NCBI GenBank assembly: GCA_028693235.1
Contig: JAQUVW010000001.1
Span: 124,001-188,000 of the forward strand
DNA length: 64,000 nucleotides
Direction of reading: 5' to 3'
Source: Candidatus Gastranaerophilales bacterium
GTDB lineage: Bacteria > Cyanobacteriota > Vampirovibrionia > Gastranaerophilales > Gastranaerophilaceae
The first letter of the stretch is position 1. Each line of letters starts with the position of its first letter. The notes under the pieces are model-generated. The model did not search any database. It worked only from the letters and a program-made list of their open reading frames with translations, and was not told where the DNA came from. Positions 1-64,000 of the stretch are shown piece after piece. The position numbers and the translations under genes were made by a program.

Positions 1-842
1 AATTTATCAAGAGAATGTGCTAGAATCATATCTCCGTGGGTAAATACGTTGATATCTTTGCCTTTTGTTGCTTCAAGTACAAGTTCTAAGTCTTTAAAAA
101 AATGACCGGAAACCAGAATGCACTTGCCTTCTATTTTATCGAGATGAACTTTTACTTCCGAAATGGGACCGTATGTTTCAATGATGTAATCTCTAAAATA
201 TTTTAGTATTTTGTCATTTGCGGTGTTGAATTCTTCTATATCGGCTTTTAGCTTTTCGATAGATTTGTCTAAAAAATTTGAGTTGCTCAATAGTTTTATG
301 ACAGCTTTTTCGCCCTCAACATATCTTTGATGGTAGAGCTTAATCTCTGTTAAATAGTAGCAGGCATTAGTCACTAGGGTCATCATTATTTCGTAAAGGC
401 TTTTTTGTTCTATTGAAAGTTCGGTGTTCTTTAAGAGTGCTTTGCGTTCACCTTCGTTTATTGCAGAGATTATATTTAGGTTTTTGCCTAAAAAATTCGG
501 AGCACCCAAAATTCTGCATTTTATTTTGTGGTCTTTGCAGTATTTTTGGTACCTTTTTTGTATGTTCATTCGGTTTTTTCTAAGGTCTTTAATCAATAAG
601 TTAAAGGAATCTCTTTTGAAATCGAGGTTAATGAGAGTTAAATTGATGAAATCGATAAGCTTTTTCCTGATTATAGAAACGTTTATGCCTGCCTCGTCGA
701 GTTGGTGAGTGTAATATGCTATTTGTTTAAGTTCTGACATCAAAACTTCTTTTAAAGATATAATAGAAGGGTCATAAGAGAAGACATTTGACGCCCCTCC
801 CTGATCACAATTAGGATTTCTATAATTAAAAAATTTGCTCAT
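1..842 (-). CDS. Hybrid-cluster-protein-like (Hcp/prismane family), partial
   Basis: The gene runs off the left edge. About 280 N-terminal residues are visible, starting at ATG 842 behind an AAAGG ribosome site. Residues 244-261 (VSGHFFKDLELVLEATKG) and 265-272 (NVFTHGDM) match the core of hybrid cluster proteins, which reduce nitric oxide or hydroxylamine in the cytoplasm. The helical stretch from about residue 33 also fits the family. In known Hcp the His of SGH and the Glu after THG bind the hybrid cluster. Here His247 is kept but the Glu is Asp271. The usual N-terminal CX2C cluster motif is absent, and the only early Cys is residue 12. The glutaredoxin gene lies 27 bp upstream, so the two are probably one operon. 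Family membership is fairly secure; activity is uncertain. The C-terminal cluster ligands lie outside the window. Confidence 0.65.
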   Translation of the reverse strand, partial: MSKFFNYRNPNCDQGGASNVFSYDPSIISLKEVLMSELKQIAYYTHQLDEAGINVSIIRKKLIDFINLTLINLDFKRDSFNLLIKDLRKNRMNIQKRYQKYCKDHKIKCRILGAPNFLGKNLNIISAINEGERKALLKNTELSIEQKSLYEIMMTLVTNACYYLTEIKLYHQRYVEGEKAVIKLLSNSNFLDKSIEKLKADIEEFNTANDKILKYFRDYIIETYGPISEVKVHLDKIEGKCILVSGHFFKDLELVLEATKGKDINVFTHGDMILAHSLDK

Positions 843-869
843 TATTTTTACCTTTGTATCTTTTGTATT

Positions 870-1136
870 TTAATCTTTCAATAATTCAAAAAGTTTTTTA
901 TCTTCTACTAATTTTTTTAAATTATCATACCCTCCTATACGTTTTTTCCCGATAAATATTTGAGGAACCGTGACCCTACCTTCAATGCTATAGGTTTCAC
1001 CAATCATTTTCCTTTCTTCAATTTCATTATCGGTTATATCAACATCAGTAAAAGGGATATCTAAAGAAGTTAGTAACTCCTTTGCTTTTGAACAATAGGG
1101 ACAATAGTCCACGGTATAAATTTTTACTTTTTTCAT
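870..1136 (-). CDS. grxC: Glutaredoxin
   Basis: This 88-residue protein has the thioredoxin fold of a class I glutaredoxin. The active-site motif is CPYC at residues 12-15, right after the first beta strand (KVKIYTVDY). The cis-Pro region reads TVPQIFIGKKRIGG, which carries the glutathione-binding TVP segment followed by GG. It reduces protein disulfides or glutathione mixed disulfides in the cytoplasm. The length is normal for GrxC. It lies directly upstream of the Hcp-like gene, so a link to redox or nitrosative stress is plausible but inferred. Upstream of the start there is an AAAGGGG ribosome site. Confidence 0.9.
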   Translation of the reverse strand: MKKVKIYTVDYCPYCSKAKELLTSLDIPFTDVDITDNEIEERKMIGETYSIEGRVTVPQIFIGKKRIGGYDNLKKLVEDKKLFELLKD

Positions 1137-1201
1137 AACAACCCCTTTGTTAAATAGATATTATAATTATTAATGATTTAAAGAATTTTTTAATTAGACA
1201 A

Positions 1202-1232
1202 AAGCACAATGTTCCGTGGTAATTGTGCTTTA
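1202..1232 (-). terminator. Terminator after the TPR gene
   Basis: A perfect 10-bp inverted repeat (AAAGCACAAT / ATTGTGCTTT) with an 11-base loop lies 27 bp past the stop of the minus-strand TPR gene. The following T tract on the minus strand is short and interrupted, so termination may be leaky into grx. Confidence 0.55.
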
Positions 1233-1258
1233 AATCCTTTTTATGTAAAGGTGAAATA

Positions 1259-2029
1259 TTATTTGATACGGGATAAAAGAGATGTGATTTCGTTTTTTTC
1301 TTCGTCCGGCAAATCAAAATTTACATAGTCATTAAGATATTCTTTTGCGTCTTCTTTTTCCCCTCGGGCTAAAAATAAAATGCCGAGTTTTTTATAAGAA
1401 GGGTGAAAATCGCTATTTACAGAAATCGCTTTTAAGTGGTTTGAAATAGCTTTGTCAATATTATCATTCGCTTCATAAGCCAATGCTGCTTGGTAGTATA
1501 TCAATTCATTATTATCGATTTTATCTAAAATTTGTTCATAATGAGAAATTGCACTGTCATAATTTCCGAGGGTAAATTCAATGTATCCCAAGTCCCAAAA
1601 TGCGTCAGTATTTTCCGGAGATAAATCCAAAATCTCATTGAGCTGGTCAATAGCCAAGTCGTATCTGGAATCTTCTTGATAAATTCTTGCAAGATAATGC
1701 TTTAACACAATGTTTTCGGGCATAAGCGTGACTGCATTTTCAAGCATATTCATGATGTCGACAAGACGTTTTTGCTTGTAAAAGATATCAGCGAGGTTTA
1801 TATAGGTTTGAACCATCGAATTATCAAGCTGCAAGGCTTTTTCATAGTATTCGATAGCCTTTTCGTCTTCAGCTAATTTTGCATAACATAAACCGATATT
1901 ATTAAGAATATAAGGGTTGTTTTCGTCTTCAGCCAATGCTGCTTCAAAGTCAACAATAGCAGCTTTAAAGTCTTGCTTTTTGAAATTATCTAAAGCATTT
2001 TTTACATTTTGAGTCATTTCATTTTTCAT
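1259..2029 (-). CDS. TPR-repeat protein
   Basis: This 256-residue soluble protein is almost entirely tetratricopeptide repeats, about six of them. Repeats show the usual pattern, for example NNPYILNNIGLCYAKLAEDE followed by KAIEYYEKALQLDNS. It has no signal peptide or membrane segment. Such proteins act as cytoplasmic scaffolds for protein-protein contacts; the partner cannot be read from the sequence. It diverges from yebC. No Shine-Dalgarno site precedes the ATG. Instead a -10 box sits six bases upstream, which suggests a leaderless mRNA. Confidence 0.85.
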   Translation of the reverse strand: MKNEMTQNVKNALDNFKKQDFKAAIVDFEAALAEDENNPYILNNIGLCYAKLAEDEKAIEYYEKALQLDNSMVQTYINLADIFYKQKRLVDIMNMLENAVTLMPENIVLKHYLARIYQEDSRYDLAIDQLNEILDLSPENTDAFWDLGYIEFTLGNYDSAISHYEQILDKIDNNELIYYQAALAYEANDNIDKAISNHLKAISVNSDFHPSYKKLGILFLARGEKEDAKEYLNDYVNFDLPDEEKNEITSLLSRIK

Positions 2030-2035
2030 ATATTT

Positions 2036-2063
2036 ATATTACAATAAATGTGCACAATATCAA
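2036..2063 (-). promoter_or_regulatory. Promoter of the TPR gene, predicted leaderless
   Basis: On the minus strand TTGATA (2063-2058) and TAATAT (2041-2036) are separated by 16 bases, and six bases (AAATAT) separate the -10 box from the ATG at 2029. Transcription would start at or next to the start codon. Confidence 0.6.
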
Positions 2064-2079
2064 TAGAGGAAATAACTAT

Positions 2080-2835
2080 ATGTCAGGACACTCAAAGTGG
2101 TCAACAATAAAACACAAAAAAGCAAAAATTGATGCCCAAAGAGGGGTTGCTTTTCAAAAATTTTCAAGAGAATTAATAGTTGCGGCAAAATTAGGTGGTG
2201 GAGACCCTGCTTCTAATTTTCGTTTGCGGACTGCAATAGATAGAGCGAAGCAAGCAGGTCTTCCAAATGATAATATTAAACGTGCTATAGAAAAAGGTGC
2301 GGGCAGTGCCGGTGCTGATAACTACGAAGAATTAACCTACGAAGGCTATGGTGCAGGTGGTACAGCTATAATCGTCGAAGCGATGACGGATAATCGTAAC
2401 AGAACAGCTGGAGATTTGAGAAGCTATTTTACAAAATTCAACGGAAACTTGGGTGAAAACGGTTGCGTTGGTTGGATGTTCAAACAAGTAGGACTTATTA
2501 CGTTTGAAAAAGAAGTCGATTTTGATGCTTTGTTTGAAGCTGCTATCGAAGCTGATGCCCAAGACGTTATCGAAGAAGATGACGAATACAAAGTTATTAC
2601 CGCTGTTCCTGATTTTCAATCTTGCGTTGAAACTCTTGAAGCGTCAGGTTTTAAATCACAGTCTGCTGAATTGACAAGACTTCCTGAAAATTCAATTGAT
2701 GTTACAGATGAAAAAACTGCAATAAATATTCTTCGACTTATGGACAAACTTGAAGAACATGATGATGTTCAAAATGTTTATTCAAACTTTGAAATCGATG
2801 ATGAATTGGCTGAAAAAATTGCCGATAAAATCTAA
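2080..2835 (+). CDS. yebC: YebC/PmpR family regulatory protein
   Basis: The protein starts MSGHSKWSTIKHKKAKIDAQRG, the family's hallmark N-terminus, at ATG 2080 behind an AGAGGA ribosome site; an earlier in-frame start at 2050 adds ten residues that the family lacks. Length from 2080 is 251 residues, normal for the family. The conserved segments AGLPNDNIKRAIEKG, YEGYGAGGTAIIVEAMTDN and NGNLGENGCVGWMF are present. Members bind DNA as transcription regulators, and some have been linked to translation of proline-rich stretches. It is a single-gene unit, diverging from the TPR gene and ending at a hairpin. Confidence 0.95.
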   Translation: MSGHSKWSTIKHKKAKIDAQRGVAFQKFSRELIVAAKLGGGDPASNFRLRTAIDRAKQAGLPNDNIKRAIEKGAGSAGADNYEELTYEGYGAGGTAIIVEAMTDNRNRTAGDLRSYFTKFNGNLGENGCVGWMFKQVGLITFEKEVDFDALFEAAIEADAQDVIEEDDEYKVITAVPDFQSCVETLEASGFKSQSAELTRLPENSIDVTDEKTAINILRLMDKLEEHDDVQNVYSNFEIDDELAEKIADKI

Positions 2836-3087
2836 TTATAATTGAAAAGTTATAGTCGAATAAATAAACATTGAACAAAACAAAATAAAACTTATAGCTA
2901 ACCAACACAACATTACGGGGTGTTGGTTTGTTATTAGTTCGCATAACAAACTTTTTGGAAGCAATTCTTTTGAGTTGCTGTCAGCAAAACACATAGAAAC
3001 AGGGCTTCTGCTGATTGTGGAAGACATAAGGTCTGAGGTTTTTATATTCAAATTATTTTTATATATTCTGTTAATAGTATTTTGCAT
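2836..3087 (-). CDS. Possible small membrane protein (83 aa)
   Basis: This open frame starts at ATG 3087 behind a good AGGAGA ribosome site and ends one base from the yebC stop. It encodes 83 residues with one hydrophobic segment near the C-terminus (residues about 58-80). I recognise no family. The probable yebC terminator lies inside its antisense, which weakens the case. The other frames here look no better. The stretch 2836-3237 otherwise holds only that hairpin and a promoter. Confidence 0.3.
   Translation of the reverse strand: MQNTINRIYKNNLNIKTSDLMSSTISRSPVSMCFADSNSKELLPKSLLCELITNQHPVMLCWLAISFILFCSMFIYSTITFQL
2900..2935 (+). terminator. Terminator after yebC
   Basis: AACCAACAC and GTGTTGGTT form a 9-bp stem with an 11-base loop, followed by TGTTATT. 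It lies 64 bases past the yebC stop. The T tract is imperfect. Confidence 0.5.
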
Positions 3088-3180
3088 ATTATTTTCTCCT
3101 GATATCATTTTACAAATCCATCCGTGTTTAGTAATCATTTATCTGAGGGATTATAAACAAATAATAATTAAAAAAACAAC

Positions 3181-3209
3181 TTGACGAAATATGCAAAATA
3201 AGATAATAT
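3181..3209 (+). promoter_or_regulatory. Sigma70-type promoter for the membrane TPR gene
   Basis: TTGACG (3181-3186) and TAATAT (3204-3209) are separated by 17 bases. This predicts a start near 3216 and a leader of about 22 bases before ATG 3238. Confidence 0.55.
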
Positions 3210-3237
3210 TACGCTTAGAAAGAAACGGTTTGTATTG

Positions 3238-4101
3238 ATGAACATCGGAATCATTATTTTAGTCGGAATTGCCACAATAATAGTCATTTTCGCCGGTTTG
3301 CTTTTATATAAAAAAATTCATAGATTTGAAAACCTTTATGGTGAAGGTATGAAAGAACTTGAAGCCAAAAATTATGCTAAAGCCAGAGATATCTTTTTGG
3401 AAATAGCAAAAAAGCATCCTGTGTGTCAAGAATCATTGCATCGATTGGGGATTATTTCATTTTATTTAGGTGATTATGAGGCTGCTGAATTGTATTTTGC
3501 TCAAGCTGCAAAAAATAGAAACGGGTGTCATATTGATTTGTATAATACCGCTCTTTCTTCGCAGATGAAAGGTGAGCTTGATATAGCAAAAAAATTATAC
3601 GAAAAAACCATTGAGGTTCAAGCTGACGACACAGATGCCATATATAATATGGGAATTATTGAGTATAATCAAAAATCTTATAATGAAGCTTTACAACACT
3701 TTTTAAGAGTAGACAAATTCGACCCCGACAAGCCTATTGTTTTGTATTATATTGCAAGATGCCAAGAATTTTTAAACGTGAATAATGACCAAAATCTTCA
3801 ACAAGAAATAACTGAAATGTATGAAAAAATTATGGATGAAAAAGGTTTGCCAAAAGATTTTTTCGTAACGGTTGCTTATTCCTTTGCAAAATTGGGCAAT
3901 GTTAAAAAAACATTGATATTGCTTGATAAAGCATTAGCTGTTGAACCTGAGAATGCAAAATGTTATAAATTGAGTGCTCTGACCGATTTGGTTCAGCTTA
4001 AGCGAGATAATGCAAAACATAACATATTAATTGCAGTAGATTTAGATCCTGAAGATAACGAAGCTAAAAAGTTGTTGGATTATATAAATCTTTTATATTA
4101 A
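3238..4101 (+). CDS. Membrane-anchored TPR protein
   Basis: This 287-residue protein has one N-terminal membrane helix (residues about 3-23, ending LLLYKKIHR) followed by about six TPR motifs. Examples are ARDIFLEIAKKHPVCQESLH and AIYNMGIIEYNQKSYNEALQ. The topology resembles LapB/YciM-like scaffolds: a single anchor with a cytoplasmic or periplasmic TPR domain. I see no zinc-binding rubredoxin knuckle at the C-terminus, so it is not simply LapB. ATG 3238 is preferred over the TTG one codon earlier. The gene has its own promoter and a shared terminator downstream. Confidence 0.8.
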   Translation: MNIGIIILVGIATIIVIFAGLLLYKKIHRFENLYGEGMKELEAKNYAKARDIFLEIAKKHPVCQESLHRLGIISFYLGDYEAAELYFAQAAKNRNGCHIDLYNTALSSQMKGELDIAKKLYEKTIEVQADDTDAIYNMGIIEYNQKSYNEALQHFLRVDKFDPDKPIVLYYIARCQEFLNVNNDQNLQQEITEMYEKIMDEKGLPKDFFVTVAYSFAKLGNVKKTLILLDKALAVEPENAKCYKLSALTDLVQLKRDNAKHNILIAVDLDPEDNEAKKLLDYINLLY

Positions 4102-4111
4102 CGGAATAAAT

Positions 4112-4144
4112 AAAAAGGGGTCGCATTTCTGCAGCCCCCTTTTT
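4112..4144. terminator. Bidirectional terminator
   Basis: An AAAAAGGGG / CCCCCTTTTT hairpin lies between the converging TPR and SLH genes. It has A tracts on one side and T tracts on the other, so it can serve both strands. Confidence 0.85.
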
Positions 4145-4164
4145 GAAAGAAAGAAGATTGTCTG

Positions 4165-6264
4165 TTATTTTTGAGTGTGACAACCGAATGCGATTGTAAC
4201 TTTTTCTTTCGGATTGATAGAAGATACTTTCATACCTTTAGGGTCGACCAAGTAGGTGAGCTCGTCACCTGTATATTGGAACAATCCCATAGTTCCTGAT
4301 AAAGCAGTTCTCGTAACGTCAACAGGAGCGGTAACGATTTGTTTTCCGACATCTTGGTAGCTTCTGCCGGCAGCACGGAATTGACCAGTGAATAATTCGC
4401 CAGTAGCTACGCCGACTCCGTTAATAGTATTGTCAACAGCGTTGCTGGCACTGATTATTGCTCCACCTACTGTTCTTCCTACGTCACCCAATAAACCACC
4501 TGTCCAAGTGAATGGGAATTCAATGGCACGCATAAAGCCGTTTGGTTTTTTGATTTGGTTTACTTGAGCTGTAAGAATTTGGTTAGGCAAGTCTGCTTTG
4601 CAATCGCCGTTTTGGATAGTGTTGAATGAAAGTCTTAAAGCACCTTGACAGTTTTTAGTAGGTCTGACGACTTCAAGAACTTTACCTCTAACCATAGAAC
4701 CTGCAGGGTAGCATACGCCGTCAATAGTTACTTCATCTATTGTTTTTGCGGCAAATTGGTCGCCAACGTGAGCAGATTTTGAGTTGATTTCATCGCTGAA
4801 GCAAAGTTGAAGGGTCGGAACTTTTGTAATTGATTCTTTTTCCATATAAGCAGCAGCTCCGGTGCAACCACAATCACCTGTAGAAGCAACATCATCTTTG
4901 CTGTAGCCGAGGGCTACTCTTACGTTTTCAAGCATGTTCGCAATTTCTGCACGACTTGCGTCTTTGTTTGGCGAAATCATGTTTGGTTGAGGTGAATCGG
5001 CCATTGCACCAACTTCAAGAGCTTTAGCGATAGGTATTTTAGCCCAGCTTGGAACGGAATCGCCGTCACAATATTGGCTTAGGATTTGACCAGCTTTGCA
5101 ATCGTCCATCGGGCAGTTGATACCTTTAGAAAGAATTGTGAAAGCTTCGGCTCTGTTTAAAGGTTCATTCGGCTTGAATAAATCATTCGGATAACCGCAC
5201 ATCATGCCGTTTGAAACAGCTTTGTTGATGGTTTTGTTAGCCCAGAAGTTTTCAGGTACATCTTTGAATACTTTTTCAGGGCAAGTCATTTTGTCGTTCA
5301 AGTTTAAGCCTTTTACAATCATGGTAGCCATTTCAGCTCTTGATACAGGAAGGTTTGGTTTGAACGTTCTGTCAGGGTAGCCGGCGATAATGCTGTTTTC
5401 TGCAAGTTTGTTGATATCGCAACCAGCCCAGAAACCGCTTGGAACGTCGTCAAATGAGCTTACAAGAGGTACTGCAGCTCCTGTTGGAGTTGAAACTTCA
5501 AAAGGAACTAATGATTTTTGTAATACTTCAACGCTGGAATTTGTGTGGATTTGAACAGGACAGCAGGAGCCATCAATGTTCATTGGATTTCTATCTACAG
5601 AAATGCCGTTAGCACAAGGTGCGTTGTTCATACAAGGGATAGGTGATGCTGCACCTGTTGTTGCACCTGATTGACAACCGCATTCACTGTTTGCGACAGG
5701 AATACCGCTAGGTGAGCAAGCTGTAGCTTGAGCGTCGTCACCTAGAAACAATCCGTTGTTTCGTTCGCCGATAACTTGATTGTCGCCATAGATAGCGTTT
5801 GGATAAGCGTAAACTTGTTGTTTAAATTTTTGTCCGTTATCAGGCTGCGGGCAAACTGCACAAGCAGGCGGTGAAGGTTGCGGACATTGTTGCATTTGCG
5901 GACAAGGATCAGCGGGCGGGCAAGGACAAGCCGCTCCTGTCATATTGTCGTCGCAAGGTGTTTGTGCCTTTTCACAAGGGTCGCATTCGCATGGATCGCA
6001 ATCGCATGGTGCTGCGGCTTTCTCGCAAGGGTCACATGAGTCGCATGAAGGTTTCGGGCAAGAACAACTGTTGGTATCTTGCAAACAGCTTGGGCAAGTT
6101 GCCGTTTGTGGTGTCACAGGAGTAGGGCAACCGGACAAAGGGCAAGCTGCCAGAGTGCTTGAAGATGCATCCGTTGTTAAATCTTCCGTAAAACCTGCAT
6201 AACTTGTGCTTGCCAAAAGTCCAATGGACAATGCTACGGCAAGCGTAAATTTGTTGATAGTCAT
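4165..6264 (-). CDS. SLH-domain envelope protein with Cys/Pro-rich region
   Basis: This exported protein has 699 residues. A signal peptide covers residues 1-23 (ending STSYA). Residues about 41-142 are extremely rich in Cys and Pro, with short units such as CDPCE and CPQP. Three S-layer homology domains follow, beginning near SFDDVPSGFWAG, VFKDVPENFWAN and VPSWAKIPIAKA. The second half of each carries the GYPD/FKP/SRAE-type signature; the third is more divergent. The C-terminal third has a beta-rich part (LQLCFSDEINSKSAHVGDQF) and then a Gly-rich segment of unknown role. SLH domains bind cell-wall polymers, and in cyanobacteria they anchor outer-membrane proteins to peptidoglycan. No porin barrel is evident here. 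A strong AAGGAGG site and a 5' hairpin precede the start. Confidence 0.85.
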   Translation of the reverse strand: MTINKFTLAVALSIGLLASTSYAGFTEDLTTDASSSTLAACPLSGCPTPVTPQTATCPSCLQDTNSCSCPKPSCDSCDPCEKAAAPCDCDPCECDPCEKAQTPCDDNMTGAACPCPPADPCPQMQQCPQPSPPACAVCPQPDNGQKFKQQVYAYPNAIYGDNQVIGERNNGLFLGDDAQATACSPSGIPVANSECGCQSGATTGAASPIPCMNNAPCANGISVDRNPMNIDGSCCPVQIHTNSSVEVLQKSLVPFEVSTPTGAAVPLVSSFDDVPSGFWAGCDINKLAENSIIAGYPDRTFKPNLPVSRAEMATMIVKGLNLNDKMTCPEKVFKDVPENFWANKTINKAVSNGMMCGYPNDLFKPNEPLNRAEAFTILSKGINCPMDDCKAGQILSQYCDGDSVPSWAKIPIAKALEVGAMADSPQPNMISPNKDASRAEIANMLENVRVALGYSKDDVASTGDCGCTGAAAYMEKESITKVPTLQLCFSDEINSKSAHVGDQFAAKTIDEVTIDGVCYPAGSMVRGKVLEVVRPTKNCQGALRLSFNTIQNGDCKADLPNQILTAQVNQIKKPNGFMRAIEFPFTWTGGLLGDVGRTVGGAIISASNAVDNTINGVGVATGELFTGQFRAAGRSYQDVGKQIVTAPVDVTRTALSGTMGLFQYTGDELTYLVDPKGMKVSSINPKEKVTIAFGCHTQK

Positions 6265-6281
6265 ATTTTTCCTCCTTGTAT

Positions 6282-6310
6282 AAGAAGATGTTACAGGCGG
6301 GCATCTTCTT
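6282..6310 (-). promoter_or_regulatory. Stem-loop in the leader of the SLH gene
   Basis: AAGAAGATG and CATCTTCTT form a perfect 9-bp stem with an 11-base loop, ending just 4 bases before the AAGGAGG ribosome site (6277-6271 on the minus strand). There is no T tract, so it is unlikely to be a terminator. It may stabilise the mRNA or control ribosome access. Confidence 0.5.
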
Positions 6311-6457
6311 ATTTTTCCCTATTAACATTTACAAGTTTGTATGTATGAATTATGAGGGTTAAAGCATCTTTTAATCATTACCAAAAATGCTTATCCTCAC
6401 GGGCTATTCAAAAAGTTTATATATCTTTAAAAATGATTTATTTGTGCGAAAATGTTG

Positions 6458-6463
6458 TATAAT
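6458..6463 (+). promoter_or_regulatory. -10 box for the synthase-leuCD operon
   Basis: A perfect TATAAT lies 39 bases before ATG 6503. The -35 region (GATTTA or TGATTT) is a poor match. The stretch 6311-6457 also holds a possible interrupted stem formed by AAGCAT and ATGCTT, flanked by GAGG and CCTC. Confidence 0.45.
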
Positions 6464-6502
6464 ATCGAGATAGACTACATAGTATTGAAATGGTAGAAAA
6501 TT

Positions 6503-7804
6503 ATGGGAAAAATTTACATCGTTGATGTCACTAACCGAGATGGCGTACAAACCTCAAGATTAGGTTTGTCTAAATTACAAAAAACAATAATAAATTTAAT
6601 GTTGGAAGATATGGGAATTACTCAATCAGAGTTTGGATTTCCGACTACAAAACATGAATTGAATTATCTTAACGGTAATTTGCAATTGGTTGACAGAGGA
6701 GTCATTAGGACTACAAAATTGTCAGGTTGGATGAGGGCTATGCCTTCTGATGTCTTGGTTTCTTTTCAGAATGTTCCGAGATTGCAGTATGCTAATTTGT
6801 CCCAATCAACTTCTGAACAAATGATTCAGGGTAAATATCAAGGCAAAAAAACTAAAGAAGATATTTTGGCGATGACTCTTGAAGCTGTTGATGCGGCGGT
6901 CACTTGCGGGGCTAAAATTATCGGCGTTAATGCGGAAGATGCTTCTCGTAGTGATATTGAATTCTTGATTAAATATGCAAAAGAATGTAAAAAACACGGT
7001 GCTCATAGGTTTAGATATTGCGACACACTTGGGTATGATGACCCTAAAACTGCTTATGACCGAGTCTATAGAATAGCAAAAGAAGCCCAAATGGATATTG
7101 AACTCCATTTTCACAATGATTTAGGAATGGGCGTTGCTTGTTCTGTTATGGGTGCGAAAGCTGCTGTTGACGCAGGTGTTAATGCTTATATTAATACTGC
7201 TGTAAACGGAATGGGCGAAAGAGCCGGAAACGCAGATTTGGTTTCTTGTATTTTGGCTGTTGTGAAATCAAGCGGTTTCGGGGGTAAATATCAGCTTGAT
7301 GAAAAAATTAACTTGTCTAAAGCGTGGAAACTTGCTAAATACGCTTCTTTTGCGTTTGGAGTTCCAATTCCTATCAATCAGCCTGCCGTAGGTGATAATG
7401 CCTTTGCACATGAATCAGGAATTCATGCAGACGGTGCTTTAAAAGACAGACGTAATTACGAACTTTATGATTTTGAAGAATTGGGTCGTGGTGAACCTGA
7501 ACTTATTGAAACAGGTAGAATGATTACCGTTGGTGAATATGGCGGAATTAAAGGATTTAGAAATGTTTATCAAGGTTTAGAACTTGAATTTCATGATGAA
7601 GATGAAGCCAGAAATATCTTGGAATTGGCTCGTTATGCTAACGTGCATACGCAATTACCTTTGACTCACAGTGAGCTCAAGTTCATCTATTATTATCCTG
7701 ATGTTGCGGCTAAAATAATGACCGTGACTCCTTATTATGTTCCGACAGGTGAACTTAAAAAACGTATGGATGGCGGTGCTGTTGGAGCAGACTCCATTGT
7801 CTAA
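6503..7804 (+). CDS. 2-isopropylmalate/homocitrate/Re-citrate synthase family protein
   Basis: This 433-residue DRE-TIM metallolyase condenses acetyl-CoA with a 2-oxoacid. Visible signatures are DVTNRDG (residues 8-14), the metal-binding ELHFHNDLGMG near residue 200, GMGERAGNA near 238 and FAHESGIHADG near 300. It lacks the C-terminal leucine-binding domain of canonical LeuA, which is about 500 residues long. Its length fits homocitrate synthase, Re-citrate synthase or short LeuA types. It heads an operon with leuC and leuD, which supports a chain-lengthening pathway such as leucine synthesis. No leuB is present in this window, so the exact substrate cannot be settled. Confidence 0.75.
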   Translation: MGKIYIVDVTNRDGVQTSRLGLSKLQKTIINLMLEDMGITQSEFGFPTTKHELNYLNGNLQLVDRGVIRTTKLSGWMRAMPSDVLVSFQNVPRLQYANLSQSTSEQMIQGKYQGKKTKEDILAMTLEAVDAAVTCGAKIIGVNAEDASRSDIEFLIKYAKECKKHGAHRFRYCDTLGYDDPKTAYDRVYRIAKEAQMDIELHFHNDLGMGVACSVMGAKAAVDAGVNAYINTAVNGMGERAGNADLVSCILAVVKSSGFGGKYQLDEKINLSKAWKLAKYASFAFGVPIPINQPAVGDNAFAHESGIHADGALKDRRNYELYDFEELGRGEPELIETGRMITVGEYGGIKGFRNVYQGLELEFHDEDEARNILELARYANVHTQLPLTHSELKFIYYYPDVAAKIMTVTPYYVPTGELKKRMDGGAVGADSIV

Positions 7805-7874
7805 AAGATAAAATTTTCGGGCACATTTATTGTGCCTTATTGTTAATAATAGTTAGTTATGAGGATATAGTAAA

Positions 7875-9131
7875 ATGGGACAAACTTTAGTTGAGAAGAT
7901 TATATCTCGCCATGCAGGTCACGATGTTAAGCCTGGTGAGCTATGTATAGCAAAGATTGATGTTGCTGCGGTTCAAGACGGAACAGGCCCTTTGATGGTT
8001 CAAGAATTTAAAAAATTGGGTAAAAAAGAGCTTGCTAATCCAAGCCGTTCAATTTTGTTTATTGACCATGCTTGCCCGAGCCCCAGGAAAGAACTTTCAA
8101 ATTCGCATATGGTTTTGAGAGAATTTGCTAAAGAATATGGTGCGGTTTTGTCTGAGGGCGGAACCGGTGTTTGCCACCAACGCTTAGTTGAAGATTATGT
8201 AAATCCTGCTGAAATATTAGTCGGAGCAGACTCTCACACTTGTACTTCAGGTGCATTGGGTGCTTTTTCTACAGGCATGGGGTCTACTGATATTGCAGTT
8301 GCTATGGGGCTTGGAAAAACTTGGTTAAAAGTGCCTGCAACATTCAAAATTAAAGTAGAGGGTAATTTTCAAAAAAATGTGTATGCAAAAGACTTGATTT
8401 TGCATCTTATCGGTACGATTGGTGCTGATGGTGCTACCTATAAGGCTTTAGAGTTCTCAGGTTCAACTATTGAAAACATGACAATGGCAGATAGATTTAC
8501 TCTTGCAAATATGGCTGTTGAAGCAGGTGCAAAATGTGGACTATTCGCTACTGATGAAAAGACGAAAGCTTATTTAAAAGAACGTGGTAGAGAAGACAAA
8601 TTTGTTGAGTTGAAGCCTGATGCAGACGCAGTTTATGAAAAAGTTATAGAAATTGATGCTTCAAAAATTAAACCCACAGTTTCATGCCCACATACAGTTG
8701 ATAATACAAAATTAGCAGCTGAATTAGGTGACGTTAAAGTTCAACAAGTTTATATCGGAACTTGCACAAACGGCAGAATTGAAGATTTGAGGGTCGCTGC
8801 TGATATCTTAAAGGGTAAAAAAATTGCTGATGATTTAAGGCTAATCGTAACTCCAGCCTCAAGAGATGTTTTGAAACAGGCGTTAAAAGAAGGCTTAATT
8901 GATGTTTTTGTAGATTCAGGTGCTTCTGTTTGTGCCCCGGGTTGCGGACCTTGTGTTGGCGTACATGGAGGGATTTTGGGTGACGGTGAAGTTTGTTTGG
9001 CTACTCAAAACAGAAATTTCCAAGGAAGAATGGGTAATACAAACGGATTTATCTATCTTGCATCGCCTGCAACTGCTGCTTGTACAGCTTTAAAAGGTTA
9101 TATTGCAGACCCTCAACTAGAATTAGCATAG
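7875..9131 (+). CDS. leuC: 3-isopropylmalate dehydratase large subunit (aconitase family)
   Basis: This 418-residue subunit carries the catalytic [4Fe-4S] cluster. The ligands are the Cys of GTCTNGR and the two Cys of CAPGCGPCVG. Other family signatures are LFIDHACPSP and GADSHTCTSGALG. The length matches the short LeuC2/HacA type found in many bacteria and archaea, rather than the 465-residue enterobacterial LeuC. With LeuD it isomerises 2- to 3-isopropylmalate; related pairs act on homocitrate. It lies 70 bp after the synthase and 21 bp before leuD. Confidence 0.9.
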   Translation: MGQTLVEKIISRHAGHDVKPGELCIAKIDVAAVQDGTGPLMVQEFKKLGKKELANPSRSILFIDHACPSPRKELSNSHMVLREFAKEYGAVLSEGGTGVCHQRLVEDYVNPAEILVGADSHTCTSGALGAFSTGMGSTDIAVAMGLGKTWLKVPATFKIKVEGNFQKNVYAKDLILHLIGTIGADGATYKALEFSGSTIENMTMADRFTLANMAVEAGAKCGLFATDEKTKAYLKERGREDKFVELKPDADAVYEKVIEIDASKIKPTVSCPHTVDNTKLAAELGDVKVQQVYIGTCTNGRIEDLRVAADILKGKKIADDLRLIVTPASRDVLKQALKEGLIDVFVDSGASVCAPGCGPCVGVHGGILGDGEVCLATQNRNFQGRMGNTNGFIYLASPATAACTALKGYIADPQLELA

Positions 9132-9152
9132 ATTACAAAGGAGAAAATAAAA

Positions 9153-9653
9153 ATGACTTTAGAAGGAAAAGCATGGAAATTTCCTGACAATATATCAACT
9201 GACCATATTGCACCTGGACGCTTGTTCCACTTGCGTTCTAATCTTCCGGAACTGGCAAAACACGTTTTGGAAGATGCAGATGCTGAATTTGCTTCAAAAA
9301 TGAGCAAAGGCGATTTCGTTGTTGCCGGCAATAATTTTGGGCTCGGTTCATCAAGAGAACACGCTCCTCAAATTATTAAAATTGCAGGTGTAAGTGCAGT
9401 TATTGCCAAATCTTTTGCCCGCATTTTCTACAGAAATGCCATAAATATCGGGTTGTTGCTTCTTGAAGCTGATACTGACAAAATTGATGCAGGCGATGAG
9501 CTCCAAGTGGACATAAAATCAGGCGTAATCAAAGATTTAACCAAAAATATTGAATTATCTTTTACTCCGCTTCCTGATGTTATGATAAAACTACTCCAAG
9601 ATGGCGGTTTGATTGAACATATCAAAAAAAATGGTGATTTTAAATTAGTCTAA
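9153..9653 (+). CDS. leuD: 3-isopropylmalate dehydratase small subunit
   Basis: This 166-residue subunit has the swivel-domain signature NNFGLGSSREHAP near residue 63, which binds substrate, and the early segment DNISTDHIAPGR. The length is typical of the LeuD2 type. It pairs with the preceding leuC, with a strong AAAGGAG ribosome site between them. It is the last gene of the operon. Only a weak imperfect hairpin follows, so the terminator is not clear. Confidence 0.92.
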   Translation: MTLEGKAWKFPDNISTDHIAPGRLFHLRSNLPELAKHVLEDADAEFASKMSKGDFVVAGNNFGLGSSREHAPQIIKIAGVSAVIAKSFARIFYRNAINIGLLLLEADTDKIDAGDELQVDIKSGVIKDLTKNIELSFTPLPDVMIKLLQDGGLIEHIKKNGDFKLV

Positions 9654-9795
9654 AAAGTGTATAGAATAAGCATTTCTCATACTTTTATTGGATGGTTTAG
9701 TCCTCTAAAATTCACCTTTAGGTTGATGTTTTAATCACTAAATTTTGCGACAATAAACTCGTTCGAGAGAAATTATTTAAGAGAGTTTTACCTCA

Positions 9796-9930
9796 ATGAA
9801 TTTAAATGAGAAATGTTTATTAGACTATCTGCAAAATCCTGATGAGCTTGCAAATTTGACGGCAATTTTAGAAGAGAACATTAATTTTATTAAAAATTCA
9901 ATTGTAAATAATGTTGCCCCTTCTACCTAA
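9796..9930 (+). CDS. Small protein of 44 aa, unknown
   Basis: A short frame runs from ATG 9796 to TAA 9930. It is preceded by AAGAGAG, a fair ribosome site. The peptide begins MNLNEKCLLDYLQNPDEL and is acidic and helical in pattern, with no membrane segment. It sits 14 bp before the CHASE2-GGDEF gene and could be cotranscribed. I recognise no family. The stretch 9654-9795 shows no other gene. Confidence 0.4.
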   Translation: MNLNEKCLLDYLQNPDELANLTAILEENINFIKNSIVNNVAPST

Positions 9931-9944
9931 TTAGTATAAGTAGT

Positions 9945-11840
9945 ATGAGTTTTGGATTGGTTATGAAAAAAATAATATCTTTTTTGAAAAAGAATAAAGC
10001 CATTATTTTTCAATGGTTTTTGTTTGCTTTTATGCTTTTAATTGTTATGGTTGTTTTCAATAAAACAAGCACAAAAAATTTCTTTTTGTCTATGGAATTA
10101 AAATCATTTGATTTAAGGCAAATGATTATCGCAGAACATAAAAAAACCAACAAAGATATAGTTATCGTGACAGTTGACGATGCAAGTTATGAGTATTTGC
10201 TAAATCATTATGGAGAATGGCCAGTCCCAAGAGGCGTTTATGCTGATTTCGTAAATTATGTCGAGGCTCAAAAACCTACTGTTGTGGCATTTGATTTGTT
10301 GTTTTTGAAATCTTTCAGAAGCTCAATAGAAAGTGACCGCCAGTTAGTAAAAGTGTTCAAAAAATATGACAATTTATACACGGCGATGAATTTTGATGAC
10401 CAACCTATTGAAATAAGAACGCCTGTAGAACTTCCTGCTAAATTAAAATCAAATGTGAAAATAGAATCGCCAATTTTCCGGCCTTATGTTTTCCAAAATT
10501 GCCGCTCAATCATGAACGACATAATGTCCGTTACTTCCAATATCGGTCAGATTAATACTGTAAAATCAGATGACGGCGTAAATAGATTGGCTCCATTGAT
10601 TGTCGGTTATCCTGAGTATGACAGGGCTGCTTTAAAATCAGGTGAAATGAAACCAATTAAAACAGATTTATATCCCTATATGACTTTGAAAGTTGCTCAA
10701 AGATATTTAAAAGACAAAGAAGGCATTGATACTGATAAATTGGTTGTTGATAAAGATAATAATCTCTTGATGGGCAATCGTAAAATACCAATGTTTCCTG
10801 ATTCTCAAGTCGTTTTGAATTGGTATGGTGAAAGCGGGCTTAAGGCAAATAAAACTTTTACATATGTTCCTTTTTGGAAAGTGTTAGAAACAATGAACGG
10901 CAATACTCACAATTCTTTGCCTAAGGATTATTTCAAAGGAAAAGTCGTTTATTTCGGCACAAGCGTTGTTTCTTTGTCTGATATCAAAGTTGTCCCAACA
11001 GAAAAGTATCTTCCCGGTGTTGAGCTCCATGCTACATTGTTGAATAATATAATAGACAATTCTATAATCAAAGCATTTTCACCCACTTTTAATATTGCAA
11101 TCACAATGGTTGTGTCTGTTTTGGTCGGGCTTGTTGTCTATTTTACAGCTTCAATATTTACCTCATTGCTCGCAGCAATGGCGATAATCCTTACATATTT
11201 AGTAATCGCAACTTACGGAATGTATTATTTTAACATTTGGCTATGGGTTGCATCTCCTATCGGAGGTTCTATATTGGCATTTATACTTGCTTATATCGTC
11301 AAGTATATAGTTAAATCAAGAGATTTTGAATATACATACAAGCTTGCAACCACTGATGGTTTGACAGAGCTTTACAATCATAGATTTTTCCAAGAACAAA
11401 TGATTATGAATATTGATTATTCAAAACGTTCAGGACAAAAGTTTTCTTTGATTTTGATTGATATCGATTTCTTTAAAAAGTTTAATGATACTTATGGGCA
11501 TCAAGCCGGTGATGCTGTTTTAAAACAAGTTGCCCAAACTTTGAAAAAAACAGTTAGAAGCTCTGATATAGTTTGCCGTTACGGCGGTGAGGAAATGTCA
11601 ATAATTCTGCGTGATACGGATAAAGAAGAAGCAAAAATTACCGCTCAGAAAGTATGCGATGCTGTTGCTAACAGAATGTTTAAGCTTGGACCTAATTTAG
11701 AAAGACATGTTACGATTAGTTTAGGCGTTTCGACTTATCCGGAGAACGGTATTACCCCAACAGAGCTTATAGAATTTGCAGATAAAGGTTTATATTCTGC
11801 TAAAGAAAATGGTAGAAACCAAGTAGGTTGTATAGATTAG
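9945..11840 (+). CDS. CHASE2-domain diguanylate cyclase
   Basis: This inner-membrane receptor has 631 residues. A membrane helix (about 19-41) is followed by an extracytoplasmic CHASE2 sensor (FDLRQMIIAE, IVIVTVDDAS, EWPVPRGVYADFV, VVAFDLLF). Three more helices (about 380-450) and a C-terminal GGDEF domain follow. The cyclase domain has TTDGLTELYNHRFF, an RSSD inhibitory I-site and the active-site loop RYGGEEM. Met replaces the usual Phe, but the catalytic GGEE is intact, so c-di-GMP synthesis is likely. The ligand is unknown. The start is either ATG 9945 or ATG 9963; neither has a strong ribosome site. Confidence 0.88.
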   Translation: MSFGLVMKKIISFLKKNKAIIFQWFLFAFMLLIVMVVFNKTSTKNFFLSMELKSFDLRQMIIAEHKKTNKDIVIVTVDDASYEYLLNHYGEWPVPRGVYADFVNYVEAQKPTVVAFDLLFLKSFRSSIESDRQLVKVFKKYDNLYTAMNFDDQPIEIRTPVELPAKLKSNVKIESPIFRPYVFQNCRSIMNDIMSVTSNIGQINTVKSDDGVNRLAPLIVGYPEYDRAALKSGEMKPIKTDLYPYMTLKVAQRYLKDKEGIDTDKLVVDKDNNLLMGNRKIPMFPDSQVVLNWYGESGLKANKTFTYVPFWKVLETMNGNTHNSLPKDYFKGKVVYFGTSVVSLSDIKVVPTEKYLPGVELHATLLNNIIDNSIIKAFSPTFNIAITMVVSVLVGLVVYFTASIFTSLLAAMAIILTYLVIATYGMYYFNIWLWVASPIGGSILAFILAYIVKYIVKSRDFEYTYKLATTDGLTELYNHRFFQEQMIMNIDYSKRSGQKFSLILIDIDFFKKFNDTYGHQAGDAVLKQVAQTLKKTVRSSDIVCRYGGEEMSIILRDTDKEEAKITAQKVCDAVANRMFKLGPNLERHVTISLGVSTYPENGITPTELIEFADKGLYSAKENGRNQVGCID

Positions 11841-11853
11841 CATAAAACCATTG

Positions 11854-11889
11854 AAAAGAGAGCCCCTTATTTCTAAGGAGCTCTCTCTT
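11854..11889. terminator. Bidirectional terminator
   Basis: A long hairpin (AAGAGAGC with CCTTA-TTTC-TAAGG inside) lies between two converging genes. The T tract is better on the minus strand (TTTTC). Confidence 0.8.
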
Positions 11890-11908
11890 AAGTTTATTAA
11901 GGTATCAT

Positions 11909-13696
11909 CTATTCAGCTACGAAAATGTTACCTTTAGCAATTGTTACGCCAAGTTCGTTTTTGAAGTTTTCAAAATCGCCTCTAGCTTTATCTGATTGGA
12001 ATACGATGCTGTTTTTAGAGTCAACGTTTTTATCAAAGTCTTTCAAGATAAATTCAGGTACGCCATAGAATTTATTTTCAGTTCCTGTGCCTTTTGTTTT
12101 TGTTTCGTGGGCAACATCTTTGATAACTTTCAAATATGCTTCAGCAGTTCCGATATCATCCCAGAATGCAAGTTGTCCGTCAGCTCTTTGAAGTGGAACT
12201 GTATAAACTTTCATCGGTTTGCCGTCTTCTGTCAACAATTTACCTTCGTTACAAAGATTAACGATTTTAGGCATTACGTTAGCACCCAAACCAGCTTTTT
12301 CTTTGCTGTCACGTAAAACTTGAACAGCTTCTTTGCTCATAAGGTACATGCCCGGGTTAGCTAAGAATTTGTCGCCGTTAGGGTCTTTTGCTGTTTGAGC
12401 TTGAACGAATTCTTCCATTGCTGCTTCATATTCTTCATCAGAGTTGAAAGAAGCAGGTTCAGGTGATTTGTCAGTATATTTAGGTTTTTCAACGAATGCT
12501 TTGATTTGAGCTCTGCCTTCATCATCTGTTTCAACACCGAGTAAGCCGAAAGATTTAGCTCTATTAGCGTCAACAGGGTAATATGGAATAATTAGAGCTG
12601 CTTCCGGATATTCTTTTAATGCGTGGTAAGCTCTTGTAATATCTGCGTTTGTGAAGATATCAGCGTTTAGTACGATTAAATCTTTATCAGGAGAAATTAC
12701 ATCTTTTTCAATTCCTTCAGCCAAAGCACCGCCATCAGATTTATATTTTCCGACGTGTTTAACGTTGTCGCCGTCGATTTCACCGTTTTGGCTCAAGTAA
12801 GTTATATTATCTTTGCCGTGACCTTCGATTATTCCTGCAGAAGCTGCCATGTTCAATGATGTTCCGATAATTCTGCATTCGTTAGCTGTTGGAAGGATGT
12901 ATGAGGGTTTGTTTTCTTTATCTCTTGTAAGGTTGTATAATCTTTCACCGAAGCCACCGGCAGGGATTGCTAAAGTAGGTTCATTTGCTACTACATCATC
13001 AACGTAGGCTCCTTTAGTCATTTTGTCAGGGATATCAGAACCCAAATATAAATCTACTGCATTTTGAGTTCTTGGTTCTTTATTTAATGTTGAAATTGCA
13101 ACATTTCCCTTAAATGCAATTCCGTTGTTGCGGACGATTTGTTCTGTTTTTCCATCAGGTGAATATATTTTTCCCGGCATTACAAGGCTAAAATCGTCTG
13201 TTTGAATTTCACTGCCTGCAAGCATCTTTAATTTTGTGTCGCCTAAAGACGGATGTTTAACAGTAACTTCAGGCATGAATTTACCTTGTTTATAAGTTAA
13301 TTGAGGAATTTCTGCTTCGTTTTTAACTGTTGCGATAAACAAGTTTTGTTTTGTGTCGTTTGTGATTGTATATTGAGTTGTTTCTTTGCCAACTCTTTTT
13401 CTTACATTTAGCCCGTTTGCATTTAAGTGTTTTTTACCTTCAGGCATGTCAGTCAATCCGATGTGCAAATTGTTATCTAACTTTGTAATGTCGTCAATTC
13501 TTATTTCTTTATCTCCGATATATTTTGAAATATCAGCACCTTTAAAATTCATCAAATATGAATTTGCACCAGGCATTTGGTTCAAGTTCACTTCTTTTTG
13601 TGGAGCTTGAGGAGTTTGGGGTTGAGGAGCTTGTGTTTGCTCGTTTTTAATTGCTTTTACATTGTCATTAATGTTTTGTACAGCTGAAATTCTCAT
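11909..13696 (-). CDS. Nucleotidyltransferase with a long N-terminal extension
   Basis: This protein has 595 residues from ATG 13696, which has GGAAAG seven bases upstream; upstream in-frame starts lack this spacing. The C-terminal part, from about residue 245, is a sugar-phosphate nucleotidyltransferase: IPAGGFGERL is the nucleotide-binding signature, LNADIF marks the metal-binding Asp, and FVEKPK is the sugar-site motif. It resembles glucose-1-phosphate adenylyl- or mannose-1-phosphate guanylyltransferases. The first 240 residues are unusual: a Gln/Pro-rich linker, then LMNFKGADIS, then a beta-rich region not recognised. There is no signal peptide. It probably makes nucleotide sugars, but the sugar cannot be told. 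Confidence 0.75.
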   Translation of the reverse strand: MRISAVQNINDNVKAIKNEQTQAPQPQTPQAPQKEVNLNQMPGANSYLMNFKGADISKYIGDKEIRIDDITKLDNNLHIGLTDMPEGKKHLNANGLNVRKRVGKETTQYTITNDTKQNLFIATVKNEAEIPQLTYKQGKFMPEVTVKHPSLGDTKLKMLAGSEIQTDDFSLVMPGKIYSPDGKTEQIVRNNGIAFKGNVAISTLNKEPRTQNAVDLYLGSDIPDKMTKGAYVDDVVANEPTLAIPAGGFGERLYNLTRDKENKPSYILPTANECRIIGTSLNMAASAGIIEGHGKDNITYLSQNGEIDGDNVKHVGKYKSDGGALAEGIEKDVISPDKDLIVLNADIFTNADITRAYHALKEYPEAALIIPYYPVDANRAKSFGLLGVETDDEGRAQIKAFVEKPKYTDKSPEPASFNSDEEYEAAMEEFVQAQTAKDPNGDKFLANPGMYLMSKEAVQVLRDSKEKAGLGANVMPKIVNLCNEGKLLTEDGKPMKVYTVPLQRADGQLAFWDDIGTAEAYLKVIKDVAHETKTKGTGTENKFYGVPEFILKDFDKNVDSKNSIVFQSDKARGDFENFKNELGVTIAKGNIFVAE

Positions 13697-13786
13697 AGTC
13701 ATTCTTTCCAATCTTATCTAAATTTTAACTAATAATAAACACGTTACGTTTAATATTAAAATCGGACAAAAATAAAAGTGCTATAT

Positions 13787-13815
13787 TTGTTAATAAATGT
13801 AACAAAAACTATACA
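13787..13815 (+). promoter_or_regulatory. Possible promoter with inverted repeat
   Basis: TTGTTA (13787-13792) and TATACA (13810-13815) are 17 bases apart, upstream of the gene at 13901. TTGTTA also pairs with TAACAA at 13800-13805 in an inverted repeat, which may be an operator. Confidence 0.35.
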
Positions 13816-13900
13816 ATATTGGACATTTTCCTAAAGGTAGTTAAAAACAATACCGATAAGTAATATGTGAGCAAACACGAAAATAGATTAGGAGTATTAG

Positions 13901-14302
13901 ATGGCAAACAATATCAACCCGATTAACATTAACACAAATGCTGTTAATTATTCACAAATCTCACAATATGAGAAAAAAGATGGAGCAGTAAAAGATTCCG
14001 AAAAGAAAGCACAACCGCAAGTAGATAAAAAAGATGTTGCAGCTAGTGATGTGCTAAATTATATGGCGGCTCAAAATATTGATATTCAGCCTGCCAAAGT
14101 TCAACGTACCCTTGATGTTTCAAAATATGTTTCTAAAGACCAAGCAGATAGAATTGCGGGTTTTGTTCAAGGTTTTGAAGCTGAAGTTGAAAAAGGATTG
14201 TTGAACTTTAATAAAGAATTTCCTCAAGCAGGGGTTTCTGATGATGTCAAAATGAATTTGGCAGTTGAAATGTTCAACCGTAACAATATGCAAAACGCAT
14301 AG
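13901..14302 (+). CDS. Hypothetical protein, 133 aa
   Basis: This is a soluble, mostly helical protein. The N-terminus is Asn-rich (MANNINPININTNAVNYS), followed by a charged Lys-rich linker and a helical C-terminal domain from about residue 48 (KKDVAASDVLNYMAAQNIDI). A TAGGAG ribosome site precedes ATG 13901, and a clean terminator follows, so it is a single-gene unit. It is transcribed divergently from the nucleotidyltransferase gene. The Asn-rich start resembles the N-termini of other unknown proteins in this window. I do not recognise the family. Confidence 0.75.
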   Translation: MANNINPININTNAVNYSQISQYEKKDGAVKDSEKKAQPQVDKKDVAASDVLNYMAAQNIDIQPAKVQRTLDVSKYVSKDQADRIAGFVQGFEAEVEKGLLNFNKEFPQAGVSDDVKMNLAVEMFNRNNMQNA

Positions 14303-14368
14303 AATTTTCATCGAAACGTAAAAAGATTAATACTCCTCCGACTCCATATTATTGTTTGTTATTTTTTC

Positions 14369-14392
14369 AAGCCGCCTAGAGCGGCTTTTATT
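14369..14392 (+). terminator. Terminator after the 133-aa gene
   Basis: AAGCCGC-CTAGA-GCGGCTT is a 7-bp GC-rich stem followed by TTATTTAT. Confidence 0.85.
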
Positions 14393-14397
14393 TATGT

Positions 14398-14403
14398 TAA
14401 AAT
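14398..14403 (+). promoter_or_regulatory. -10 box, predicted leaderless start
   Basis: TAAAAT lies six bases before GTG 14410, and no ribosome site is present. It abuts the T tract of the preceding terminator. No good -35 box is seen 17 bases upstream. Confidence 0.4.
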
Positions 14404-14409
14404 TGTGAC

Positions 14410-15960
14410 GTGAATAAGAAAAATATTTATATATTTATAGCTTTTTTAATATTTGGCGGAATTGTCAGCGTGTCACTTGGTCTTGGAAACTCTGAATATG
14501 ATATGCTTAATTATCATTTCTATAGCCCGTTTGCTCTGCTGACAAATCGAATTGGCTATGATATTTTTCCCGCAGGAGTCAGGTCTTATTTTAATCCAAT
14601 AGCTGATATTCCTTTTTATTATTTGGTTAAATATTTTAATAATTATCCTTATTTCATAGCATTTATACAAGGTCTTTATTATGGTTTCTTCTGTTTTGTT
14701 GTATATTTACTTTCAAAATTGTATTTTCGGTCGAAATTTTTATGTTGCTTGAGTGTATTTTTTGCAGGCTCAAGCATGTTGTTGTTGGCAATGACAGGTT
14801 GCAGTTTTATAGATATTCAATTGTCGGCTTTAATTCTTTTAGGGTTTTATTTTTTAGTTAAAAATATTCATCAAGAAAAAAACTTTATATTTTCGGGGCT
14901 TTCTATGGGAATTGCATTAGGGCTCAAGTTAGCTTTTTTTCCTTATATTTTAGCTGTTTTATTTATTCTTTTTATCTTGCGAAAGAAGATTGGGTTTAAA
15001 AATATAATTACTTTTTTGATATCTTTTTCAATCCCGTTTCTTTTATTAGGTGGAAGCTGGATGGCATATATATGGATTAAGTTCCATAATCCATTTTTTC
15101 CTTGTTTTAACGGAGTATTTAACTCAGAATATTATTCGACTAATACTGTTTATAGCCAGATTTACGATGAATATAAAGATAAATCTGCTATTTTGAACTT
15201 TTTAAAGTTTCCGATAAAATTTTCGAAAAGTGGTTTATGGAATAATTGGATGTTCTATAATTTAACAGATTTTAAATTTTTAACCGCATGTATTTGTTCT
15301 GTTCTTTTTATATTTTTTAAAAAAGGATTTCGTTCTAAGTTTTTAGTGGCATTTTGGTTGATTTCATATATATTGTGCGTTGTTAGTTTTTCTTATTATA
15401 GATTTTTTATTCCTTTATTAGGTTTGTCAGGAATAATTGTTTTGAAATCTTGTAGTGCAATCTTTCAAAAATATCATAAAGAAAATTATTTCAAGCCATT
15501 CATAATTGTTTTGTTTGTTTTGTTAACAGTTACGTTGAGTTTTCCTCTTTATCCAGAGAGGGACAGAGCTTCAACAAAATTTTTATTTGTGAATGATGCC
15601 CATATTGAATCAAATTCATTGGTATTATTGGGAAGTGAATCTACGTCTTTTATTATTCCTTTTCAAAATCCTAAGGCTAGATATGTCAATATGATAATTC
15701 CAAAAGATATAAAATTAGAAAAAACATGTTGGGAACCTGTTTTTTATGTCTATTCTGATTATTATGAAAAAAGGATAAGAGAGTATGCAAAATTTGCTCC
15801 TCATGTTTATTTTATATATCGGGCTTCTAATACTCTTGTTGACAGGTCTTTATACGAAAAGTGTCTGAACTTTTACGGGGTTAATATAGATTTTACAAAA
15901 TCCACATATATAGCAGAAGTTCCGGGAGGGCATATTTTTTATATAGTAAAACTAAAATAA
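14410..15960 (+). CDS. Multi-pass membrane protein, GT-C glycosyltransferase-like
   Basis: This 516-residue protein starts at GTG and has about ten membrane helices, followed by a C-terminal soluble domain from about residue 390. The first extracytoplasmic loop has GNSEYDMLNYHFYSPFALL. An acidic residue at this position, between helices 1 and 2, is typical of GT-C enzymes that use lipid-linked sugars. The overall plan fits that fold, but I cannot assign a substrate. It lies alone between two terminators. The membrane protein at 19157 has a similar plan. Both are likely envelope-glycan genes, by inference only. Confidence 0.6.
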   Translation: MNKKNIYIFIAFLIFGGIVSVSLGLGNSEYDMLNYHFYSPFALLTNRIGYDIFPAGVRSYFNPIADIPFYYLVKYFNNYPYFIAFIQGLYYGFFCFVVYLLSKLYFRSKFLCCLSVFFAGSSMLLLAMTGCSFIDIQLSALILLGFYFLVKNIHQEKNFIFSGLSMGIALGLKLAFFPYILAVLFILFILRKKIGFKNIITFLISFSIPFLLLGGSWMAYIWIKFHNPFFPCFNGVFNSEYYSTNTVYSQIYDEYKDKSAILNFLKFPIKFSKSGLWNNWMFYNLTDFKFLTACICSVLFIFFKKGFRSKFLVAFWLISYILCVVSFSYYRFFIPLLGLSGIIVLKSCSAIFQKYHKENYFKPFIIVLFVLLTVTLSFPLYPERDRASTKFLFVNDAHIESNSLVLLGSESTSFIIPFQNPKARYVNMIIPKDIKLEKTCWEPVFYVYSDYYEKRIREYAKFAPHVYFIYRASNTLVDRSLYEKCLNFYGVNIDFTKSTYIAEVPGGHIFYIVKLK

Positions 15961-15988
15961 AAAGGGAAGCTTTTGACTTCCCTTTTTT
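15961..15988. terminator. Bidirectional terminator
   Basis: AAAGGGAAG-CTTTTGA-CTTCCCTTTTTT lies between the converging membrane-protein and ilvC genes, with A and T tracts on both sides. Confidence 0.9.
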
Positions 15989-16006
15989 ATTAGAAATATA
16001 AAGTTA

Positions 16007-17056
<1,050 letters not shown>

Positions 17057-17084
17057 TTACTTAAACCTCACGGCTATTTTATCA

Positions 17085-17103
17085 CAAATAATGCCATTAT
17101 TTG
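17085..17103. promoter_or_regulatory. Perfect 19-bp palindrome, operator candidate
   Basis: CAAATAATG-C-CATTATTTG lies between the divergent ilvC and hydrolase genes, 41 bp from the ilvC start and 23 bp from the hydrolase start. The size and symmetry suit a dimeric repressor site that could control both genes. Confidence 0.5.
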
Positions 17104-17113
17104 CAAATTTTGT

Positions 17114-17119
17114 TATAAT
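17114..17119 (+). promoter_or_regulatory. -10 box, predicted leaderless start
   Basis: A perfect TATAAT lies seven bases (CTTAACT) before ATG 17127, with no ribosome site. No clear -35 box is present. Confidence 0.5.
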
Positions 17120-17126
17120 CTTAACT

Positions 17127-18017
17127 ATGGACGCTATTTTGTATGTTTTTTTCATTTTTACAAAGGTAATTTACATAATTTTGCATGTTTTTATGCCTAA
17201 AAACGGATTTTTTTGGAAAAAACTCAAGTTAAAAATTGAAAATCGATTAATATTTTCGCCCAGAGGCGGGAGAAGATATCCTGTTTTGCCTACATTAAAG
17301 AAAAAGATTGAGATAAAAAGGCTTATAACGAATGATTGCGTGAAGTTGCATATATGGTTTGTTTCGCCTAGTGATGACTATCCTGTTGTTGTTTTTTGTC
17401 ATGGTAAGTCTGAAAGTATTACAAAGTGGCAAAATGTTTTGTTGTTCCTTGAAGAAATGGGCTACGGTGTTTTGATGCTTTCATATAGAGGGCATTATAA
17501 AAGTGCGGGGCTTCCTTCTGAGGCGGGGCTTTATAGTGATGCTGATGCTGCAGTAGAGTTTTTGAAATCCAAGGGTGTAAAAGAGCATGAAATCATTTTT
17601 TGGGGACGTTCATTGGGCTCGGCGGTCGCTTGTGAGATGGCTGTAAGGTACAATCTGGGGGCTGTTATTTTAGAAAGTGCAATACTTGATATGCCGTCTG
17701 CTTCTTTAGAAATGTGTCGATTTTATTTGCAAAGAAAGCATTTACGTCTTACAGAGTTTGTGCTGACGGATTTAATGAAACGGTTGGATTTTATTCAAAA
17801 ATTCGATAATTATCGAAAGCTCCAAAAAATAAAATGCCCGATTTTGCTTTTACATTCAAAAAATGATTTGAAAGTTCCTTATAAAACAGCGATAAAATTA
17901 AGTAAAACAAACCCGAATATCGAATTCTTTTTATGTGAAGATGGTTCGCATCAGTCGAATGGTTGGTGTTTTAATAAAATTAAAAATTTCTTATCTTCTT
18001 TAACTTTAAAAATCTAG
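17127..18017 (+). CDS. Alpha/beta hydrolase, membrane-anchored
   Basis: This protein has 296 residues from ATG 17127. An upstream in-frame start at 17091 would place the TATAAT box inside the gene, so the later start is preferred. One N-terminal membrane helix (about 3-22) is followed by a serine-hydrolase domain. The oxyanion segment is VVVFCHGKSE, the nucleophile elbow is GRSLG, the likely acid is Asp in LLHSKNDLKVP, and the His is in EDGSHQS. It resembles the BEM46/YjfP group. The substrate is unknown. It is followed closely by the methyltransferase gene. Confidence 0.8.
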   Translation: MDAILYVFFIFTKVIYIILHVFMPKNGFFWKKLKLKIENRLIFSPRGGRRYPVLPTLKKKIEIKRLITNDCVKLHIWFVSPSDDYPVVVFCHGKSESITKWQNVLLFLEEMGYGVLMLSYRGHYKSAGLPSEAGLYSDADAAVEFLKSKGVKEHEIIFWGRSLGSAVACEMAVRYNLGAVILESAILDMPSASLEMCRFYLQRKHLRLTEFVLTDLMKRLDFIQKFDNYRKLQKIKCPILLLHSKNDLKVPYKTAIKLSKTNPNIEFFLCEDGSHQSNGWCFNKIKNFLSSLTLKI

Positions 18018-18049
18018 CAATAATTTTTTTGTTTGTTGTTCAGATAGAT

Positions 18050-19141
18050 ATGAATATATCACTTGCTCCCGTATCTTTATATAATAATATAAATAAATCA
18101 AGAAGCCTTACCTTTAAAGGTTATACCGATACATCTACGGTTTCTGACAGGGGGCATAATTATGATTCTTTTTGTATTCATGAGACTTATTTTTTTCGTA
18201 ACATCGAAACTATGAATTTTGTATCAGATTTTATTAAAAAAAATTATCCAAACGGCACAAATATTGCAGAATTTGCTTCTTCTACAGGCGAGGAGGCTTA
18301 TACTCTTGCGATGTTGTTAAAAGATAAAAACAAGGATAAAAAATACAAAATATTTGGTTATGACATATCTCCTAAAGTAGTAAAAAATATGGATTCACAT
18401 TTGTATGAAATTACTTCAAATGATATGGAATCTTTTTTGGTGTCAGATAGTAGAATGAAAAGTCCTGAAGAAAAAAGTTTTAGGGATATCTTTCATGATA
18501 GTTTTGAGAAAATTCCAAAAAATTGGCAACTTGAAAACGCAAGTCCTGCATTTGTGTCAAAATTGTTGAAAAAATTGTCAAAAACTGATTCAGAAGATGA
18601 GCAACGAGCAATAAAATATCATTTGTCATACCTTAATGTTCCTCCTCAATATAAGTGGAATGACTATTACGTACCTAAAAAAGATGAATTTAAGGATGTA
18701 ATCTCATTTGAAGAAAAGGATATCAGTGACGTAGGTACAAGTTTTCATTTACCTAAAAATACTAATATTTTGTTTTTTAAAAATGCGTTTTATCACCTGA
18801 TGAAAGATTACAGCGGATATGATGATTTGAAAGATATGAGCCAAGTCTGTAACGTATGCAAAAATATAAACAAAGAACTTCCAAAAGGCGGATTGATGGT
18901 TATAGGTGCATTACAGCGTGATCATAGGTATAATAATCAAGCCCCGAGGTTTATAATTCAAGAAGGTAAGAAAATACCTGTTTTTGATGAGTCTAATTTT
19001 CACCAAACATTAAAGGATAATGGCTTTAAGCCCGTTTTTTATGAGCAAATCAGAGATTCAATGGGCAATACCATAAAAAATGGAGTTTATTTACCTTCAG
19101 TTTGGCAAAAAACGGATAATATTGATTATAAAAAAGAATAA
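18050..19141 (+). CDS. CheR-like SAM-dependent methyltransferase
   Basis: This protein has 363 residues from ATG 18050. The SAM-binding motif is IAEFASSTGEEAYTLAMLL near residue 78, which matches CheR-type chemotaxis methyltransferases, followed by KYKIFGYDISPKVV. The usual CheR helical N-terminal domain is missing. Instead the N-terminus is a short MNISLAPVSLYNN stretch and LTFKGYTD (residues 23-30). A long insertion (about 125-225) separates motif I from the later part. The target is unknown; no chemoreceptor or other che gene is in the window. The start is chosen because the TTG seven codons earlier has no ribosome site, but ATG 18050 has none either. Confidence 0.65.
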   Translation: MNISLAPVSLYNNINKSRSLTFKGYTDTSTVSDRGHNYDSFCIHETYFFRNIETMNFVSDFIKKNYPNGTNIAEFASSTGEEAYTLAMLLKDKNKDKKYKIFGYDISPKVVKNMDSHLYEITSNDMESFLVSDSRMKSPEEKSFRDIFHDSFEKIPKNWQLENASPAFVSKLLKKLSKTDSEDEQRAIKYHLSYLNVPPQYKWNDYYVPKKDEFKDVISFEEKDISDVGTSFHLPKNTNILFFKNAFYHLMKDYSGYDDLKDMSQVCNVCKNINKELPKGGLMVIGALQRDHRYNNQAPRFIIQEGKKIPVFDESNFHQTLKDNGFKPVFYEQIRDSMGNTIKNGVYLPSVWQKTDNIDYKKE

Positions 19142-19150
19142 TAGTAAAAT
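19122..19150 (+). promoter_or_regulatory. Promoter, predicted leaderless
   Basis: TTGATT (19122-19127), a 17-base spacer, then TAAAAT (19145-19150), and six bases (TTAGGA) to ATG 19157. The AGGA touches the ATG and is too close to act as a normal ribosome site. Confidence 0.6.
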
Positions 19151-19156
19151 TTAGGA

Positions 19157-20659
19157 ATGTTAAATCAATATCAAAAATATTTTAAAATTATAAATATTAT
19201 TGTTTTTCTAATTTTTACTCTTGTTATAACTTATGTATTATGGTGGGATATATATAATTGGGATGACTTTGTGCAATGTTTTTTCTTTGATAAATCATTG
19301 AAAGACATTATATTGGAATCTGACCAAGGAAAATACATCAGTTGGATTGTTATGAAAACAGTTGTTGACGGGGTTAGCTTTTTATTCCATATCCACCCTC
19401 AAGACAACTGGTTTGGGGCGGTATTCAGAGGATTTGATTTTGCGTTGTTGAGCTTTTTGCTTGCAAAAATATTTTATATAAAAAATGAAAAAACTCCTGT
19501 AAATCCTGTTATATTTTTATTATCTTTTGTTTTTGTGATATCAATGGTTTTCAATGTTGATTATAGCGTATTTTATATCTATAATCAGCATTTCGCTTAT
19601 GTTTTTAATGTAATTATTTTTATGATTATATTATTGTTTTTTGCGAATTATTATATTAATGACAAAATCCCAAAAGGTCGGGAAATAATCTCTTGTACAT
19701 TATTGGCGTTTTTAATGGGCTTGTCGGCTCATTTTAATATTATTCTTTCTATAGGAATTTTAAGTGTAGTCTTTGTTGCTTTCTTCTGTAAAAACAAATT
19801 CAAAAAAGAAATATTAAATCAAAAGGTAGAAAAAGGTATATTATTCCCATTGTATGCTTTTTTAATAAGTTGTTTTGTTGCGTTTTTCAACCCCTCATTT
19901 CTGGCTATTGGTGCTGATAGATTGGCTCATTACAATGGCTTTCAAGATGCTTTCAGTGAGGCTTGTCTGTTTTTGTTAGAGGTATTAAAGGTTTTATTTT
20001 GTAATCGGGTTAATCTGTTTCTCATAATCATCGGGCTGTTAATATTCTTGATAGTTGGCTTTATAACCATTAAAAACAAGGATGAAAAAATTATAAAAAC
20101 GCTTCAACTCGGGTTGGGTATATATTTAGGTATTATAATTTTTTTGTTGTCCTTATATTCTTGTGGTAGAACGTATTATGATTCAAAGTCATTTTGGCTT
20201 ACGAGTCCTGAAATTCATTTGCTGGTATCGTTATTTCTATCTATAGCTGATGTCATTTTTATTTCTACGATATCCGAAAAATTTATCAAACCGATTCCGC
20301 TTACTTTGATTTTCTTATTATCAAATTTCGTAATTATAAATTATACGCCGTTGTTCTTTTCAACTCATGATTTTTATTATCTGGACAGAAGAATAATGTA
20401 TGTAATAGAAAAAAGTGCTCTTTTTTACGCAAATTCTAAAACGGGTACAACTTATATTCCTGAAAATAACTTTATACTTTATGACTATACAGACATAGGC
20501 TTTTTTAAAAAAATATCAGAATACTCAGGGTGTAAAGTGAACAAATTTGTATATATTCCCCAAAAAGAATTTTATAAAAAAGCTAGAAAAGATGGTTTAG
20601 TATTTACTCAAACAGAGCTAAACGAGTTGAAGTTTACATCTTTAATAAAAAATAGATAA
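19157..20659 (+). CDS. Multi-pass membrane protein, unknown
   Basis: This 500-residue protein has about ten membrane helices and a C-terminal soluble tail of about 90 residues. The first extracytoplasmic loop has DIYNWDDFVQ, an Asp pair in the position where GT-C glycosyltransferases carry theirs. It resembles the gene at 14410 in plan but not visibly in sequence. It may transfer sugars to an envelope polymer; this is inferred. It has its own predicted leaderless promoter and is followed 54 bp later by the permease operon. Confidence 0.55.
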   Translation: MLNQYQKYFKIINIIVFLIFTLVITYVLWWDIYNWDDFVQCFFFDKSLKDIILESDQGKYISWIVMKTVVDGVSFLFHIHPQDNWFGAVFRGFDFALLSFLLAKIFYIKNEKTPVNPVIFLLSFVFVISMVFNVDYSVFYIYNQHFAYVFNVIIFMIILLFFANYYINDKIPKGREIISCTLLAFLMGLSAHFNIILSIGILSVVFVAFFCKNKFKKEILNQKVEKGILFPLYAFLISCFVAFFNPSFLAIGADRLAHYNGFQDAFSEACLFLLEVLKVLFCNRVNLFLIIIGLLIFLIVGFITIKNKDEKIIKTLQLGLGIYLGIIIFLLSLYSCGRTYYDSKSFWLTSPEIHLLVSLFLSIADVIFISTISEKFIKPIPLTLIFLLSNFVIINYTPLFFSTHDFYYLDRRIMYVIEKSALFYANSKTGTTYIPENNFILYDYTDIGFFKKISEYSGCKVNKFVYIPQKEFYKKARKDGLVFTQTELNELKFTSLIKNR

Positions 20660-20678
20660 CAATTGATAAAATGTATAA

Positions 20679-20707
20679 TTGGCAAAATTCAAGAAATAGA
20701 CTAAACT
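20679..20707 (+). promoter_or_regulatory. Promoter of the permease operon, predicted leaderless
   Basis: TTGGCA (20679-20684), a 17-base spacer, TAAACT (20702-20707), and six bases to ATG 20714. A second TATAAT lies at 20674-20679, which would give a short untranslated leader instead. Confidence 0.5.
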
Positions 20708-20713
20708 TGTCTT

Positions 20714-21682
20714 ATGAATATTTTAACATATATAATTAAACGATTATTGCAAACGATACCTTTATTGTTGTTGGTATCGTTGATAAGTTTCTTTTTGATA
20801 AGGTTATCACCAGTTGACCCATTAGCAGAGTTGAAACTTAACCCTGCGATAACCCAAGAAACCTTGAATGCAGAAGTTCAAAGGCTGGGACTTGATAAAC
20901 CGATAATTGTTCAATATGGATTGTGGTTAAAGAGCTTTCTAAAAGGTGATTTGGGCGTTTGCACCACAGGAGAAAAGGTTTCAGACAAACTCAAAGAGAG
21001 AATACCTAATACTCTTTTGTTGACCGGATTTGTTATTTTCTTTACATGGACAGTCGGGCTTCCTCTGGGGATTGTTGCTGCTTTGCATTGGAAAAAGCCT
21101 ATAGATAGGGTTTTAACTATTTTAACAAGTATTGGAATGGCAATACCATCGTTCTTTTTTGCGTTATTATTGTTGATATTTGCCGTGAAAACAGGCTGGT
21201 TTCCTACGGGTGGGTTGACGAGTTTTAATCATTCTTCGATGACTCCGTTTGGCAAATTTTTCGATATAATTCATCATTTGGTTTTGCCCGTTGTTGTTTT
21301 GTTTACGATTTCATTATCCGGTCTGCAAAGGCAAATGCGAGGTAACTTGTTAGATGTTTTGGGCTCTGATTATGTAAAATTTGCACGTGCGAAAGGTTTG
21401 TCTGAGACAAAAGTTGTTTATAAACATGCGTTGAGAAATGCTATAAATCCCATGATTACGCTTTTGGGCTTTGAGTTTGCGTCATTGTTGAGTGGGGCGG
21501 CATTAACTGAGTATGTGTTTCAATACCCCGGGTTAGGTCGTTTGATTTTGGAAGCCGTTTTGAAATCTGATATAAATCTTGTAATGGCGTCTTTGATGAT
21601 TGGTACGATTATGCTTGTTGTCGGCAATTTATTAGCGGATATATTGCTTAAATTTGTTGACCCGAGAGTGGAGGTTTCATAG
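20714..21682 (+). CDS. Oligopeptide-type ABC transporter permease, OppB/DppB family
   Basis: This 322-residue inner-membrane permease has six helices. The family start LIKRLLQTIPLLLLVSLISFF is present with its first loop RLSPVDPLAEL. The EAA-type coupling loop that contacts the ATPase reads DYVKFARAKGLSETKVVYKHALRNA, split here by position 220-245. YVFQYPGLGRL near the C-terminus is also diagnostic. It imports peptides, nickel or similar solutes with OppC. Its stop overlaps the start of the next gene by one base. No binding protein or ATPase gene is nearby. Confidence 0.88.
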   Translation: MNILTYIIKRLLQTIPLLLLVSLISFFLIRLSPVDPLAELKLNPAITQETLNAEVQRLGLDKPIIVQYGLWLKSFLKGDLGVCTTGEKVSDKLKERIPNTLLLTGFVIFFTWTVGLPLGIVAALHWKKPIDRVLTILTSIGMAIPSFFFALLLLIFAVKTGWFPTGGLTSFNHSSMTPFGKFFDIIHHLVLPVVVLFTISLSGLQRQMRGNLLDVLGSDYVKFARAKGLSETKVVYKHALRNAINPMITLLGFEFASLLSGAALTEYVFQYPGLGRLILEAVLKSDINLVMASLMIGTIMLVVGNLLADILLKFVDPRVEVS

Positions 21683-22785
21683 TGACTGATACTCTTACTG
21701 TTAAATTCGATAAAAACGTGCAAGACAGCCTTGTTAAATCTGTTTTAAAAGACAAATTCGCAAGAGTTGCGTTTGTAATATTGGCAATTTTGTATTTGGG
21801 AATATTTTTAGCTGATTTTATTTCCCCATATTCAAAAGATTATTCCAATCGTCACATGGCATATTCTCCCCCCTCAAAGATATATATTATTGATGAAAAC
21901 GGACATTTGTCATTACCTTATACCTACAATTATAAGCGAGAGTTTGATGCTCAAAATTTCAAGGTGAATTTTAAACCTGACCGTTCAAAAAAATATTATG
22001 TAAAATATTTTGCAAAAGGTGAGCCATATAAATTGTTTGGATTTATACCCTTTGACAGACATTTTTATAATGTTGAAAAGGGAGGTAATATCTACCTTTT
22101 GGGCACAGATATAAACGGCAGAGATAATTTTTCAAGACTATTGTATGGTGGGCGAATATCATTAACAATAGGCTTTTTGGCTTTGTTTGTGTCGTTTCCT
22201 TTAGGCATGTTGTATGGTGGAATATCCGGTTACTTTGGCGGAAAAACTGATTTTATTATGATGCGTGTAGCAGAGGCCATAATGTCAATTCCGAGTTTTT
22301 ACTTGTTGATAATTTTAGCTTCCATTTTGCCTGCAAATATGACCAGCGTGCAACGATTTACATTGATAATATTAATATTGGCACTAATAGGTTGGGCGGG
22401 TTTTTCAAGAGTTGTGCGAGGAATGGTTCTTTCCATAAAAAAACAGGAATTTGTTCAAGCAACAGAATCTTTAGGTGCATCGAGATTGCGAATAATAATA
22501 AGGCATATTCTACCTCAAACGATAAGTTACGTTATAGTTGCTATGACGTTGTCTGTCCCGTCATATATATTGGCAGAATCAGGATTAAGCTTTTTGGGGC
22601 TTGGGATACAGCAACCTGACGCAAGCTGGGGAAATATGCTCAAAGAAGCACAAGAATTTACAAATATTATCTCAAGACCTTGGCTTTTAATGCCCGGTTT
22701 TTTGATTTTTTTAGCGGTCTTATCATTTAATTTAATTGGTGATACAATAAGAGATGTGTTGGACCCTAAAAGCAAAGTGAGATAA
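21682..22785 (+). CDS. Oligopeptide-type ABC transporter permease, OppC/DppC family
   Basis: This 367-residue permease starts at GTG 21682, with GAGG upstream, translationally coupled to oppB. The first helix (residues about 28-48) and LLGTDINGRDNFSRLLYGGRISL are typical of OppC. Between them lies a periplasmic loop of about 80 residues (Tyr- and Lys-rich) that is longer than in standard OppC, as also seen in some YejE-type permeases. The coupling loop is EFVQATESLGASRLRI. It would form a channel with the preceding OppB. The substrate is unknown. Confidence 0.87.
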   Translation: MTDTLTVKFDKNVQDSLVKSVLKDKFARVAFVILAILYLGIFLADFISPYSKDYSNRHMAYSPPSKIYIIDENGHLSLPYTYNYKREFDAQNFKVNFKPDRSKKYYVKYFAKGEPYKLFGFIPFDRHFYNVEKGGNIYLLGTDINGRDNFSRLLYGGRISLTIGFLALFVSFPLGMLYGGISGYFGGKTDFIMMRVAEAIMSIPSFYLLIILASILPANMTSVQRFTLIILILALIGWAGFSRVVRGMVLSIKKQEFVQATESLGASRLRIIIRHILPQTISYVIVAMTLSVPSYILAESGLSFLGLGIQQPDASWGNMLKEAQEFTNIISRPWLLMPGFLIFLAVLSFNLIGDTIRDVLDPKSKVR

Positions 22786-22788
22786 TTA

Positions 22789-23502
22789 ATGGAAAATCTT
22801 GTTAATAATTTTCAAGTTCCTGATATTAATATTTTAATGCGAATAGTTCTTTCAATAATTTTAGGCTTTGGGATAGGCTTAGAACGTGAATTGACAAACA
22901 AATGGGCGGGATTGAGGACTCATATTTTGGTCTGTTTGGGTTCATGCTTATTTACTATTTTGTCAATATATGGTTTTTCAACAGCTATAAGCATTTATCC
23001 AATGGGTGATCCCGGTAGAGTTGCAGCCCAAATATTAACAGGTATCGGTTTTATCGGTGGCGGTACGGTGCTAAGACATGGCTCAAACGTCTATGGACTA
23101 ACGACAGCAGCTTCTTTGTGGATGGTTGCCAGCATTGGTATGGCTTGTGGTTGCGGGAAGATAAATTTGGCATTATATGTGGCTGTTATTTCTGTTGCGA
23201 TTTTGGTGCTCATAAGAATTTTTGAGACAGAAGTTATGCCCAAAAATTTGAAAAATATGAAACAAGTAAAATTGTCTATAATTTGTGATATAGAAAATTC
23301 TAAATTGGTGGAAAATGATATTTATGGTACTTTTGACGAGATTATGGAATTCACCAAAAAGAAGGTAGAACATGCTGATGAAAAGCGATTGCTTGTCGCT
23401 AAAATATCAATGTGCTGTAAAAATCCTATTCAATGTATCCATGAAAAACTAGAAGATGTAAAACATATCGACTCAATTTCGGTTCAGGAAATCTATGAAT
23501 AA
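22789..23502 (+). CDS. MgtC/SapB family membrane protein
   Basis: This 237-residue protein has about five membrane helices and a C-terminal cytoplasmic ACT-like domain. The family signature is IVLSIILGFGIGLERELTNKWAG (split at residue 20), followed by RTHILVCLGSC. TGIGFIGGGTVLR is also typical. MgtC-type proteins affect magnesium homeostasis or ATP synthase; many SapB members are of unknown role. It starts 3 bp after oppC and overlaps the next gene by 8 bp, so it is within the same operon. Confidence 0.88.
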   Translation: MENLVNNFQVPDINILMRIVLSIILGFGIGLERELTNKWAGLRTHILVCLGSCLFTILSIYGFSTAISIYPMGDPGRVAAQILTGIGFIGGGTVLRHGSNVYGLTTAASLWMVASIGMACGCGKINLALYVAVISVAILVLIRIFETEVMPKNLKNMKQVKLSIICDIENSKLVENDIYGTFDEIMEFTKKKVEHADEKRLLVAKISMCCKNPIQCIHEKLEDVKHIDSISVQEIYE

Positions 23503-24769
23503 AAATGAAATTTTATCTTACATAAAGACTTTTGCAATAACGTGTTTAATCTTGTCAATAATCGTTGGTCTGTTGATTATCAGTGCAAATTTTTCGGCAA
23601 AAAAACCACCAACGAAAAAACAAATTACAGAGTTTAAAACAACACAAATATCGATGCTCATAGACAGTTACAAGTTTCAAGAAAGCCAAAACCCCGGAAA
23701 TTATGAAGTCAACTTGAAGCTAGGTTTAGCCTATGAAACCATTGGGGAGTATAAATTAGCCGAATCTCAATATCTCGTTGCTATTAATAAGGCACCGTAT
23801 AGCGTTTTTGAACCTACTTTTCAATTGGCTACTCTGTATCTAAAACAAGGCAAATTGGAAAAAGCTATTGACATGATTGCAAAAGTTAAAGAATATGCAA
23901 ATGATTCTTTGATAAGGTCAAAAGCGATTTTTTATGCAAAAGCAGCTCGGGCTTATTGCGAAAGAGAAAATTATGAATTAGCCAAAGCTTATTTTTTAAA
24001 TGCATTGTATTATCAAAATAAAACAGATACTGTTAATTTTAACGTAAAAGATGAATTGCCACAGGTTTACATGAATATTGTAACCGTCCAGTTAAAGGCA
24101 AATAAAAAAAACAGAGCGATAAACACTTTGTTATCAGGTATAAGCATTACTGATTCTCCGGTTTTGATGTATCATTTAGCAAAATTGTATTCTAGTGATA
24201 ATCCGGAAGAGGCGTTGATTTGGTTTGAAAAAACTGCCAAAAAAAATCCATATATAATAAATTATTCGGTCTATAAAAAAACATTGTTGGCACTGGTATC
24301 ATCTTCTCGTGCGGCTGGAGATTTAGTTTATACAAATATGTATCTCGAAAAATATAAAAAATTAAATAGATTTATTTTATATAATATTTTAGATGCTAAT
24401 GATTTAACAGTTAAAGTAGAAAGTGGTGCCTATAAGGCATTACCATTCGGAATAGCGTCTTCAGTGAATGCAGATATCTCTGTTCAAAACAATACAGAAA
24501 AAACTATTCATAAACTTTATCTAATAATAAAGGTTTATGATAATAATCATTTGTGTGAGACGATTGTTCAAAGAATTGCAACACAAGCTGAACCTATAAA
24601 ACCGGGAGAAACATCAAAAAACTTACATATAAATGCAATTTGTAAAAAGCATGAAACAAAAGTTATGACAAAAGATATTATGTTGTCTGTTTCAGCGAAA
24701 AAAAGTATAGATATTCCTCCGGTATTCCTTGAAAATATATATATTACCAAGGTTGGGGGGCTTCCATAA
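23495..24769 (+). CDS. Membrane-anchored TPR protein with C-terminal beta domain
   Basis: This 424-residue protein has one N-terminal helix (about 12-32). Several TPR repeats follow (about 50-290), for example VNLKLGLAYETIGEYKLAES and TLYLKQGKLEKAIDMIAKV. The last 110 residues (from FGIASSVNADISVQNN) look like an immunoglobulin-type or FxLYD-like beta domain. It overlaps mgtC by 8 bp, the last gene of the permease operon. The role is unknown; a scaffold on the outside of the inner membrane is plausible. Confidence 0.75.
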   Translation: MNKNEILSYIKTFAITCLILSIIVGLLIISANFSAKKPPTKKQITEFKTTQISMLIDSYKFQESQNPGNYEVNLKLGLAYETIGEYKLAESQYLVAINKAPYSVFEPTFQLATLYLKQGKLEKAIDMIAKVKEYANDSLIRSKAIFYAKAARAYCERENYELAKAYFLNALYYQNKTDTVNFNVKDELPQVYMNIVTVQLKANKKNRAINTLLSGISITDSPVLMYHLAKLYSSDNPEEALIWFEKTAKKNPYIINYSVYKKTLLALVSSSRAAGDLVYTNMYLEKYKKLNRFILYNILDANDLTVKVESGAYKALPFGIASSVNADISVQNNTEKTIHKLYLIIKVYDNNHLCETIVQRIATQAEPIKPGETSKNLHINAICKKHETKVMTKDIMLSVSAKKSIDIPPVFLENIYITKVGGLP

Positions 24770-24784
24770 AACGAATTATGGTGG

Positions 24785-24790
24785 TATAAT
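24785..24790 (+). promoter_or_regulatory. -10 box for the acyltransferase gene
   Basis: A TATAAT lies 68 bases before ATG 24858, with a poor -35 (TTCCAT) at 17 bases. The leader carries a good GGGAG ribosome site. Confidence 0.4.
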
Positions 24791-24857
24791 ATCCTTGATA
24801 TATTAGAGTTTTTGTTTATGGGAGGCTCTTTCACGAGTTTTATTAGGGAGACTTATA

Positions 24858-25679
24858 ATGGCTAGTAATGAAGTTTTGTATTCAGACGTTCCACCTACTA
24901 AACTTCGAAATCGGGAAGAAAAATTTAGAAAAGCTTCAAATGACCCTTTTTGGACTTGGGTTGCTGATAGATTCTTTTATAATATGATACAACATCGTTT
25001 CTATTCCTTGAAAATAAAAAACGGTAGCAACTATGATAAGACAAATAAAAAGTATCCAATGATTTTTTATGCTCCGCATATGAACTGGTGGGACGGAATC
25101 GTAGGGTATAATATGGTTCGTAGATTTTTTAACGTAAAATTACGAATGATGATTGAAGAAATGAACAGATTTCCTTTGTTTGCAAAGGCAGGTGCTTTTC
25201 CTGTTAATAAAAAATCTCCTCAAGATGCAATGAAATCTTTGAAATATATATCCGAAGATTTGGAAGCAGGCATGGGGCTTTGGATTTTTCCTCAAGGTAT
25301 AATTAAACCTCCGAATTACAGACCTATCAATTTTCAAACAGGCATGACTTTTGTTGCAGAAAAGGTTGCAAAACGGCTTGGTGGAATAAATTTGGTTCCG
25401 GTTGCTGTTAATTATGTCTTTTTGAGAGAAGACAGACCAGAAGTAATGGTCGAAATCGGTGAACCTGTTTTGCTAGAAAAAACAAACGAAAAAATAGATA
25501 GACACGCTTTTACAAAAGCATTAGAGGAAAGTTTTACCTCGCTTTGCGATAGCCAACTTGCAGAAATTACTCACGGAAGCGTGGATGGATATGAGTATTT
25601 GTTTAAGCAAAAGTTGCCTTGGTATAAAAAAATTGAGAAAAAACTCAAAAAAGTTGAAATAAAAGGCTCAGGAATATAA
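24858..25679 (+). CDS. Lysophospholipid acyltransferase (PlsC-like)
   Basis: This 273-residue protein has the acyltransferase motif I APHMNWWDG, where His and Asp are four residues apart (HX4D), near residue 74. Motif III FPQG lies near residue 146. The segment GAFPVNKKSPQDAMKSL fits motif II. Such enzymes transfer an acyl chain to lysophosphatidic acid or to a glycolipid at the membrane. It lacks a clear N-terminal membrane helix and is close to the family often named 1-acyl-glycerol-3-phosphate acyltransferase. AGGGAG precedes the ATG. Confidence 0.82.
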   Translation: MASNEVLYSDVPPTKLRNREEKFRKASNDPFWTWVADRFFYNMIQHRFYSLKIKNGSNYDKTNKKYPMIFYAPHMNWWDGIVGYNMVRRFFNVKLRMMIEEMNRFPLFAKAGAFPVNKKSPQDAMKSLKYISEDLEAGMGLWIFPQGIIKPPNYRPINFQTGMTFVAEKVAKRLGGINLVPVAVNYVFLREDRPEVMVEIGEPVLLEKTNEKIDRHAFTKALEESFTSLCDSQLAEITHGSVDGYEYLFKQKLPWYKKIEKKLKKVEIKGSGI

Positions 25680-25683
25680 AAAT

Positions 25684-25713
25684 AAAAAGGAACTAGTGAA
25701 AGTTCCTTTTTTA
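25684..25713. terminator. Bidirectional terminator
   Basis: AAAAAGGAACT and AGTTCCTTTTT form an 11-bp stem with a 6-base loop between converging genes. Confidence 0.92.
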
Positions 25714-25715
25714 TC

Positions 25716-26264
25716 TTATTGAGGAAAGTAGCCTATATATGGCAAATTCCTGTAGTAGCCTTTGTAGTCGAGTCCATAACCTACGACAAATTTGTTGTCT
25801 ATTTCAAAGCCGGCTATATCTGGATTTATGTCTATTTTCCTTGCACAAGTTTTGTTTAATAGTGAAACGAAGCGGAGTTTTTTCGGTGCGTGTTCCATTT
25901 GTATTAAATCAATTAAAAATTTAGCAGTGAGCCCTGTATCTACAATGTCTTCGACTATCAATACGTTTTTATCTTTCATCATTGGCAATGTCAAGTCAAT
26001 TGCTTTCAAGTGGTTACTTGAGTGAGAGTCATTGCCGTAGCTTGAAATTCTGATAAATTCCATTTGTAAAGGAATAGAGATATGTTTTGCAAAATCGCAA
26101 CAAAACATAACGGCACCTTTTAAAACGCAGATTACAATTAATTCTTGAGCGTCTTTAAATTCGTTATCGACGTATTTTCCGAGTTCTTTTAATCGAGTTT
26201 GAAGTGTTTCTTCAGATATTAAAACTTTTAAATCCGTAATGGGTTTATCCAGCAATGCGTTCAT
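25716..26264 (-). CDS. hpt: Hypoxanthine phosphoribosyltransferase
   Basis: This 182-residue purine-salvage enzyme has the PRPP-binding motif VLIVEDIVDTGLTA near residue 100 and the segment CVLKGAVMFCCDFAKHI. FVVGYGLDYKGYYRNLPYIG is the family's C-terminal signature, here divided by the catalytic loop. Its start overlaps the tilS stop (TAATG), with AGGTGA as ribosome site. The tilS-hpt order is common in bacteria, so the operon supports the call. Confidence 0.95.
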   Translation of the reverse strand: MNALLDKPITDLKVLISEETLQTRLKELGKYVDNEFKDAQELIVICVLKGAVMFCCDFAKHISIPLQMEFIRISSYGNDSHSSNHLKAIDLTLPMMKDKNVLIVEDIVDTGLTAKFLIDLIQMEHAPKKLRFVSLLNKTCARKIDINPDIAGFEIDNKFVVGYGLDYKGYYRNLPYIGYFPQ

Positions 26265-27616
26265 TATTCACCTACCAATTCTAATTTATGTGACGGGTTG
26301 TTTTTTGTTCTCAATTTTTCGCTTAATCCTACTCCTATAGCCCAAAGAACTTCTTTTCCGCAACATAATAGAATTATTTTATCACGGTCATGGCTTGGTA
26401 TATTTTTATTAATGAAATATTTTTTAAGTTTCATTTTTCCATCCATGCCGAAAGGTTGGATAATATCGCCGTTACGTCTTGTTCTAAGGGTTAAAGGTTC
26501 TTTGAAATCAGACAGGTCAACAAAAGCCACGGGCTCATCAGCTTTGGGGTAATTGTGGACAGTTTCGTTGAATTTATGTATAGAAAATTCGCAAACCGAG
26601 CCAAAGGTGTAAAGTCCATCATCTTTGATTTGTATTTCTTCATTACATTTTACATCATCGGCTTTGTCGACTGTGTAGGTGTAAACAGAGGATGTGAAAA
26701 GCCAGATATCTTCTGTAAGAGAGAGGGTTTTGCCTGATTTAGAAGATTGATTTTCGATTATAAAATTTAAAATTTCTTGTACTTTTGAAAAACTCGGCTC
26801 AATATCATTTCTGATTAATAAATTATATATGAAATGTTGCTTCATTGTAGGATTTAGTAGCATAAAATTTTTAGTTAGCCATTTTTCTCCGACGGTAATC
26901 TGTTTTTCGATGTTTTGGATTAATTCTTGGATAATTTTATTGTTCCCGATAGCCATTTCTGAAAGATTTATTAATGCACCTTCAATATTTTGATTGATAT
27001 TTTTCAATGCAGGCATGATGTTGTGTCTGATGTTGTTACGTGCATATTTTGTATTCAAATTACTTGAATCGCTGTTTGGGAATAGTTCATTTTTAATGCA
27101 ATATGCTTCGATTGATTTTCTTGAAAAATTCAAAATTGGTCTTATGACTTTAAAAGAGTCGACGTCACGGCATTCTTTAATGCCTTCTAAGCCGTTGAGT
27201 CCGGTTCCTTTGATTATTCTGTATAGAATAGTTTCAGCGTTGTCACTTCTTGTGTGGGCGGTCAATATGGCATCAGCGGCGAATTTTGCAGCACAATCTT
27301 TAAAAAAGGCATACCTCATCTCTCTAGCGATGAGTTCTGAGGCTTTTAAGCCATCGGGCAATTTTTTTGCGACGAAAGGAATTTCATATTGTTCGCAAAA
27401 CTTTTTGCAAATAAGTTCTTCTTTATCGGCCTCATCACCACGCCAGTTGTGGTTAAGGTGGGCTGCAATGACTTTAAATCCGTGTTCGATAGAAAGTTGT
27501 CTTAAAATGTGGAGCATGCACATAGAGTCCCAGCCCCCAGAAAATCCGACTATGAAAGTCGTATCAGGAGTTAGTTCCACATATTTTCTCAAAATGCCGT
27601 TAATTGTTTCTTTCAT
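26264..27616 (-). CDS. tilS: tRNA(Ile)-lysidine synthase
   Basis: This 450-residue enzyme modifies the wobble cytidine of tRNA-Ile(CAU) to lysidine. The PP-loop is VGFSGGWDSMCML near residue 23. AHLNHNWRGDEADKEE and AHTRSDNAETILYRIIKGT are family motifs. The C-terminal domain (TLRTRRNGDIIQPFGM, then KLKKYFINKNIP) matches the TilS substrate-binding part. It overlaps the upstream ldpA-like gene by 17 bp and hpt by 1 bp. It is expected to be essential. Confidence 0.95.
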   Translation of the reverse strand: MKETINGILRKYVELTPDTTFIVGFSGGWDSMCMLHILRQLSIEHGFKVIAAHLNHNWRGDEADKEELICKKFCEQYEIPFVAKKLPDGLKASELIAREMRYAFFKDCAAKFAADAILTAHTRSDNAETILYRIIKGTGLNGLEGIKECRDVDSFKVIRPILNFSRKSIEAYCIKNELFPNSDSSNLNTKYARNNIRHNIMPALKNINQNIEGALINLSEMAIGNNKIIQELIQNIEKQITVGEKWLTKNFMLLNPTMKQHFIYNLLIRNDIEPSFSKVQEILNFIIENQSSKSGKTLSLTEDIWLFTSSVYTYTVDKADDVKCNEEIQIKDDGLYTFGSVCEFSIHKFNETVHNYPKADEPVAFVDLSDFKEPLTLRTRRNGDIIQPFGMDGKMKLKKYFINKNIPSHDRDKIILLCCGKEVLWAIGVGLSEKLRTKNNPSHKLELVGE

Positions 27617-28559
27617 TGTCTTTCACCGATTTCACTAAGTTTACTGCTTTTGCTAAAGTCGAATTGAATGTATTATTATTATACCAAAATTCATTGTTTG
27701 ATACTTCATCTTTTATTAAAAGTCGTCCAAACGACCCAATTGCAATGCCGTTGGCTTTAACGTTGCATAAGTCGAGCAGGTGTTTTGATTTGTCGTTGGT
27801 TCCGCCGGAGATTATTATGTAAGCGTCAAGTTCTTGTAGTAATTGAGCAATAGCTACAGCCTGAAGCGTTGAAGCTGTTGTGTCTTTGCCGCCGTTCATT
27901 GACAAACCGTCTGCTTGGATAATTAATTTTTTGTCATAAAGAGTGATTAAATCTTTTAATAGATTTATAAGTTGAATATCCGCAAATTTTTCACGAGAAA
28001 CGCATACTCCAAAATTTAAATCAGGAAATTTCGTGATTAATTTTATAAAAGTGTCTTTAATTACTTTGATATCAGGAGTTGAGATATGAAGCTCAATAAA
28101 TTTTACGCCATAATTTTGAAAAGTTTCAATTGATTCAAAGAGAGCAATTTCTTCTTTTTTATAAGTGATAGCCGAGCACTTACAAGCTTCGCAACCGATA
28201 CATTTTTTTGTGTCAATAATGACTTCTTGTTCAAAGGAGATTGCACCATATGAGCATTTTTTTATGCAATGTCTGCACCTGAGGCATTTTGTTTTGTCGA
28301 CAAAAGCTTTTTTCCCGTGTTTGTCATCGCCAATCGGGTAGCTTACGCAGATGGGCAATTCTTTTAGAGAGAATCCTTGTCTTTCAATGGTGTCTTTTAC
28401 GAGCTTAAAAATTTCAACGTCCGGTGTAATATCAAATATATCGACTCCGGCTTTTGAGTATATTTGCGAAATTGCTTTTATCTCGTCTTCGTTTTTGTTT
28501 CCGAGTCCGAGTATAAGTTTGAATAAATTTCTCTTGTTTAATTTTTCGTAAATGTCCAT
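27600..28559 (-). CDS. ldpA: LdpA-like iron-sulfur protein
   Basis: This protein has 319 residues from ATG 28559. Its plan matches cyanobacterial LdpA, an Fe-S protein that feeds redox state into the circadian clock. The N-terminal segment NLFKLILGLGN with AGVDIFDITPDVEI resembles the LdpA start. Two ferredoxin-type motifs follow: CLRCRHCIKKC (CX2CX2CX3C) and CIGCEACKC, the second ending CXC. The C-terminal half has IQADGLSMNGGKDTT and IIISGGTNDKSKHL, matching the LdpA C-terminal domain. The call rests on recalled family patterns. It heads the ldpA-tilS-hpt operon. An ATG five codons upstream overlaps the -10 box and is rejected. Confidence 0.65.
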   Translation of the reverse strand: MDIYEKLNKRNLFKLILGLGNKNEDEIKAISQIYSKAGVDIFDITPDVEIFKLVKDTIERQGFSLKELPICVSYPIGDDKHGKKAFVDKTKCLRCRHCIKKCSYGAISFEQEVIIDTKKCIGCEACKCSAITYKKEEIALFESIETFQNYGVKFIELHISTPDIKVIKDTFIKLITKFPDLNFGVCVSREKFADIQLINLLKDLITLYDKKLIIQADGLSMNGGKDTTASTLQAVAIAQLLQELDAYIIISGGTNDKSKHLLDLCNVKANGIAIGSFGRLLIKDEVSNNEFWYNNNTFNSTLAKAVNLVKSVKDNERNN

Positions 28560-28565
28560 AGAATA

Positions 28566-28571
28566 ATTATA
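28566..28571 (-). promoter_or_regulatory. -10 box of the ldpA operon, predicted leaderless
   Basis: A perfect TATAAT on the minus strand lies six bases (TATTCT) before ATG 28559. No clear -35 box and no ribosome site are seen. Confidence 0.5.
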
Positions 28572-28615
28572 CATAGTTTTGTGTATTCATGTTAGAATTT
28601 TGTTGTAAAACTTAA

Positions 28616-29902
<1,287 letters not shown>

Positions 29903-29922
29903 CAGATATAAAAACTAATAAT

Positions 29923-29955
29923 AAAAGCGGTTTCTGAAGTTCAGAGCCGCTTTTT
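29923..29955. terminator. Bidirectional terminator after ahcY
   Basis: AAAAGCGG-TT-TCTGAA-G-TTCAGA-G-CCGCTTTTT is a long hairpin with a T tract. It overlaps the stop of the converging minus-strand gene. Confidence 0.9.
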
Positions 29956-30526
29956 AGTATATGTTGGAATCTACTTGAGTGAAAAATTCTTCGTAAATTT
30001 TCGGGTTTTTAATTTTTATTATTTTTCGGGGTGAATCTTTTCTGTAGCAATATCCGTCTTTGTTTTCGTATATTTTTTCGATTAAAGATAGCTTTATGAT
30101 GGATTTATCACCTAGTTTAGTTAGTGATACAAAAGAGTCGATGACGACAGGCTTTTTTTCGAGTTCTTTTTTTAAACGGCAAGATGGTTCGATTAAAGAT
30201 GGGCTCATTATACCCCAAGAGAAGATTGTGGCTGTACCGAATATGCCCATTTCTATAAGGTGCCTGCTTACTCTCAATTTGTCGGTAGATTTGGTGTCGA
30301 ATGTTTTTCGGGCGGAGATAAAACCGAGTTCCGGTTCATAATTTGTTATTGTAAAACCGCTGTTTTGAAAGGTGTAGATGACAGCTTTTTCTATTTTTTC
30401 TTGGTTGGTGAAAGGAATTGTGTAGGTTCTTATTTCGTTGTATTTAATTTGAGCTTTTTGTGTTTGGCGGCAAAAAGCAGGACTCCCGAGTATGAAAATT
30501 AGAAATATTGATATTGATTTTTTCAT
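29954..30526 (-). CDS. Exported protein, unknown (paralogue of the next gene)
   Basis: This 190-residue protein has an N-terminal signal peptide (about 1-19). A segment YTIPFTNQEKIEKAVIYTFQ with GFTITNYEPELGFISARK is clearly related to the neighbour at 30523, which has SVMKAMIDILQ and GYMINTANPQLGFIAGA. The Cys near the signal end does not fit a clean lipobox. Its start overlaps the upstream stop by 4 bp, so the two are coupled. The shared domain may be a small alpha/beta fold, of unknown function. Confidence 0.65.
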   Translation of the reverse strand: MKKSISIFLIFILGSPAFCRQTQKAQIKYNEIRTYTIPFTNQEKIEKAVIYTFQNSGFTITNYEPELGFISARKTFDTKSTDKLRVSRHLIEMGIFGTATIFSWGIMSPSLIEPSCRLKKELEKKPVVIDSFVSLTKLGDKSIIKLSLIEKIYENKDGYCYRKDSPRKIIKIKNPKIYEEFFTQVDSNIY

Positions 30527-31206
30527 TTTGTTTCAGACTTTTTGTTTTTCTCGTTGACATTTTCTTCTTTTTTTTCATTTGTAATTTGTGTTTGTGCTTG
30601 AGCTTGAGCTTCTTTTTCCATAGATTGTTTTTTAGCTTCTTCTTGAAGTGCTAGTTCTTTAGCTTTTTTTTGAGCCTCGATAATTGTTTTTTGAGTATTT
30701 TTTTGTGTTTTGATTTCTTGCTCAACTCTATCGTAGAAATATTCATATCTTCTTTGGATTGTCACCTCATTGATATATTGAGGGTTTCCGTATGTGTTTA
30801 GCAATTTTCTTTTGTAAATCATTCTGACTTTTGTATCGGGACCGAAATCCGTTATGTTTGCAGATATTTCAATACTTGCCGTCCTTATCCCTTTCCAGAA
30901 AAGCCCGGCTTTGCTTGCTCCAAATTCTTCTGCGATATCCACTGTTGTGTCTTCTGAATCAAAGTCAAGGGCACCTGCAATAAAGCCGAGTTGAGGATTT
31001 GCTGTATTAATCATATATCCGTCAGATTGCAAAATATCAATCATAGCTTTCATTACAGATATTTTGTCTGTGTTTTTAAAGGTATGAAGTTGATAGGGTT
31101 TTTTTCCCATCTGAAGTTGTGGAACTATTGGCTGGTTGCTTTCAGCAAAAGCTACAGCTGAAAATCCAAAAGTTAAAAAGGTAAGAATAATTATAAAAAA
31201 TCTCAT
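30523..31206 (-). CDS. Exported protein with charged C-terminal tail, unknown
   Basis: This 227-residue protein has a signal peptide (about 1-21, ending AVAFAES). The middle domain (about 38-160) is the same unknown fold as in the next gene, marked by LQSDGYMINTANPQLGFI. The last 60 residues are a highly charged Gln/Glu/Lys-rich tail, likely coiled or disordered. A strong promoter and a TTGGAG ribosome site precede it. It is the first gene of a two-gene operon, probably from duplication. Confidence 0.68.
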   Translation of the reverse strand: MRFFIIILTFLTFGFSAVAFAESNQPIVPQLQMGKKPYQLHTFKNTDKISVMKAMIDILQSDGYMINTANPQLGFIAGALDFDSEDTTVDIAEEFGASKAGLFWKGIRTASIEISANITDFGPDTKVRMIYKRKLLNTYGNPQYINEVTIQRRYEYFYDRVEQEIKTQKNTQKTIIEAQKKAKELALQEEAKKQSMEKEAQAQAQTQITNEKKEENVNEKNKKSETK

Positions 31207-31236
31207 ATTTGCTCCAAAAGACTCGGTTGTGTTTTC

Positions 31237-31265
31237 ATTATATACAGCACTATGATATTTTTCAA
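31237..31265 (-). promoter_or_regulatory. Sigma70 promoter of the exported-paralogue operon
   Basis: On the minus strand TTGAAA (31265-31260), a 17-base spacer, then TATAAT (31242-31237). The predicted transcript has a leader of about 24 bases. Confidence 0.75.
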
Positions 31266-31275
31266 ATTATGCTCG

Positions 31276-32091
31276 TTATTCAGCCAGCAAGTGTGAGCTT
31301 TTGACTATACTTGCAATGTCAATATCATTGGTCAAACTTATTTTTGTCGTGAATAATACAATATATTCTATGTTACCTGCGGGTCCTTTTATAGGTGAAA
31401 AATCGAGATTAATAGCTTTTAGCCCGATTTTTTCAGCGAAATCAAGCACATTTTTAATGACTTCAATGTGCGTGCTTTCTTCTCTGACTACGCCATTTTT
31501 GCCTACTTGGTCTTTGCCTGCTTCAAATTGAGGTTTTATTAATGCCATGATTTGATTTTCATAGGGGCTCATGAGTTTTAAGATATTTTCAAGCACTTTG
31601 GTTATTGAAATAAAAGACAAATCCATAGCACAAAAAGTTGGTAGAATGTCATTTTCGCTATATATGTCAGATGAAACGCAATTTTTCACATTTACTCTTT
31701 CGACAACTTTGACCCTCTGGTCGTTTCTTAGTTTCCAAGCAATTTGCCCGTATCCGACGTCAACTGCGTAGACTTTGTTTGCTCCGTTTTGGAGCATGCA
31801 GTCAGTAAATCCACCAGTTGAGGCACCTGCGTCGAGGCATGTTTTATCTTTTAAGTTGATATTAAATGTTTTAATTGCTTTGTCCAACTTGAAACCGCCT
31901 CTTGAGACGAAGGGCATAGTTTTTATTTCGATTTTTGTGTTGTCTTTAATTTCAATTTGAAAGCCAGCTTTGGTAATTGTTTCATCGTTAATTTTTACAT
32001 CACCTGCCATAATTGCAGCTTGGGCTTTAGATTTTGTATCGAAGTATCCTTTTTCAAATAGAATTTTGTCGAGCCTGTCTTTTTTATTCAT
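31276..32091 (-). CDS. tlyA: TlyA-family rRNA methyltransferase
   Basis: This protein has 271 residues from ATG 32091, which has GGAGG upstream and overlaps the tatD stop by 8 bp. An earlier in-frame start would overlap tatD more. The N-terminal S4 RNA-binding domain (RLDKILFEKGYFDTKSKAQA) is followed by an FtsJ-type methyltransferase domain. SRGGFKLDKAI and CLDAGASTGGFTDCML (SAM motif) are diagnostic, as is KPQFEAGKDQVGKNGVV. It methylates ribose 2'-O positions in rRNA and is often named a hemolysin. Confidence 0.93.
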   Translation of the reverse strand: MNKKDRLDKILFEKGYFDTKSKAQAAIMAGDVKINDETITKAGFQIEIKDNTKIEIKTMPFVSRGGFKLDKAIKTFNINLKDKTCLDAGASTGGFTDCMLQNGANKVYAVDVGYGQIAWKLRNDQRVKVVERVNVKNCVSSDIYSENDILPTFCAMDLSFISITKVLENILKLMSPYENQIMALIKPQFEAGKDQVGKNGVVREESTHIEVIKNVLDFAEKIGLKAINLDFSPIKGPAGNIEYIVLFTTKISLTNDIDIASIVKSSHLLAE

Positions 32092-32860
32092 TATAGCCTC
32101 CGAAATCAAAAATTCTGCACGCATTATCCGTGGTTGTGTTGTCAATTTCTTCCAATGTTACATTTCGAAGATTTGCTATTTCAATAGCGACAAATTTAAC
32201 AAATGCAGGTTCATTCTGTTCTCCCCTATGAGGAGTTGGTGTCATATAGGGGGAATCTGTTTCAAGCAAAAGTTTATCGAGAGGAACTATTTTTGCGACT
32301 TCTTTTGCTTTTTTGGCATTTTTAAAAGTTGTGACCCCACCGAGTGCTATATACCAGCCTTCATTGATACATTGTTTGGCGAATTCAACGCTTCCGGAAA
32401 AGCAGTGCATAACAACATCAATTGCACCAGCGTTTGTGTTTTTGATTATGTTGAAACTATCTTCATGGGCATCTCTGTCATGTACAAGGATTGGTTTATT
32501 GACGGCTTTTGCTATTTCAATCTGGTCTTTAAAGATTTTTTGTTGAATATCGATTGTTGTCTTGTCCCAATAATAGTCGAGCCCTATTTCACCAATTGCG
32601 ATAACTTTTTTGTGTTTTGCAAGTTGAATTATTTTATCGTGAGATTTTTCGGTGTAAAGTTTGGCATCTTCCGGGTGAACACCGATTGCAGCATATATGT
32701 TGTCATATTTTTCAGCTAAATTGATGATTTTGTCGAAGTCTTTTTCAGCAGCAGCCGGAATTATTATTTTTTCAATCCCATTTGCCTTAGCACGAGCCAA
32801 AACTTTTTCAAAATCTTCTTTATAGCAGTCCATATCAATGTGTGCGTGTGTGTCAATCAT
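32084..32860 (-). CDS. tatD: TatD-family metal-dependent DNase
   Basis: This 258-residue TIM-barrel hydrolase has the metal-binding N-terminus MIDTHAHIDMDCY, with the HxH pair at residues 5-7. AIGEIGLDYYWDKT, PILVHDRDAHED, VMHCFSGS and LLETDSPYMTP are the remaining family motifs. Members cleave DNA 3'-5' and some remove D-amino acids from tRNA. AAGGTGA precedes the ATG. It is coupled to tlyA. Confidence 0.94.
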   Translation of the reverse strand: MIDTHAHIDMDCYKEDFEKVLARAKANGIEKIIIPAAAEKDFDKIINLAEKYDNIYAAIGVHPEDAKLYTEKSHDKIIQLAKHKKVIAIGEIGLDYYWDKTTIDIQQKIFKDQIEIAKAVNKPILVHDRDAHEDSFNIIKNTNAGAIDVVMHCFSGSVEFAKQCINEGWYIALGGVTTFKNAKKAKEVAKIVPLDKLLLETDSPYMTPTPHRGEQNEPAFVKFVAIEIANLRNVTLEEIDNTTTDNACRIFDFGGYNE

Positions 32861-33022
32861 TTTTTCACCTTTTAGTTATTATTAAGTGTATTACAAGAGT
32901 AGCTGAAAAAAAAGAGAAATGAGGTTTTTAATTGTTTCTTTTTGTAAAATACTAAACTATTATTAGCAATTAAATTTTTGTTCATCTATTATAAATATGT
33001 GCAAATGAATGAGGGCACTTTG

Positions 33023-33760
33023 ATGAAAGTTACAAACAGCTATAATTATTCTAAAAACCCTGTAAATAAGCCGGTAGAAGCCAAAAAGAAAGCTCCTCAG
33101 AAGGCTGTTAATCCTACAAATGTAAAAATCGCATCATTGGCAGGTAGTGCTGTTGCTATCAGTGCTGCTATCGGTGGCATATTAATGGCATTGAAAAAAG
33201 GTGGAAACCCTACTAAATTTGCAGATTTGAGATATGGAGAAAAAGAAGTTTTAGCACTTGGCGGAGCTTCTATCGCAGGCGGCATGATTGCTGGTTCAAT
33301 TGCTGATAAAAACAACGCTAAGCACAAACTAAGAGAAGGAATAAGACAGTTCACAGCCAATTTGTTGGCTCCTGTCGGCTGCGTTGCGTTAGGCACCACA
33401 TTATTAGAGAAATCAGGCTTAAAAATGCCTCAGTTGAAAGAAACTGTTAAATTTGCTGACAAAATAAATCTTGCACTAAAAGGCTTGCCTAGGGCTGCAA
33501 TTACTGTAACAGGCTTGGTTGGCGGAATGGCTGTCGGTAATAAAATCATGAGCAAGGTAAATGATAAATTGTTCAAAGAAAAAGCTGGTAAAGAAACTAA
33601 AGCCACTGACTATAGCCAACACGCTGATGACTTGTGTTTCGCTTCAACTTTTATGTTTAAAAACCCTAAAATACAATCCGTAATTTCTAAAGTTTTACCT
33701 GCTACTTTCTTGATTGCAGGCATGGAAACAGGTACAAAGGGCTTACCTGAAAAGAAATAG
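33023..33760 (+). CDS. Membrane protein of unknown function, 245 aa
   Basis: The start is taken at ATG 33023, which has GAGGG at good spacing; earlier in-frame starts lack this. The N-terminus is basic and Asn/Lys/Pro-rich (MKVTNSYNYSKNPVNKPVEA). Several Ala/Gly-rich hydrophobic segments follow, at about 35-55, 82-98, 120-135 and 160-180, so several membrane passes or hairpins are likely. No known motif is visible. It is a single gene that converges on hemW with only 2 bp between stops. Confidence 0.7.
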   Translation: MKVTNSYNYSKNPVNKPVEAKKKAPQKAVNPTNVKIASLAGSAVAISAAIGGILMALKKGGNPTKFADLRYGEKEVLALGGASIAGGMIAGSIADKNNAKHKLREGIRQFTANLLAPVGCVALGTTLLEKSGLKMPQLKETVKFADKINLALKGLPRAAITVTGLVGGMAVGNKIMSKVNDKLFKEKAGKETKATDYSQHADDLCFASTFMFKNPKIQSVISKVLPATFLIAGMETGTKGLPEKK

Positions 33761-33762
33761 AT

Positions 33763-34854
33763 TTAGATTTCAATAAATTCAGATAGGATGTTGTTGCTCA
33801 ATAATATGCCTTGTCGAGTTAGAGCGTAACCGTATTGAGTTTTTTTGATGTGGTTTGTTTCTGAATATTTCTTAATTATTTCAGAATATTTTTTGTCAAA
33901 ATCTATTCCGAATTTTTTATTTATATTTGGAATGTTTAGACCTTTTGTTTCCCTAAGTCCTAAGAAAATTTCTTCTTCGAGCTCATGTTGAGGCGTAACT
34001 TTTTCGATATAGATTTTTTTGTTGGGAAGTTTTATGTATTCTTCAATAGTCGATACATTTGTGTATCTTATGTCGTCTTCGTAACCGCTAGCTGCAACCC
34101 CAAAACCATAATAGAGTCCATTGTTCCAGTAGTTTAAATTGTGCTTTGATTCAAAATTCGGTTTTGAAAAATTGCTGATTTCGTATTGAAAAAATCCACT
34201 TTTTTCAAGGTAGTCAATTGCTTCAATATACATTTCCGCTTGGTCATCATTTTCGGGTAAAAAATGGGGCTTGTGGTTGAAAAACGCACAGCCTTCTTCA
34301 ATTTTTAAACCATAAAGCGAGATATGTTGAATATTAAGGTCGGTTGCGATTTTTAGCGAAGTTAAAAAGTTTTCTGTATTTTGGGTCGGGAGCCCGTAGA
34401 TGAGGTCAATACTTATGTTGGAGAATCCTGCATTTTGGGCATTTTGTACTGTTTTTATCGCCGTTTCTTTGGTGTGGTTTCTTCCGATAAGTTGTAAGAT
34501 ATTGTTATCGAACACCTGAGTTCCGATGCTTAACCTGTTGATATTTTGAGCTTTTAAATTATCTAAATATTCTCTATCTACTGTTTCAGGATTTATCTCT
34601 ACTGTAATTTCTGTATTTTTATCAAAATTGAGCTCGGAGAGAATTAATCCGAAGTCACTGGTTGAAAGAATAGAGGGAGTTCCCCCTCCAAAATATATAG
34701 TGTTAAGCTTTTCGCCTTTGTAATTTGTTTTTATTTCTTCTAGCAGCGAATCAATATATACATTTTTTAACGTAAGTGTGTCATAAGACACAAAAGTGCA
34801 ATAATTGCATTTTCTTCTGCAAAAAGGAATATGTATGTAGGCATTTTTTATCAT
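33763..34854 (-). CDS. hemW: HemW-like radical SAM protein
   Basis: This protein has 363 residues from ATG 34854. The radical SAM cluster motif is CRRKCNYC (CX3CX2C) at about residues 13-20. NTIYFGGGTPSIL and LSIGTQVFDNNIL are typical of HemW/HemN, and GYEDDIRYTNV is the later signature. HemW is a haem chaperone rather than a true coproporphyrinogen oxidase, though annotation often mixes the two. An ATG five codons upstream overlaps the -10 box and is rejected. Confidence 0.88.
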   Translation of the reverse strand: MIKNAYIHIPFCRRKCNYCTFVSYDTLTLKNVYIDSLLEEIKTNYKGEKLNTIYFGGGTPSILSTSDFGLILSELNFDKNTEITVEINPETVDREYLDNLKAQNINRLSIGTQVFDNNILQLIGRNHTKETAIKTVQNAQNAGFSNISIDLIYGLPTQNTENFLTSLKIATDLNIQHISLYGLKIEEGCAFFNHKPHFLPENDDQAEMYIEAIDYLEKSGFFQYEISNFSKPNFESKHNLNYWNNGLYYGFGVAASGYEDDIRYTNVSTIEEYIKLPNKKIYIEKVTPQHELEEEIFLGLRETKGLNIPNINKKFGIDFDKKYSEIIKKYSETNHIKKTQYGYALTRQGILLSNNILSEFIEI

Positions 34855-34860
34855 AGATTT

Positions 34861-34866
34861 ATTATA
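34861..34866 (-). promoter_or_regulatory. -10 box of hemW, predicted leaderless
   Basis: A TATAAT on the minus strand lies six bases (AAATCT) before ATG 34854. It directly follows the T tract of the flgE terminator. There is no ribosome site. Confidence 0.5.
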
Positions 34867-34867
34867 C

Positions 34868-34896
34868 AAAAAAAACGGATTAGAAAAACTAATCCG
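34868..34896 (-). terminator. Terminator of the flagellar operon
   Basis: CGGATTAG-TTTTT-CTAATCCG on the minus strand is followed by eight T's. It lies 29 bp past the flgE stop. Confidence 0.93.
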
Positions 34897-34924
34897 CTAT
34901 ATCGTTATTAACACATATTAATTA

Positions 34925-36268
34925 TTATTGACCGAGATAAGCTAATGATTTCATTATTTGGTTTTGTGTATCAAATACACGGCTGTTAGCTTCAATCCCT
35001 CTTTGAGCCACAATCATATCAGCAAATTGAGCCGTCATATCAACGTTTGAACCTTCTAAAGTTCCGGAAGCAAGTGCTCCAAAACCGTTTCCGTTAGGTG
35101 TTCCATAGAAAGCATCTCCGCAGTTTGCACCTTGTGAAAAACAGTTATTTCCAACGCCTACTAAACCATTTTGGTTGATAAAGCTTGCAACTTGCAATTG
35201 TAAATTAGCAGGAGTTGCAACTTGAGGTGGAACCGTGACGTCATTGCCTGTGATTACAACTCCCTCAGCGGTAGTGTATTGGAATACGGAGTTGTTATTA
35301 TCATCTTGAACGACTTTAAGTTTGTCACCGTTCGAGTATTTAACTTCAAGGCTACCATCTTGATAGACGGTCATTCCGGCATATTTTTGAGCAGTTTCTT
35401 TGTTGTCAGCGACTTTTATTTCTTGTTTGTAGTCGAGGACCTTAGATGAATAAGGTTGCCCTGCAGTTGGATTGGAGTCATTTAATTGAGTAGCTGAAAC
35501 AAAATTTGAAGTACCTGATTCGAATTTTAATGTTTCACCAGCCGGTGGAGTAATTTGCAATTTACCACCGCTCAAGCTTACGGTATGACCTGCAGCAACG
35601 CCGTTTAAGCCTGTTTGGATTTTATTTGCGATAGTTGCTAAATTGTCACCATCTGCAATTGTAATTTCTACAGGTGTAGTTGTTCCACCACCATCAACAA
35701 CATTTATTTTAAAAGTACCGGTTGAAATAGATACATTATTCAATTTTGATAAATCTTTTGTGCCTATGTCCGCAGTGTTTGGAATGGTTTTTGTTTCAAT
35801 CATAGTAGGGATTTTAACGGGAGTGTTACCACTTTGAGTGCTGAAAGAGCTTGATGCACCCATTAATTTATATCCGCTTGGAAGGGTTAAGTGACCTTCT
35901 TCGTCAAGTGTAAAGTTGCCAGCTTTTGTGTAAAGTATCTGATTGTCTTGGTTCATAACCGTAAAGAAGCCATTACCTTGTAGCATCATATCGGTTGATA
36001 CGCCTGTTGATAAACTGGAACCTGTTGTAAAGTTTCTTGCAATAGCACCAGTTTGAGTACCTACGCCGATTTGTTTAGGGTTAGTACCGCCAAGATTGGT
36101 GGTTGCACCAGAGCCTGCCGATAGTGTATTGTAGTAAACATCTGAAAAAGTAACAGATGATTGTTTAAAGCCGATAGTATTCATGTTTGCCAAATTGTCA
36201 GCTACAACATTGATGCTGTTTTGACCGGCTTTAATTCCGCTTATGGATGTGTAAAAAGCTTGTCCCAT
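34925..36268 (-). CDS. flgE: Flagellar hook protein
   Basis: This 447-residue protein has the flagellar rod/hook N-terminus (FYTSISGIKAGQNSINVVADNLANMNTIGFKQ, here given in parts: SISGIKAGQNSINV and NLANMNTIGFK). GNGFFTVMNQD is the next signature. The C-terminal coiled part LEGSNVDMTAQFADMIVAQ is diagnostic. A variable Thr/Gly-rich region lies between. It polymerises into the extracellular hook. GGGAGG precedes the ATG, and it is the last gene of the operon. Confidence 0.93.
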   Translation of the reverse strand: MGQAFYTSISGIKAGQNSINVVADNLANMNTIGFKQSSVTFSDVYYNTLSAGSGATTNLGGTNPKQIGVGTQTGAIARNFTTGSSLSTGVSTDMMLQGNGFFTVMNQDNQILYTKAGNFTLDEEGHLTLPSGYKLMGASSSFSTQSGNTPVKIPTMIETKTIPNTADIGTKDLSKLNNVSISTGTFKINVVDGGGTTTPVEITIADGDNLATIANKIQTGLNGVAAGHTVSLSGGKLQITPPAGETLKFESGTSNFVSATQLNDSNPTAGQPYSSKVLDYKQEIKVADNKETAQKYAGMTVYQDGSLEVKYSNGDKLKVVQDDNNNSVFQYTTAEGVVITGNDVTVPPQVATPANLQLQVASFINQNGLVGVGNNCFSQGANCGDAFYGTPNGNGFGALASGTLEGSNVDMTAQFADMIVAQRGIEANSRVFDTQNQIMKSLAYLGQ

Positions 36269-36308
36269 TTTTCCTCCCGTATTTATAAGTATTACTTTTT
36301 ATTTTTAA

Positions 36309-36815
36309 TTATGATTTTTCAGTTTTGTCAGAATCTGTTCCGGTTGATGTATCACCGGAGGACTCCCCACCAGCTGTTGTAGTAGGTGTTTTTACTCCAA
36401 CGACATAGCCAAGAGAGTAGTCTTTGCCCCCAACATTGACAGTTGCACTTGAACCGGAGAAGCTGGCTGAGTCAACGACACCTGTTATTCTTTTTGTATT
36501 ATCTTCAGGGTCGACCAGTGTAACTTCTTTTCCGATTAGCATACATGCCTGAGTTACTTGGTTGTTGACGCTTATGTTGCTGTTTAGCTCTTGCAAGGCA
36601 GTTACTTGAGTAAATTGAGCTTGTTGAGCCAAGAATTCCTTGTTATCGATAGGGGCAAGCGGGTCTTGTTGTTTTAATTGTTCTAGCATTAGCTTTAAGA
36701 ATGCGTCACCATCAAGGTCAGATGAACCTGAATAGCCGTTTCTTTTAATTTCATCAGCTTGAGCTTGAGTTGTGGCATTTTGCATAGCCGTTATTTGATC
36801 TCCGATACTGGTCAT
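36309..36815 (-). CDS. flgD: Flagellar hook-capping protein
   Basis: This 168-residue protein has the FlgD N-terminal motif DAFLKLMLEQLKQQDPLAPIDNKEF (read here as LKLMLEQLKQQDPLAP) followed by AQFTQVTALQELN. The C-terminal part (from about 95) is short compared with the full 230-residue FlgD and ends in a Ser/Thr/Gly-rich tail. FlgD caps the growing hook and is required for FlgE assembly. AAAGGAGG precedes the ATG. It lies between fliK and flgE. Confidence 0.9.
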   Translation of the reverse strand: MTSIGDQITAMQNATTQAQADEIKRNGYSGSSDLDGDAFLKLMLEQLKQQDPLAPIDNKEFLAQQAQFTQVTALQELNSNISVNNQVTQACMLIGKEVTLVDPEDNTKRITGVVDSASFSGSSATVNVGGKDYSLGYVVGVKTPTTTAGGESSGDTSTGTDSDKTEKS

Positions 36816-36826
36816 TTTTCCTCCTT

Positions 36827-38656
36827 TTAAACCTTATAGTCTACCAAGCCTGCGTGCAATGAATTTTTATCTATCAATCCATTGTCTGTTTCCAACATTC
36901 CTTCCTCAGATAATCCCTTTGCTGATTGAGTAATATCAGCATCTTTTTGATAAGTTTCATTTGCTTGATTTGGGTTTTTGTTGTTGCTTTCAGTATTTGC
37001 ATTGAACTGTTCTTGTTGGAAGTTCAAATCCGCAAATGCTGACTTGTTGGTTTCTTCAATTTTAACGTTTACATTGTTGACGTTTAACCCTTGATTATTC
37101 AAACTATTTTTTAAACTATCAAGACTTTTTTCTAATATTTCTTTGACTTGTTTGTTTTCGGCTATAAGGGTTGCCGTAATTTCACCTTTTGTGCTTAGGA
37201 TTTCGACATTTACTTTTCCTAAGTTTTCAGGTTTTAGTATTATTTCAACTTTTTCAGTTGTAGTAGTTTTTATGTTTGTTAATTTATCGTTTATTTGGTT
37301 AAGAATATCGCTTTTGCTTAATTCTTTGGGTTCAGCTATTGCTGAAACATTTGTTTTGGTTTGTGTTTGTAGTTGAGATGTTTCTTTGTTCAGCAAATTA
37401 GAGAAATCAGTTTTTGAGGTTGCACCATCTTCGGTTGAGTCAACATTTTCTATTGTTAATTTTACAGCTTGTTCTGTTGCATCTTGTTGGCTAGAGAAGT
37501 TGCTTCCTGTTGAAGCCGAATTGTTAGATGTTGAAAGCTCGGCTTTCATGTCATCAATCATAATTTGGTTAAGAGTGTTGGCTTGTTTTGGTGCAGATTT
37601 GTCTTGCGGTTTTATTTCTGTTTCTGTTGTAACTTTAATTTTTACAGAATCTATGTCACTTTCTTCAATATTGTTAAGACTTTCAAGGGTTGTGGCTATT
37701 TTGTTGTCTTCAACGCCGGCTTTATTTTGAGTAGTAGCTTCAAATTCTGAAATCGAGTTACTTTCAGATTGACTTTGTAGATTTGTATCAACTTGTTTGT
37801 TGCTACTTGATGTATTTATGTTGATAGCTTCGTCTTTTTCACTTGCTGTATTTGTTGAAACAGTTGTTGTTGATGTACTACTTGAGGTGTTAGAAGTGGT
37901 GACAGCGTTAATTTTTATATTGGTGTCGATATTTTGATATGAATTGTCGTTGTTTTCAATCGTGGTAATGTCTGAATTTTGAGTAGTTTCAGAATTACCT
38001 ATCGCAGTAGTATCAGTTGCTGTATTAGTTTCTGAATTTGTCAACGTAGTATCTTGTGTTGTGTCTGCAAATATTTTGTTTAAAGCGTCAATTAAAGATA
38101 AGGAATTGTCTTTTGTGGCTTCATTTGAGCTACTTGTGGTAGTCTCATTTTTAGCTTCGTTATCAGAATCTGAGTCTGAATTTTTATCACTTCTGTCGTC
38201 TGCTAAATCTTTATTTGAGTTGTTGTTTTCTGTGATTTTGTGGTTTGTATCATTATCTTTTTTGCATGTGCTTTGAGCTTCATCAGTTGTCATATTGCTC
38301 TTTTTAATGTCGTCTTTATCTTTGTTGTTGACTTGGTTTTGTCCATCTGTTTTATTGTCTAAATTTTTATTTTTTTCGTTTAGGTCTTTTGTTTTTGTGT
38401 TTGAATCGGAGGTTTTGTTTTTTTCTGTTGAATGAATATCTTTGTTGCTTTTTTGTGCTTTATTCATCAAGACATCATTTGTGGGATTGTTTTGTTTAGA
38501 TTTTTCAATTTTTTCAGAATTAGAGTTTATCTTGTTCAAAACATTTTCAAAGTCATTGTTGGTGTTTTTAGATTGATAAGATGAGTTTCTGGTATTAGAA
38601 ACATTTGATTTTTGATTTAGTTTGTTGGTCAAAATATCTGTTAAATAGTTTGTCAT
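36827..38656 (-). CDS. fliK: Flagellar hook-length control protein
   Basis: This 609-residue protein is extremely rich in Ser, Thr, Asn, Asp and Lys over its first 450 residues, as expected of a disordered molecular ruler. The conserved C-terminal domain (about 480-560) has EIILKPENLGKVNVEI and LIAENKQVKEILEKSL, matching the FliK substrate-switch domain. Together with its place between fliJ and flgD this makes the call. It is longer than the 405-residue Salmonella FliK. The ruler length would predict a long hook, which is an inference. Confidence 0.85.
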   Translation of the reverse strand: MTNYLTDILTNKLNQKSNVSNTRNSSYQSKNTNNDFENVLNKINSNSEKIEKSKQNNPTNDVLMNKAQKSNKDIHSTEKNKTSDSNTKTKDLNEKNKNLDNKTDGQNQVNNKDKDDIKKSNMTTDEAQSTCKKDNDTNHKITENNNSNKDLADDRSDKNSDSDSDNEAKNETTTSSSNEATKDNSLSLIDALNKIFADTTQDTTLTNSETNTATDTTAIGNSETTQNSDITTIENNDNSYQNIDTNIKINAVTTSNTSSSTSTTTVSTNTASEKDEAININTSSSNKQVDTNLQSQSESNSISEFEATTQNKAGVEDNKIATTLESLNNIEESDIDSVKIKVTTETEIKPQDKSAPKQANTLNQIMIDDMKAELSTSNNSASTGSNFSSQQDATEQAVKLTIENVDSTEDGATSKTDFSNLLNKETSQLQTQTKTNVSAIAEPKELSKSDILNQINDKLTNIKTTTTEKVEIILKPENLGKVNVEILSTKGEITATLIAENKQVKEILEKSLDSLKNSLNNQGLNVNNVNVKIEETNKSAFADLNFQQEQFNANTESNNKNPNQANETYQKDADITQSAKGLSEEGMLETDNGLIDKNSLHAGLVDYKV

Positions 38657-38667
38657 TTTATCTCCGA

Positions 38668-39111
38668 TTAACCTACTTTGTATCTGCTGATTGAAATGTC
38701 ATCAAGTTCTGTCATTTCTTTATGAAGGAATTCTTTATAGAAATTTTGTTTTTGTTTTTCTTCGAGTTTAGTGAGGATATCTCTTTCTTTTAGAGCTTCT
38801 TGAACTTTTTTTTGTTGAGAGTTTACAGCGATTTTTATTTGTTCAATGAGTTGGTTTTTTTGTTTGATTTTGGTATCTAGTTGCATAATGTAGTTTTTAC
38901 CGGTTTGAATTTGTTCGATATCTAGTATTTCGCCTTCGACGACCGTAGTAAGTTTAAGGCTCAAATTACTTTTTGTGTCTAATATAAGTTGTTTTTCATT
39001 TTGTGTATCTTGCAAGACTTTGCTGATTCTAGCCAATTCAAGCATAGCGTCATCAAGAGCCTTTTGTCGCAGCTTCAAGACTGTTTGCAGTTTAAATTCA
39101 AATTTTTTCAA
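38668..39111 (-). CDS. fliJ: Flagellar export protein FliJ
   Basis: The start is TTG 39111, with GAGG and AGG just upstream, giving 147 residues, the usual FliJ length. An upstream ATG at 39237 would add 42 residues that do not look like FliJ. The protein begins KKFEFKLQTVLKLRQKA and continues as one long coiled coil (LELARISKVLQDTQNEKQLI). FliJ is a soluble part of the export ATPase complex. It heads the fliJ-fliK-flgD-flgE operon. Confidence 0.82.
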   Translation of the reverse strand: MKKFEFKLQTVLKLRQKALDDAMLELARISKVLQDTQNEKQLILDTKSNLSLKLTTVVEGEILDIEQIQTGKNYIMQLDTKIKQKNQLIEQIKIAVNSQQKKVQEALKERDILTKLEEKQKQNFYKEFLHKEMTELDDISISRYKVG

Positions 39112-39142
39112 ACCTACCTCAAGAGTATAAAGTCTGTAAATC

Positions 39143-39158
39143 GGCACATATTTGTGCC
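39143..39158 (-). promoter_or_regulatory. Hairpin in the fliJ leader
   Basis: GGCACA-AATA-TGTGCC on the minus strand is a perfect 6-bp stem about 30 bases before the fliJ TTG, preceded by GAGGAGAG. With csrA in the window, the GGA near a hairpin is a possible CsrA site; this is inferred. Confidence 0.35.
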
Positions 39159-39292
39159 TCTCCTCACGCATACAGAATAATATATGTAGGAGGTGTTTTA
39201 TATCCTCTATTTTTTGTATTTTTTTTGAAAAATACATCGATTAGTTTATTTTAAAAAAATAAATCATTTTTTTGTATGAGAGAAATTTAGGT

Positions 39293-39321
39293 TTGAATCT
39301 TTAGACTGTCTTTGATAATAT
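39293..39321 (+). promoter_or_regulatory. Promoter of rimI, predicted leaderless
   Basis: TTGAAT (39293-39298), a 17-base spacer, TAATAT (39316-39321), then six bases (TTAGGA) to ATG 39328. The same TTAGGA-ATG junction occurs at 19157. Confidence 0.6.
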
Positions 39322-39327
39322 TTAGGA

Positions 39328-39852
39328 ATGAAAAATAAAAAATTATCCGTAAAGATAGAAAAAATGAAGAAAGAAAATCTTGATGAAGTTATGGAGATTG
39401 AGACGATATCGTATCCGAATCACCATTGGTCAAAAGATTCTTTTTTCAACGAATTGTCTAATAAGCTTGCTCATTATTATTGCGTAAAGGACAAAAATGC
39501 CGATAGAGTGCTAGCTTATGTCGGATATTGGCAAATTTTAGAAGAGGCACATATCACAACCTTGGCGGTGCATCCTGATTTTAGAAAACAGCAACTTGCA
39601 CAAATATTGTTAAAAACATTAATAGATGATTGTTATAAACAAATGATTAAATATATAACCCTAGAAGTTAGAGAGAGCAATATTGCAGCCATATCTTTAT
39701 ATGAAAAATTCGGTTTTAAATCTATAGGTCAAAGAAAAAACTACTACCAAGATAATGGCGAAAATGCTATCATTATGTTTACGGAAAACATTTGGCACGA
39801 AAAATTCAAAAATCTATATGAAGAACTTAAAAAAACAATAATGAAAGTTTGA
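39328..39852 (+). CDS. rimI: Ribosomal protein alanine acetyltransferase (RimI-like)
   Basis: This 174-residue GNAT enzyme has the acetyl-CoA segment LAVHPDFRKQQLAQILLKTLI, whose RKQQLA replaces the common RGxGxG. LEVRESNIAAISLYEKFGFKSIGQRKNYY is the RimI signature, here read as NIAAISLYEKFGF. It acetylates N-termini of ribosomal proteins or related targets. It is followed 7 bp later by the BioY-like gene. Confidence 0.87.
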   Translation: MKNKKLSVKIEKMKKENLDEVMEIETISYPNHHWSKDSFFNELSNKLAHYYCVKDKNADRVLAYVGYWQILEEAHITTLAVHPDFRKQQLAQILLKTLIDDCYKQMIKYITLEVRESNIAAISLYEKFGFKSIGQRKNYYQDNGENAIIMFTENIWHEKFKNLYEELKKTIMKV

Positions 39853-39859
39853 TATACGA

Positions 39860-40537
39860 ATGACAAAAAGAATTAAATCTCAATTTAAAGAAATTCGGCA
39901 TTCGAACGAGAAAGTCAGATTTACGCTTGGCACATTGACCCTTGTTGCTTTGTGTACTTTTTTGATTATAATTTCTACTTTTACACAATTTTCTTTTAAT
40001 CACTATTGTATTCCGCTGGAAGCGTTTTTCCATCCGATTAGATTCTCTGATTCAGGTGGACCATTGGTTCAGTTAAAATACTATGAGTATATCCCGCAAT
40101 TGCCGGTAATAGCTTATATTGCGGCTTTGTTGGGTCCAATCTACGGACTGATTTCCGTCGTCTTGTATTTGATTTTGGGACTTTCGTTTTTTCCTGTCTT
40201 TGCTTTAGGGGGAGGGATAAAATACGTGCTACAATACAGCTTTGGCTATATTTTGGCTTATATTCCCGCAGTTGTTATTATGGCAAGATGTTTAAGAAAG
40301 CATTTTTCTTATAAAGATGCTTTTAAAGCCAGTTTTTGGGGTGTTTTGACAATTCATATAATAGGCATATTTTATACAATAATTATGGCTCTTATAAAAA
40401 GAGAGCCATACCAATTTATATTAGAATGGATTGCAATACAAAGCTTATTCAAGTTTATATATGATTTGATATTCTGTTTTATAGCGATAATTTTAGCTAG
40501 AATAACAAAAAAATTCTTATGGATAATTATGGGTTAA
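39860..40537 (+). CDS. bioY: BioY-family membrane protein
   Basis: This 225-residue protein has about six membrane helices. AALLGPIYGLISVVLYLILG followed by FPVFALGGGIKYVL matches the biotin transporter BioY, the substrate-binding unit of an ECF transporter. It is somewhat longer than typical BioY because of a charged N-terminal extension of about 25 residues and a 20-residue loop after helix 1. No ECF ATPase or EcfT gene is adjacent, as is common for BioY. Biotin is the likely ligand but is not proven. Confidence 0.65.
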   Translation: MTKRIKSQFKEIRHSNEKVRFTLGTLTLVALCTFLIIISTFTQFSFNHYCIPLEAFFHPIRFSDSGGPLVQLKYYEYIPQLPVIAYIAALLGPIYGLISVVLYLILGLSFFPVFALGGGIKYVLQYSFGYILAYIPAVVIMARCLRKHFSYKDAFKASFWGVLTIHIIGIFYTIIMALIKREPYQFILEWIAIQSLFKFIYDLIFCFIAIILARITKKFLWIIMG

Positions 40538-40804
40538 TTATACCCCTACGTAAACCAATAATCTAACTATGGCAACTTGTGCAAATTGCAAGAATAGAAT
40601 TGCAATTATCGGTGAAAAATCCAAACCACCAAGAGGTGGAATAATGGCTCTAAAAGGTGCTAAAACGGGGTCAACAACTATTCTTAAAAATTTGAAAGGT
40701 TGATTTTCCCAGTTTATGCTGGGAACCCAGGTTAAAAATATTCTAACAATTAACAGCCACCAATAAATGTTAAATAGGTTGTTTACTATTTGTGCTAAAC
40801 TCAT
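40538..40804 (-). CDS. YggT-family membrane protein
   Basis: The start is ATG 40804 with GGAGG upstream, giving 88 residues with two membrane helices. The upstream in-frame start would add 18 residues without family support. LIVRIFLTWVP and DPVLAPFRAIIPPLGGLDFSP (read as PFRAIIPPLGGLDFSP) are the YggT/YlmG signature. Homologues affect division site or thylakoid organisation in cyanobacteria and plastids. It converges with bioY with no gap. Confidence 0.9.
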   Translation of the reverse strand: MSLAQIVNNLFNIYWWLLIVRIFLTWVPSINWENQPFKFLRIVVDPVLAPFRAIIPPLGGLDFSPIIAILFLQFAQVAIVRLLVYVGV

Positions 40805-40880
40805 TTCTCCTCCAAAAGCGAAAATTTTTATAAAGAGTGAGATTTTTCTTAACCCCACTCTTTAATATAAGCATTATTAA

Positions 40881-41684
40881 TTATGAAGTGTGTGAAGTAT
40901 TTTGGCAATCACACGTATTTCTATCATCAGGAATAGCTTCAATCATAGTAAGAAGCATTTTCTTCAAGTTTTCTATATTGTCTTTGAACACCTTTGTAAC
41001 TTCTTGATGAGTTACAGGAGGTACATCGCCGACGAGTCCTGCATCATAGTCTGTAATCAAGGCAATAGTAACAGGACACATATCGAGTTCTTTAACCAAG
41101 TGAACTTCAGGGAATTGGCTCATGTTGATAACTTCCCAGCCTTGATTTGTAAAGAATTTAGATTCTGATTTTGTAGTAAATCTAGGACCGTTTATAATAA
41201 CTACGGTACCGGTTTCGTGAACAGAAATCCCATCTTTTTTAGCTGCTTCGATTGCGATTTTTCTGAGTTCGGGGCAATAAGGGTCAGCAGCACTGGGGTG
41301 CACGCAAACAGGACCTTCAAAGAAGGTTGATTTTCTTGCGTCAGTCCAATCAACATATTGGTCACAAACCACGAATTCGCCGGGTTTTACATTTTTTTGT
41401 AAACTTCCTGCGGCACAAGGAGAGATTACTCTTTTTACGCCTAAGGAATGAAGTGCCCAAACATTAGCTCTGTAGTTTATAGTGTGTGGCAAAAATCTAT
41501 GGTCGTTGCCGTGACGAGGAAGGAAAGCAACTTTCTTGCCTCTGACAGTACCGATAGTAATTGTGTCGCTTGGTTTTCCATAGGGGGTATCAATTTCGAC
41601 TTTCTTCACTTCAGAGCCTTCGAAGAAGCTGTAAAAGCCAGTACCGCCAATAATACCAATAGATGCTTGTTCTTTTTCTGTCAT
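40881..41684 (-). CDS. mtnP: S-methyl-5'-thioadenosine phosphorylase
   Basis: This 267-residue enzyme cleaves methylthioadenosine to adenine and methylthioribose-1-phosphate. Signatures are GIIGGTGFYSF, FLPRHGNDHRFLPHTINYRAN (in part), SPCAAGSLQ and INMSQFPEVHL. It belongs to the purine nucleoside phosphorylase family 2; a closely related purine phosphorylase is the main alternative. GGTGAT precedes the ATG. It removes a by-product of polyamine and SAM metabolism. Confidence 0.9.
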   Translation of the reverse strand: MTEKEQASIGIIGGTGFYSFFEGSEVKKVEIDTPYGKPSDTITIGTVRGKKVAFLPRHGNDHRFLPHTINYRANVWALHSLGVKRVISPCAAGSLQKNVKPGEFVVCDQYVDWTDARKSTFFEGPVCVHPSAADPYCPELRKIAIEAAKKDGISVHETGTVVIINGPRFTTKSESKFFTNQGWEVINMSQFPEVHLVKELDMCPVTIALITDYDAGLVGDVPPVTHQEVTKVFKDNIENLKKMLLTMIEAIPDDRNTCDCQNTSHTS

Positions 41685-41773
41685 AATTTTATCACCGTTA
41701 TTATGTATAATCAGATGTCAATAATAGCACATTTATATTGGTAAAGACAAGTACAAAGCCAAAGAGAAGATAT

Positions 41774-42316
41774 TTATTCAGTAACTTTAGCCATATCTTT
41801 AATAAATTTATTTTCTGTTGTCCACGAAGAATCCGTAGTAACTTTGCCATCAGAGCGAACTCTCATTCTGAGACGGTCTTGCCCGATTGTATTTTTGCCT
41901 TTATCGCCGTTAACATCGACGTAGATATCGTGAGTTTCACCGATGGTTGTGAATTTAAAGGCACCGAGTCCCCACCATTTAGTGCCGTTAATTGTAATAA
42001 AATTAGGTGTGTCGGCATCTCCAGTTATAGAGCAATTTATTTCGCCTGTCGTATTCAAATTAGCTGCAATAATTGTGCAAAATTCGTCAGTTCCAACTTC
42101 AGTGTCAGCCCAATAAGCAGATGAATTTGCGGCTTTTGAAATTATCTCGTCAGACCCCAGAACAAGTGCACTTTGCAGAGTGAAAATAGCTTTTTTATAC
42201 ATTAGCTTTTCTTTATCAGGCTTTACATTGTTGAGAGAAGGAATTAAAAGGGAAAAAACTACGCCAATGATAGTTAATGTGATTAGAACTTCAGCTAATG
42301 TAAACCCTTTTTTCAT
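41774..42316 (-). CDS. Type II/IV pseudopilin-like protein
   Basis: This 180-residue protein has a class III (prepilin) leader: KKG then FTLAEVLITLTIIGVVFSLL (residues 5-24), with Glu at position +5 of the mature protein. The globular domain includes IYVDVNGDKGKN near residue 130, shared with the pseudopilin at 52213. A second Cys pair (CTIIAANL and CSITGD) could form a disulfide. It is processed by prepilin peptidase and probably assembles in a pilus or type II secretion pseudopilus. It is a single gene with an AAGGA ribosome site. Confidence 0.85.
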   Translation of the reverse strand: MKKGFTLAEVLITLTIIGVVFSLLIPSLNNVKPDKEKLMYKKAIFTLQSALVLGSDEIISKAANSSAYWADTEVGTDEFCTIIAANLNTTGEINCSITGDADTPNFITINGTKWWGLGAFKFTTIGETHDIYVDVNGDKGKNTIGQDRLRMRVRSDGKVTTDSSWTTENKFIKDMAKVTE

Positions 42317-42479
42317 ATATATCCTTTTAACATATTTTGGTATCAGTATATCACATTAATTATATGTAACAATAGCTTTTTCTACTCCGTTTGTATCATT
42401 TTAGAAACAAATTTAAACCAAATAGCAATATTAATAATTCAGGGTTCTTGAAAAATTGTGTAGTCAATGAGGAAGCCAA

Positions 42480-43976
42480 ATGCTAGTAAATCCAATTTCA
42501 TTTTATGGGATAAATAAAGCAGATAAAACGAAGCCTGCAAAGAACACAAATCCTATTGAGAAGCAAGATAAATTACCTAAGAATGTTTCTTCCTCAAGGT
42601 CACAGAACCAATATGCAGCTTATGTTGCAGGTGTAAATAAGGCAGAAATTGCCGCTAAAAGAAATTTTGAAGGAAGTGCTGCTAAAAAGTTGTTTTGGGT
42701 TTTGACAGGCAGAAATTCAATATACGAAGACAATTATACAAAAGAACATTATTATAAAAACGGCAATACAGGCTGGAGAAAATGGGTAGATGCACCTGCT
42801 TATGAATTGTTAGATAGGACACCTGAACAAGCAATTCAATCGTTATGTACAATCGTGAAGCCAGACAATTCATATCCAACGATTCCCGATAATATAAAAA
42901 CTCCGAATTACGGCGATAATTGGGGAAGAAAAGCAAATTATATTGAGCTTAATCCGAGAACGGTCGGCAATCACAATTATGACAGAGTTCATGATGGATT
43001 GTTGAATACAATCAAACTTTTGCCTGCAATACCTCCATCAGGCAACAAATTTGCAAATTGTGTTGTTTTGTCGCAATTGTTCCCGTCAATATGGGGTGAA
43101 AGCTATACAGGAGATGGGACTAGTCTTTATACTATGAATTTGAACGCAGGAATAAGCCAAAATATCGCCTCAGAAAATCTTGAACGTGATGGCGTTAAGG
43201 TTTCCAATGAGGAGCAAGTTAAGGCATTTAACGACTTGGCTCATATGCGTGGGCTAAAAACAGGTTTTAGAATGCTTTTGTCAGAAGGTCAAATGTGGGT
43301 TGGTGGCGAAGGTTTTAACTGGGATAATCCTAAGCATCAAGAAGCTTTTATTAATACCTGCGTAAATGGTATTAATATGGGGTTTGACGCAATATATTTT
43401 GATAGTGCAAAACACATTGACGGTTATGACCAAGAACATTATTTCGGAGTAGGTAGACTTCCTCATTATGACCAAATGCAAAAAATTTCATACGAAATAA
43501 GAAACAGAACAGGAAGAAATGATATTTCGATTGTCGGTGAAAAATGCGACTTGAACCCCAGATATGAAGAAATGGGCTATACTGCAGGGACTGATAGAGG
43601 CGTTTCTGATGAAAGAAGCAGCGTGCTTCACGAAAGCAGAGCACAACAAAACAATATGAACTATGCAGCAGGTCCAGAGGTCTCAAATGACAATGATGAT
43701 AATTATTATACATTTGACGAAAGATTGAATAGATTGACAAACTGCTTGTTCGGGCACGATTCAATGGATACTAAACTTCCTACATTTATGCAAATGACAG
43801 ATATTTTCCCGTTGACGCCTTATACAAGTACTCATAATGAAATGCTCGAAAGTCGAACAAAAAGTTCCGACGGATCAGCAGAAAGTCATATCCACAACGT
43901 TTTTGATACATCTGAAACCGCAAGGTGGTTCCAACACAGAGTAAATCAAAAATTCTTGGACGCTATTTATCTGTAG
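42480..43976 (+). CDS. Glycoside hydrolase-like TIM-barrel protein
   Basis: This 498-residue protein resembles alpha-amylase-type barrels. AHMRGLKTGFRMLLSEG precedes a likely catalytic strand GFDAIYFDSAKHIDGYD near residue 305, similar to region II (FDxAKH). ISIVGEKCD near 353 would carry the acid of region III, and PYTSTHNEML near 458 resembles region IV. Family and substrate are uncertain; it may not be a true GH13. There is no signal peptide. The N-terminus is MLVNPISFYGINKAD followed by a basic linker. GAGGAAG precedes the ATG. Confidence 0.5.
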   Translation: MLVNPISFYGINKADKTKPAKNTNPIEKQDKLPKNVSSSRSQNQYAAYVAGVNKAEIAAKRNFEGSAAKKLFWVLTGRNSIYEDNYTKEHYYKNGNTGWRKWVDAPAYELLDRTPEQAIQSLCTIVKPDNSYPTIPDNIKTPNYGDNWGRKANYIELNPRTVGNHNYDRVHDGLLNTIKLLPAIPPSGNKFANCVVLSQLFPSIWGESYTGDGTSLYTMNLNAGISQNIASENLERDGVKVSNEEQVKAFNDLAHMRGLKTGFRMLLSEGQMWVGGEGFNWDNPKHQEAFINTCVNGINMGFDAIYFDSAKHIDGYDQEHYFGVGRLPHYDQMQKISYEIRNRTGRNDISIVGEKCDLNPRYEEMGYTAGTDRGVSDERSSVLHESRAQQNNMNYAAGPEVSNDNDDNYYTFDERLNRLTNCLFGHDSMDTKLPTFMQMTDIFPLTPYTSTHNEMLESRTKSSDGSAESHIHNVFDTSETARWFQHRVNQKFLDAIYL

Positions 43977-44076
43977 ATTGGTTGTTTCAGAATAGTAATA
44001 TTTTAATTGCTTTCCGAAAATAAACTCCTCTAACACTTGAAAAGCTTAAAAAATATTAACCTCATGAAAAAATTAC

Positions 44077-44105
44077 TTGATATAAAAATTTTAGCTGACT
44101 ATAAT
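44077..44105 (+). promoter_or_regulatory. Sigma70 promoter of rpmE
   Basis: TTGATA (44077-44082), 17 bases, TATAAT (44100-44105). The leader would be about 27 bases, with a GAGG ribosome site. Confidence 0.75.
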
Positions 44106-44116
44106 ATTTCATAGTC
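44097..44116. promoter_or_regulatory. Inverted repeat over the rpmE -10 box
   Basis: GACTAT-N8-ATAGTC is a perfect 6-bp inverted repeat covering the -10 box and the likely start of transcription. It could be a repressor site. Confidence 0.4.
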
Positions 44117-44138
44117 AAAAGAAATAGAGGTTATATCA

Positions 44139-44348
44139 ATGAAGAAAGACATTCATCCGGATTATAAAAAAACCACAATCAAATGTGTTTGCGGTAACGA
44201 AATAGAAACAGGTTCTGTAGTGGATAACATCACAGTTGAAATTTGCAACAAGTGCCATCCTTTCTATACAGGAACACAAAAGATTATGGATACAGAAGGA
44301 CGTATCGAAAGATTCAACAAACGTTATCAACAACAAGACAAAAAGTAA
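44139..44348 (+). CDS. rpmE: Ribosomal protein bL31, zinc-binding type
   Basis: This 69-residue protein has [21 protein letters not shown] and later [10 protein letters not shown] (in part). The CxC plus CxxC pattern marks the zinc-binding (C+) form of L31. It sits on the 50S subunit and bridges to 30S. The C-terminus is basic and extended. It has a strong promoter and two terminators downstream. Confidence 0.96.
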
Positions 44349-44354
44349 CTTTAC

Positions 44355-44382
44355 GGCGTTATGCATTTGCATAACGCCTTTT
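44355..44382 (+). terminator. Terminator after rpmE
   Basis: GGCGTTATGC-ATTT-GCATAACGCC is a perfect 10-bp stem followed by TTTT. Confidence 0.93.
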
Positions 44383-44387
44383 AGAAT

Positions 44388-44420
44388 AACCCGCTTAATG
44401 AACAAATGGCGGGTTTTGTG
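44388..44420 (+). terminator. Second hairpin between rpmE and thyX
   Basis: AACCCGC and GCGGGTT form a 7-bp stem with a 14-base loop, followed by TTGTG. It may back up the first terminator. Confidence 0.6.
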
Positions 44421-44443
44421 TTAATTTACCAGAGGATTTTATT

Positions 44444-45157
44444 ATGCCAACGCATAAAGATATTGAAGTAAAACTTATATCCAAACCGCAAGATATGTTG
44501 AGAACGGTTTATACCGCATGTAGAACTTGTTATAGTGCGGATTCTCCTATAAATATCTATGAGTGCGATAATGCCCATGATGAAGAAAAAATACTTAAAT
44601 TAATAAAAAGAGTTATTTCTTCAGGTCATTTCAGTACGATAGAGCATGTTCAGGTAAGTTTTGCGTTGAATAATATTTCAAGAGTTTGTACTCATCAACT
44701 TGTAAGACATCGTCATATGTCATTTTCTCAGAAATCTCAAAGATATGTCAAAGAAAAAGGACAATTTGACTATATTATCCCCCCTACTATTGAAAAAAAC
44801 GAGGAAATGACTGCTAAATACAATGCTTTGATGAAACAAATATCACAATGTTATTTAGAGATGACAGAGGCAGGAATTCCAGCAGAAGACGCTCGTTTTG
44901 TGCTTCCAAATTCAACTGTTACGTCAATGGTTGCGAGCCTTAATTTGAGAGAACTTATTCACCTTGCAAATATCAGATTATGTTCAAGAGCTCAAGCCGA
45001 AATCAGAATTCTCGTCAAAAAAATGTGTGATGAATTAACAAAAGAAGAGCCGTGGCTAAAGGAATATTTGGTTCCGAAATGCGAAAGACTCGGCTATTGT
45101 GATGAAGATAAAACTTGTGGGCGTGTTCCTCAAAAACCGGCTGCATTAACTGTTTAA
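44444..45157 (+). CDS. thyX: FAD-dependent thymidylate synthase
   Basis: This 237-residue flavoenzyme makes dTMP from dUMP. The ThyX motif reads RHRHMSFSQKSQRY at about residue 88, matching RHRX7S. IEHVQVSFALNNISR and LPNSTVTSMVASLNLREL are also family signatures. It differs from the ThyA route in releasing tetrahydrofolate. GAGG precedes the ATG. prfA follows 12 bp later. Confidence 0.95.
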   Translation: MPTHKDIEVKLISKPQDMLRTVYTACRTCYSADSPINIYECDNAHDEEKILKLIKRVISSGHFSTIEHVQVSFALNNISRVCTHQLVRHRHMSFSQKSQRYVKEKGQFDYIIPPTIEKNEEMTAKYNALMKQISQCYLEMTEAGIPAEDARFVLPNSTVTSMVASLNLRELIHLANIRLCSRAQAEIRILVKKMCDELTKEEPWLKEYLVPKCERLGYCDEDKTCGRVPQKPAALTV

Positions 45158-45169
45158 GGATTTTATATT

Positions 45170-46255
45170 ATGAAAGACATGTTAGAAAAAATTATTCAAA
45201 TTGAAAAAAAATATATTGAATTAGGTGAAATATTGAGCGACCCTGCTATTATTCAGGATTATAACAAATTCAGAGACCTTTCAAAACAAAGAAAATCAAT
45301 GGAAGAAACTGTAGATGTCTATCATTCTTGGAAAGAGGCTGATGAAGCGGCTGCTGACGCAAAAGAACTTTTGAAAGGTGAAAGTGAACAATCCATGAAG
45401 GATTTTTTGCATTCAGAGATTGATACCAACGTGCAAAAATGTGAAGAACTTGAAGAAAAAATGAAGGTTCTTTTACTTCCTCGTGACCCTATGGATGACA
45501 AGGATATTATGATTGAAATCCGTGGCGGAGCCGGTGGTGATGAGGCAAATATTTTTGCAGGTGATTTGCTTAGAATGTATATGAAATACGCCGATAAACA
45601 AGGCTGGAACGCTCAAATTTTGAGTAAAACAGAATGTGAAGCGGGAGGATATTCGGAAGTTGTTGTTTCAATGAAAGGTGACGCTGTTTATTCAAAATTG
45701 AAGTACGAATCAGGTGTTCACAGAGTTCAAAGAGTTCCTGCAACAGAGTCTCAAGGCAGAGTTCACACTTCTACAGCTACGGTTGCCGTTATGCCAGAGG
45801 TTGATGATGTTGAAGTCGAAATCAGACCTGATGATATTGAAATGTCTACAGCCCGTTCAGGCGGTGCCGGCGGTCAAAATGTAAATAAGGTTGAAACTGC
45901 GGCAAGATTGTTCCATAAACCGACAGGGATTATGATTTTCTGTACAGAAGAACGTTCTCAATTGCAAAACAAAGAAAGAGCTATGCAAATCTTGAAGACA
46001 AAACTTTATGATTTGGAAGTCCAAAAACAAATGCAAGAGATTACTGATTTACGTCGTTCTCAAGTAGGTACCGGTGACCGCTCCGAAAGAATAAGAACTT
46101 ATAATTTCCCTCAAGGAAGATTAACTGACCATAGAATCGGGCAAAATTTGAATGTATGGACAGTGATTGACGGAGATTTAGACGATCTTTTGGATTTATT
46201 GATAGCACATGACCAAAAGTTGAAACTTGAAAAATTAGCAGAAATAAATTCATAG
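45170..46255 (+). CDS. prfA: Peptide chain release factor 1
   Basis: This 361-residue factor reads UAA and UAG. The GGQ hydrolysis motif is in [15 protein letters not shown] near residue 228, and the codon-recognition tripeptide is PAT in [10 protein letters not shown], which distinguishes RF1 from RF2. The length is typical. It lies between thyX and rsmH, with 9 bp to the next start. Confidence 0.97.
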
Positions 46256-46264
46256 GTTGTTGCT

Positions 46265-47194
46265 ATGAGTGAATTTAAGCACTATCCCGTAATGCTAAAT
46301 GAGGCGGTCGACGCATTACAGTGTGAAAACGGTAAAATATATGTTGATGCTACTTTAGGTGGCGGCTCATACAGCGAATTGATATTGAAAAGAATACAAC
46401 CAAACGGGCGATTATTCTCTTTTGACGTTGATATTGCGGCGATTGAGGCTGCTTCTGAAAAACTTTCAGAATATAAAAATTTAACAATAGTTAATGATTC
46501 TTATTGCAATATTAAGAAATATTTGTTACAAAACGGCATTGAAAAAATAGATGGAGGAATTGTTTTCGATTTGGGGGCTTCGTATCCTCAATTGACTTCT
46601 GACACAAGGGGGTTCAGCTTTTCAAAAGATGCAAAACTCGATATGAGATTTAATCAATCTGCTGATTTTACGGCTTATGATGTCGTGAATGGATATAAAG
46701 AAGATGAGCTCGTAAAAATATTCAGTGAATATGGCGAAGAACGCTTTTCCAAAAGGATTGCAAGAAGAATAATCGAAGTCAGAAAAACAAATCCAATATC
46801 AACCACCAAAGAATTGGCAGACCTCATAATAGCCGCTACCCCAAGAGTTAAGAGCAATATACACCCTGCAACTCGTGTGTTTCAAGCGGTTCGCATAGAA
46901 GTAAACAATGAGTTAAGAAATATAAAAAATACTTTAAATGAAGTGCTTACTTTCTGTTCTGTTGGTGCTATAATATCTGTAGTTACGTTTCACTCTCTAG
47001 AAGACCGAATCGTAAAACGTTTCTTTAAATACCATTCTAACAAGTGTAATTGTGAGCCGAATCAGGCGATATGTAATTGCCCACTACCAAAATTAGAGAT
47101 TATAAACAAGAAACCACTTATTGCGACAGAACAAGAAGTCGCCGTAAATCCTCCGTCAAGGTCTGCAAAATTGCGTGTAGCAAAGAGGATTTAG
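46265..47194 (+). CDS. rsmH: 16S rRNA m4C1402 methyltransferase
   Basis: This 309-residue protein (MraW) has HYPVMLNEAVDAL at the start, the SAM motif YVDATLGGGSYSEL near residue 27, and FDLGASYPQLT followed by RGFSFSKDAKLDMRF. The C-terminal FHSLEDRIVKRFF is diagnostic. RsmH typically opens the division and cell-wall cluster, as here before ftsL, ftsI and murE. No strong ribosome site is seen, and coupling with prfA is likely. Confidence 0.95.
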   Translation: MSEFKHYPVMLNEAVDALQCENGKIYVDATLGGGSYSELILKRIQPNGRLFSFDVDIAAIEAASEKLSEYKNLTIVNDSYCNIKKYLLQNGIEKIDGGIVFDLGASYPQLTSDTRGFSFSKDAKLDMRFNQSADFTAYDVVNGYKEDELVKIFSEYGEERFSKRIARRIIEVRKTNPISTTKELADLIIAATPRVKSNIHPATRVFQAVRIEVNNELRNIKNTLNEVLTFCSVGAIISVVTFHSLEDRIVKRFFKYHSNKCNCEPNQAICNCPLPKLEIINKKPLIATEQEVAVNPPSRSAKLRVAKRI

Positions 47195-47217
47195 AGTCAT
47201 CATCAAGGAGATCATCA

Positions 47218-47664
47218 TTGGGTATCACCACTACAGATAGAAATGCAATCCGAAAAAGTGTAAGAAAATCAAGACAAACAAATCCGATTGTCTATGGTTA
47301 TTTCCCTCGAAAAACATATAAAGAAATGGCTATTGCTCGTATAAACCAAAGATTATGTTGGGTTTTGGGCATATTTATTCTGTTTTCTTTAATAAGCTAC
47401 TATTCAGTTACCTCAAGTGAGGTCTATCTTAATAAATTAGGTAGAGAAACCACTAAATTGAACAATGAAAATGTTGAGTTGCAAAATAAACTCGATAATT
47501 TATATTCTTTTAACCACGTTGACCAACTTGTAAGAAGCAAAAATATGTTGAATACAGCTAAACAAGTTATCGAAGTTCCTGCAGCAAATAACGGAGCCGC
47601 CGCTGCTGCTGTTGCAAAAGTTCCGGTCGACGAAAATGCCTATAAATGGTCTATAGGTTATTAA
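47218..47664 (+). CDS. ftsL: FtsL-like division protein
   Basis: The start is taken at TTG 47218, which has AAGGAG at seven bases and lies after the rsmH stop; a longer frame would overlap rsmH by over 100 bp. This gives 148 residues: a basic cytoplasmic tail, one membrane helix (about 44-63) and a short coiled coil (TTKLNNENVELQNKLDNLYS). The topology and position between rsmH and ftsI identify FtsL, part of the FtsQLB complex. The C-terminus is Ala-rich. Sequence identity in FtsL is low, so position carries the call. Confidence 0.75.
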   Translation: MGITTTDRNAIRKSVRKSRQTNPIVYGYFPRKTYKEMAIARINQRLCWVLGIFILFSLISYYSVTSSEVYLNKLGRETTKLNNENVELQNKLDNLYSFNHVDQLVRSKNMLNTAKQVIEVPAANNGAAAAAVAKVPVDENAYKWSIGY

Positions 47665-47773
47665 TTATTTTAACATAATTTATTTCGTTTTTTTCTTGTG
47701 GTAGACTGTTTTTGCAAAGTTTGTGCAATGAGGTTCAAACGTAATTTTAGCTTTGGGGAAGCTTATTCAGATT

Positions 47774-49495
47774 ATGATAAATGATGAAGAAAAAGCACGG
47801 TTCAGATTATTTGATAGAAGGTTGAGAGGGTGGACTTCTCTGCTTTTACTTTTTGTTATCGGGCTGATAATTTGGCTCTTATCTGTTCAGATAATCGACT
47901 TGAAACATTACAGAGTAAAGGCAAAACGCCAAAGAAGTGCAAAAGGCTTTATTATGCGAGGTGCAATCTTGGATAGAAACGGCATAAAGCTTGCGTCTGA
48001 CCAAACTTCTTATAATATATATGCCCACAAAGAGTATTTTGACCATAGTCCGAAAGAGTTGGCAAAACTTTTGGCTCCTTATTTAGGAATGCCTGAGAGT
48101 AAGCTGGAAAAAGAAATTTCTAAAAGTCAAAGCATAATACTTTTAAAAAAAGATGTAGATAGAATTACAGCCGAAAAAATTCAAGGCTTGGAACTCAGGG
48201 AAATAAGTTTAGACAAGAAAAATGAGCGTATCTACCCCCAGGGATTTCTTGCGGCACATGTTTTAGGGTATTACAATCCTGACGCTGATGTCGCAGTAGG
48301 CGTAGAGTTGATGGCAAAAAATAAGCTCGAAAAAGTTGAGAAAGATATAAATTTTGAAAAAACACCCAGTGGCGACATTATTTATGACGTAATGACTGAC
48401 CCGGCGATGACAACATCTCCTTTAAAAGGGAAAACTGTTAAATTGACTTTGGATTCAGCTATTCAACATGCCTGCGAATCCGAGTTGTTCAAAATAATAA
48501 GAGAGAAAAAGGCACTTCGAGGTACCGCAATTGTTATGAATCCAAAAAACGGTGAAATATTGGCTTATGCGGTGTACCCTACTTATGACCCGAATAATTA
48601 TAAAAGGGCTTCTCAGTTACAATTGAAAAATTGGTCTTTGACTGATGTTTATCCTCCGGGGTCTACTTTTAAAGTTTTGACATTGGCTTCTGCTTTTGAG
48701 AACGGTACTTTAAATGCAAATTCAAAAATATTAGATACGGGAAGAATTGAGCTTTCAGGTTGGACTATTTCAAATTATGACTATGGAAAAAGACCAAATC
48801 CGGGCTGGATTGATTTGGTTTATTTGCTGGAGCACTCAAGTAATGTTGGTAGCGTAAAAGCAGCAATGACAATGACCCCGATGCAATTTTATACTACGTT
48901 GAAAAGATTCGGAATCGGTCAGCAAACAGGAATTGACCTTCCGGGGGAGTCAAGCGGATTGCTTCCTGATTATAAAGATTGGGATAAATCAAGATTAGCT
49001 TCAATGGGTTATGGCTACGGGGCTTCAGTTACGGCAATTCAAATGATTTCAGCGGTTTCCGCAATTGGAAACGGTGGAGTTAGAGTTACGCCTCATGTAT
49101 TGCAATATACAGAAGAAGAAGCTGAAACAAAAATCAAAAGAACACAGGTTATGACACCTGAACATGCCCGTCAATTAACGCAGATAATGTATTCAAGTAT
49201 TGAAGGCGGACATTCTCCGGTAAAGCTTGATAACTATACTGTTGCAGCCAAAACAGGTACCTCTCGTAAGCCGATGGAAAACGGCAGAGGCTATACAAAC
49301 AAGTTATATACGTCCGTTGTAGGCTTTTTACCGGCTAATAATCCGCAAGTTATAATATATGTTGTTGTGGATTCAGCGTCAGGGTATGATGTATGGGGAA
49401 GCACGGTTGCTGCTCCTGTATTCAGAGAGGTCGCTTTGCAAACAGCGAGAATTTTAAATATTCCGCCTGATAAAAGAACTACAAAAAAGAAATAA
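47774..49495 (+). CDS. ftsI: Penicillin-binding protein 2/3 (FtsI type)
   Basis: This division transpeptidase has about 573 residues from ATG 47774; a TTG at 47753 is possible and adds seven residues. One membrane helix (about 18-40) is followed by the dimerisation domain (FIMRGAILDRNGIKLA) and the transpeptidase domain. The active-site motifs are STFK (PPGSTFKVL), SSN (LEHSSNVGS) and KTGT (AAKTGTSRK). It cross-links septal peptidoglycan. No C-terminal PASTA domain is present. Confidence 0.93.
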   Translation: MINDEEKARFRLFDRRLRGWTSLLLLFVIGLIIWLLSVQIIDLKHYRVKAKRQRSAKGFIMRGAILDRNGIKLASDQTSYNIYAHKEYFDHSPKELAKLLAPYLGMPESKLEKEISKSQSIILLKKDVDRITAEKIQGLELREISLDKKNERIYPQGFLAAHVLGYYNPDADVAVGVELMAKNKLEKVEKDINFEKTPSGDIIYDVMTDPAMTTSPLKGKTVKLTLDSAIQHACESELFKIIREKKALRGTAIVMNPKNGEILAYAVYPTYDPNNYKRASQLQLKNWSLTDVYPPGSTFKVLTLASAFENGTLNANSKILDTGRIELSGWTISNYDYGKRPNPGWIDLVYLLEHSSNVGSVKAAMTMTPMQFYTTLKRFGIGQQTGIDLPGESSGLLPDYKDWDKSRLASMGYGYGASVTAIQMISAVSAIGNGGVRVTPHVLQYTEEEAETKIKRTQVMTPEHARQLTQIMYSSIEGGHSPVKLDNYTVAAKTGTSRKPMENGRGYTNKLYTSVVGFLPANNPQVIIYVVVDSASGYDVWGSTVAAPVFREVALQTARILNIPPDKRTTKKK

Positions 49496-49510
49496 TAGAA
49501 GGATTGCACA

Positions 49511-50971
49511 ATGCTACTAAGTGAGATATTAAAAGGGATTAAAGGCTATAAGCTTATAAATGAGAGTCAAGCAGATATTACAGGAATCTCCTATAACTCA
49601 AAGACGACAAAGTCCGGCGATATTTTTGTCTGCTTAAATGGTGAACATTCTGACGGTCATGATTATGCTGAAATGGCTGTAAACAATGGGGCTACAGCAC
49701 TAATGTGCGAAAAAGAACTTCCGTTCAATCTGCCACAAATCGTCGTAACCTCCACCAGACAACAGATTGCCGAGGTCGCAACTGCTTTTTACGAAGTTCC
49801 TTCTAAAGACTTGAATTTAATCGGTATTACAGGAACTAACGGAAAAACAACAGTTACTCATCTAATTCAAAGAATAGTTGAAGAAAATGATGAAAAATGT
49901 GCATTAATTGGGACTTTAGGGTTTAAATTATCATCAGATGATGAATACAAAGAGGCTAAACACACAACTCCGCAGGCCCCTGAACTCCAAAGAACTTTGC
50001 ATACAATGAAAAATGACGGAATAAAAAATGTTGCTATGGAGGTAAGTTCTCACTCCTTAGAGCAAAACAGAGTGGGTGGCTGTGAGTTTAACGGAGCGGT
50101 TTTGACTAATTTAACCCAAGACCATCTTGATTACCACATTACAATGGGGAATTATTTTGATGCAAAAGCCATTCTTTTTAAAGGTTTAAAAAAAGGTGCC
50201 TTTGCTGTTATCAATAAAGACGACGAATACGGCGAACAATTTATTTCAATAGTTCCCGATGGCGTTAGAATTTTGACTTATGCTGTTAAGTCTGATGCTG
50301 ATGTCGTTGCGAAAAATATTGATTTTTCAATCCATGGTGCAAAATGTGATTTCGTTTTTGAAAATAAATCGATACATTTGGATTTGCATTTGAACGGTAT
50401 GTTTAGTATTTACAATGCTTTGGCTGCTTTTGCCGCTTGCGTTGCGATGGGAATTAAGCCGGAAATTTGCAAAAAAGCACTTGAACATACAAAAAGCGTT
50501 GCAGGAAGATTTGAAATAGTAAACAAAGAACCTCTTGTTATTGTTGACTATGCACATACTCCTGACGGATTGCAAAATGTTCTTAAAGCAGCAAGAGAAT
50601 TGACTCCAAAAGACAGCAATTTGATTTGCTTGTTTGGCTGTGGCGGTGATAGAGATGCAACCAAAAGACCTAAAATGGGTAAAATCGCTGATGAACTTGC
50701 TGATAAAATAGTTGTAACTTCTGACAATCCACGTTCAGAAGACCCTCAACTTATAATATCTGATATTATGGCTGGAATAAAGTCTGTAAATACAAGCAGA
50801 ATATTTGTAGAATCAGACAGACGTGAGGCTATAAAGTATTTAAAAAATATCTCAAAATCCTCTGATGTTGTCGTTTTAGCAGGCAAAGGTCATGAAGATT
50901 ATCAAATATTGAATGACAAAACAATTCATTTCGACGATAGAGAAGAAGCCAGAAAAGTTTTCGGGAAATAA
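49511..50971 (+). CDS. murE: UDP-MurNAc-tripeptide synthetase, DAP type
   Basis: This 486-residue ligase adds the third residue of the stem peptide. The ATP loop is GITGTNGKTTVTHL near residue 110. TTPQAPELQRTLHTM and VDYAHTPDGLQNVL are family motifs. The substrate motif DNPR in TSDNPRSEDPQ points to meso-diaminopimelate rather than lysine. AAGGA lies 8 bases before the ATG. Confidence 0.96.
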   Translation: MLLSEILKGIKGYKLINESQADITGISYNSKTTKSGDIFVCLNGEHSDGHDYAEMAVNNGATALMCEKELPFNLPQIVVTSTRQQIAEVATAFYEVPSKDLNLIGITGTNGKTTVTHLIQRIVEENDEKCALIGTLGFKLSSDDEYKEAKHTTPQAPELQRTLHTMKNDGIKNVAMEVSSHSLEQNRVGGCEFNGAVLTNLTQDHLDYHITMGNYFDAKAILFKGLKKGAFAVINKDDEYGEQFISIVPDGVRILTYAVKSDADVVAKNIDFSIHGAKCDFVFENKSIHLDLHLNGMFSIYNALAAFAACVAMGIKPEICKKALEHTKSVAGRFEIVNKEPLVIVDYAHTPDGLQNVLKAARELTPKDSNLICLFGCGGDRDATKRPKMGKIADELADKIVVTSDNPRSEDPQLIISDIMAGIKSVNTSRIFVESDRREAIKYLKNISKSSDVVVLAGKGHEDYQILNDKTIHFDDREEARKVFGK

Positions 50972-50983
50972 AGGAGTTTTTAT

Positions 50984-51991
50984 ATGAAATTAACGGTTTT
51001 AGGTGCTGGTTGCTGGGGGTTGACTCTCGCTTGGATGCTTACGGATAATTTTGATGAGGTTTCAGTTTGGGGACGAGCTGTTGATTTGTCTGACGAACTT
51101 AAAAATCAGAAAAGAGCTTCAAAACCTGTTCCTGTACAACTTCAAGAGCACGTTGAAATTACTTCTGACTTGAAAAAGGCGATTGATAAATCCGATATAA
51201 TACTTATGGTTGTTGCAACTTCGGGTATAAGAGATGTTTGCAAAAAATTAAAGGAAGCAGGCATAAAAGATTCTCAAGTTTTGGTCAACACATCTAAAGG
51301 ATTAGAATTGCCATCATTGATGAGAATGAGTGAGGTTATAAAAGAAGAATTGCCGACTCAAAAATTGGTTATTTTATCCGGTCCCACTTTGGCTCGAGAA
51401 GTCTTAAACGGCTTGCCAACGGCAGCTTGTGTTGCTTCTGATGATATGGAAGCTGCAAAATTTGCACAAAAACAATTAACTGTTCCTGCTAAATTCAGGC
51501 TCTATACTAATCCTGACGTTGTCGGTGTTGAACTTGGCGGAAGTTTGAAAAACGTAATCGCTATTGCGTCAGGTTTTGCTGACGCTATGAAACTCGGTGA
51601 CAATTGTAGAGGTGCACTCTTAACACGTGGAATGGCGGAAATTGTAAGAATAAGTATCAAAATGGGGGCTAATCCCTCTACTTTATACGGTTTATCAGGC
51701 ATGGGCGATTTGATTGCTACTTGTTCAAGTCCTATGAGTAGAAACTACACGGTCGGTTCAATGCTAGGTCATGGCAAAAAAATCGATGATATTTTGTCTG
51801 CCTTGGGCTCTGTTGCAGAAGGGGTTAAGACTTCAAAAGCAGTTTGTGAACTTGCTAAAAAGCTCGGTCTGGAAGTTCCTGTTGCTTCTGCGATTTATGA
51901 GGCTGTTTATACTGATATTACCCCGAGGGAAGTTTTGGAAAAACTAATGAACAGAGATTTGAGAGAAGAAGACAGCTACGATTTGAAATAG
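50984..51991 (+). CDS. gpsA: Glycerol-3-phosphate dehydrogenase [NAD(P)+]
   Basis: This 335-residue enzyme makes glycerol-3-phosphate for phospholipids. The NAD motif is LGAGCWGLTLAWML at the N-terminus. NTSKGLELPSLMRMSEV, LSGPTLAREV, GGSLKNVIAIASGFADAM (in part) and GLSGMGDLIATCSSP are GpsA signatures. AAAGGAG precedes the ATG, 12 bp after murE. It probably ends the cluster. Confidence 0.95.
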   Translation: MKLTVLGAGCWGLTLAWMLTDNFDEVSVWGRAVDLSDELKNQKRASKPVPVQLQEHVEITSDLKKAIDKSDIILMVVATSGIRDVCKKLKEAGIKDSQVLVNTSKGLELPSLMRMSEVIKEELPTQKLVILSGPTLAREVLNGLPTAACVASDDMEAAKFAQKQLTVPAKFRLYTNPDVVGVELGGSLKNVIAIASGFADAMKLGDNCRGALLTRGMAEIVRISIKMGANPSTLYGLSGMGDLIATCSSPMSRNYTVGSMLGHGKKIDDILSALGSVAEGVKTSKAVCELAKKLGLEVPVASAIYEAVYTDITPREVLEKLMNRDLREEDSYDLK

Positions 51992-52009
51992 TTTTTACAG
52001 TGTTATAGT

Positions 52010-52035
52010 GGAGCTGAATATACGAAAGCAGCTCC
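52010..52035 (+). other. Hairpin after gpsA
   Basis: GGAGCTG and CAGCTCC form a 7-bp stem with a 12-base loop, 19 bases past the gpsA stop. There is no T tract, so it may be a processing site or a weak terminator. The rest of 51992-52180 holds no gene that I can see. Confidence 0.35.
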
Positions 52036-52180
52036 GAATATAGCTTGGCTAGCAGTAAAAATTTCTCTTTGATTTGCAGTGTTGCAATAGACTGTATAGG
52101 CTATGATAGTCGTAAAGAAGTTTTCTTTTGTCTTAGAATAGTAATCAGTGTTGCAAGAGCTTTAATAACCTAAAATATTG

Positions 52181-52208
52181 AAAGAGTTGGGAATAATCCC
52201 AACCTTTT
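52181..52208. terminator. Terminator between gpsA and the pseudopilin
   Basis: GTTGGGA-ATAA-TCCCAAC, flanked by AAAGA on the left and CTTTT on the right. It sits right after the pseudopilin stop on the minus strand and can also serve the plus strand. Confidence 0.75.
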
Positions 52209-52212
52209 CTGT

Positions 52213-52854
52213 CTATAAGCCGTCGTAGCTGTCCTCGCCACTACCACTACCACTGCCACTGCCACTGCTATAACTATCGCAATAAGTGGCAAATTCTCCA
52301 CCCATAAGGCATGCCGCAGGTCCATCAGGGCTTATAACAGCTGCCCCGGTTGTATCTGAATCAGTGGCGTCATTATAATTTTGAAGGTAAATAACATAGC
52401 CATCTTTAGGATTATTTATATCAAGAGTTAGTTCATTAGGCTTTTTGTCGCCGTTTACATCAATTATAATTGCATAATATCTTGAACCTTCACTAGGTAT
52501 AGAGTATGCCATTCCATCTGCTGTATAAAAAGTTATAGCTCCACTTTCCCATTTATTTGCATGAACTGCCGGACTTGAGGAAGATGGCATTGAGCTGACA
52601 ATGTTTAGTCTTTTACTGAAAAATTTGTTATACCAATCATCAGCAGAGTCATAAGATAATGCATTTTCATGGGTTTGTGCATATTGTAAATCCGATGCCT
52701 GCTGCAGGATTGCCGCAGCTTTTTTCAGTGCGATTTTGTATTCTTCTTTATTTGTGTTATTTAACAGTGCAGGTATTGTTAACGCTGCAATAACTCCAAT
52801 GATAACCAACGTTATCAGCACTTCTGCTAAAGTGAAACCTTGTTTGATTTTCAT
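52213..52854 (-). CDS. Type II/IV pseudopilin-like protein with Gly-Ser tail
   Basis: This 213-residue protein has a prepilin leader KIKQG followed by FTLAEVLITLVIIGVIAALT. The globular domain includes YAIIIDVNGDKKPN near residue 130, shared with the pseudopilin at 41774, and a Cys pair near residues 183 and 193. The C-terminus has SGSGSGSG, a flexible linker, then EDSYDGL. AAGGAAA precedes the ATG. It lies 21 bp downstream of the XRE regulator gene on the same strand. Confidence 0.85.
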   Translation of the reverse strand: MKIKQGFTLAEVLITLVIIGVIAALTIPALLNNTNKEEYKIALKKAAAILQQASDLQYAQTHENALSYDSADDWYNKFFSKRLNIVSSMPSSSSPAVHANKWESGAITFYTADGMAYSIPSEGSRYYAIIIDVNGDKKPNELTLDINNPKDGYVIYLQNYNDATDSDTTGAAVISPDGPAACLMGGEFATYCDSYSSGSGSGSGSGEDSYDGL

Positions 52855-52875
52855 TTCTATTTCCTTAATGCTTTT

Positions 52876-53106
52876 CTATTGATTAACTAACAAGTTTAAT
52901 TTTTTTTGAACCGGTTCTGATTCAAAAAGTTCACCCATCGTGCAGTTTAAAACTTCACAGAGCATATCCATGTTTTCGTATGAGGGTTGAGTTCTGCCTT
53001 TTGCCCAAGAGTAAACTGTTTGTTGAGGCAATTGCAATTCTTGGGCAAGTTTGTATGTACTCCACCCACGGTTTTTTTTCGCAATTTCTTTGATTTTAAC
53101 CTTCAT
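52876..53106 (-). CDS. XRE-family regulator
   Basis: This small protein has 76 residues from ATG 53106, which has AAAGAG upstream; the longer frame would add a tail that lies inside the operator. The helix-turn-helix is STYKLAQELQLPQQTVYSWAKGRTQPS (in part TYKLAQELQLPQQTVYSW). The C-terminal part (MDMLCEVLNCTMGELFE) is typical. It lies upstream of the pseudopilin gene and may control it and itself. Confidence 0.85.
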   Translation of the reverse strand: MKVKIKEIAKKNRGWSTYKLAQELQLPQQTVYSWAKGRTQPSYENMDMLCEVLNCTMGELFESEPVQKKLNLLVNQ

Positions 53107-53130
53107 AATCTCTTTATTCCTCGTTTTGGT

Positions 53131-53150
53131 GTAAATTACTCTACATTTAC
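53131..53150. promoter_or_regulatory. Operator candidate of the XRE gene
   Basis: GTAAAT-N8-ATTTAC is a perfect 6-bp inverted repeat overlapping the expected start of transcription. Confidence 0.45.
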
Positions 53151-53157
53151 ATATACT

Positions 53158-53163
53158 ATTATA
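53158..53163 (-). promoter_or_regulatory. -10 box of the XRE gene
   Basis: TATAAT on the minus strand, 52 bases before ATG 53106. The -35 region is AT-rich and unclear. Confidence 0.45.
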
Positions 53164-53390
53164 CATGTGTAATATAAATTAATATACTATTTGCATAAAT
53201 TTTTCATTCTTTTGGTGGACTATTTTTTGTAAGAATAAATCAAAAACATTACTCCTTTTTTATGAAAATAATATATTTGGTATAGAGTAATTTTAAATAT
53301 TCGGGGTTATAATAAACTAGAGATGATATTGATTTTTTTAATATCAGAGTTATAAATAATTAATGTAGGCGGATAAGTGGGTAGATTAAT

Positions 53391-54278
53391 ATGAAAAAAA
53401 CTATTTTATCAGTATTTTTAACAGGATTTATAATCTTTTCAGCATTGGCAGCTGAAGCTTCCAGTGCGTATAACGGTGTTGTAAGAAGAGCTATTTCTAA
53501 ATTTGAAACCAAAAATTACGTCGGGTGTATTCAAGATATGAAATATGTAACCGTAAAAGACCCTTCAAATTCAGTTGCTTATTATTATTTGGGTAGCTCT
53601 TATATGAAAATTGGTGATGCCGCAAAAGCCAGAGTCGCCTTTGATAAGGTTATTTCAATAAACTCATCACCTGCTTTAGTTTCTTATTCTATACAAGCTA
53701 AGTATTGTATGGATGGCGGCAGTTGTGCTTATAAAAAATTAACAGTTGCTCAAATAAATGAGATGAAAAGAAATCCGACAGAGTTTTTGAAGGCTTTGCA
53801 TACGCCAAAAGCTCCCGTAGCTGCTGAAACAAATCAGGAAAATGTTGAAATTAATAAATTAATCAACGGTCAATATAAAAATAATATTCACCCTGAGGCA
53901 AGCAAGGTTATCAATGATGCTAAATTGAAACGTGAAATGCAAGATATAAATTCTATGCCAAATCGCTCTGAAGCACCCTCTGATAAAGAAATAGCTGATG
54001 CAGTCAGAACTCTTGCAAAAGCAGGCTACAATCCTTTGCAACAACAAATGAATCCATACCAAGCAAATCAATATAATAATGAGTATGCCAATTTGGCGTC
54101 AATGTTCGGTAACGGACAAAATAACGGTAATAATTTTATGAATATGCTACCCTTTTTGATGCAACAACAAGGCTCTCAAGGTGCTGATAAAAAAGTTACG
54201 GCAGAAATGATGCAAACTATGATGATGTCTCAAATGTTGCCTGATTTTAATTATTCGCAAAATTCTAATAATTACTAA
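53391..54278 (+). CDS. Exported TPR-like protein with Asn/Gln/Met-rich tail
   Basis: This 295-residue protein has a signal peptide (about 1-20, ending ALAAEA). Two TPR-like motifs follow (about 25-110), including SVAYYYLGSSYMKIGDAAKA. A central charged region leads to a C-terminal 90 residues rich in Asn, Gln and Met (for example QQMNPYQANQYNNEY). It lies 15 bp before fliW, which may reflect a shared operon. I recognise no family for the tail. A possible -10 TATAAT and a GATATT/AATATC stem lie upstream. Confidence 0.75.
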   Translation: MKKTILSVFLTGFIIFSALAAEASSAYNGVVRRAISKFETKNYVGCIQDMKYVTVKDPSNSVAYYYLGSSYMKIGDAAKARVAFDKVISINSSPALVSYSIQAKYCMDGGSCAYKKLTVAQINEMKRNPTEFLKALHTPKAPVAAETNQENVEINKLINGQYKNNIHPEASKVINDAKLKREMQDINSMPNRSEAPSDKEIADAVRTLAKAGYNPLQQQMNPYQANQYNNEYANLASMFGNGQNNGNNFMNMLPFLMQQQGSQGADKKVTAEMMQTMMMSQMLPDFNYSQNSNNY

Positions 54279-54293
54279 AATAGGAATAGACTT

Positions 54294-54752
54294 ATGAAAA
54301 TTAACACCACTAGATTTGGAGAGGTTGAGGTTGACGAAAATCATATATTCTGTTTTGTTAATCCAATTATCGGCTATGACCAATATCAAAAATATTTATT
54401 GATGGAACATGACAAAAATTCTTGCTTTAAATGGCTTCAATCACTTGATGAGCCTGATTTGGCGTTTCCTGTTACTAGCACTACCTTTTTTGATATTGAA
54501 TATAATTTTGAAATTCAAGAAGATTCAGCTTCAAAAATCGGGCTTGAAAAAGTTGAGGATTTGCTTGTGTTGAATATTGCCGCTATTCCTTCTAATAATC
54601 CTAAAAATACAACCATTAACTTGAGAGCTCCGGTTATTATCAATTTAGCCAATTTCAAAGCTATGCAATTAATTTTGCCTGACGAGTCTTTACAATTTAA
54701 ATATCCTATATTTAAAAAAATTGCTCCTAAAGAGCCCATGAAAGAAGGTTAA
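54294..54752 (+). CDS. fliW: Flagellar assembly factor FliW
   Basis: This 152-residue protein has the FliW pattern MKINTTRFGEVEV with GFPxxxxF-like segments, and NLRAPVIINLANFKAMQLIL (split at residue 120). FliW binds CsrA and flagellin, so that CsrA is freed when flagellin builds up. It lies 3 bp before csrA, the usual gene order. AGGAATAG precedes the ATG. Confidence 0.9.
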   Translation: MKINTTRFGEVEVDENHIFCFVNPIIGYDQYQKYLLMEHDKNSCFKWLQSLDEPDLAFPVTSTTFFDIEYNFEIQEDSASKIGLEKVEDLLVLNIAAIPSNNPKNTTINLRAPVIINLANFKAMQLILPDESLQFKYPIFKKIAPKEPMKEG

Positions 54753-54755
54753 TTT

Positions 54756-55043
54756 ATGCTAATCCTTTCTCGAAAAAAAGGGCAAAAGCTAATCATTAAT
54801 GATAATATCGAAATCGTTGTCATTGAAGCGGATAATAATATTGCAAAAATTGGTATTAACGCTCCAAAAGATGTTTCTGTTTATAGAGAAGAATTGTATA
54901 AAGAAATTCAATCTACTAACAAAAACAGTACCAATACTCAACTTGACGCATTAAAAGCTCTTGAAATAGAGCTCCCAAAAGTTAAGGACGGAAGTGCAAA
55001 AATTCAGTTTACCATTAAAAAACACAATAATGAAAAAGAATGA
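54756..55043 (+). CDS. csrA: Carbon storage regulator CsrA
   Basis: This 95-residue RNA-binding protein begins MLILSRKKGQKLIINDNIEI and continues with IGINAPKDVSVYREELYKEI, the typical dimer and RNA-binding surface. It has a 35-residue C-terminal extension beyond the 60-residue E. coli form, as often seen with FliW partners. It represses translation of target mRNAs by binding GGA near ribosome sites. It overlaps the next gene by 14 bp. Confidence 0.95.
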   Translation: MLILSRKKGQKLIINDNIEIVVIEADNNIAKIGINAPKDVSVYREELYKEIQSTNKNSTNTQLDALKALEIELPKVKDGSAKIQFTIKKHNNEKE

Positions 55044-55704
55044 AATCCTAAAACTATTATATTTAACTAAAGACTACCCCCGTTTGAAACGAATTTGCAA
55101 CAGGCACGAGGAAAGTTGGTATAAAAATATCCTCGCAAAAGTTTTCTTCTTTGAAGAAGATTACAAGTCCGCTGCAAGAATTTATTATTTACAAAAAATG
55201 TTTTATGAATCGGGATATTGCCTGCTTATGCAGGGTGATTTATACAACGCAAAACGTCTGTGGAATTCTCTCGATGATGAGGCTCCAATTGTAGAATGGG
55301 GCAAAATACTTTTGAAATTGATTGAAAAAAAACAAACTCAGCCTCCAACATATTTTCAAGTCAGAAATTTCTTAGAACAGGATTTAGATGCCCTTTTACG
55401 TGCAAATTTGATTAGTTATGCTGAAAATCTAATCAACTCAGTTGATATTTTAGTTCAGGCAAATTCTGAATCTTACAAGTACATGGCGAGAGTTTTGTAT
55501 AATCATAATTACCTTGATATTGCTAAAAATTTCTTGAATAGAAGCAAAGATATATATTATAAAGACCCTGAAACTCACTTTCTAATAGGTAAAATTAATC
55601 TTGCAAAAGGTGACACGATTGGGGCTAGAGTCGCTCTAAATCGTGCTGTCGAAGTTAATCAGGATTATTTTCCCGCTAAAAATTTACTGGAAAAAATAAA
55701 ATAA
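55030..55704 (+). CDS. TPR-type protein, 224 aa
   Basis: The start is ATG 55030, inside the end of csrA; an earlier start would overlap csrA further. The protein is a soluble helical repeat of six or seven TPR-like units, for example [20 protein letters not shown] and [20 protein letters not shown]. It is the last gene of the fliW-csrA unit and may take part in flagellar or stress control; this is inferred from position only. Confidence 0.75.
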
Positions 55705-55710
55705 TATTGG

Positions 55711-55716
55711 TATAAT
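55711..55716 (+). promoter_or_regulatory. -10 box for clpC
   Basis: TATAAT in TTGGTATAAT, 55 bases before ATG 55772. The -35 (TGGAAA) is weak. Confidence 0.4.
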
Positions 55717-55771
55717 CAGCAATTATGTTGTAGAATATTTATATGAAAAGTATATTAGGAGTAATTCGATA

Positions 55772-58246
55772 ATGTTCGAACGTTTTACAGAAAAAGCAAT
55801 TAAGGTAATAATGTTGGCTCAGGAAGAAGCTCGTAGACTCGGGCATAACTTCGTCGGCACAGAGCAAGTCCTTTTGGGCTTGATTGGTGAAGGTACCGGC
55901 GTCGCTGCAAAAACCCTTAAATCTATGGGGGTTACGCTTAAAGATGCCAGGGCTGAAGTCGAAAAAATTATCGGACGTGGCTCCGGTTTTGTTGCCGTCG
56001 AAATACCTTTTACCCCTAGAGCTAAAAGAGTTTTAGAATTGTCTTGGGATGAAGCAAGACAACTCGGTCATAATTACATCGGTACAGAACACCTTCTTCT
56101 CGGTCTTATTCGCGAGGGCGAAGGGGTTGCTGCTAGAGTTCTTGAAAATCTCGGCGTGGATTTGAATAAAGTCCGTAGCAATGTTATCAAGATGTTGGGT
56201 GAAACAAAGCCTGCTCAAGCTACTGCTACTGCCTCAACTGCCTCTGGTGGCAAAACAAAAACTCCGAGTTTAGATGAGTTCGGTACTGATTTGACACTTG
56301 CTGCTCAAGAACAACGCCTTGACCCTGTCGTAGGCAGAGAAAAAGAAATTGAACGTGTTATTCAAATTTTGGCAAGAAGAACTAAAAATAATCCTGTTCT
56401 TATCGGGGAACCGGGTGTTGGTAAAACTGCTGTAGCAGAAGGATTAGCCATTAGAATTGTTAATTCTGAAGTTCCTGATTTGCTTGAAGGCAAAAAAGTC
56501 GTTCAACTTGATATGGGCTTGCTGGTTGCCGGTACCAAGTATCGTGGTGAATTTGAAGAACGTTTGAAAAAAATTATGGACGAAATTCGTCAAGCCGGTA
56601 ACATAATTCTTATTATTGATGAAATGCACACTTTAATCGGTGCCGGAGCTGCTGAAGGTGCTATTGATGCCGCTAATATTTTGAAACCCGCTTTATCAAG
56701 AGGCGAAATTCAGGTTATCGGTGCTACAACCCTTGAAGAATATAGAAAATATGTCGAAAAAGATTCTGCTTTGGAAAGAAGATTTCAACCTATTATCATC
56801 GAAGAACCTTCTATTGAAGATACTATAGAAATCATCAAAGGTTTAAGACCAAAATATGAAGACCACCACAAGTTGAAAATTTCTGATGATGCAATCGTTG
56901 CGGCTACGGAATTGTCTTACAAATATATTACAGACCGTTTCTTGCCTGACAAAGCTATTGATATTGTTGATGAAGCAAGTTCTAAAGTCAGAATTCAAAC
57001 GAGTGCTTTGCCTCCAGAAGGGAAAGAGCTTGAAAAAGACTTGAAAACCATCATCAAACAAAAAGAAGACGCTATCAGAAATCAAGAATTTGAATTGGCT
57101 TCAAATTTGCGTGATGATGAGGCAGATTTGAAAGAAAAAATTAGAGAAATGTCTCAAAAATGGCGTGATGAAAATGATGCTAATAAGCCCGTGGTTACTG
57201 CTGAACAAGTAGCTCAAGTCGTGAGCACTATGACCGGAATTCCTACTACAAAAATTACAGAAGGCGAAAGTACAAGATTGTTAAAGCTTGAAGAAACCCT
57301 TCACTCAAGAGTTATCGGTCAAGATTTAGCTGTAGTTGCAATTTCAAAAGCTATCAGACGTGCAAGAGTCGGTTTGAAAAGTCCAAACAGACCTATCGGA
57401 AGTTTTATTTTCTCCGGTCCTACCGGTGTAGGTAAAACTGAACTTGCTAAAGCTTTAGCTGAAGCTGTGTTTGGCTCTGAAGATAGTATGATTCGTGTTG
57501 ATATGTCAGAATTTATGGAAAAACATTCAACTTCAAAATTGATTGGTTCTCCTCCGGGATATGTCGGCTATGATGACGGAGGTCATTTGACTGAAATTAT
57601 CAGAAAAAAACCTTATTCCGTTATCCTTTTTGATGAAATTGAAAAAGCCCACCCTGATGTATTTAACATCATGTTGCAAATTTTAGATGATGGTCGTTTG
57701 ACAGATTCTAAAGGTCGTCATATTAATTTCAAAAATACTATCATTATTATGACAAGTAACGTCGGTGCAAGTATGATTACTTCTACTTCAAAATTGGGCT
57801 TCGCTACTGGCGATGATGACCAAAAAGATAAATATGAAAAATTAAAAGAAACAGTTATGGATGAAATGAAAAAATCTTTCCGTCCTGAGTTCTTGAACAG
57901 AATTGATGATATTATCGTATTTGCTCATCTATCTAAGCCTGAAATTAGACAAATCGTTGATTTGATGTTCAAAGATTTGTTCAAGAGATTAGAATCTCAA
58001 GATTTGAAAATTGAAGTCAACGATGAAGTTAAAGATTATCTTGCAGAAGATGGTTACTCAGAAGCTTATGGTGCAAGACCTTTAAGACGTCTTATCCAAA
58101 AGAAAGTCGAAGATGGTTTGGCGGAAGAAATTTTGTCGGGTCAATATGTTTCGGGTCAAACTATTACATTGAAGCTTAAAGATAAAAAGATTATTTTTGA
58201 AAGTCAAGCTTCTAAAAAAGAAGAATCTGCTGAAGTTTCTAAGTAG
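55772..58246 (+). CDS. clpC: ATP-dependent Clp protease ATPase ClpC
   Basis: This 824-residue HSP100 unfoldase has two N-terminal Clp-N repeats ([17 protein letters not shown] and [17 protein letters not shown]). Two AAA+ domains follow, with Walker A loops GEPGVGKT (about 211) and GPTGVGKTE (about 550). A UVR-like middle segment ([17 protein letters not shown]) identifies ClpC rather than ClpA or ClpB. It feeds substrates to ClpP, which is not in the window. AGGAG precedes the ATG. It is a single gene with a strong terminator. Confidence 0.97.
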
Positions 58247-58261
58247 TCTATAATCAAAAAT

Positions 58262-58291
58262 AAAAGAGAGAAGTTTTGCTTCTCTCTTTTT
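58262..58291. terminator. Bidirectional terminator
   Basis: AAAAGAGAGAAG and CTTCTCTCTTTT form a 12-bp stem with a 5-base loop between clpC and the carbonic anhydrase gene. Confidence 0.93.
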
Positions 58292-58295
58292 ATGT

Positions 58296-58955
58296 CTATT
58301 TTAAAAATTCAACTTTCCCCGAATCAAGATGGTAATACGCTGGAACTATTTTTAGCCCCTCATCTTTTATGTATTCTTTTAAAGTTTTGTCTTCGGCTAA
58401 AATTCTTTTAACAGTTAGAATTGCATGGTCTTTTTCGACATTTGCTGTGAAGTCACCTTTTTGACATTTTGCCATATCAATTGCAGGTTCAATATCTTTC
58501 GTAAGGCTTTCTATATATTTTGATTCTTTATTGTGGGACAATGTCGCCTTTACTGCACCGCAATCTTGGTGACCCATTATGACGATGAGTCTTACGCCAC
58601 AGTGCACAACTGCATATTCAATGCTTCCGATAACTTGGTCATCTTTGACATTTCCTGCGTTTCTTATTTCGAAAATATCTCCCAATCCTTGGTCAAATAT
58701 AATTTCAGGTGGGACTCTTGAATCAGAACAAGAAAGTATAGCCACAAAAGGCATTTGCCCTTTTAAAAGTTCTTGACGGCGTTCTTTTGTTTGGTCGGGA
58801 TGTTTAAACTTCTGTCCAACAAATCTATCGTTTCCATTTATTAATTTTTGCATTGCCTCTTCAGCAGAGATATTTGGCTTCGTGTTCGCCAGAGAATTTA
58901 GTTGAATACTGGCTAAAATTACTCCTAATGTTAGTATTTTTAACAATTGTTTCAT
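58296..58955 (-). CDS. Exported beta-carbonic anhydrase
   Basis: This 219-residue protein has a signal peptide (about 1-23, ending SLANT). The enzyme domain has the zinc ligands in SCSDSRVPPE and MGHQDCGAVK, with the Asp/Arg pair intact. RNAGNVKDDQVIGSIEYA and VHCGVRLIVIMGHQ are family signatures. It interconverts CO2 and bicarbonate; the signal peptide points to the periplasm. GTGAG precedes the ATG. It is a single gene on its strand. Confidence 0.93.
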   Translation of the reverse strand: MKQLLKILTLGVILASIQLNSLANTKPNISAEEAMQKLINGNDRFVGQKFKHPDQTKERRQELLKGQMPFVAILSCSDSRVPPEIIFDQGLGDIFEIRNAGNVKDDQVIGSIEYAVVHCGVRLIVIMGHQDCGAVKATLSHNKESKYIESLTKDIEPAIDMAKCQKGDFTANVEKDHAILTVKRILAEDKTLKEYIKDEGLKIVPAYYHLDSGKVEFLK

Positions 58956-59004
58956 ATATTACTCACTTTCTGTTTTACCTATTCCAATTTTATCATAATT
59001 CTGC

Positions 59005-59010
59005 TATAAT
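59005..59010 (+). promoter_or_regulatory. -10 box upstream of the structured leader
   Basis: TATAAT, with TTCCAA 17 bases upstream. This would give a leader of about 130 bases before ATG 59151. Confidence 0.4.
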
Positions 59011-59059
59011 ATGCCTATGATAAAAATATTATTAGCTTGCATAAATTCTTTTTCATCTG

Positions 59060-59114
59060 ACACCTGAAGTGAGTGTTTCTTTGTCTGACTTTTTTCGGTC
59101 AGATTACTCGGTGT
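59060..59114 (+). ncRNA. Candidate structured RNA leader
   Basis: Nested pairings are ACACC/GGTGT (59060-59064 with 59110-59114), GAGT/ACTC (59071-59074 with 59106-59109) and TCTGAC/GTCAGA (59084-59089 with 59098-59103). It could be a cis-regulatory RNA for the gene at 59151 or a small RNA. It matches no RNA family I know. Confidence 0.35.
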
Positions 59115-59150
59115 TTGATTTATAGTTATAAAAGAAAAGGCAGGTTTTGC

Positions 59151-59378
59151 ATGAGAATGTGTGCAACGGTATTTGCGGTAATCTTGTTGTTACCCGTGGC
59201 CGTAGTCGTATATGAAACTTCTCAATTGAATTTTATTAATATAATAGCTACGGACAAAATGGTTCAGTTTGTGATTTTGAATTCATTACTATTGATTTGT
59301 GTCGGTATTTTCGGTGCAGTTTTTCATAATCGTTTAAAATTGTATTTTAAAAACTACAGAAGAGAAAAAGAAATATAA
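59151..59378 (+). CDS. Small membrane protein, 75 aa
   Basis: The start is taken at ATG 59151, with AAGGCAGG upstream; the longer frame would run through the structured leader. The protein has two membrane helices (about 3-22 and 38-59) with a short loop, and a basic C-terminus (LKLYFKNYRREKEI). This resembles the LapA-like layout, though I cannot confirm the family. It is followed by a strong terminator. Confidence 0.6.
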   Translation: MRMCATVFAVILLLPVAVVVYETSQLNFINIIATDKMVQFVILNSLLLICVGIFGAVFHNRLKLYFKNYRREKEI

Positions 59379-59384
59379 AAAATA

Positions 59385-59408
59385 GGAGGATTTCTCCTCC
59401 CTGTTTTT
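59385..59408. terminator. Bidirectional terminator
   Basis: GGAGGA-TTTC-TCCTCC, then CTGTTTTTG on the plus strand and TATTTTTTAT on the minus strand. Confidence 0.88.
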
Positions 59409-59424
59409 GTATATTTGTTATGGT

Positions 59425-59562
59425 TTATGCTACAAATTTTGATAGCAGGTACATTCCTACAAATAATATAACGGTAAAACTAATTGCTGATATAACATCT
59501 GAGTGGTCGTGATGTGTATGTAGTACTTTGTTCTCTTCATTATTTTTATTAATTTCTTGCAT
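59425..59562 (-). CDS. His-rich small membrane protein, 45 aa
   Basis: This short gene has a strong ribosome site (AAAAGGAG) eight bases before ATG 59562. The protein has an Asn/Glu-rich start, a His cluster HTHHDHSD (residues 15-22), and one membrane helix (about 24-43), ending SKFVA. The His cluster could bind a metal. A terminator follows and a candidate RNA structure precedes it. It looks like a real gene because of the ribosome site, topology and terminator. I recognise no family. Confidence 0.65.
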   Translation of the reverse strand: MQEINKNNEENKVLHTHHDHSDVISAISFTVILFVGMYLLSKFVA

Positions 59563-59576
59563 TTTTTTCTCCTTTT

Positions 59577-59637
59577 ATTTTGCAATGTAAAATCAGCACA
59601 CTTACGTGTGTTTACTCAAAGTATTTTCGTGCAAAAT
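59577..59637 (-). promoter_or_regulatory. Nested inverted repeats in front of the His-rich gene
   Basis: ATTTTGCA/TGCAAAAT (59577-59584 with 59630-59637), AAAAT/ATTTT (59589-59593 with 59623-59627) and CACAC/GTGTG (59597-59601 with 59606-59610) are nested. They fill the gap between two minus-strand genes and end 2 bases before the ribosome site. This could be an attenuator, a riboswitch-like leader or a weak terminator of the upstream gene. Confidence 0.4.
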
Positions 59638-59981
59638 TAAGGAGCCCGTGGGGCGATTTTGTATTTTAAGCTATTTCTTGTTTGAGTTACAGCATTTTTT
59701 AATTCGTTGCCATAGGTGTCAATCTCTGATATATCATATTCGCCTAATAGTGGAGGAGCAAATTCTTGTTCGTCGGAATTGCCTAATTGCGAGGTTAGTC
59801 GGCTTATTTTGTTTACATCAGTTTTTAAATAGGTAACATCTATTTTTAAATGTGAGTCAGAATTTGTTATAGTGCCGTTTGTGTTTATGTTGTCGTAAAT
59901 GCTTTGGGCATGTACAGCAGAGTTGCCCGCAATAAAAATTGCAGTATATATCGCAAAAATTGTGAGCAAAAATTTTCTCAT
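59637..59981 (-). CDS. Exported protein, unknown, 114 aa
   Basis: This small protein has a signal peptide (about 1-25, ending AVHAQ) and a mature domain of about 89 residues with no recognised motif and no Cys. A TATAAT lies seven bases before ATG 59981 and there is no ribosome site, so a leaderless start is likely. It may share a transcript with the His-rich gene downstream. Confidence 0.65.
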   Translation of the reverse strand: MRKFLLTIFAIYTAIFIAGNSAVHAQSIYDNINTNGTITNSDSHLKIDVTYLKTDVNKISRLTSQLGNSDEQEFAPPLLGEYDISEIDTYGNELKNAVTQTRNSLKYKIAPRAP

Positions 59982-59988
59982 AGTGAAG

Positions 59989-59994
59989 ATTATA
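59989..59994 (-). promoter_or_regulatory. -10 box, predicted leaderless start
   Basis: TATAAT on the minus strand lies seven bases (CTTCACT) before ATG 59981, nearly the same layout as at 17114 (CTTAACT). No clear -35 is seen. Confidence 0.5.
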
Positions 59995-60029
59995 CTCGAT
60001 TTATCTCAAAATAAGAAGTGGTTAACAAG

Positions 60030-60890
60030 TTATTTTATTGTATTAGAATTATATATTTCTAAAGCATTGTAGGAACTGCGTGTGAGCGGACTAAATGAGG
60101 TGTGTTTTATGCCGATTTTTTTTGCGATTTTTGTTAACATTTCGTATTCTTCAATCGTATAATATTTTTCGACTTCAAGATGGTTTTTTGAAGGTTGGAT
60201 ATATTGCCCGATTGTAACAATGTCGCAGTGTATATCTTTTAAGTCTGTAAAAACTGATTCAATCTGCTCAATATTTTCACCTAAACCAACCATTAAGCCT
60301 GTTTTGGTTAATGTTGTAGTGGATTTTTCTTTTATGTATTTCAAAAAATCTAAGGAGCGTTTATAATCTGCCATAGGTCTGGCTTTTTTGTACAATTCAG
60401 GAACCGTTTCAATATTGTGATTAAACACATCAGGATTTGCTTTTAAGACTGTATCAATGGAGTCGGTGTAGCCTTGAAAATCAGGTGTCAAAACTTCTAT
60501 TTTTACATTTGGAGAAAGTTTTCTTGTTTCATTGATGACATTTGCAAAGTGTTCAGCCCCTTGGTCTTTTAGGTCATCTCTTGTGACGGAGGTGATTACT
60601 ACATATTTTAGATTTAATTCTTTTACAGCTTCTGCTATATGATGTGGTTCGGATATGTCAAGTGCCGTCGGGACACCTCCTTGAATGTTACAAAATCTGC
60701 AATTACGAGTGCAAATCGTTCCCATTATCAAAAAAGTAGCTGTGTTTTTCGTATAACATTCGTTTTTATTAGGGCATCTCGCCGATTCGCAAACCGTATT
60801 GAGGCATTTGTTTTTTAAAATCATTCGGACATTTTTTGTCGCATCTGTGTTTATTATTCCTCGTCTTAAAAAATCCGGTAATCTTTTCAT
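60030..60890 (-). CDS. lipA: Lipoyl synthase
   Basis: This 286-residue radical SAM enzyme inserts sulfur into octanoyl groups on lipoyl proteins. The auxiliary cluster motif is CLNTVCESARC (CX4CX5C) and the radical SAM motif is CTRNCRFC (CX3CX2C). The C-terminal RSSY ligand is present in LTRSSYNAL. The length is normal. GAGGG lies four bases before the ATG. No lipB or lipoylated-complex gene is in the window. Confidence 0.96.
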   Translation of the reverse strand: MKRLPDFLRRGIINTDATKNVRMILKNKCLNTVCESARCPNKNECYTKNTATFLIMGTICTRNCRFCNIQGGVPTALDISEPHHIAEAVKELNLKYVVITSVTRDDLKDQGAEHFANVINETRKLSPNVKIEVLTPDFQGYTDSIDTVLKANPDVFNHNIETVPELYKKARPMADYKRSLDFLKYIKEKSTTTLTKTGLMVGLGENIEQIESVFTDLKDIHCDIVTIGQYIQPSKNHLEVEKYYTIEEYEMLTKIAKKIGIKHTSFSPLTRSSYNALEIYNSNTIK

Positions 60891-61041
60891 TTATCCCTCT
60901 ATTATCTATATTTTAGTTATTCTAAATACCTTCTTTAATCCTATATCAAAATATTATGGTTGTAAAAATTATTATTTTTTCAAACTTTTAGTTATCTACC
61001 ATTAGTAAGTATTAGTTAATAATCCTTTAGTTTTATATTGG

Positions 61042-61079
61042 CTTTACGTATTGACTTTACGTATAGAATGCTTTATAAT
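61042..61079 (+). promoter_or_regulatory. Promoter with direct repeat for the adhesin gene
   Basis: TTGACT (61051-61056), 17 bases, TATAAT (61074-61079) is a near-consensus promoter. CTTTACGTAT occurs at 61042-61051 and 61055-61064, 13 bases apart, overlapping the -35 box and likely a regulator site. The rest of 60891-61144 holds no gene. Confidence 0.7.
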
Positions 61080-61144
61080 ACCTAAAAGGTAGTTTTTATC
61101 TTTTACACAACTGTTATTTAGTTTGAAAGTTTGCGAGAATTAAT

Positions 61145-64000
61145 ATGTTATACTTTATAAGTATATATGTACTCTTATTCTTTTTTCTTTTCAAAAAAAA
61201 TTGTTTGATAGAAAAGAAGAATTCGGAAAAAATTTATAAAAAAGCATTTTCTATTGCAGAAGCATTGGTCACCTTAATGATAGTGAGCTTGATGTTGTCT
61301 GCAATAGTTCCTGTTGTAACGAAAAAACACACAACAACGGATAAAGAGATATGGAAATATACAGAAAATAACTCTGATATATATTATGGTAATAGTGATT
61401 CGCAATCTGCTGTAATTGGATATAATAAAGTTCCTCAAGAATCTATAACAACTACAACAACAGACCCTGATACGGGAGAAACAACTTCAACTACTTCAAA
61501 TAAAGCTACCGGTTCAAGACTTGTTATCGTTACGCCTGTTTCAACTACTTCTAACTATACAATTCATAGAAATTTGGTTGATTTTTATGAAAAAACCACA
61601 TCAAATTCCCTCGTTAATATCGGTAAAATTTCCTTTGATAAAAATGATAACACTGCAGTTGGTAAAAACTCGTTAAAACAGCCTTTGTATGGTTATAGAA
61701 ATACAGCAATTGGTAGTGGAGCCTTGTATAGTACCAGTTCAAGTCAATCTGATAATACGGCAGTCGGCTATAATTCTTTGTATTCAAATAATAGAACATC
61801 AGGCTCAACAACTTATGCTCAAAAAAACACTGCAATGGGGAGTTGTTCATTATATTCCAATCAAAATGGACTTGAAAATACAGCAATTGGCTACCAATCA
61901 TTATACTCTAATGTTGACGGACAATACAATGTTGCTATAGGTTCTCAATCTTTATATGGAGGAGGTGATTCTCCTCAAGGATCTACAGCTGTTGGATATC
62001 AATCTATGTATAAAGGTGCACCGCACTCTACTGCCATTGGCTATCGTGCGTTATATACACACGGGACTGGAGGTAGTGGAAATTCGTACAGCTATAACAC
62101 TGCTATCGGTTATAATGCTCTATATAATTTTGATTGGTCTTTGGGCTACGGATATTCAGAATCAACAGGGGGGGCAGGTGGCTATTATAGTGGAAATACA
62201 GCTATTGGAAGTTATGCCTTATATGCAAATAAAAATGGGTATGCTAATACTGCTATTGGTGAATATGCTTTAAGAAACACAACAGGTGTAAAAAAAGATG
62301 GTTCGACTGGTATTGACGGTGGTAGTGATAATACCGCAGTGGGTGTTTGTGCCGGATTGGGAAATACAACCGGTGAAAGAAATATTGCAATTGGGGCTGG
62401 TTCATTAGCTCAAAATCAACTTATTTCTGATAATATCGCTATCGGTACATATGCGTTAAGAAATTTCAAACTTGATACTATTACTACAGCTCCAGGGTAT
62501 CCTTGGAATGGCTCATTTCCTCGTAATGAAGGGAATTTGGCTATAGGTACTGAAGCTCTGGCAAATAATGTTTCCGGAATAGGAAATGTTGCTATTGGTA
62601 CAATGAGTTTATCTTGTAATCTTTCAAACAAGAATACTGCTATTGGCTTTACAGTAATGCCAAGGAATAAGTTGTTTAGTGAAAATACAGCAATTGGCTA
62701 TAAAGCTATGTTAAATCAAGGGACTAGTTACTATACAACTGATGACAATGTCTTAACACTCGCAGTTCCATTTATTACAAGTGCTGAAATACCTATTTCT
62801 AATACTGCTATAGGTACAAATTCATTATTAAACAACTATATAGGCCTTGGAAATGTTGGCGTAGGAGCTTATACTTTATACTCTAATAAATCACATGGAA
62901 ACACTGGTATTGGTTTTGCTTCTTTAGGTGCTAATACAAATGGCGGTTATAATACATCTTTGGGCTACGTTGCTTTAAAATCAAACACAGTGTGTGGTGA
63001 CAATACTGCTATAGGTGCATATTCCCAATCTAATTATGCAAGAACAAGTAATTCAACTTTTGCTATTGATGATACAAATTCAATTAATGTATCCAACACA
63101 TCTTTAGGGACTTATACTTTGTATAGTAATAAAACAGGTTACGGTAATATCGCCGTTGGTGCCTATTCTTTGTATAAAAATACAAGCACTCATAATACTG
63201 CTGTCGGCTATGGAACAATGTATAACAATAACAATGGCTATCATAATACTGCCCTTGGCTATTTAGCATTGTTTACTAATACCTCTAATGATTATAATGT
63301 GGCAATCGGTGATTCTGCTGCTTATTATCAAACAGGTTTATATAACGTTGCATTGGGATATAAATCTTTATTTGGACAATGTATAGATGGCGTAAATAGC
63401 AATGGTAACGGTAACACGGCATTAGGTTATCAATCTCTGTATGGCAATACTACGGGTGGTTATAATGTTGCATCAGGTTATCAATCCTTGTATAAAAATA
63501 CTGAGGGTAAAAATAATGTTGCGTCAGGTTATCAATCTTGTTTCAATAACACAAAAGGTTCATATAATGTGGCGTTAGGTGATAAAGCATTATATTCAAA
63601 TGAAACCGGCAATTATAGTATAGCTATAGGGTATGCCTCTCAATATAATACAAAATTAATTATCGGAAATTCAAATCCAAGTGTTGCAAATATTTCTATA
63701 GGCGATTATTCTTTGTATAAAAATATATCTGGTACCGGTAATGTAGCAATAGGTCCTGGGGCTTTATATAACAATGATAATACTTCAGGTTTTAGTAATC
63801 CTGCTTGTGATAATGTTGCCGTTGGCGAAAAAGCAATGTTTGATAATACAACCGGTTACTATAATTCTGCATTTGGAACAGCTGCTTTATCAGATAATAC
63901 GACAGGTGGAGGAAATGTCGCTATTGGGCAATTGGCTTTAGGTGCAAATAAAACAGGCTCAAGAAATATTGCTATTGGTTATAACGCAGGAAATGATTCA
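61145..64000 (+). CDS. Giant repeat adhesin with pilin-type N-terminus, partial
   Basis: This frame is open from ATG 61145 to the right edge (952 codons, no stop). An initial hydrophobic stretch (about 1-16) and a basic segment precede AFSIAEALVTLMIVSLMLSA (residues 34-53). This resembles a prepilin helix, with Glu at +5 if cleaved before Phe35. From about residue 175 the protein consists of about 40 degenerate repeats of the form N-T-A-I-G-Y-x-S-L-Y-x-N, 15-40 residues each, like YadA-type adhesin heads or the stalks of endosialidase-chaperone (peptidase S74) proteins. It has few Cys. It probably forms a trimeric or helical fibre on the surface. The true start could be a later codon such as TTG 61205. 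The C-terminus is outside the window. Confidence 0.75.
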   Translation, partial: MLYFISIYVLLFFFLFKKNCLIEKKNSEKIYKKAFSIAEALVTLMIVSLMLSAIVPVVTKKHTTTDKEIWKYTENNSDIYYGNSDSQSAVIGYNKVPQESITTTTTDPDTGETTSTTSNKATGSRLVIVTPVSTTSNYTIHRNLVDFYEKTTSNSLVNIGKISFDKNDNTAVGKNSLKQPLYGYRNTAIGSGALYSTSSSQSDNTAVGYNSLYSNNRTSGSTTYAQKNTAMGSCSLYSNQNGLENTAIGYQSLYSNVDGQYNVAIGSQSLYGGGDSPQGSTAVGYQSMYKGAPHSTAIGYRALYTHGTGGSGNSYSYNTAIGYNALYNFDWSLGYGYSESTGGAGGYYSGNTAIGSYALYANKNGYANTAIGEYALRNTTGVKKDGSTGIDGGSDNTAVGVCAGLGNTTGERNIAIGAGSLAQNQLISDNIAIGTYALRNFKLDTITTAPGYPWNGSFPRNEGNLAIGTEALANNVSGIGNVAIGTMSLSCNLSNKNTAIGFTVMPRNKLFSENTAIGYKAMLNQGTSYYTTDDNVLTLAVPFITSAEIPISNTAIGTNSLLNNYIGLGNVGVGAYTLYSNKSHGNTGIGFASLGANTNGGYNTSLGYVALKSNTVCGDNTAIGAYSQSNYARTSNSTFAIDDTNSINVSNTSLGTYTLYSNKTGYGNIAVGAYSLYKNTSTHNTAVGYGTMYNNNNGYHNTALGYLALFTNTSNDYNVAIGDSAAYYQTGLYNVALGYKSLFGQCIDGVNSNGNGNTALGYQSLYGNTTGGYNVASGYQSLYKNTEGKNNVASGYQSCFNNTKGSYNVALGDKALYSNETGNYSIAIGYASQYNTKLIIGNSNPSVANISIGDYSLYKNISGTGNVAIGPGALYNNDNTSGFSNPACDNVAVGEKAMFDNTTGYYNSAFGTAALSDNTTGGGNVAIGQLALGANKTGSRNIAIGYNAGNDS

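Follow-up and report, generated by a model that had tools for sequence, protein, structure and literature searches.

A gene on the reverse strand of the 64,000-nucleotide stretch analysed here (the window) encodes, at 4165..6264, a 699-residue protein in which a signal peptide, a Cys/Pro-rich arm, conserved blocks, three S-layer homology (SLH) repeats and a VirB10-like barrel follow one another. We tentatively propose, giving the reading a little less than an even chance, that its product is an abundant, Sec-exported, wall-bound envelope connector of Candidatus Gastranaerophilales that ties the outer membrane to the cell wall and carries a disulfide-linked Cys arm, with metal binding by the arm a close second. 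We infer the periplasmic location, the ring, the tether and the disulfides of this proposal, in which the three SLH repeats would bind a CsaB-pyruvylated polymer attached to peptidoglycan, the VirB10/TrbI-like barrel would face the outer membrane or be inserted in it, probably forming an oligomeric ring like that of VirB10, and the Cys/Pro-rich arm would lie in the periplasm, cross-linked between molecules by VKOR-DsbA disulfides and stiffening the layer.

All parts of the protein described here are encoded on the reverse strand. The reading frame starts with ATG and opens with what is, by eye, a Sec-type signal peptide (residues 1-23, MTINKFTLAVALSIGLLASTSYA; 6196..6264), in which neither a lipobox nor a twin arginine was seen by eye. 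The Cys/Pro-rich arm (residues 41-138, 21 Cys; 5851..6144) contains a knuckle-like motif, C57xxC60-x6-C67xC69 (CPSCLQDTNSCSC; 6058..6096), and is followed by a Cys-free conserved block, QVYAYPNAIYG (residues 146-167, KFKQQVYAYPNAIYGDNQVIGE; 5764..5829), which is among the best-conserved parts of the N-terminal region and matched no Pfam family. A second variable region (residues 183-264; 5473..5718) carries TGAA-type motifs, and in one copy G204 and A206 are invariant in 55 of 55 alignment rows. Across the 56 orthologs we counted 185 copies of the TGAAAP-like motif (TG[AGFS][AT][AVCST]), where 100 shuffles gave 4 on average and 9 at most; the motif may serve as a signal for docking or processing.

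The sequence-only reading had singled out a dense Cys/Pro-rich stretch after the signal peptide, built on CDPCE and CPQP units, and in this it was right, coordinates included: 21 Cys and 23 Pro fall within residues 25-145, and CDPCE occurs three times and CPQP twice in the translation. The whole protein has 41 Cys, 28 of which precede the SLH repeats. For 21 or more Cys in residues 25-145, the binomial P is 6e-17 against the 1.4% Cys background of the window’s open reading frames (ORFs). Among the 59 non-overlapping window ORFs of at least 100 residues this one has the highest Cys fraction, and its richest 100-residue stretch contains 21 Cys, compared with 9 in the next-best ORF. Across 54 relatives, and for columns with at least 50% occupancy, the Cys columns of residues 25-145 have a mean identity of 0.86 (14 columns) versus 0.27 for the others (69 columns; permutation P 5e-5). 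Chance composition as the source of the Cys-rich stretch is ruled out by this test together with the binomial one. The earlier reading had also turned on the Cys being conserved between close relatives, and they are: over the same residues, identity in six close relatives (60-69% identical overall) is 0.90 for Cys and 0.43 for other residues, gaps excluded. By these comparisons, the Cys-rich stretch is selectively conserved.

This conservation is uneven along the arm. We compared 56 proteins, comprising the window protein and 55 relatives, two of which (L040 and L045) hardly differ from each other; the alignment (A2) has 55 rows. C41 is kept in 54 of the 56 proteins, C57 in 53, C69 and C121 in 49 each, C60 in 46, C127 in 43 and C46 in 42, whereas C87, C113 and C89 are nearly private to the window protein (3, 2 and 1 of the 56, respectively). 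Cys spacing is thus conserved at framework positions and not throughout, since the CDPC-type units between framework Cys vary in number. Cys are also kept beyond the arm, at C282 (49 of 56), C695 (48), C555 (47), C389 (44) and C465 (44), and Cys-poor lineages exist, such as L052 with 13 Cys. Covariation between Cys columns yielded associations (for example, 384/389 with P 3e-5; 555/695 gave P 0.13), and because these seem to follow lineages we do not take them as proof of disulfide pairs.

No known domain was found in the arm by Pfam (55 members, E<=5), a PDB profile search with 34 arms gave zero matches at E<=1, and a PHROGs search matched the SLH part alone. Membership in the zinc ribbons was rejected, the resemblance being visual only. 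A search of the window’s genome with an arm profile returned this gene as the sole match.

The arm may be joined by disulfides or may bind metal. On the disulfide side, the window’s genome encodes VKOR and DSBA domains fused in one protein, and VKOR is present in 52 of the 59 genomes of our relatives search. Cys counts, compared with VKOR presence for 50 of the 56 proteins (truncated L031 included), show no clear relation to it. Two VKOR-negative genomes, G004 and G028, have orthologs with 24 and 20 Cys against a median of 31, but that of VKOR-negative G054 has 35, and L052 has its 13 Cys, yet its genome, G038, has VKOR. In G002, a 98% complete genome with no VKOR match at E<=0.001, the ortholog, incomplete at a contig end, keeps 19 Cys and the CTKC..CNC motif. 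This retention, together with Cys totals that are odd in 24 of the 56 proteins and even in 32, argues against a fully paired disulfide fold.

Both of those observations also count towards the alternative that a wall-bound protein here carries its arm as a metal-binding module (for zinc, iron or copper), with the CPxC, CxxC-x(3-9)-CxC and CDPC units as the chelating groups, which we regard as a strong competitor though less likely than not. Motif counts in the arms of 50 of the 56 proteins (six lacking the regex block were left out) point the same way: CxxC occurs 151 times against a mean of 100 and a maximum of 123 in 300 shuffles, CPxC 34 times against 16, and C[DNE]PC, strongly enriched, 48 times against 2.4, with CC avoided (8 against 103). 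The knuckle-like pattern C..C.{3,9}C.C is present in 33 of the 50 arms, a hand count made with no shuffle comparison, and there are cytoplasmic families that bind zinc through comparable CxxC..CxC motifs, which we also count for metal. However, CxC itself is at chance level (104 against 102), the protein carries a Sec-type signal for export into a periplasm with a VKOR-DsbA oxidase, and no metal-site family is found among the 12 Pfam families matched by 55 members at E<=5. The conserved C282, C389, C555 and C695 lie in the SLH region or the barrel, where a knuckle is unlikely.

That this is an SLH protein, as the sequence-only reading had it, is borne out by Pfam, in which the SLH model scores 99.3 bits (cut-off 20.8; E 1.1e-28) over three stretches and nothing besides SLH is found in the whole protein at E<=1. 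The three repeats span residues ~271-449 (4918..5454) with the motifs SRAE, NRAE and SRAE, and R309 and E311 within them are invariant in 55 of 55 rows. The window’s genome encodes CsaB, the pyruvyl transferase for the SLH ligand (TIGR03609, 284.6 bits against a cut-off of 213.1), as well as Omp85 (149 bits, above cut-off), from which we take the genome to be diderm. In diderms the SLH ligand is carried on peptidoglycan, which places SLH proteins beneath the outer membrane; Omp85, CsaB and this established SLH biology together lead us to expect that the protein sits on the peptidoglycan, under the outer membrane. The search for SLH proteins in the window’s genome gave four, none of them porin-like by eye. 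For the window protein itself Pfam gave no porin match at E<=1, and the NCBIfam model por_somb covers residues 267-318 only, at 23.1 bits against a cut-off of 100.

The expected location bears directly on the disulfide-linked surface lattice that the sequence-only reading had offered. A classical S-layer protein, anchored by SLH and held by disulfides in a two-dimensional lattice at the cell surface, would fit the SLH repeats and the signs of abundance given below, and genome papers on these bacteria infer an S-layer from S-layer-like genes (PMC3787301; PMC4451040). The genome is diderm by its Omp85 and has CsaB, however, and SLH ligands in diderms lie beneath the outer membrane, as described for SlpA (PMC9388160), which makes a surface lattice unlikely. 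The C-terminal third, moreover, is a VirB10-like barrel, which is not a known lattice domain, and we consider the S-layer reading improbable.

The sequence-only reading had left this C-terminal third unassigned. Whole-protein family scans (Pfam, NCBIfam) indeed give it no match, but profiles built through relatives, and the predicted fold, do assign it, to a VirB10-like barrel. The first barrel strands would span residues ~483-570 (4555..4818) and are followed by a Gly-rich, weakly hydrophobic insertion (residues ~575-665; 4270..4542), which we take, from VirB10 topology as we know it, to occupy the place of the VirB10 antenna. A last strand region (residues ~666-695; 4180..4269) contains the conserved C695, its strand being putative and not resolved in the predicted model.

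The window protein has no direct match to PF03743 (TrbI), and its C-terminal domain alone matches no family at E<=10. When 54 C-terminal domains were scanned singly, the matches were weak and scattered (best E 0.013); BSD2_CRD, a Cys-rich domain model weakly matched by 2 of the 54 (best E 0.056), was taken as chance. A profile of the C-terminal domains found nothing credible in the PDB (best E 1.6). The connection runs through relatives: a TrbI search of the 59 genomes at E<=1 matched 46 of them, 3 over cut-off, and its matches include small exported proteins and SLH paralogs. Aligned by hhalign to a profile of 16 such TrbI-like relatives, the 54-ortholog profile gave 97% and E 8e-11 over 71 columns in a single comparison. 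The profile of the 16 relatives in turn matched, in the PDB, ComB10 (2bhv; E 1.9e-6), a VirB10 homolog, and CagY (E 0.0016), and the TrbI model hit all but one of these 16 relatives at E<=0.1. CagY is listed as a VirB10 homolog (PMC12624023). One SLH paralog, L101, aligns with residues 269-550 of the window protein at 36% identity (E 4e-55); its C-terminal domain alone scores 36.7 bits for TrbI, over the cut-off of 35, and as a whole protein it shows no TrbI at E<=0.05.

Structure prediction adds moderate support. The predicted full-length structure has a mean pLDDT of 35, and the AlphaFold2 model of the C-terminal domain is of low confidence (mean pLDDT 39), with blocks between about residues 20 and 90 at 59-79. 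Foldseek with this C-terminal model returned no match at E<=0.001; the best was factor H binding protein (E 0.049), and no VirB10 was among the best 50. With the same low-confidence model, VIA-align filled its first 14 rows, at Z 8.0 to 5.5, with chains that come from type IV secretion outer-membrane complexes or are named as VirB10 homologs. ComB10, CagY and TrwE appear among the titles, and the untitled chains are presumably VirB10 subunits; unrelated rows begin at Z 3.8. The alignment to 3jqo (Z 8.0) has an rmsd of 6.9 over 112 residues and that to 7o3j (Z 7.5) one of 3.4 over 94 residues. We take homology of the C-terminal domain to the VirB10/TrbI-like barrel as shown, with moderate structural support. 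Its Gly-rich insertion is weakly hydrophobic (best 19-residue mean 0.85, compared with 1.36 to 2.22 in the 16 TrbI-like relatives), which makes membrane insertion of this branch doubtful.

Gastranaerophilales is a gut order, mostly uncultured, of the lineage that is sister to the cyanobacteria and does not photosynthesise. At least 52 have a full-length ortholog (E below 1e-90) among the 59 genomes of the relatives search, which include the window’s own and one from another order of the class. Among the matches listed, G019, G031, G033, G039, G049, G051 (fragment only) and G058 lack a full-length ortholog; G058 is the other-order genome, and several of the remainder are incomplete. A class-wide draw of 146 genomes contained 52 of the same family, at least 50 of them with a full-length ortholog. 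The other 94 had none, nor any match better than E 1e-42 among the matches listed; at least 47 of these 94 had no match at E<=1e-20, and 27 of the 94 are not individually named among the matches. Such matches sit in SLH, some extending into the C-terminal domain. Close relatives were found at seven public loci, five from Candidatus Gastranaerophilales and two from ruminant-gut bacteria. In two proteins from other orders, L123 and L124, three SLH repeats are likewise present and the C-terminal part resembles that of the window protein by eye (Gly-zipper and chance matches only in Pfam); they have 0 and 3 Cys, and the Cys arm therefore seems to be an addition. L120 and L122, also from other orders, have a different, helical-looking sequence ahead of SLH, and L121 has no readable SLH frame.

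Homology to VirB10/TrbI could also mean that the protein is an SLH-anchored VirB10 variant and belongs to a machinery for type IV secretion or conjugation. VirB9/CagX, however, has no match in the window’s genome (G000) and none over cut-off in any of the 59 genomes, with matches below cut-off at E<=0.001 in 8 of them, which speaks against a secretion apparatus of the usual kind. The presence of orthologs in at least 52 of the 59 genomes, the housekeeping-looking neighbours in the window and in four relatives that we read, and the presence of a signal peptide rather than an inner-membrane anchor argue in the same direction, and we judge this role very improbable.

The envelope connector that we favour has its closest counterparts in the SlpA/OmpM-type connectors (Deinococcus SlpA, Selenomonas and Veillonella OmpM, cyanobacterial Som porins), with which it shares export and an SLH wall link. 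SlpA is abundant and ties the outer membrane to peptidoglycan, combining SLH and a coiled coil at its N-terminus with a large trimeric barrel at its C-terminus, and SlpA-like proteins have been reported from Melainabacteria (PMC9388160). The window protein does not have this layout of N-terminal SLH, coiled coil and large porin-type barrel: its SLH repeats are central, a VirB10-like barrel follows them and the Cys-rich arm stands in front. Its barrel is, by profile chain and structural alignment, the same as the VirB10/TrbI C-terminal domain of TraF, ComB10, CagY, TrwE and DotG, and it differs from type IV VirB10 in being joined to SLH, in its weakly hydrophobic antenna and in having no VirB9 over cut-off in 59 genomes. 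The nearest working analogy for the arm is with chlamydial OmcA, OmcB and MOMP, envelope proteins rich in Cys whose disulfide cross-links are believed to give the envelope its stiffness (PMC6812762), which we liken to it by description and not by sequence. Unlike those proteins, the window protein has SLH repeats and a VirB10-like domain, and its genome encodes CsaB.

No paper that combines ‘VirB10’ with ‘S-layer homology’ came up in a literature search, and among the matches listed for papers combining VirB10, TrbI and outer membrane there was no SLH. From its sequence, we would file the protein as a variant of the SLH-anchored envelope connectors, with a pairing of SLH and VirB10-type barrel that was not met in this search. 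The papers cited here say no more of the Melainabacteria envelope than that it is Gram-negative and that S-layer-like genes (PMC3787301, PMC4451040, PMC5877343) or SlpA-like proteins (PMC9388160) are present. A protein of the present kind, spread through the order and apparently abundant, suggests a hold between outer membrane and wall other than Braun lipoprotein, Pal or an SLH-porin. A further suggestion is that VirB10 barrels occur apart from secretion systems, a point of interest for the origin of that secretion part. A bolder version, which we think unlikely, is that Gastranaerophilales and relatives employ a VirB10-type barrel, released from its role in type IV secretion, as a peptidoglycan-anchored outer-membrane ring, and that in this order one apparently abundant version of it would be locked by the Cys arm into a periplasmic mesh, a disulfide- or metal-set envelope skeleton alongside peptidoglycan.

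Signs of high expression come from the gene and its leader. The NNC fraction of the gene is 0.64, which ranks it second among the 53 ORFs with 150 residues or more (median 0.30), and that of EF-Tu, identified by eye, is 0.59. Ahead of the ATG, on the reverse strand, stands a consensus Shine-Dalgarno sequence, AAGGAGG (6271..6277), and 52 of 56 orthologs have GGAGG ahead of a start picked by script, the exceptions being L031, L048, L053 and L056. A 5′-leader stem-loop on the same strand (6280..6312; 11 or 13 pairs in two scans) lies 4 nt before GGAGG. Codon use like that of EF-Tu, the consensus Shine-Dalgarno sequence and the leader stem-loop suggest an abundant product, and the hairpin might be an mRNA-stabilising leader of this protein. 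In a terminator scan, the stem-loop also scored as terminator-like on the forward strand. Among relatives, many have a hairpin of different sequence near the same place before the gene; 53 leaders were folded, two of which were too short for scoring, and 20 of the 51 scorable ones had a folding z below -1.5 against simple shuffles. An alignment of the leader hairpin across 14 relatives was insufficient for a covariation count.

At the other end of the gene, a putative terminator at 4113-4144 was seen by eye and was not called by the terminator scan. There is no evident operon; by eye, the neighbours are YebC-like, TPR and leuA/leuC-like genes, and they are partly common to the four relatives read. 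Elsewhere in the order, many genomes encode small exported proteins with a TrbI/VirB10-like barrel that have a Gly-zipper hairpin but lack SLH (L100, L102, L105, L106, L112, L118), with no VirB9 partner over cut-off, and the window’s own genome has a weak TrbI/VirB10-like match at G000:C2:44766-44939 (E 0.06). Further along the window, the reverse strand encodes at 52213-52854 a prepilin-like protein of 213 residues (GFTLAEVLITLVIIGVIAALTIPALL) that has one TGAA motif and a Ser/Gly tail.
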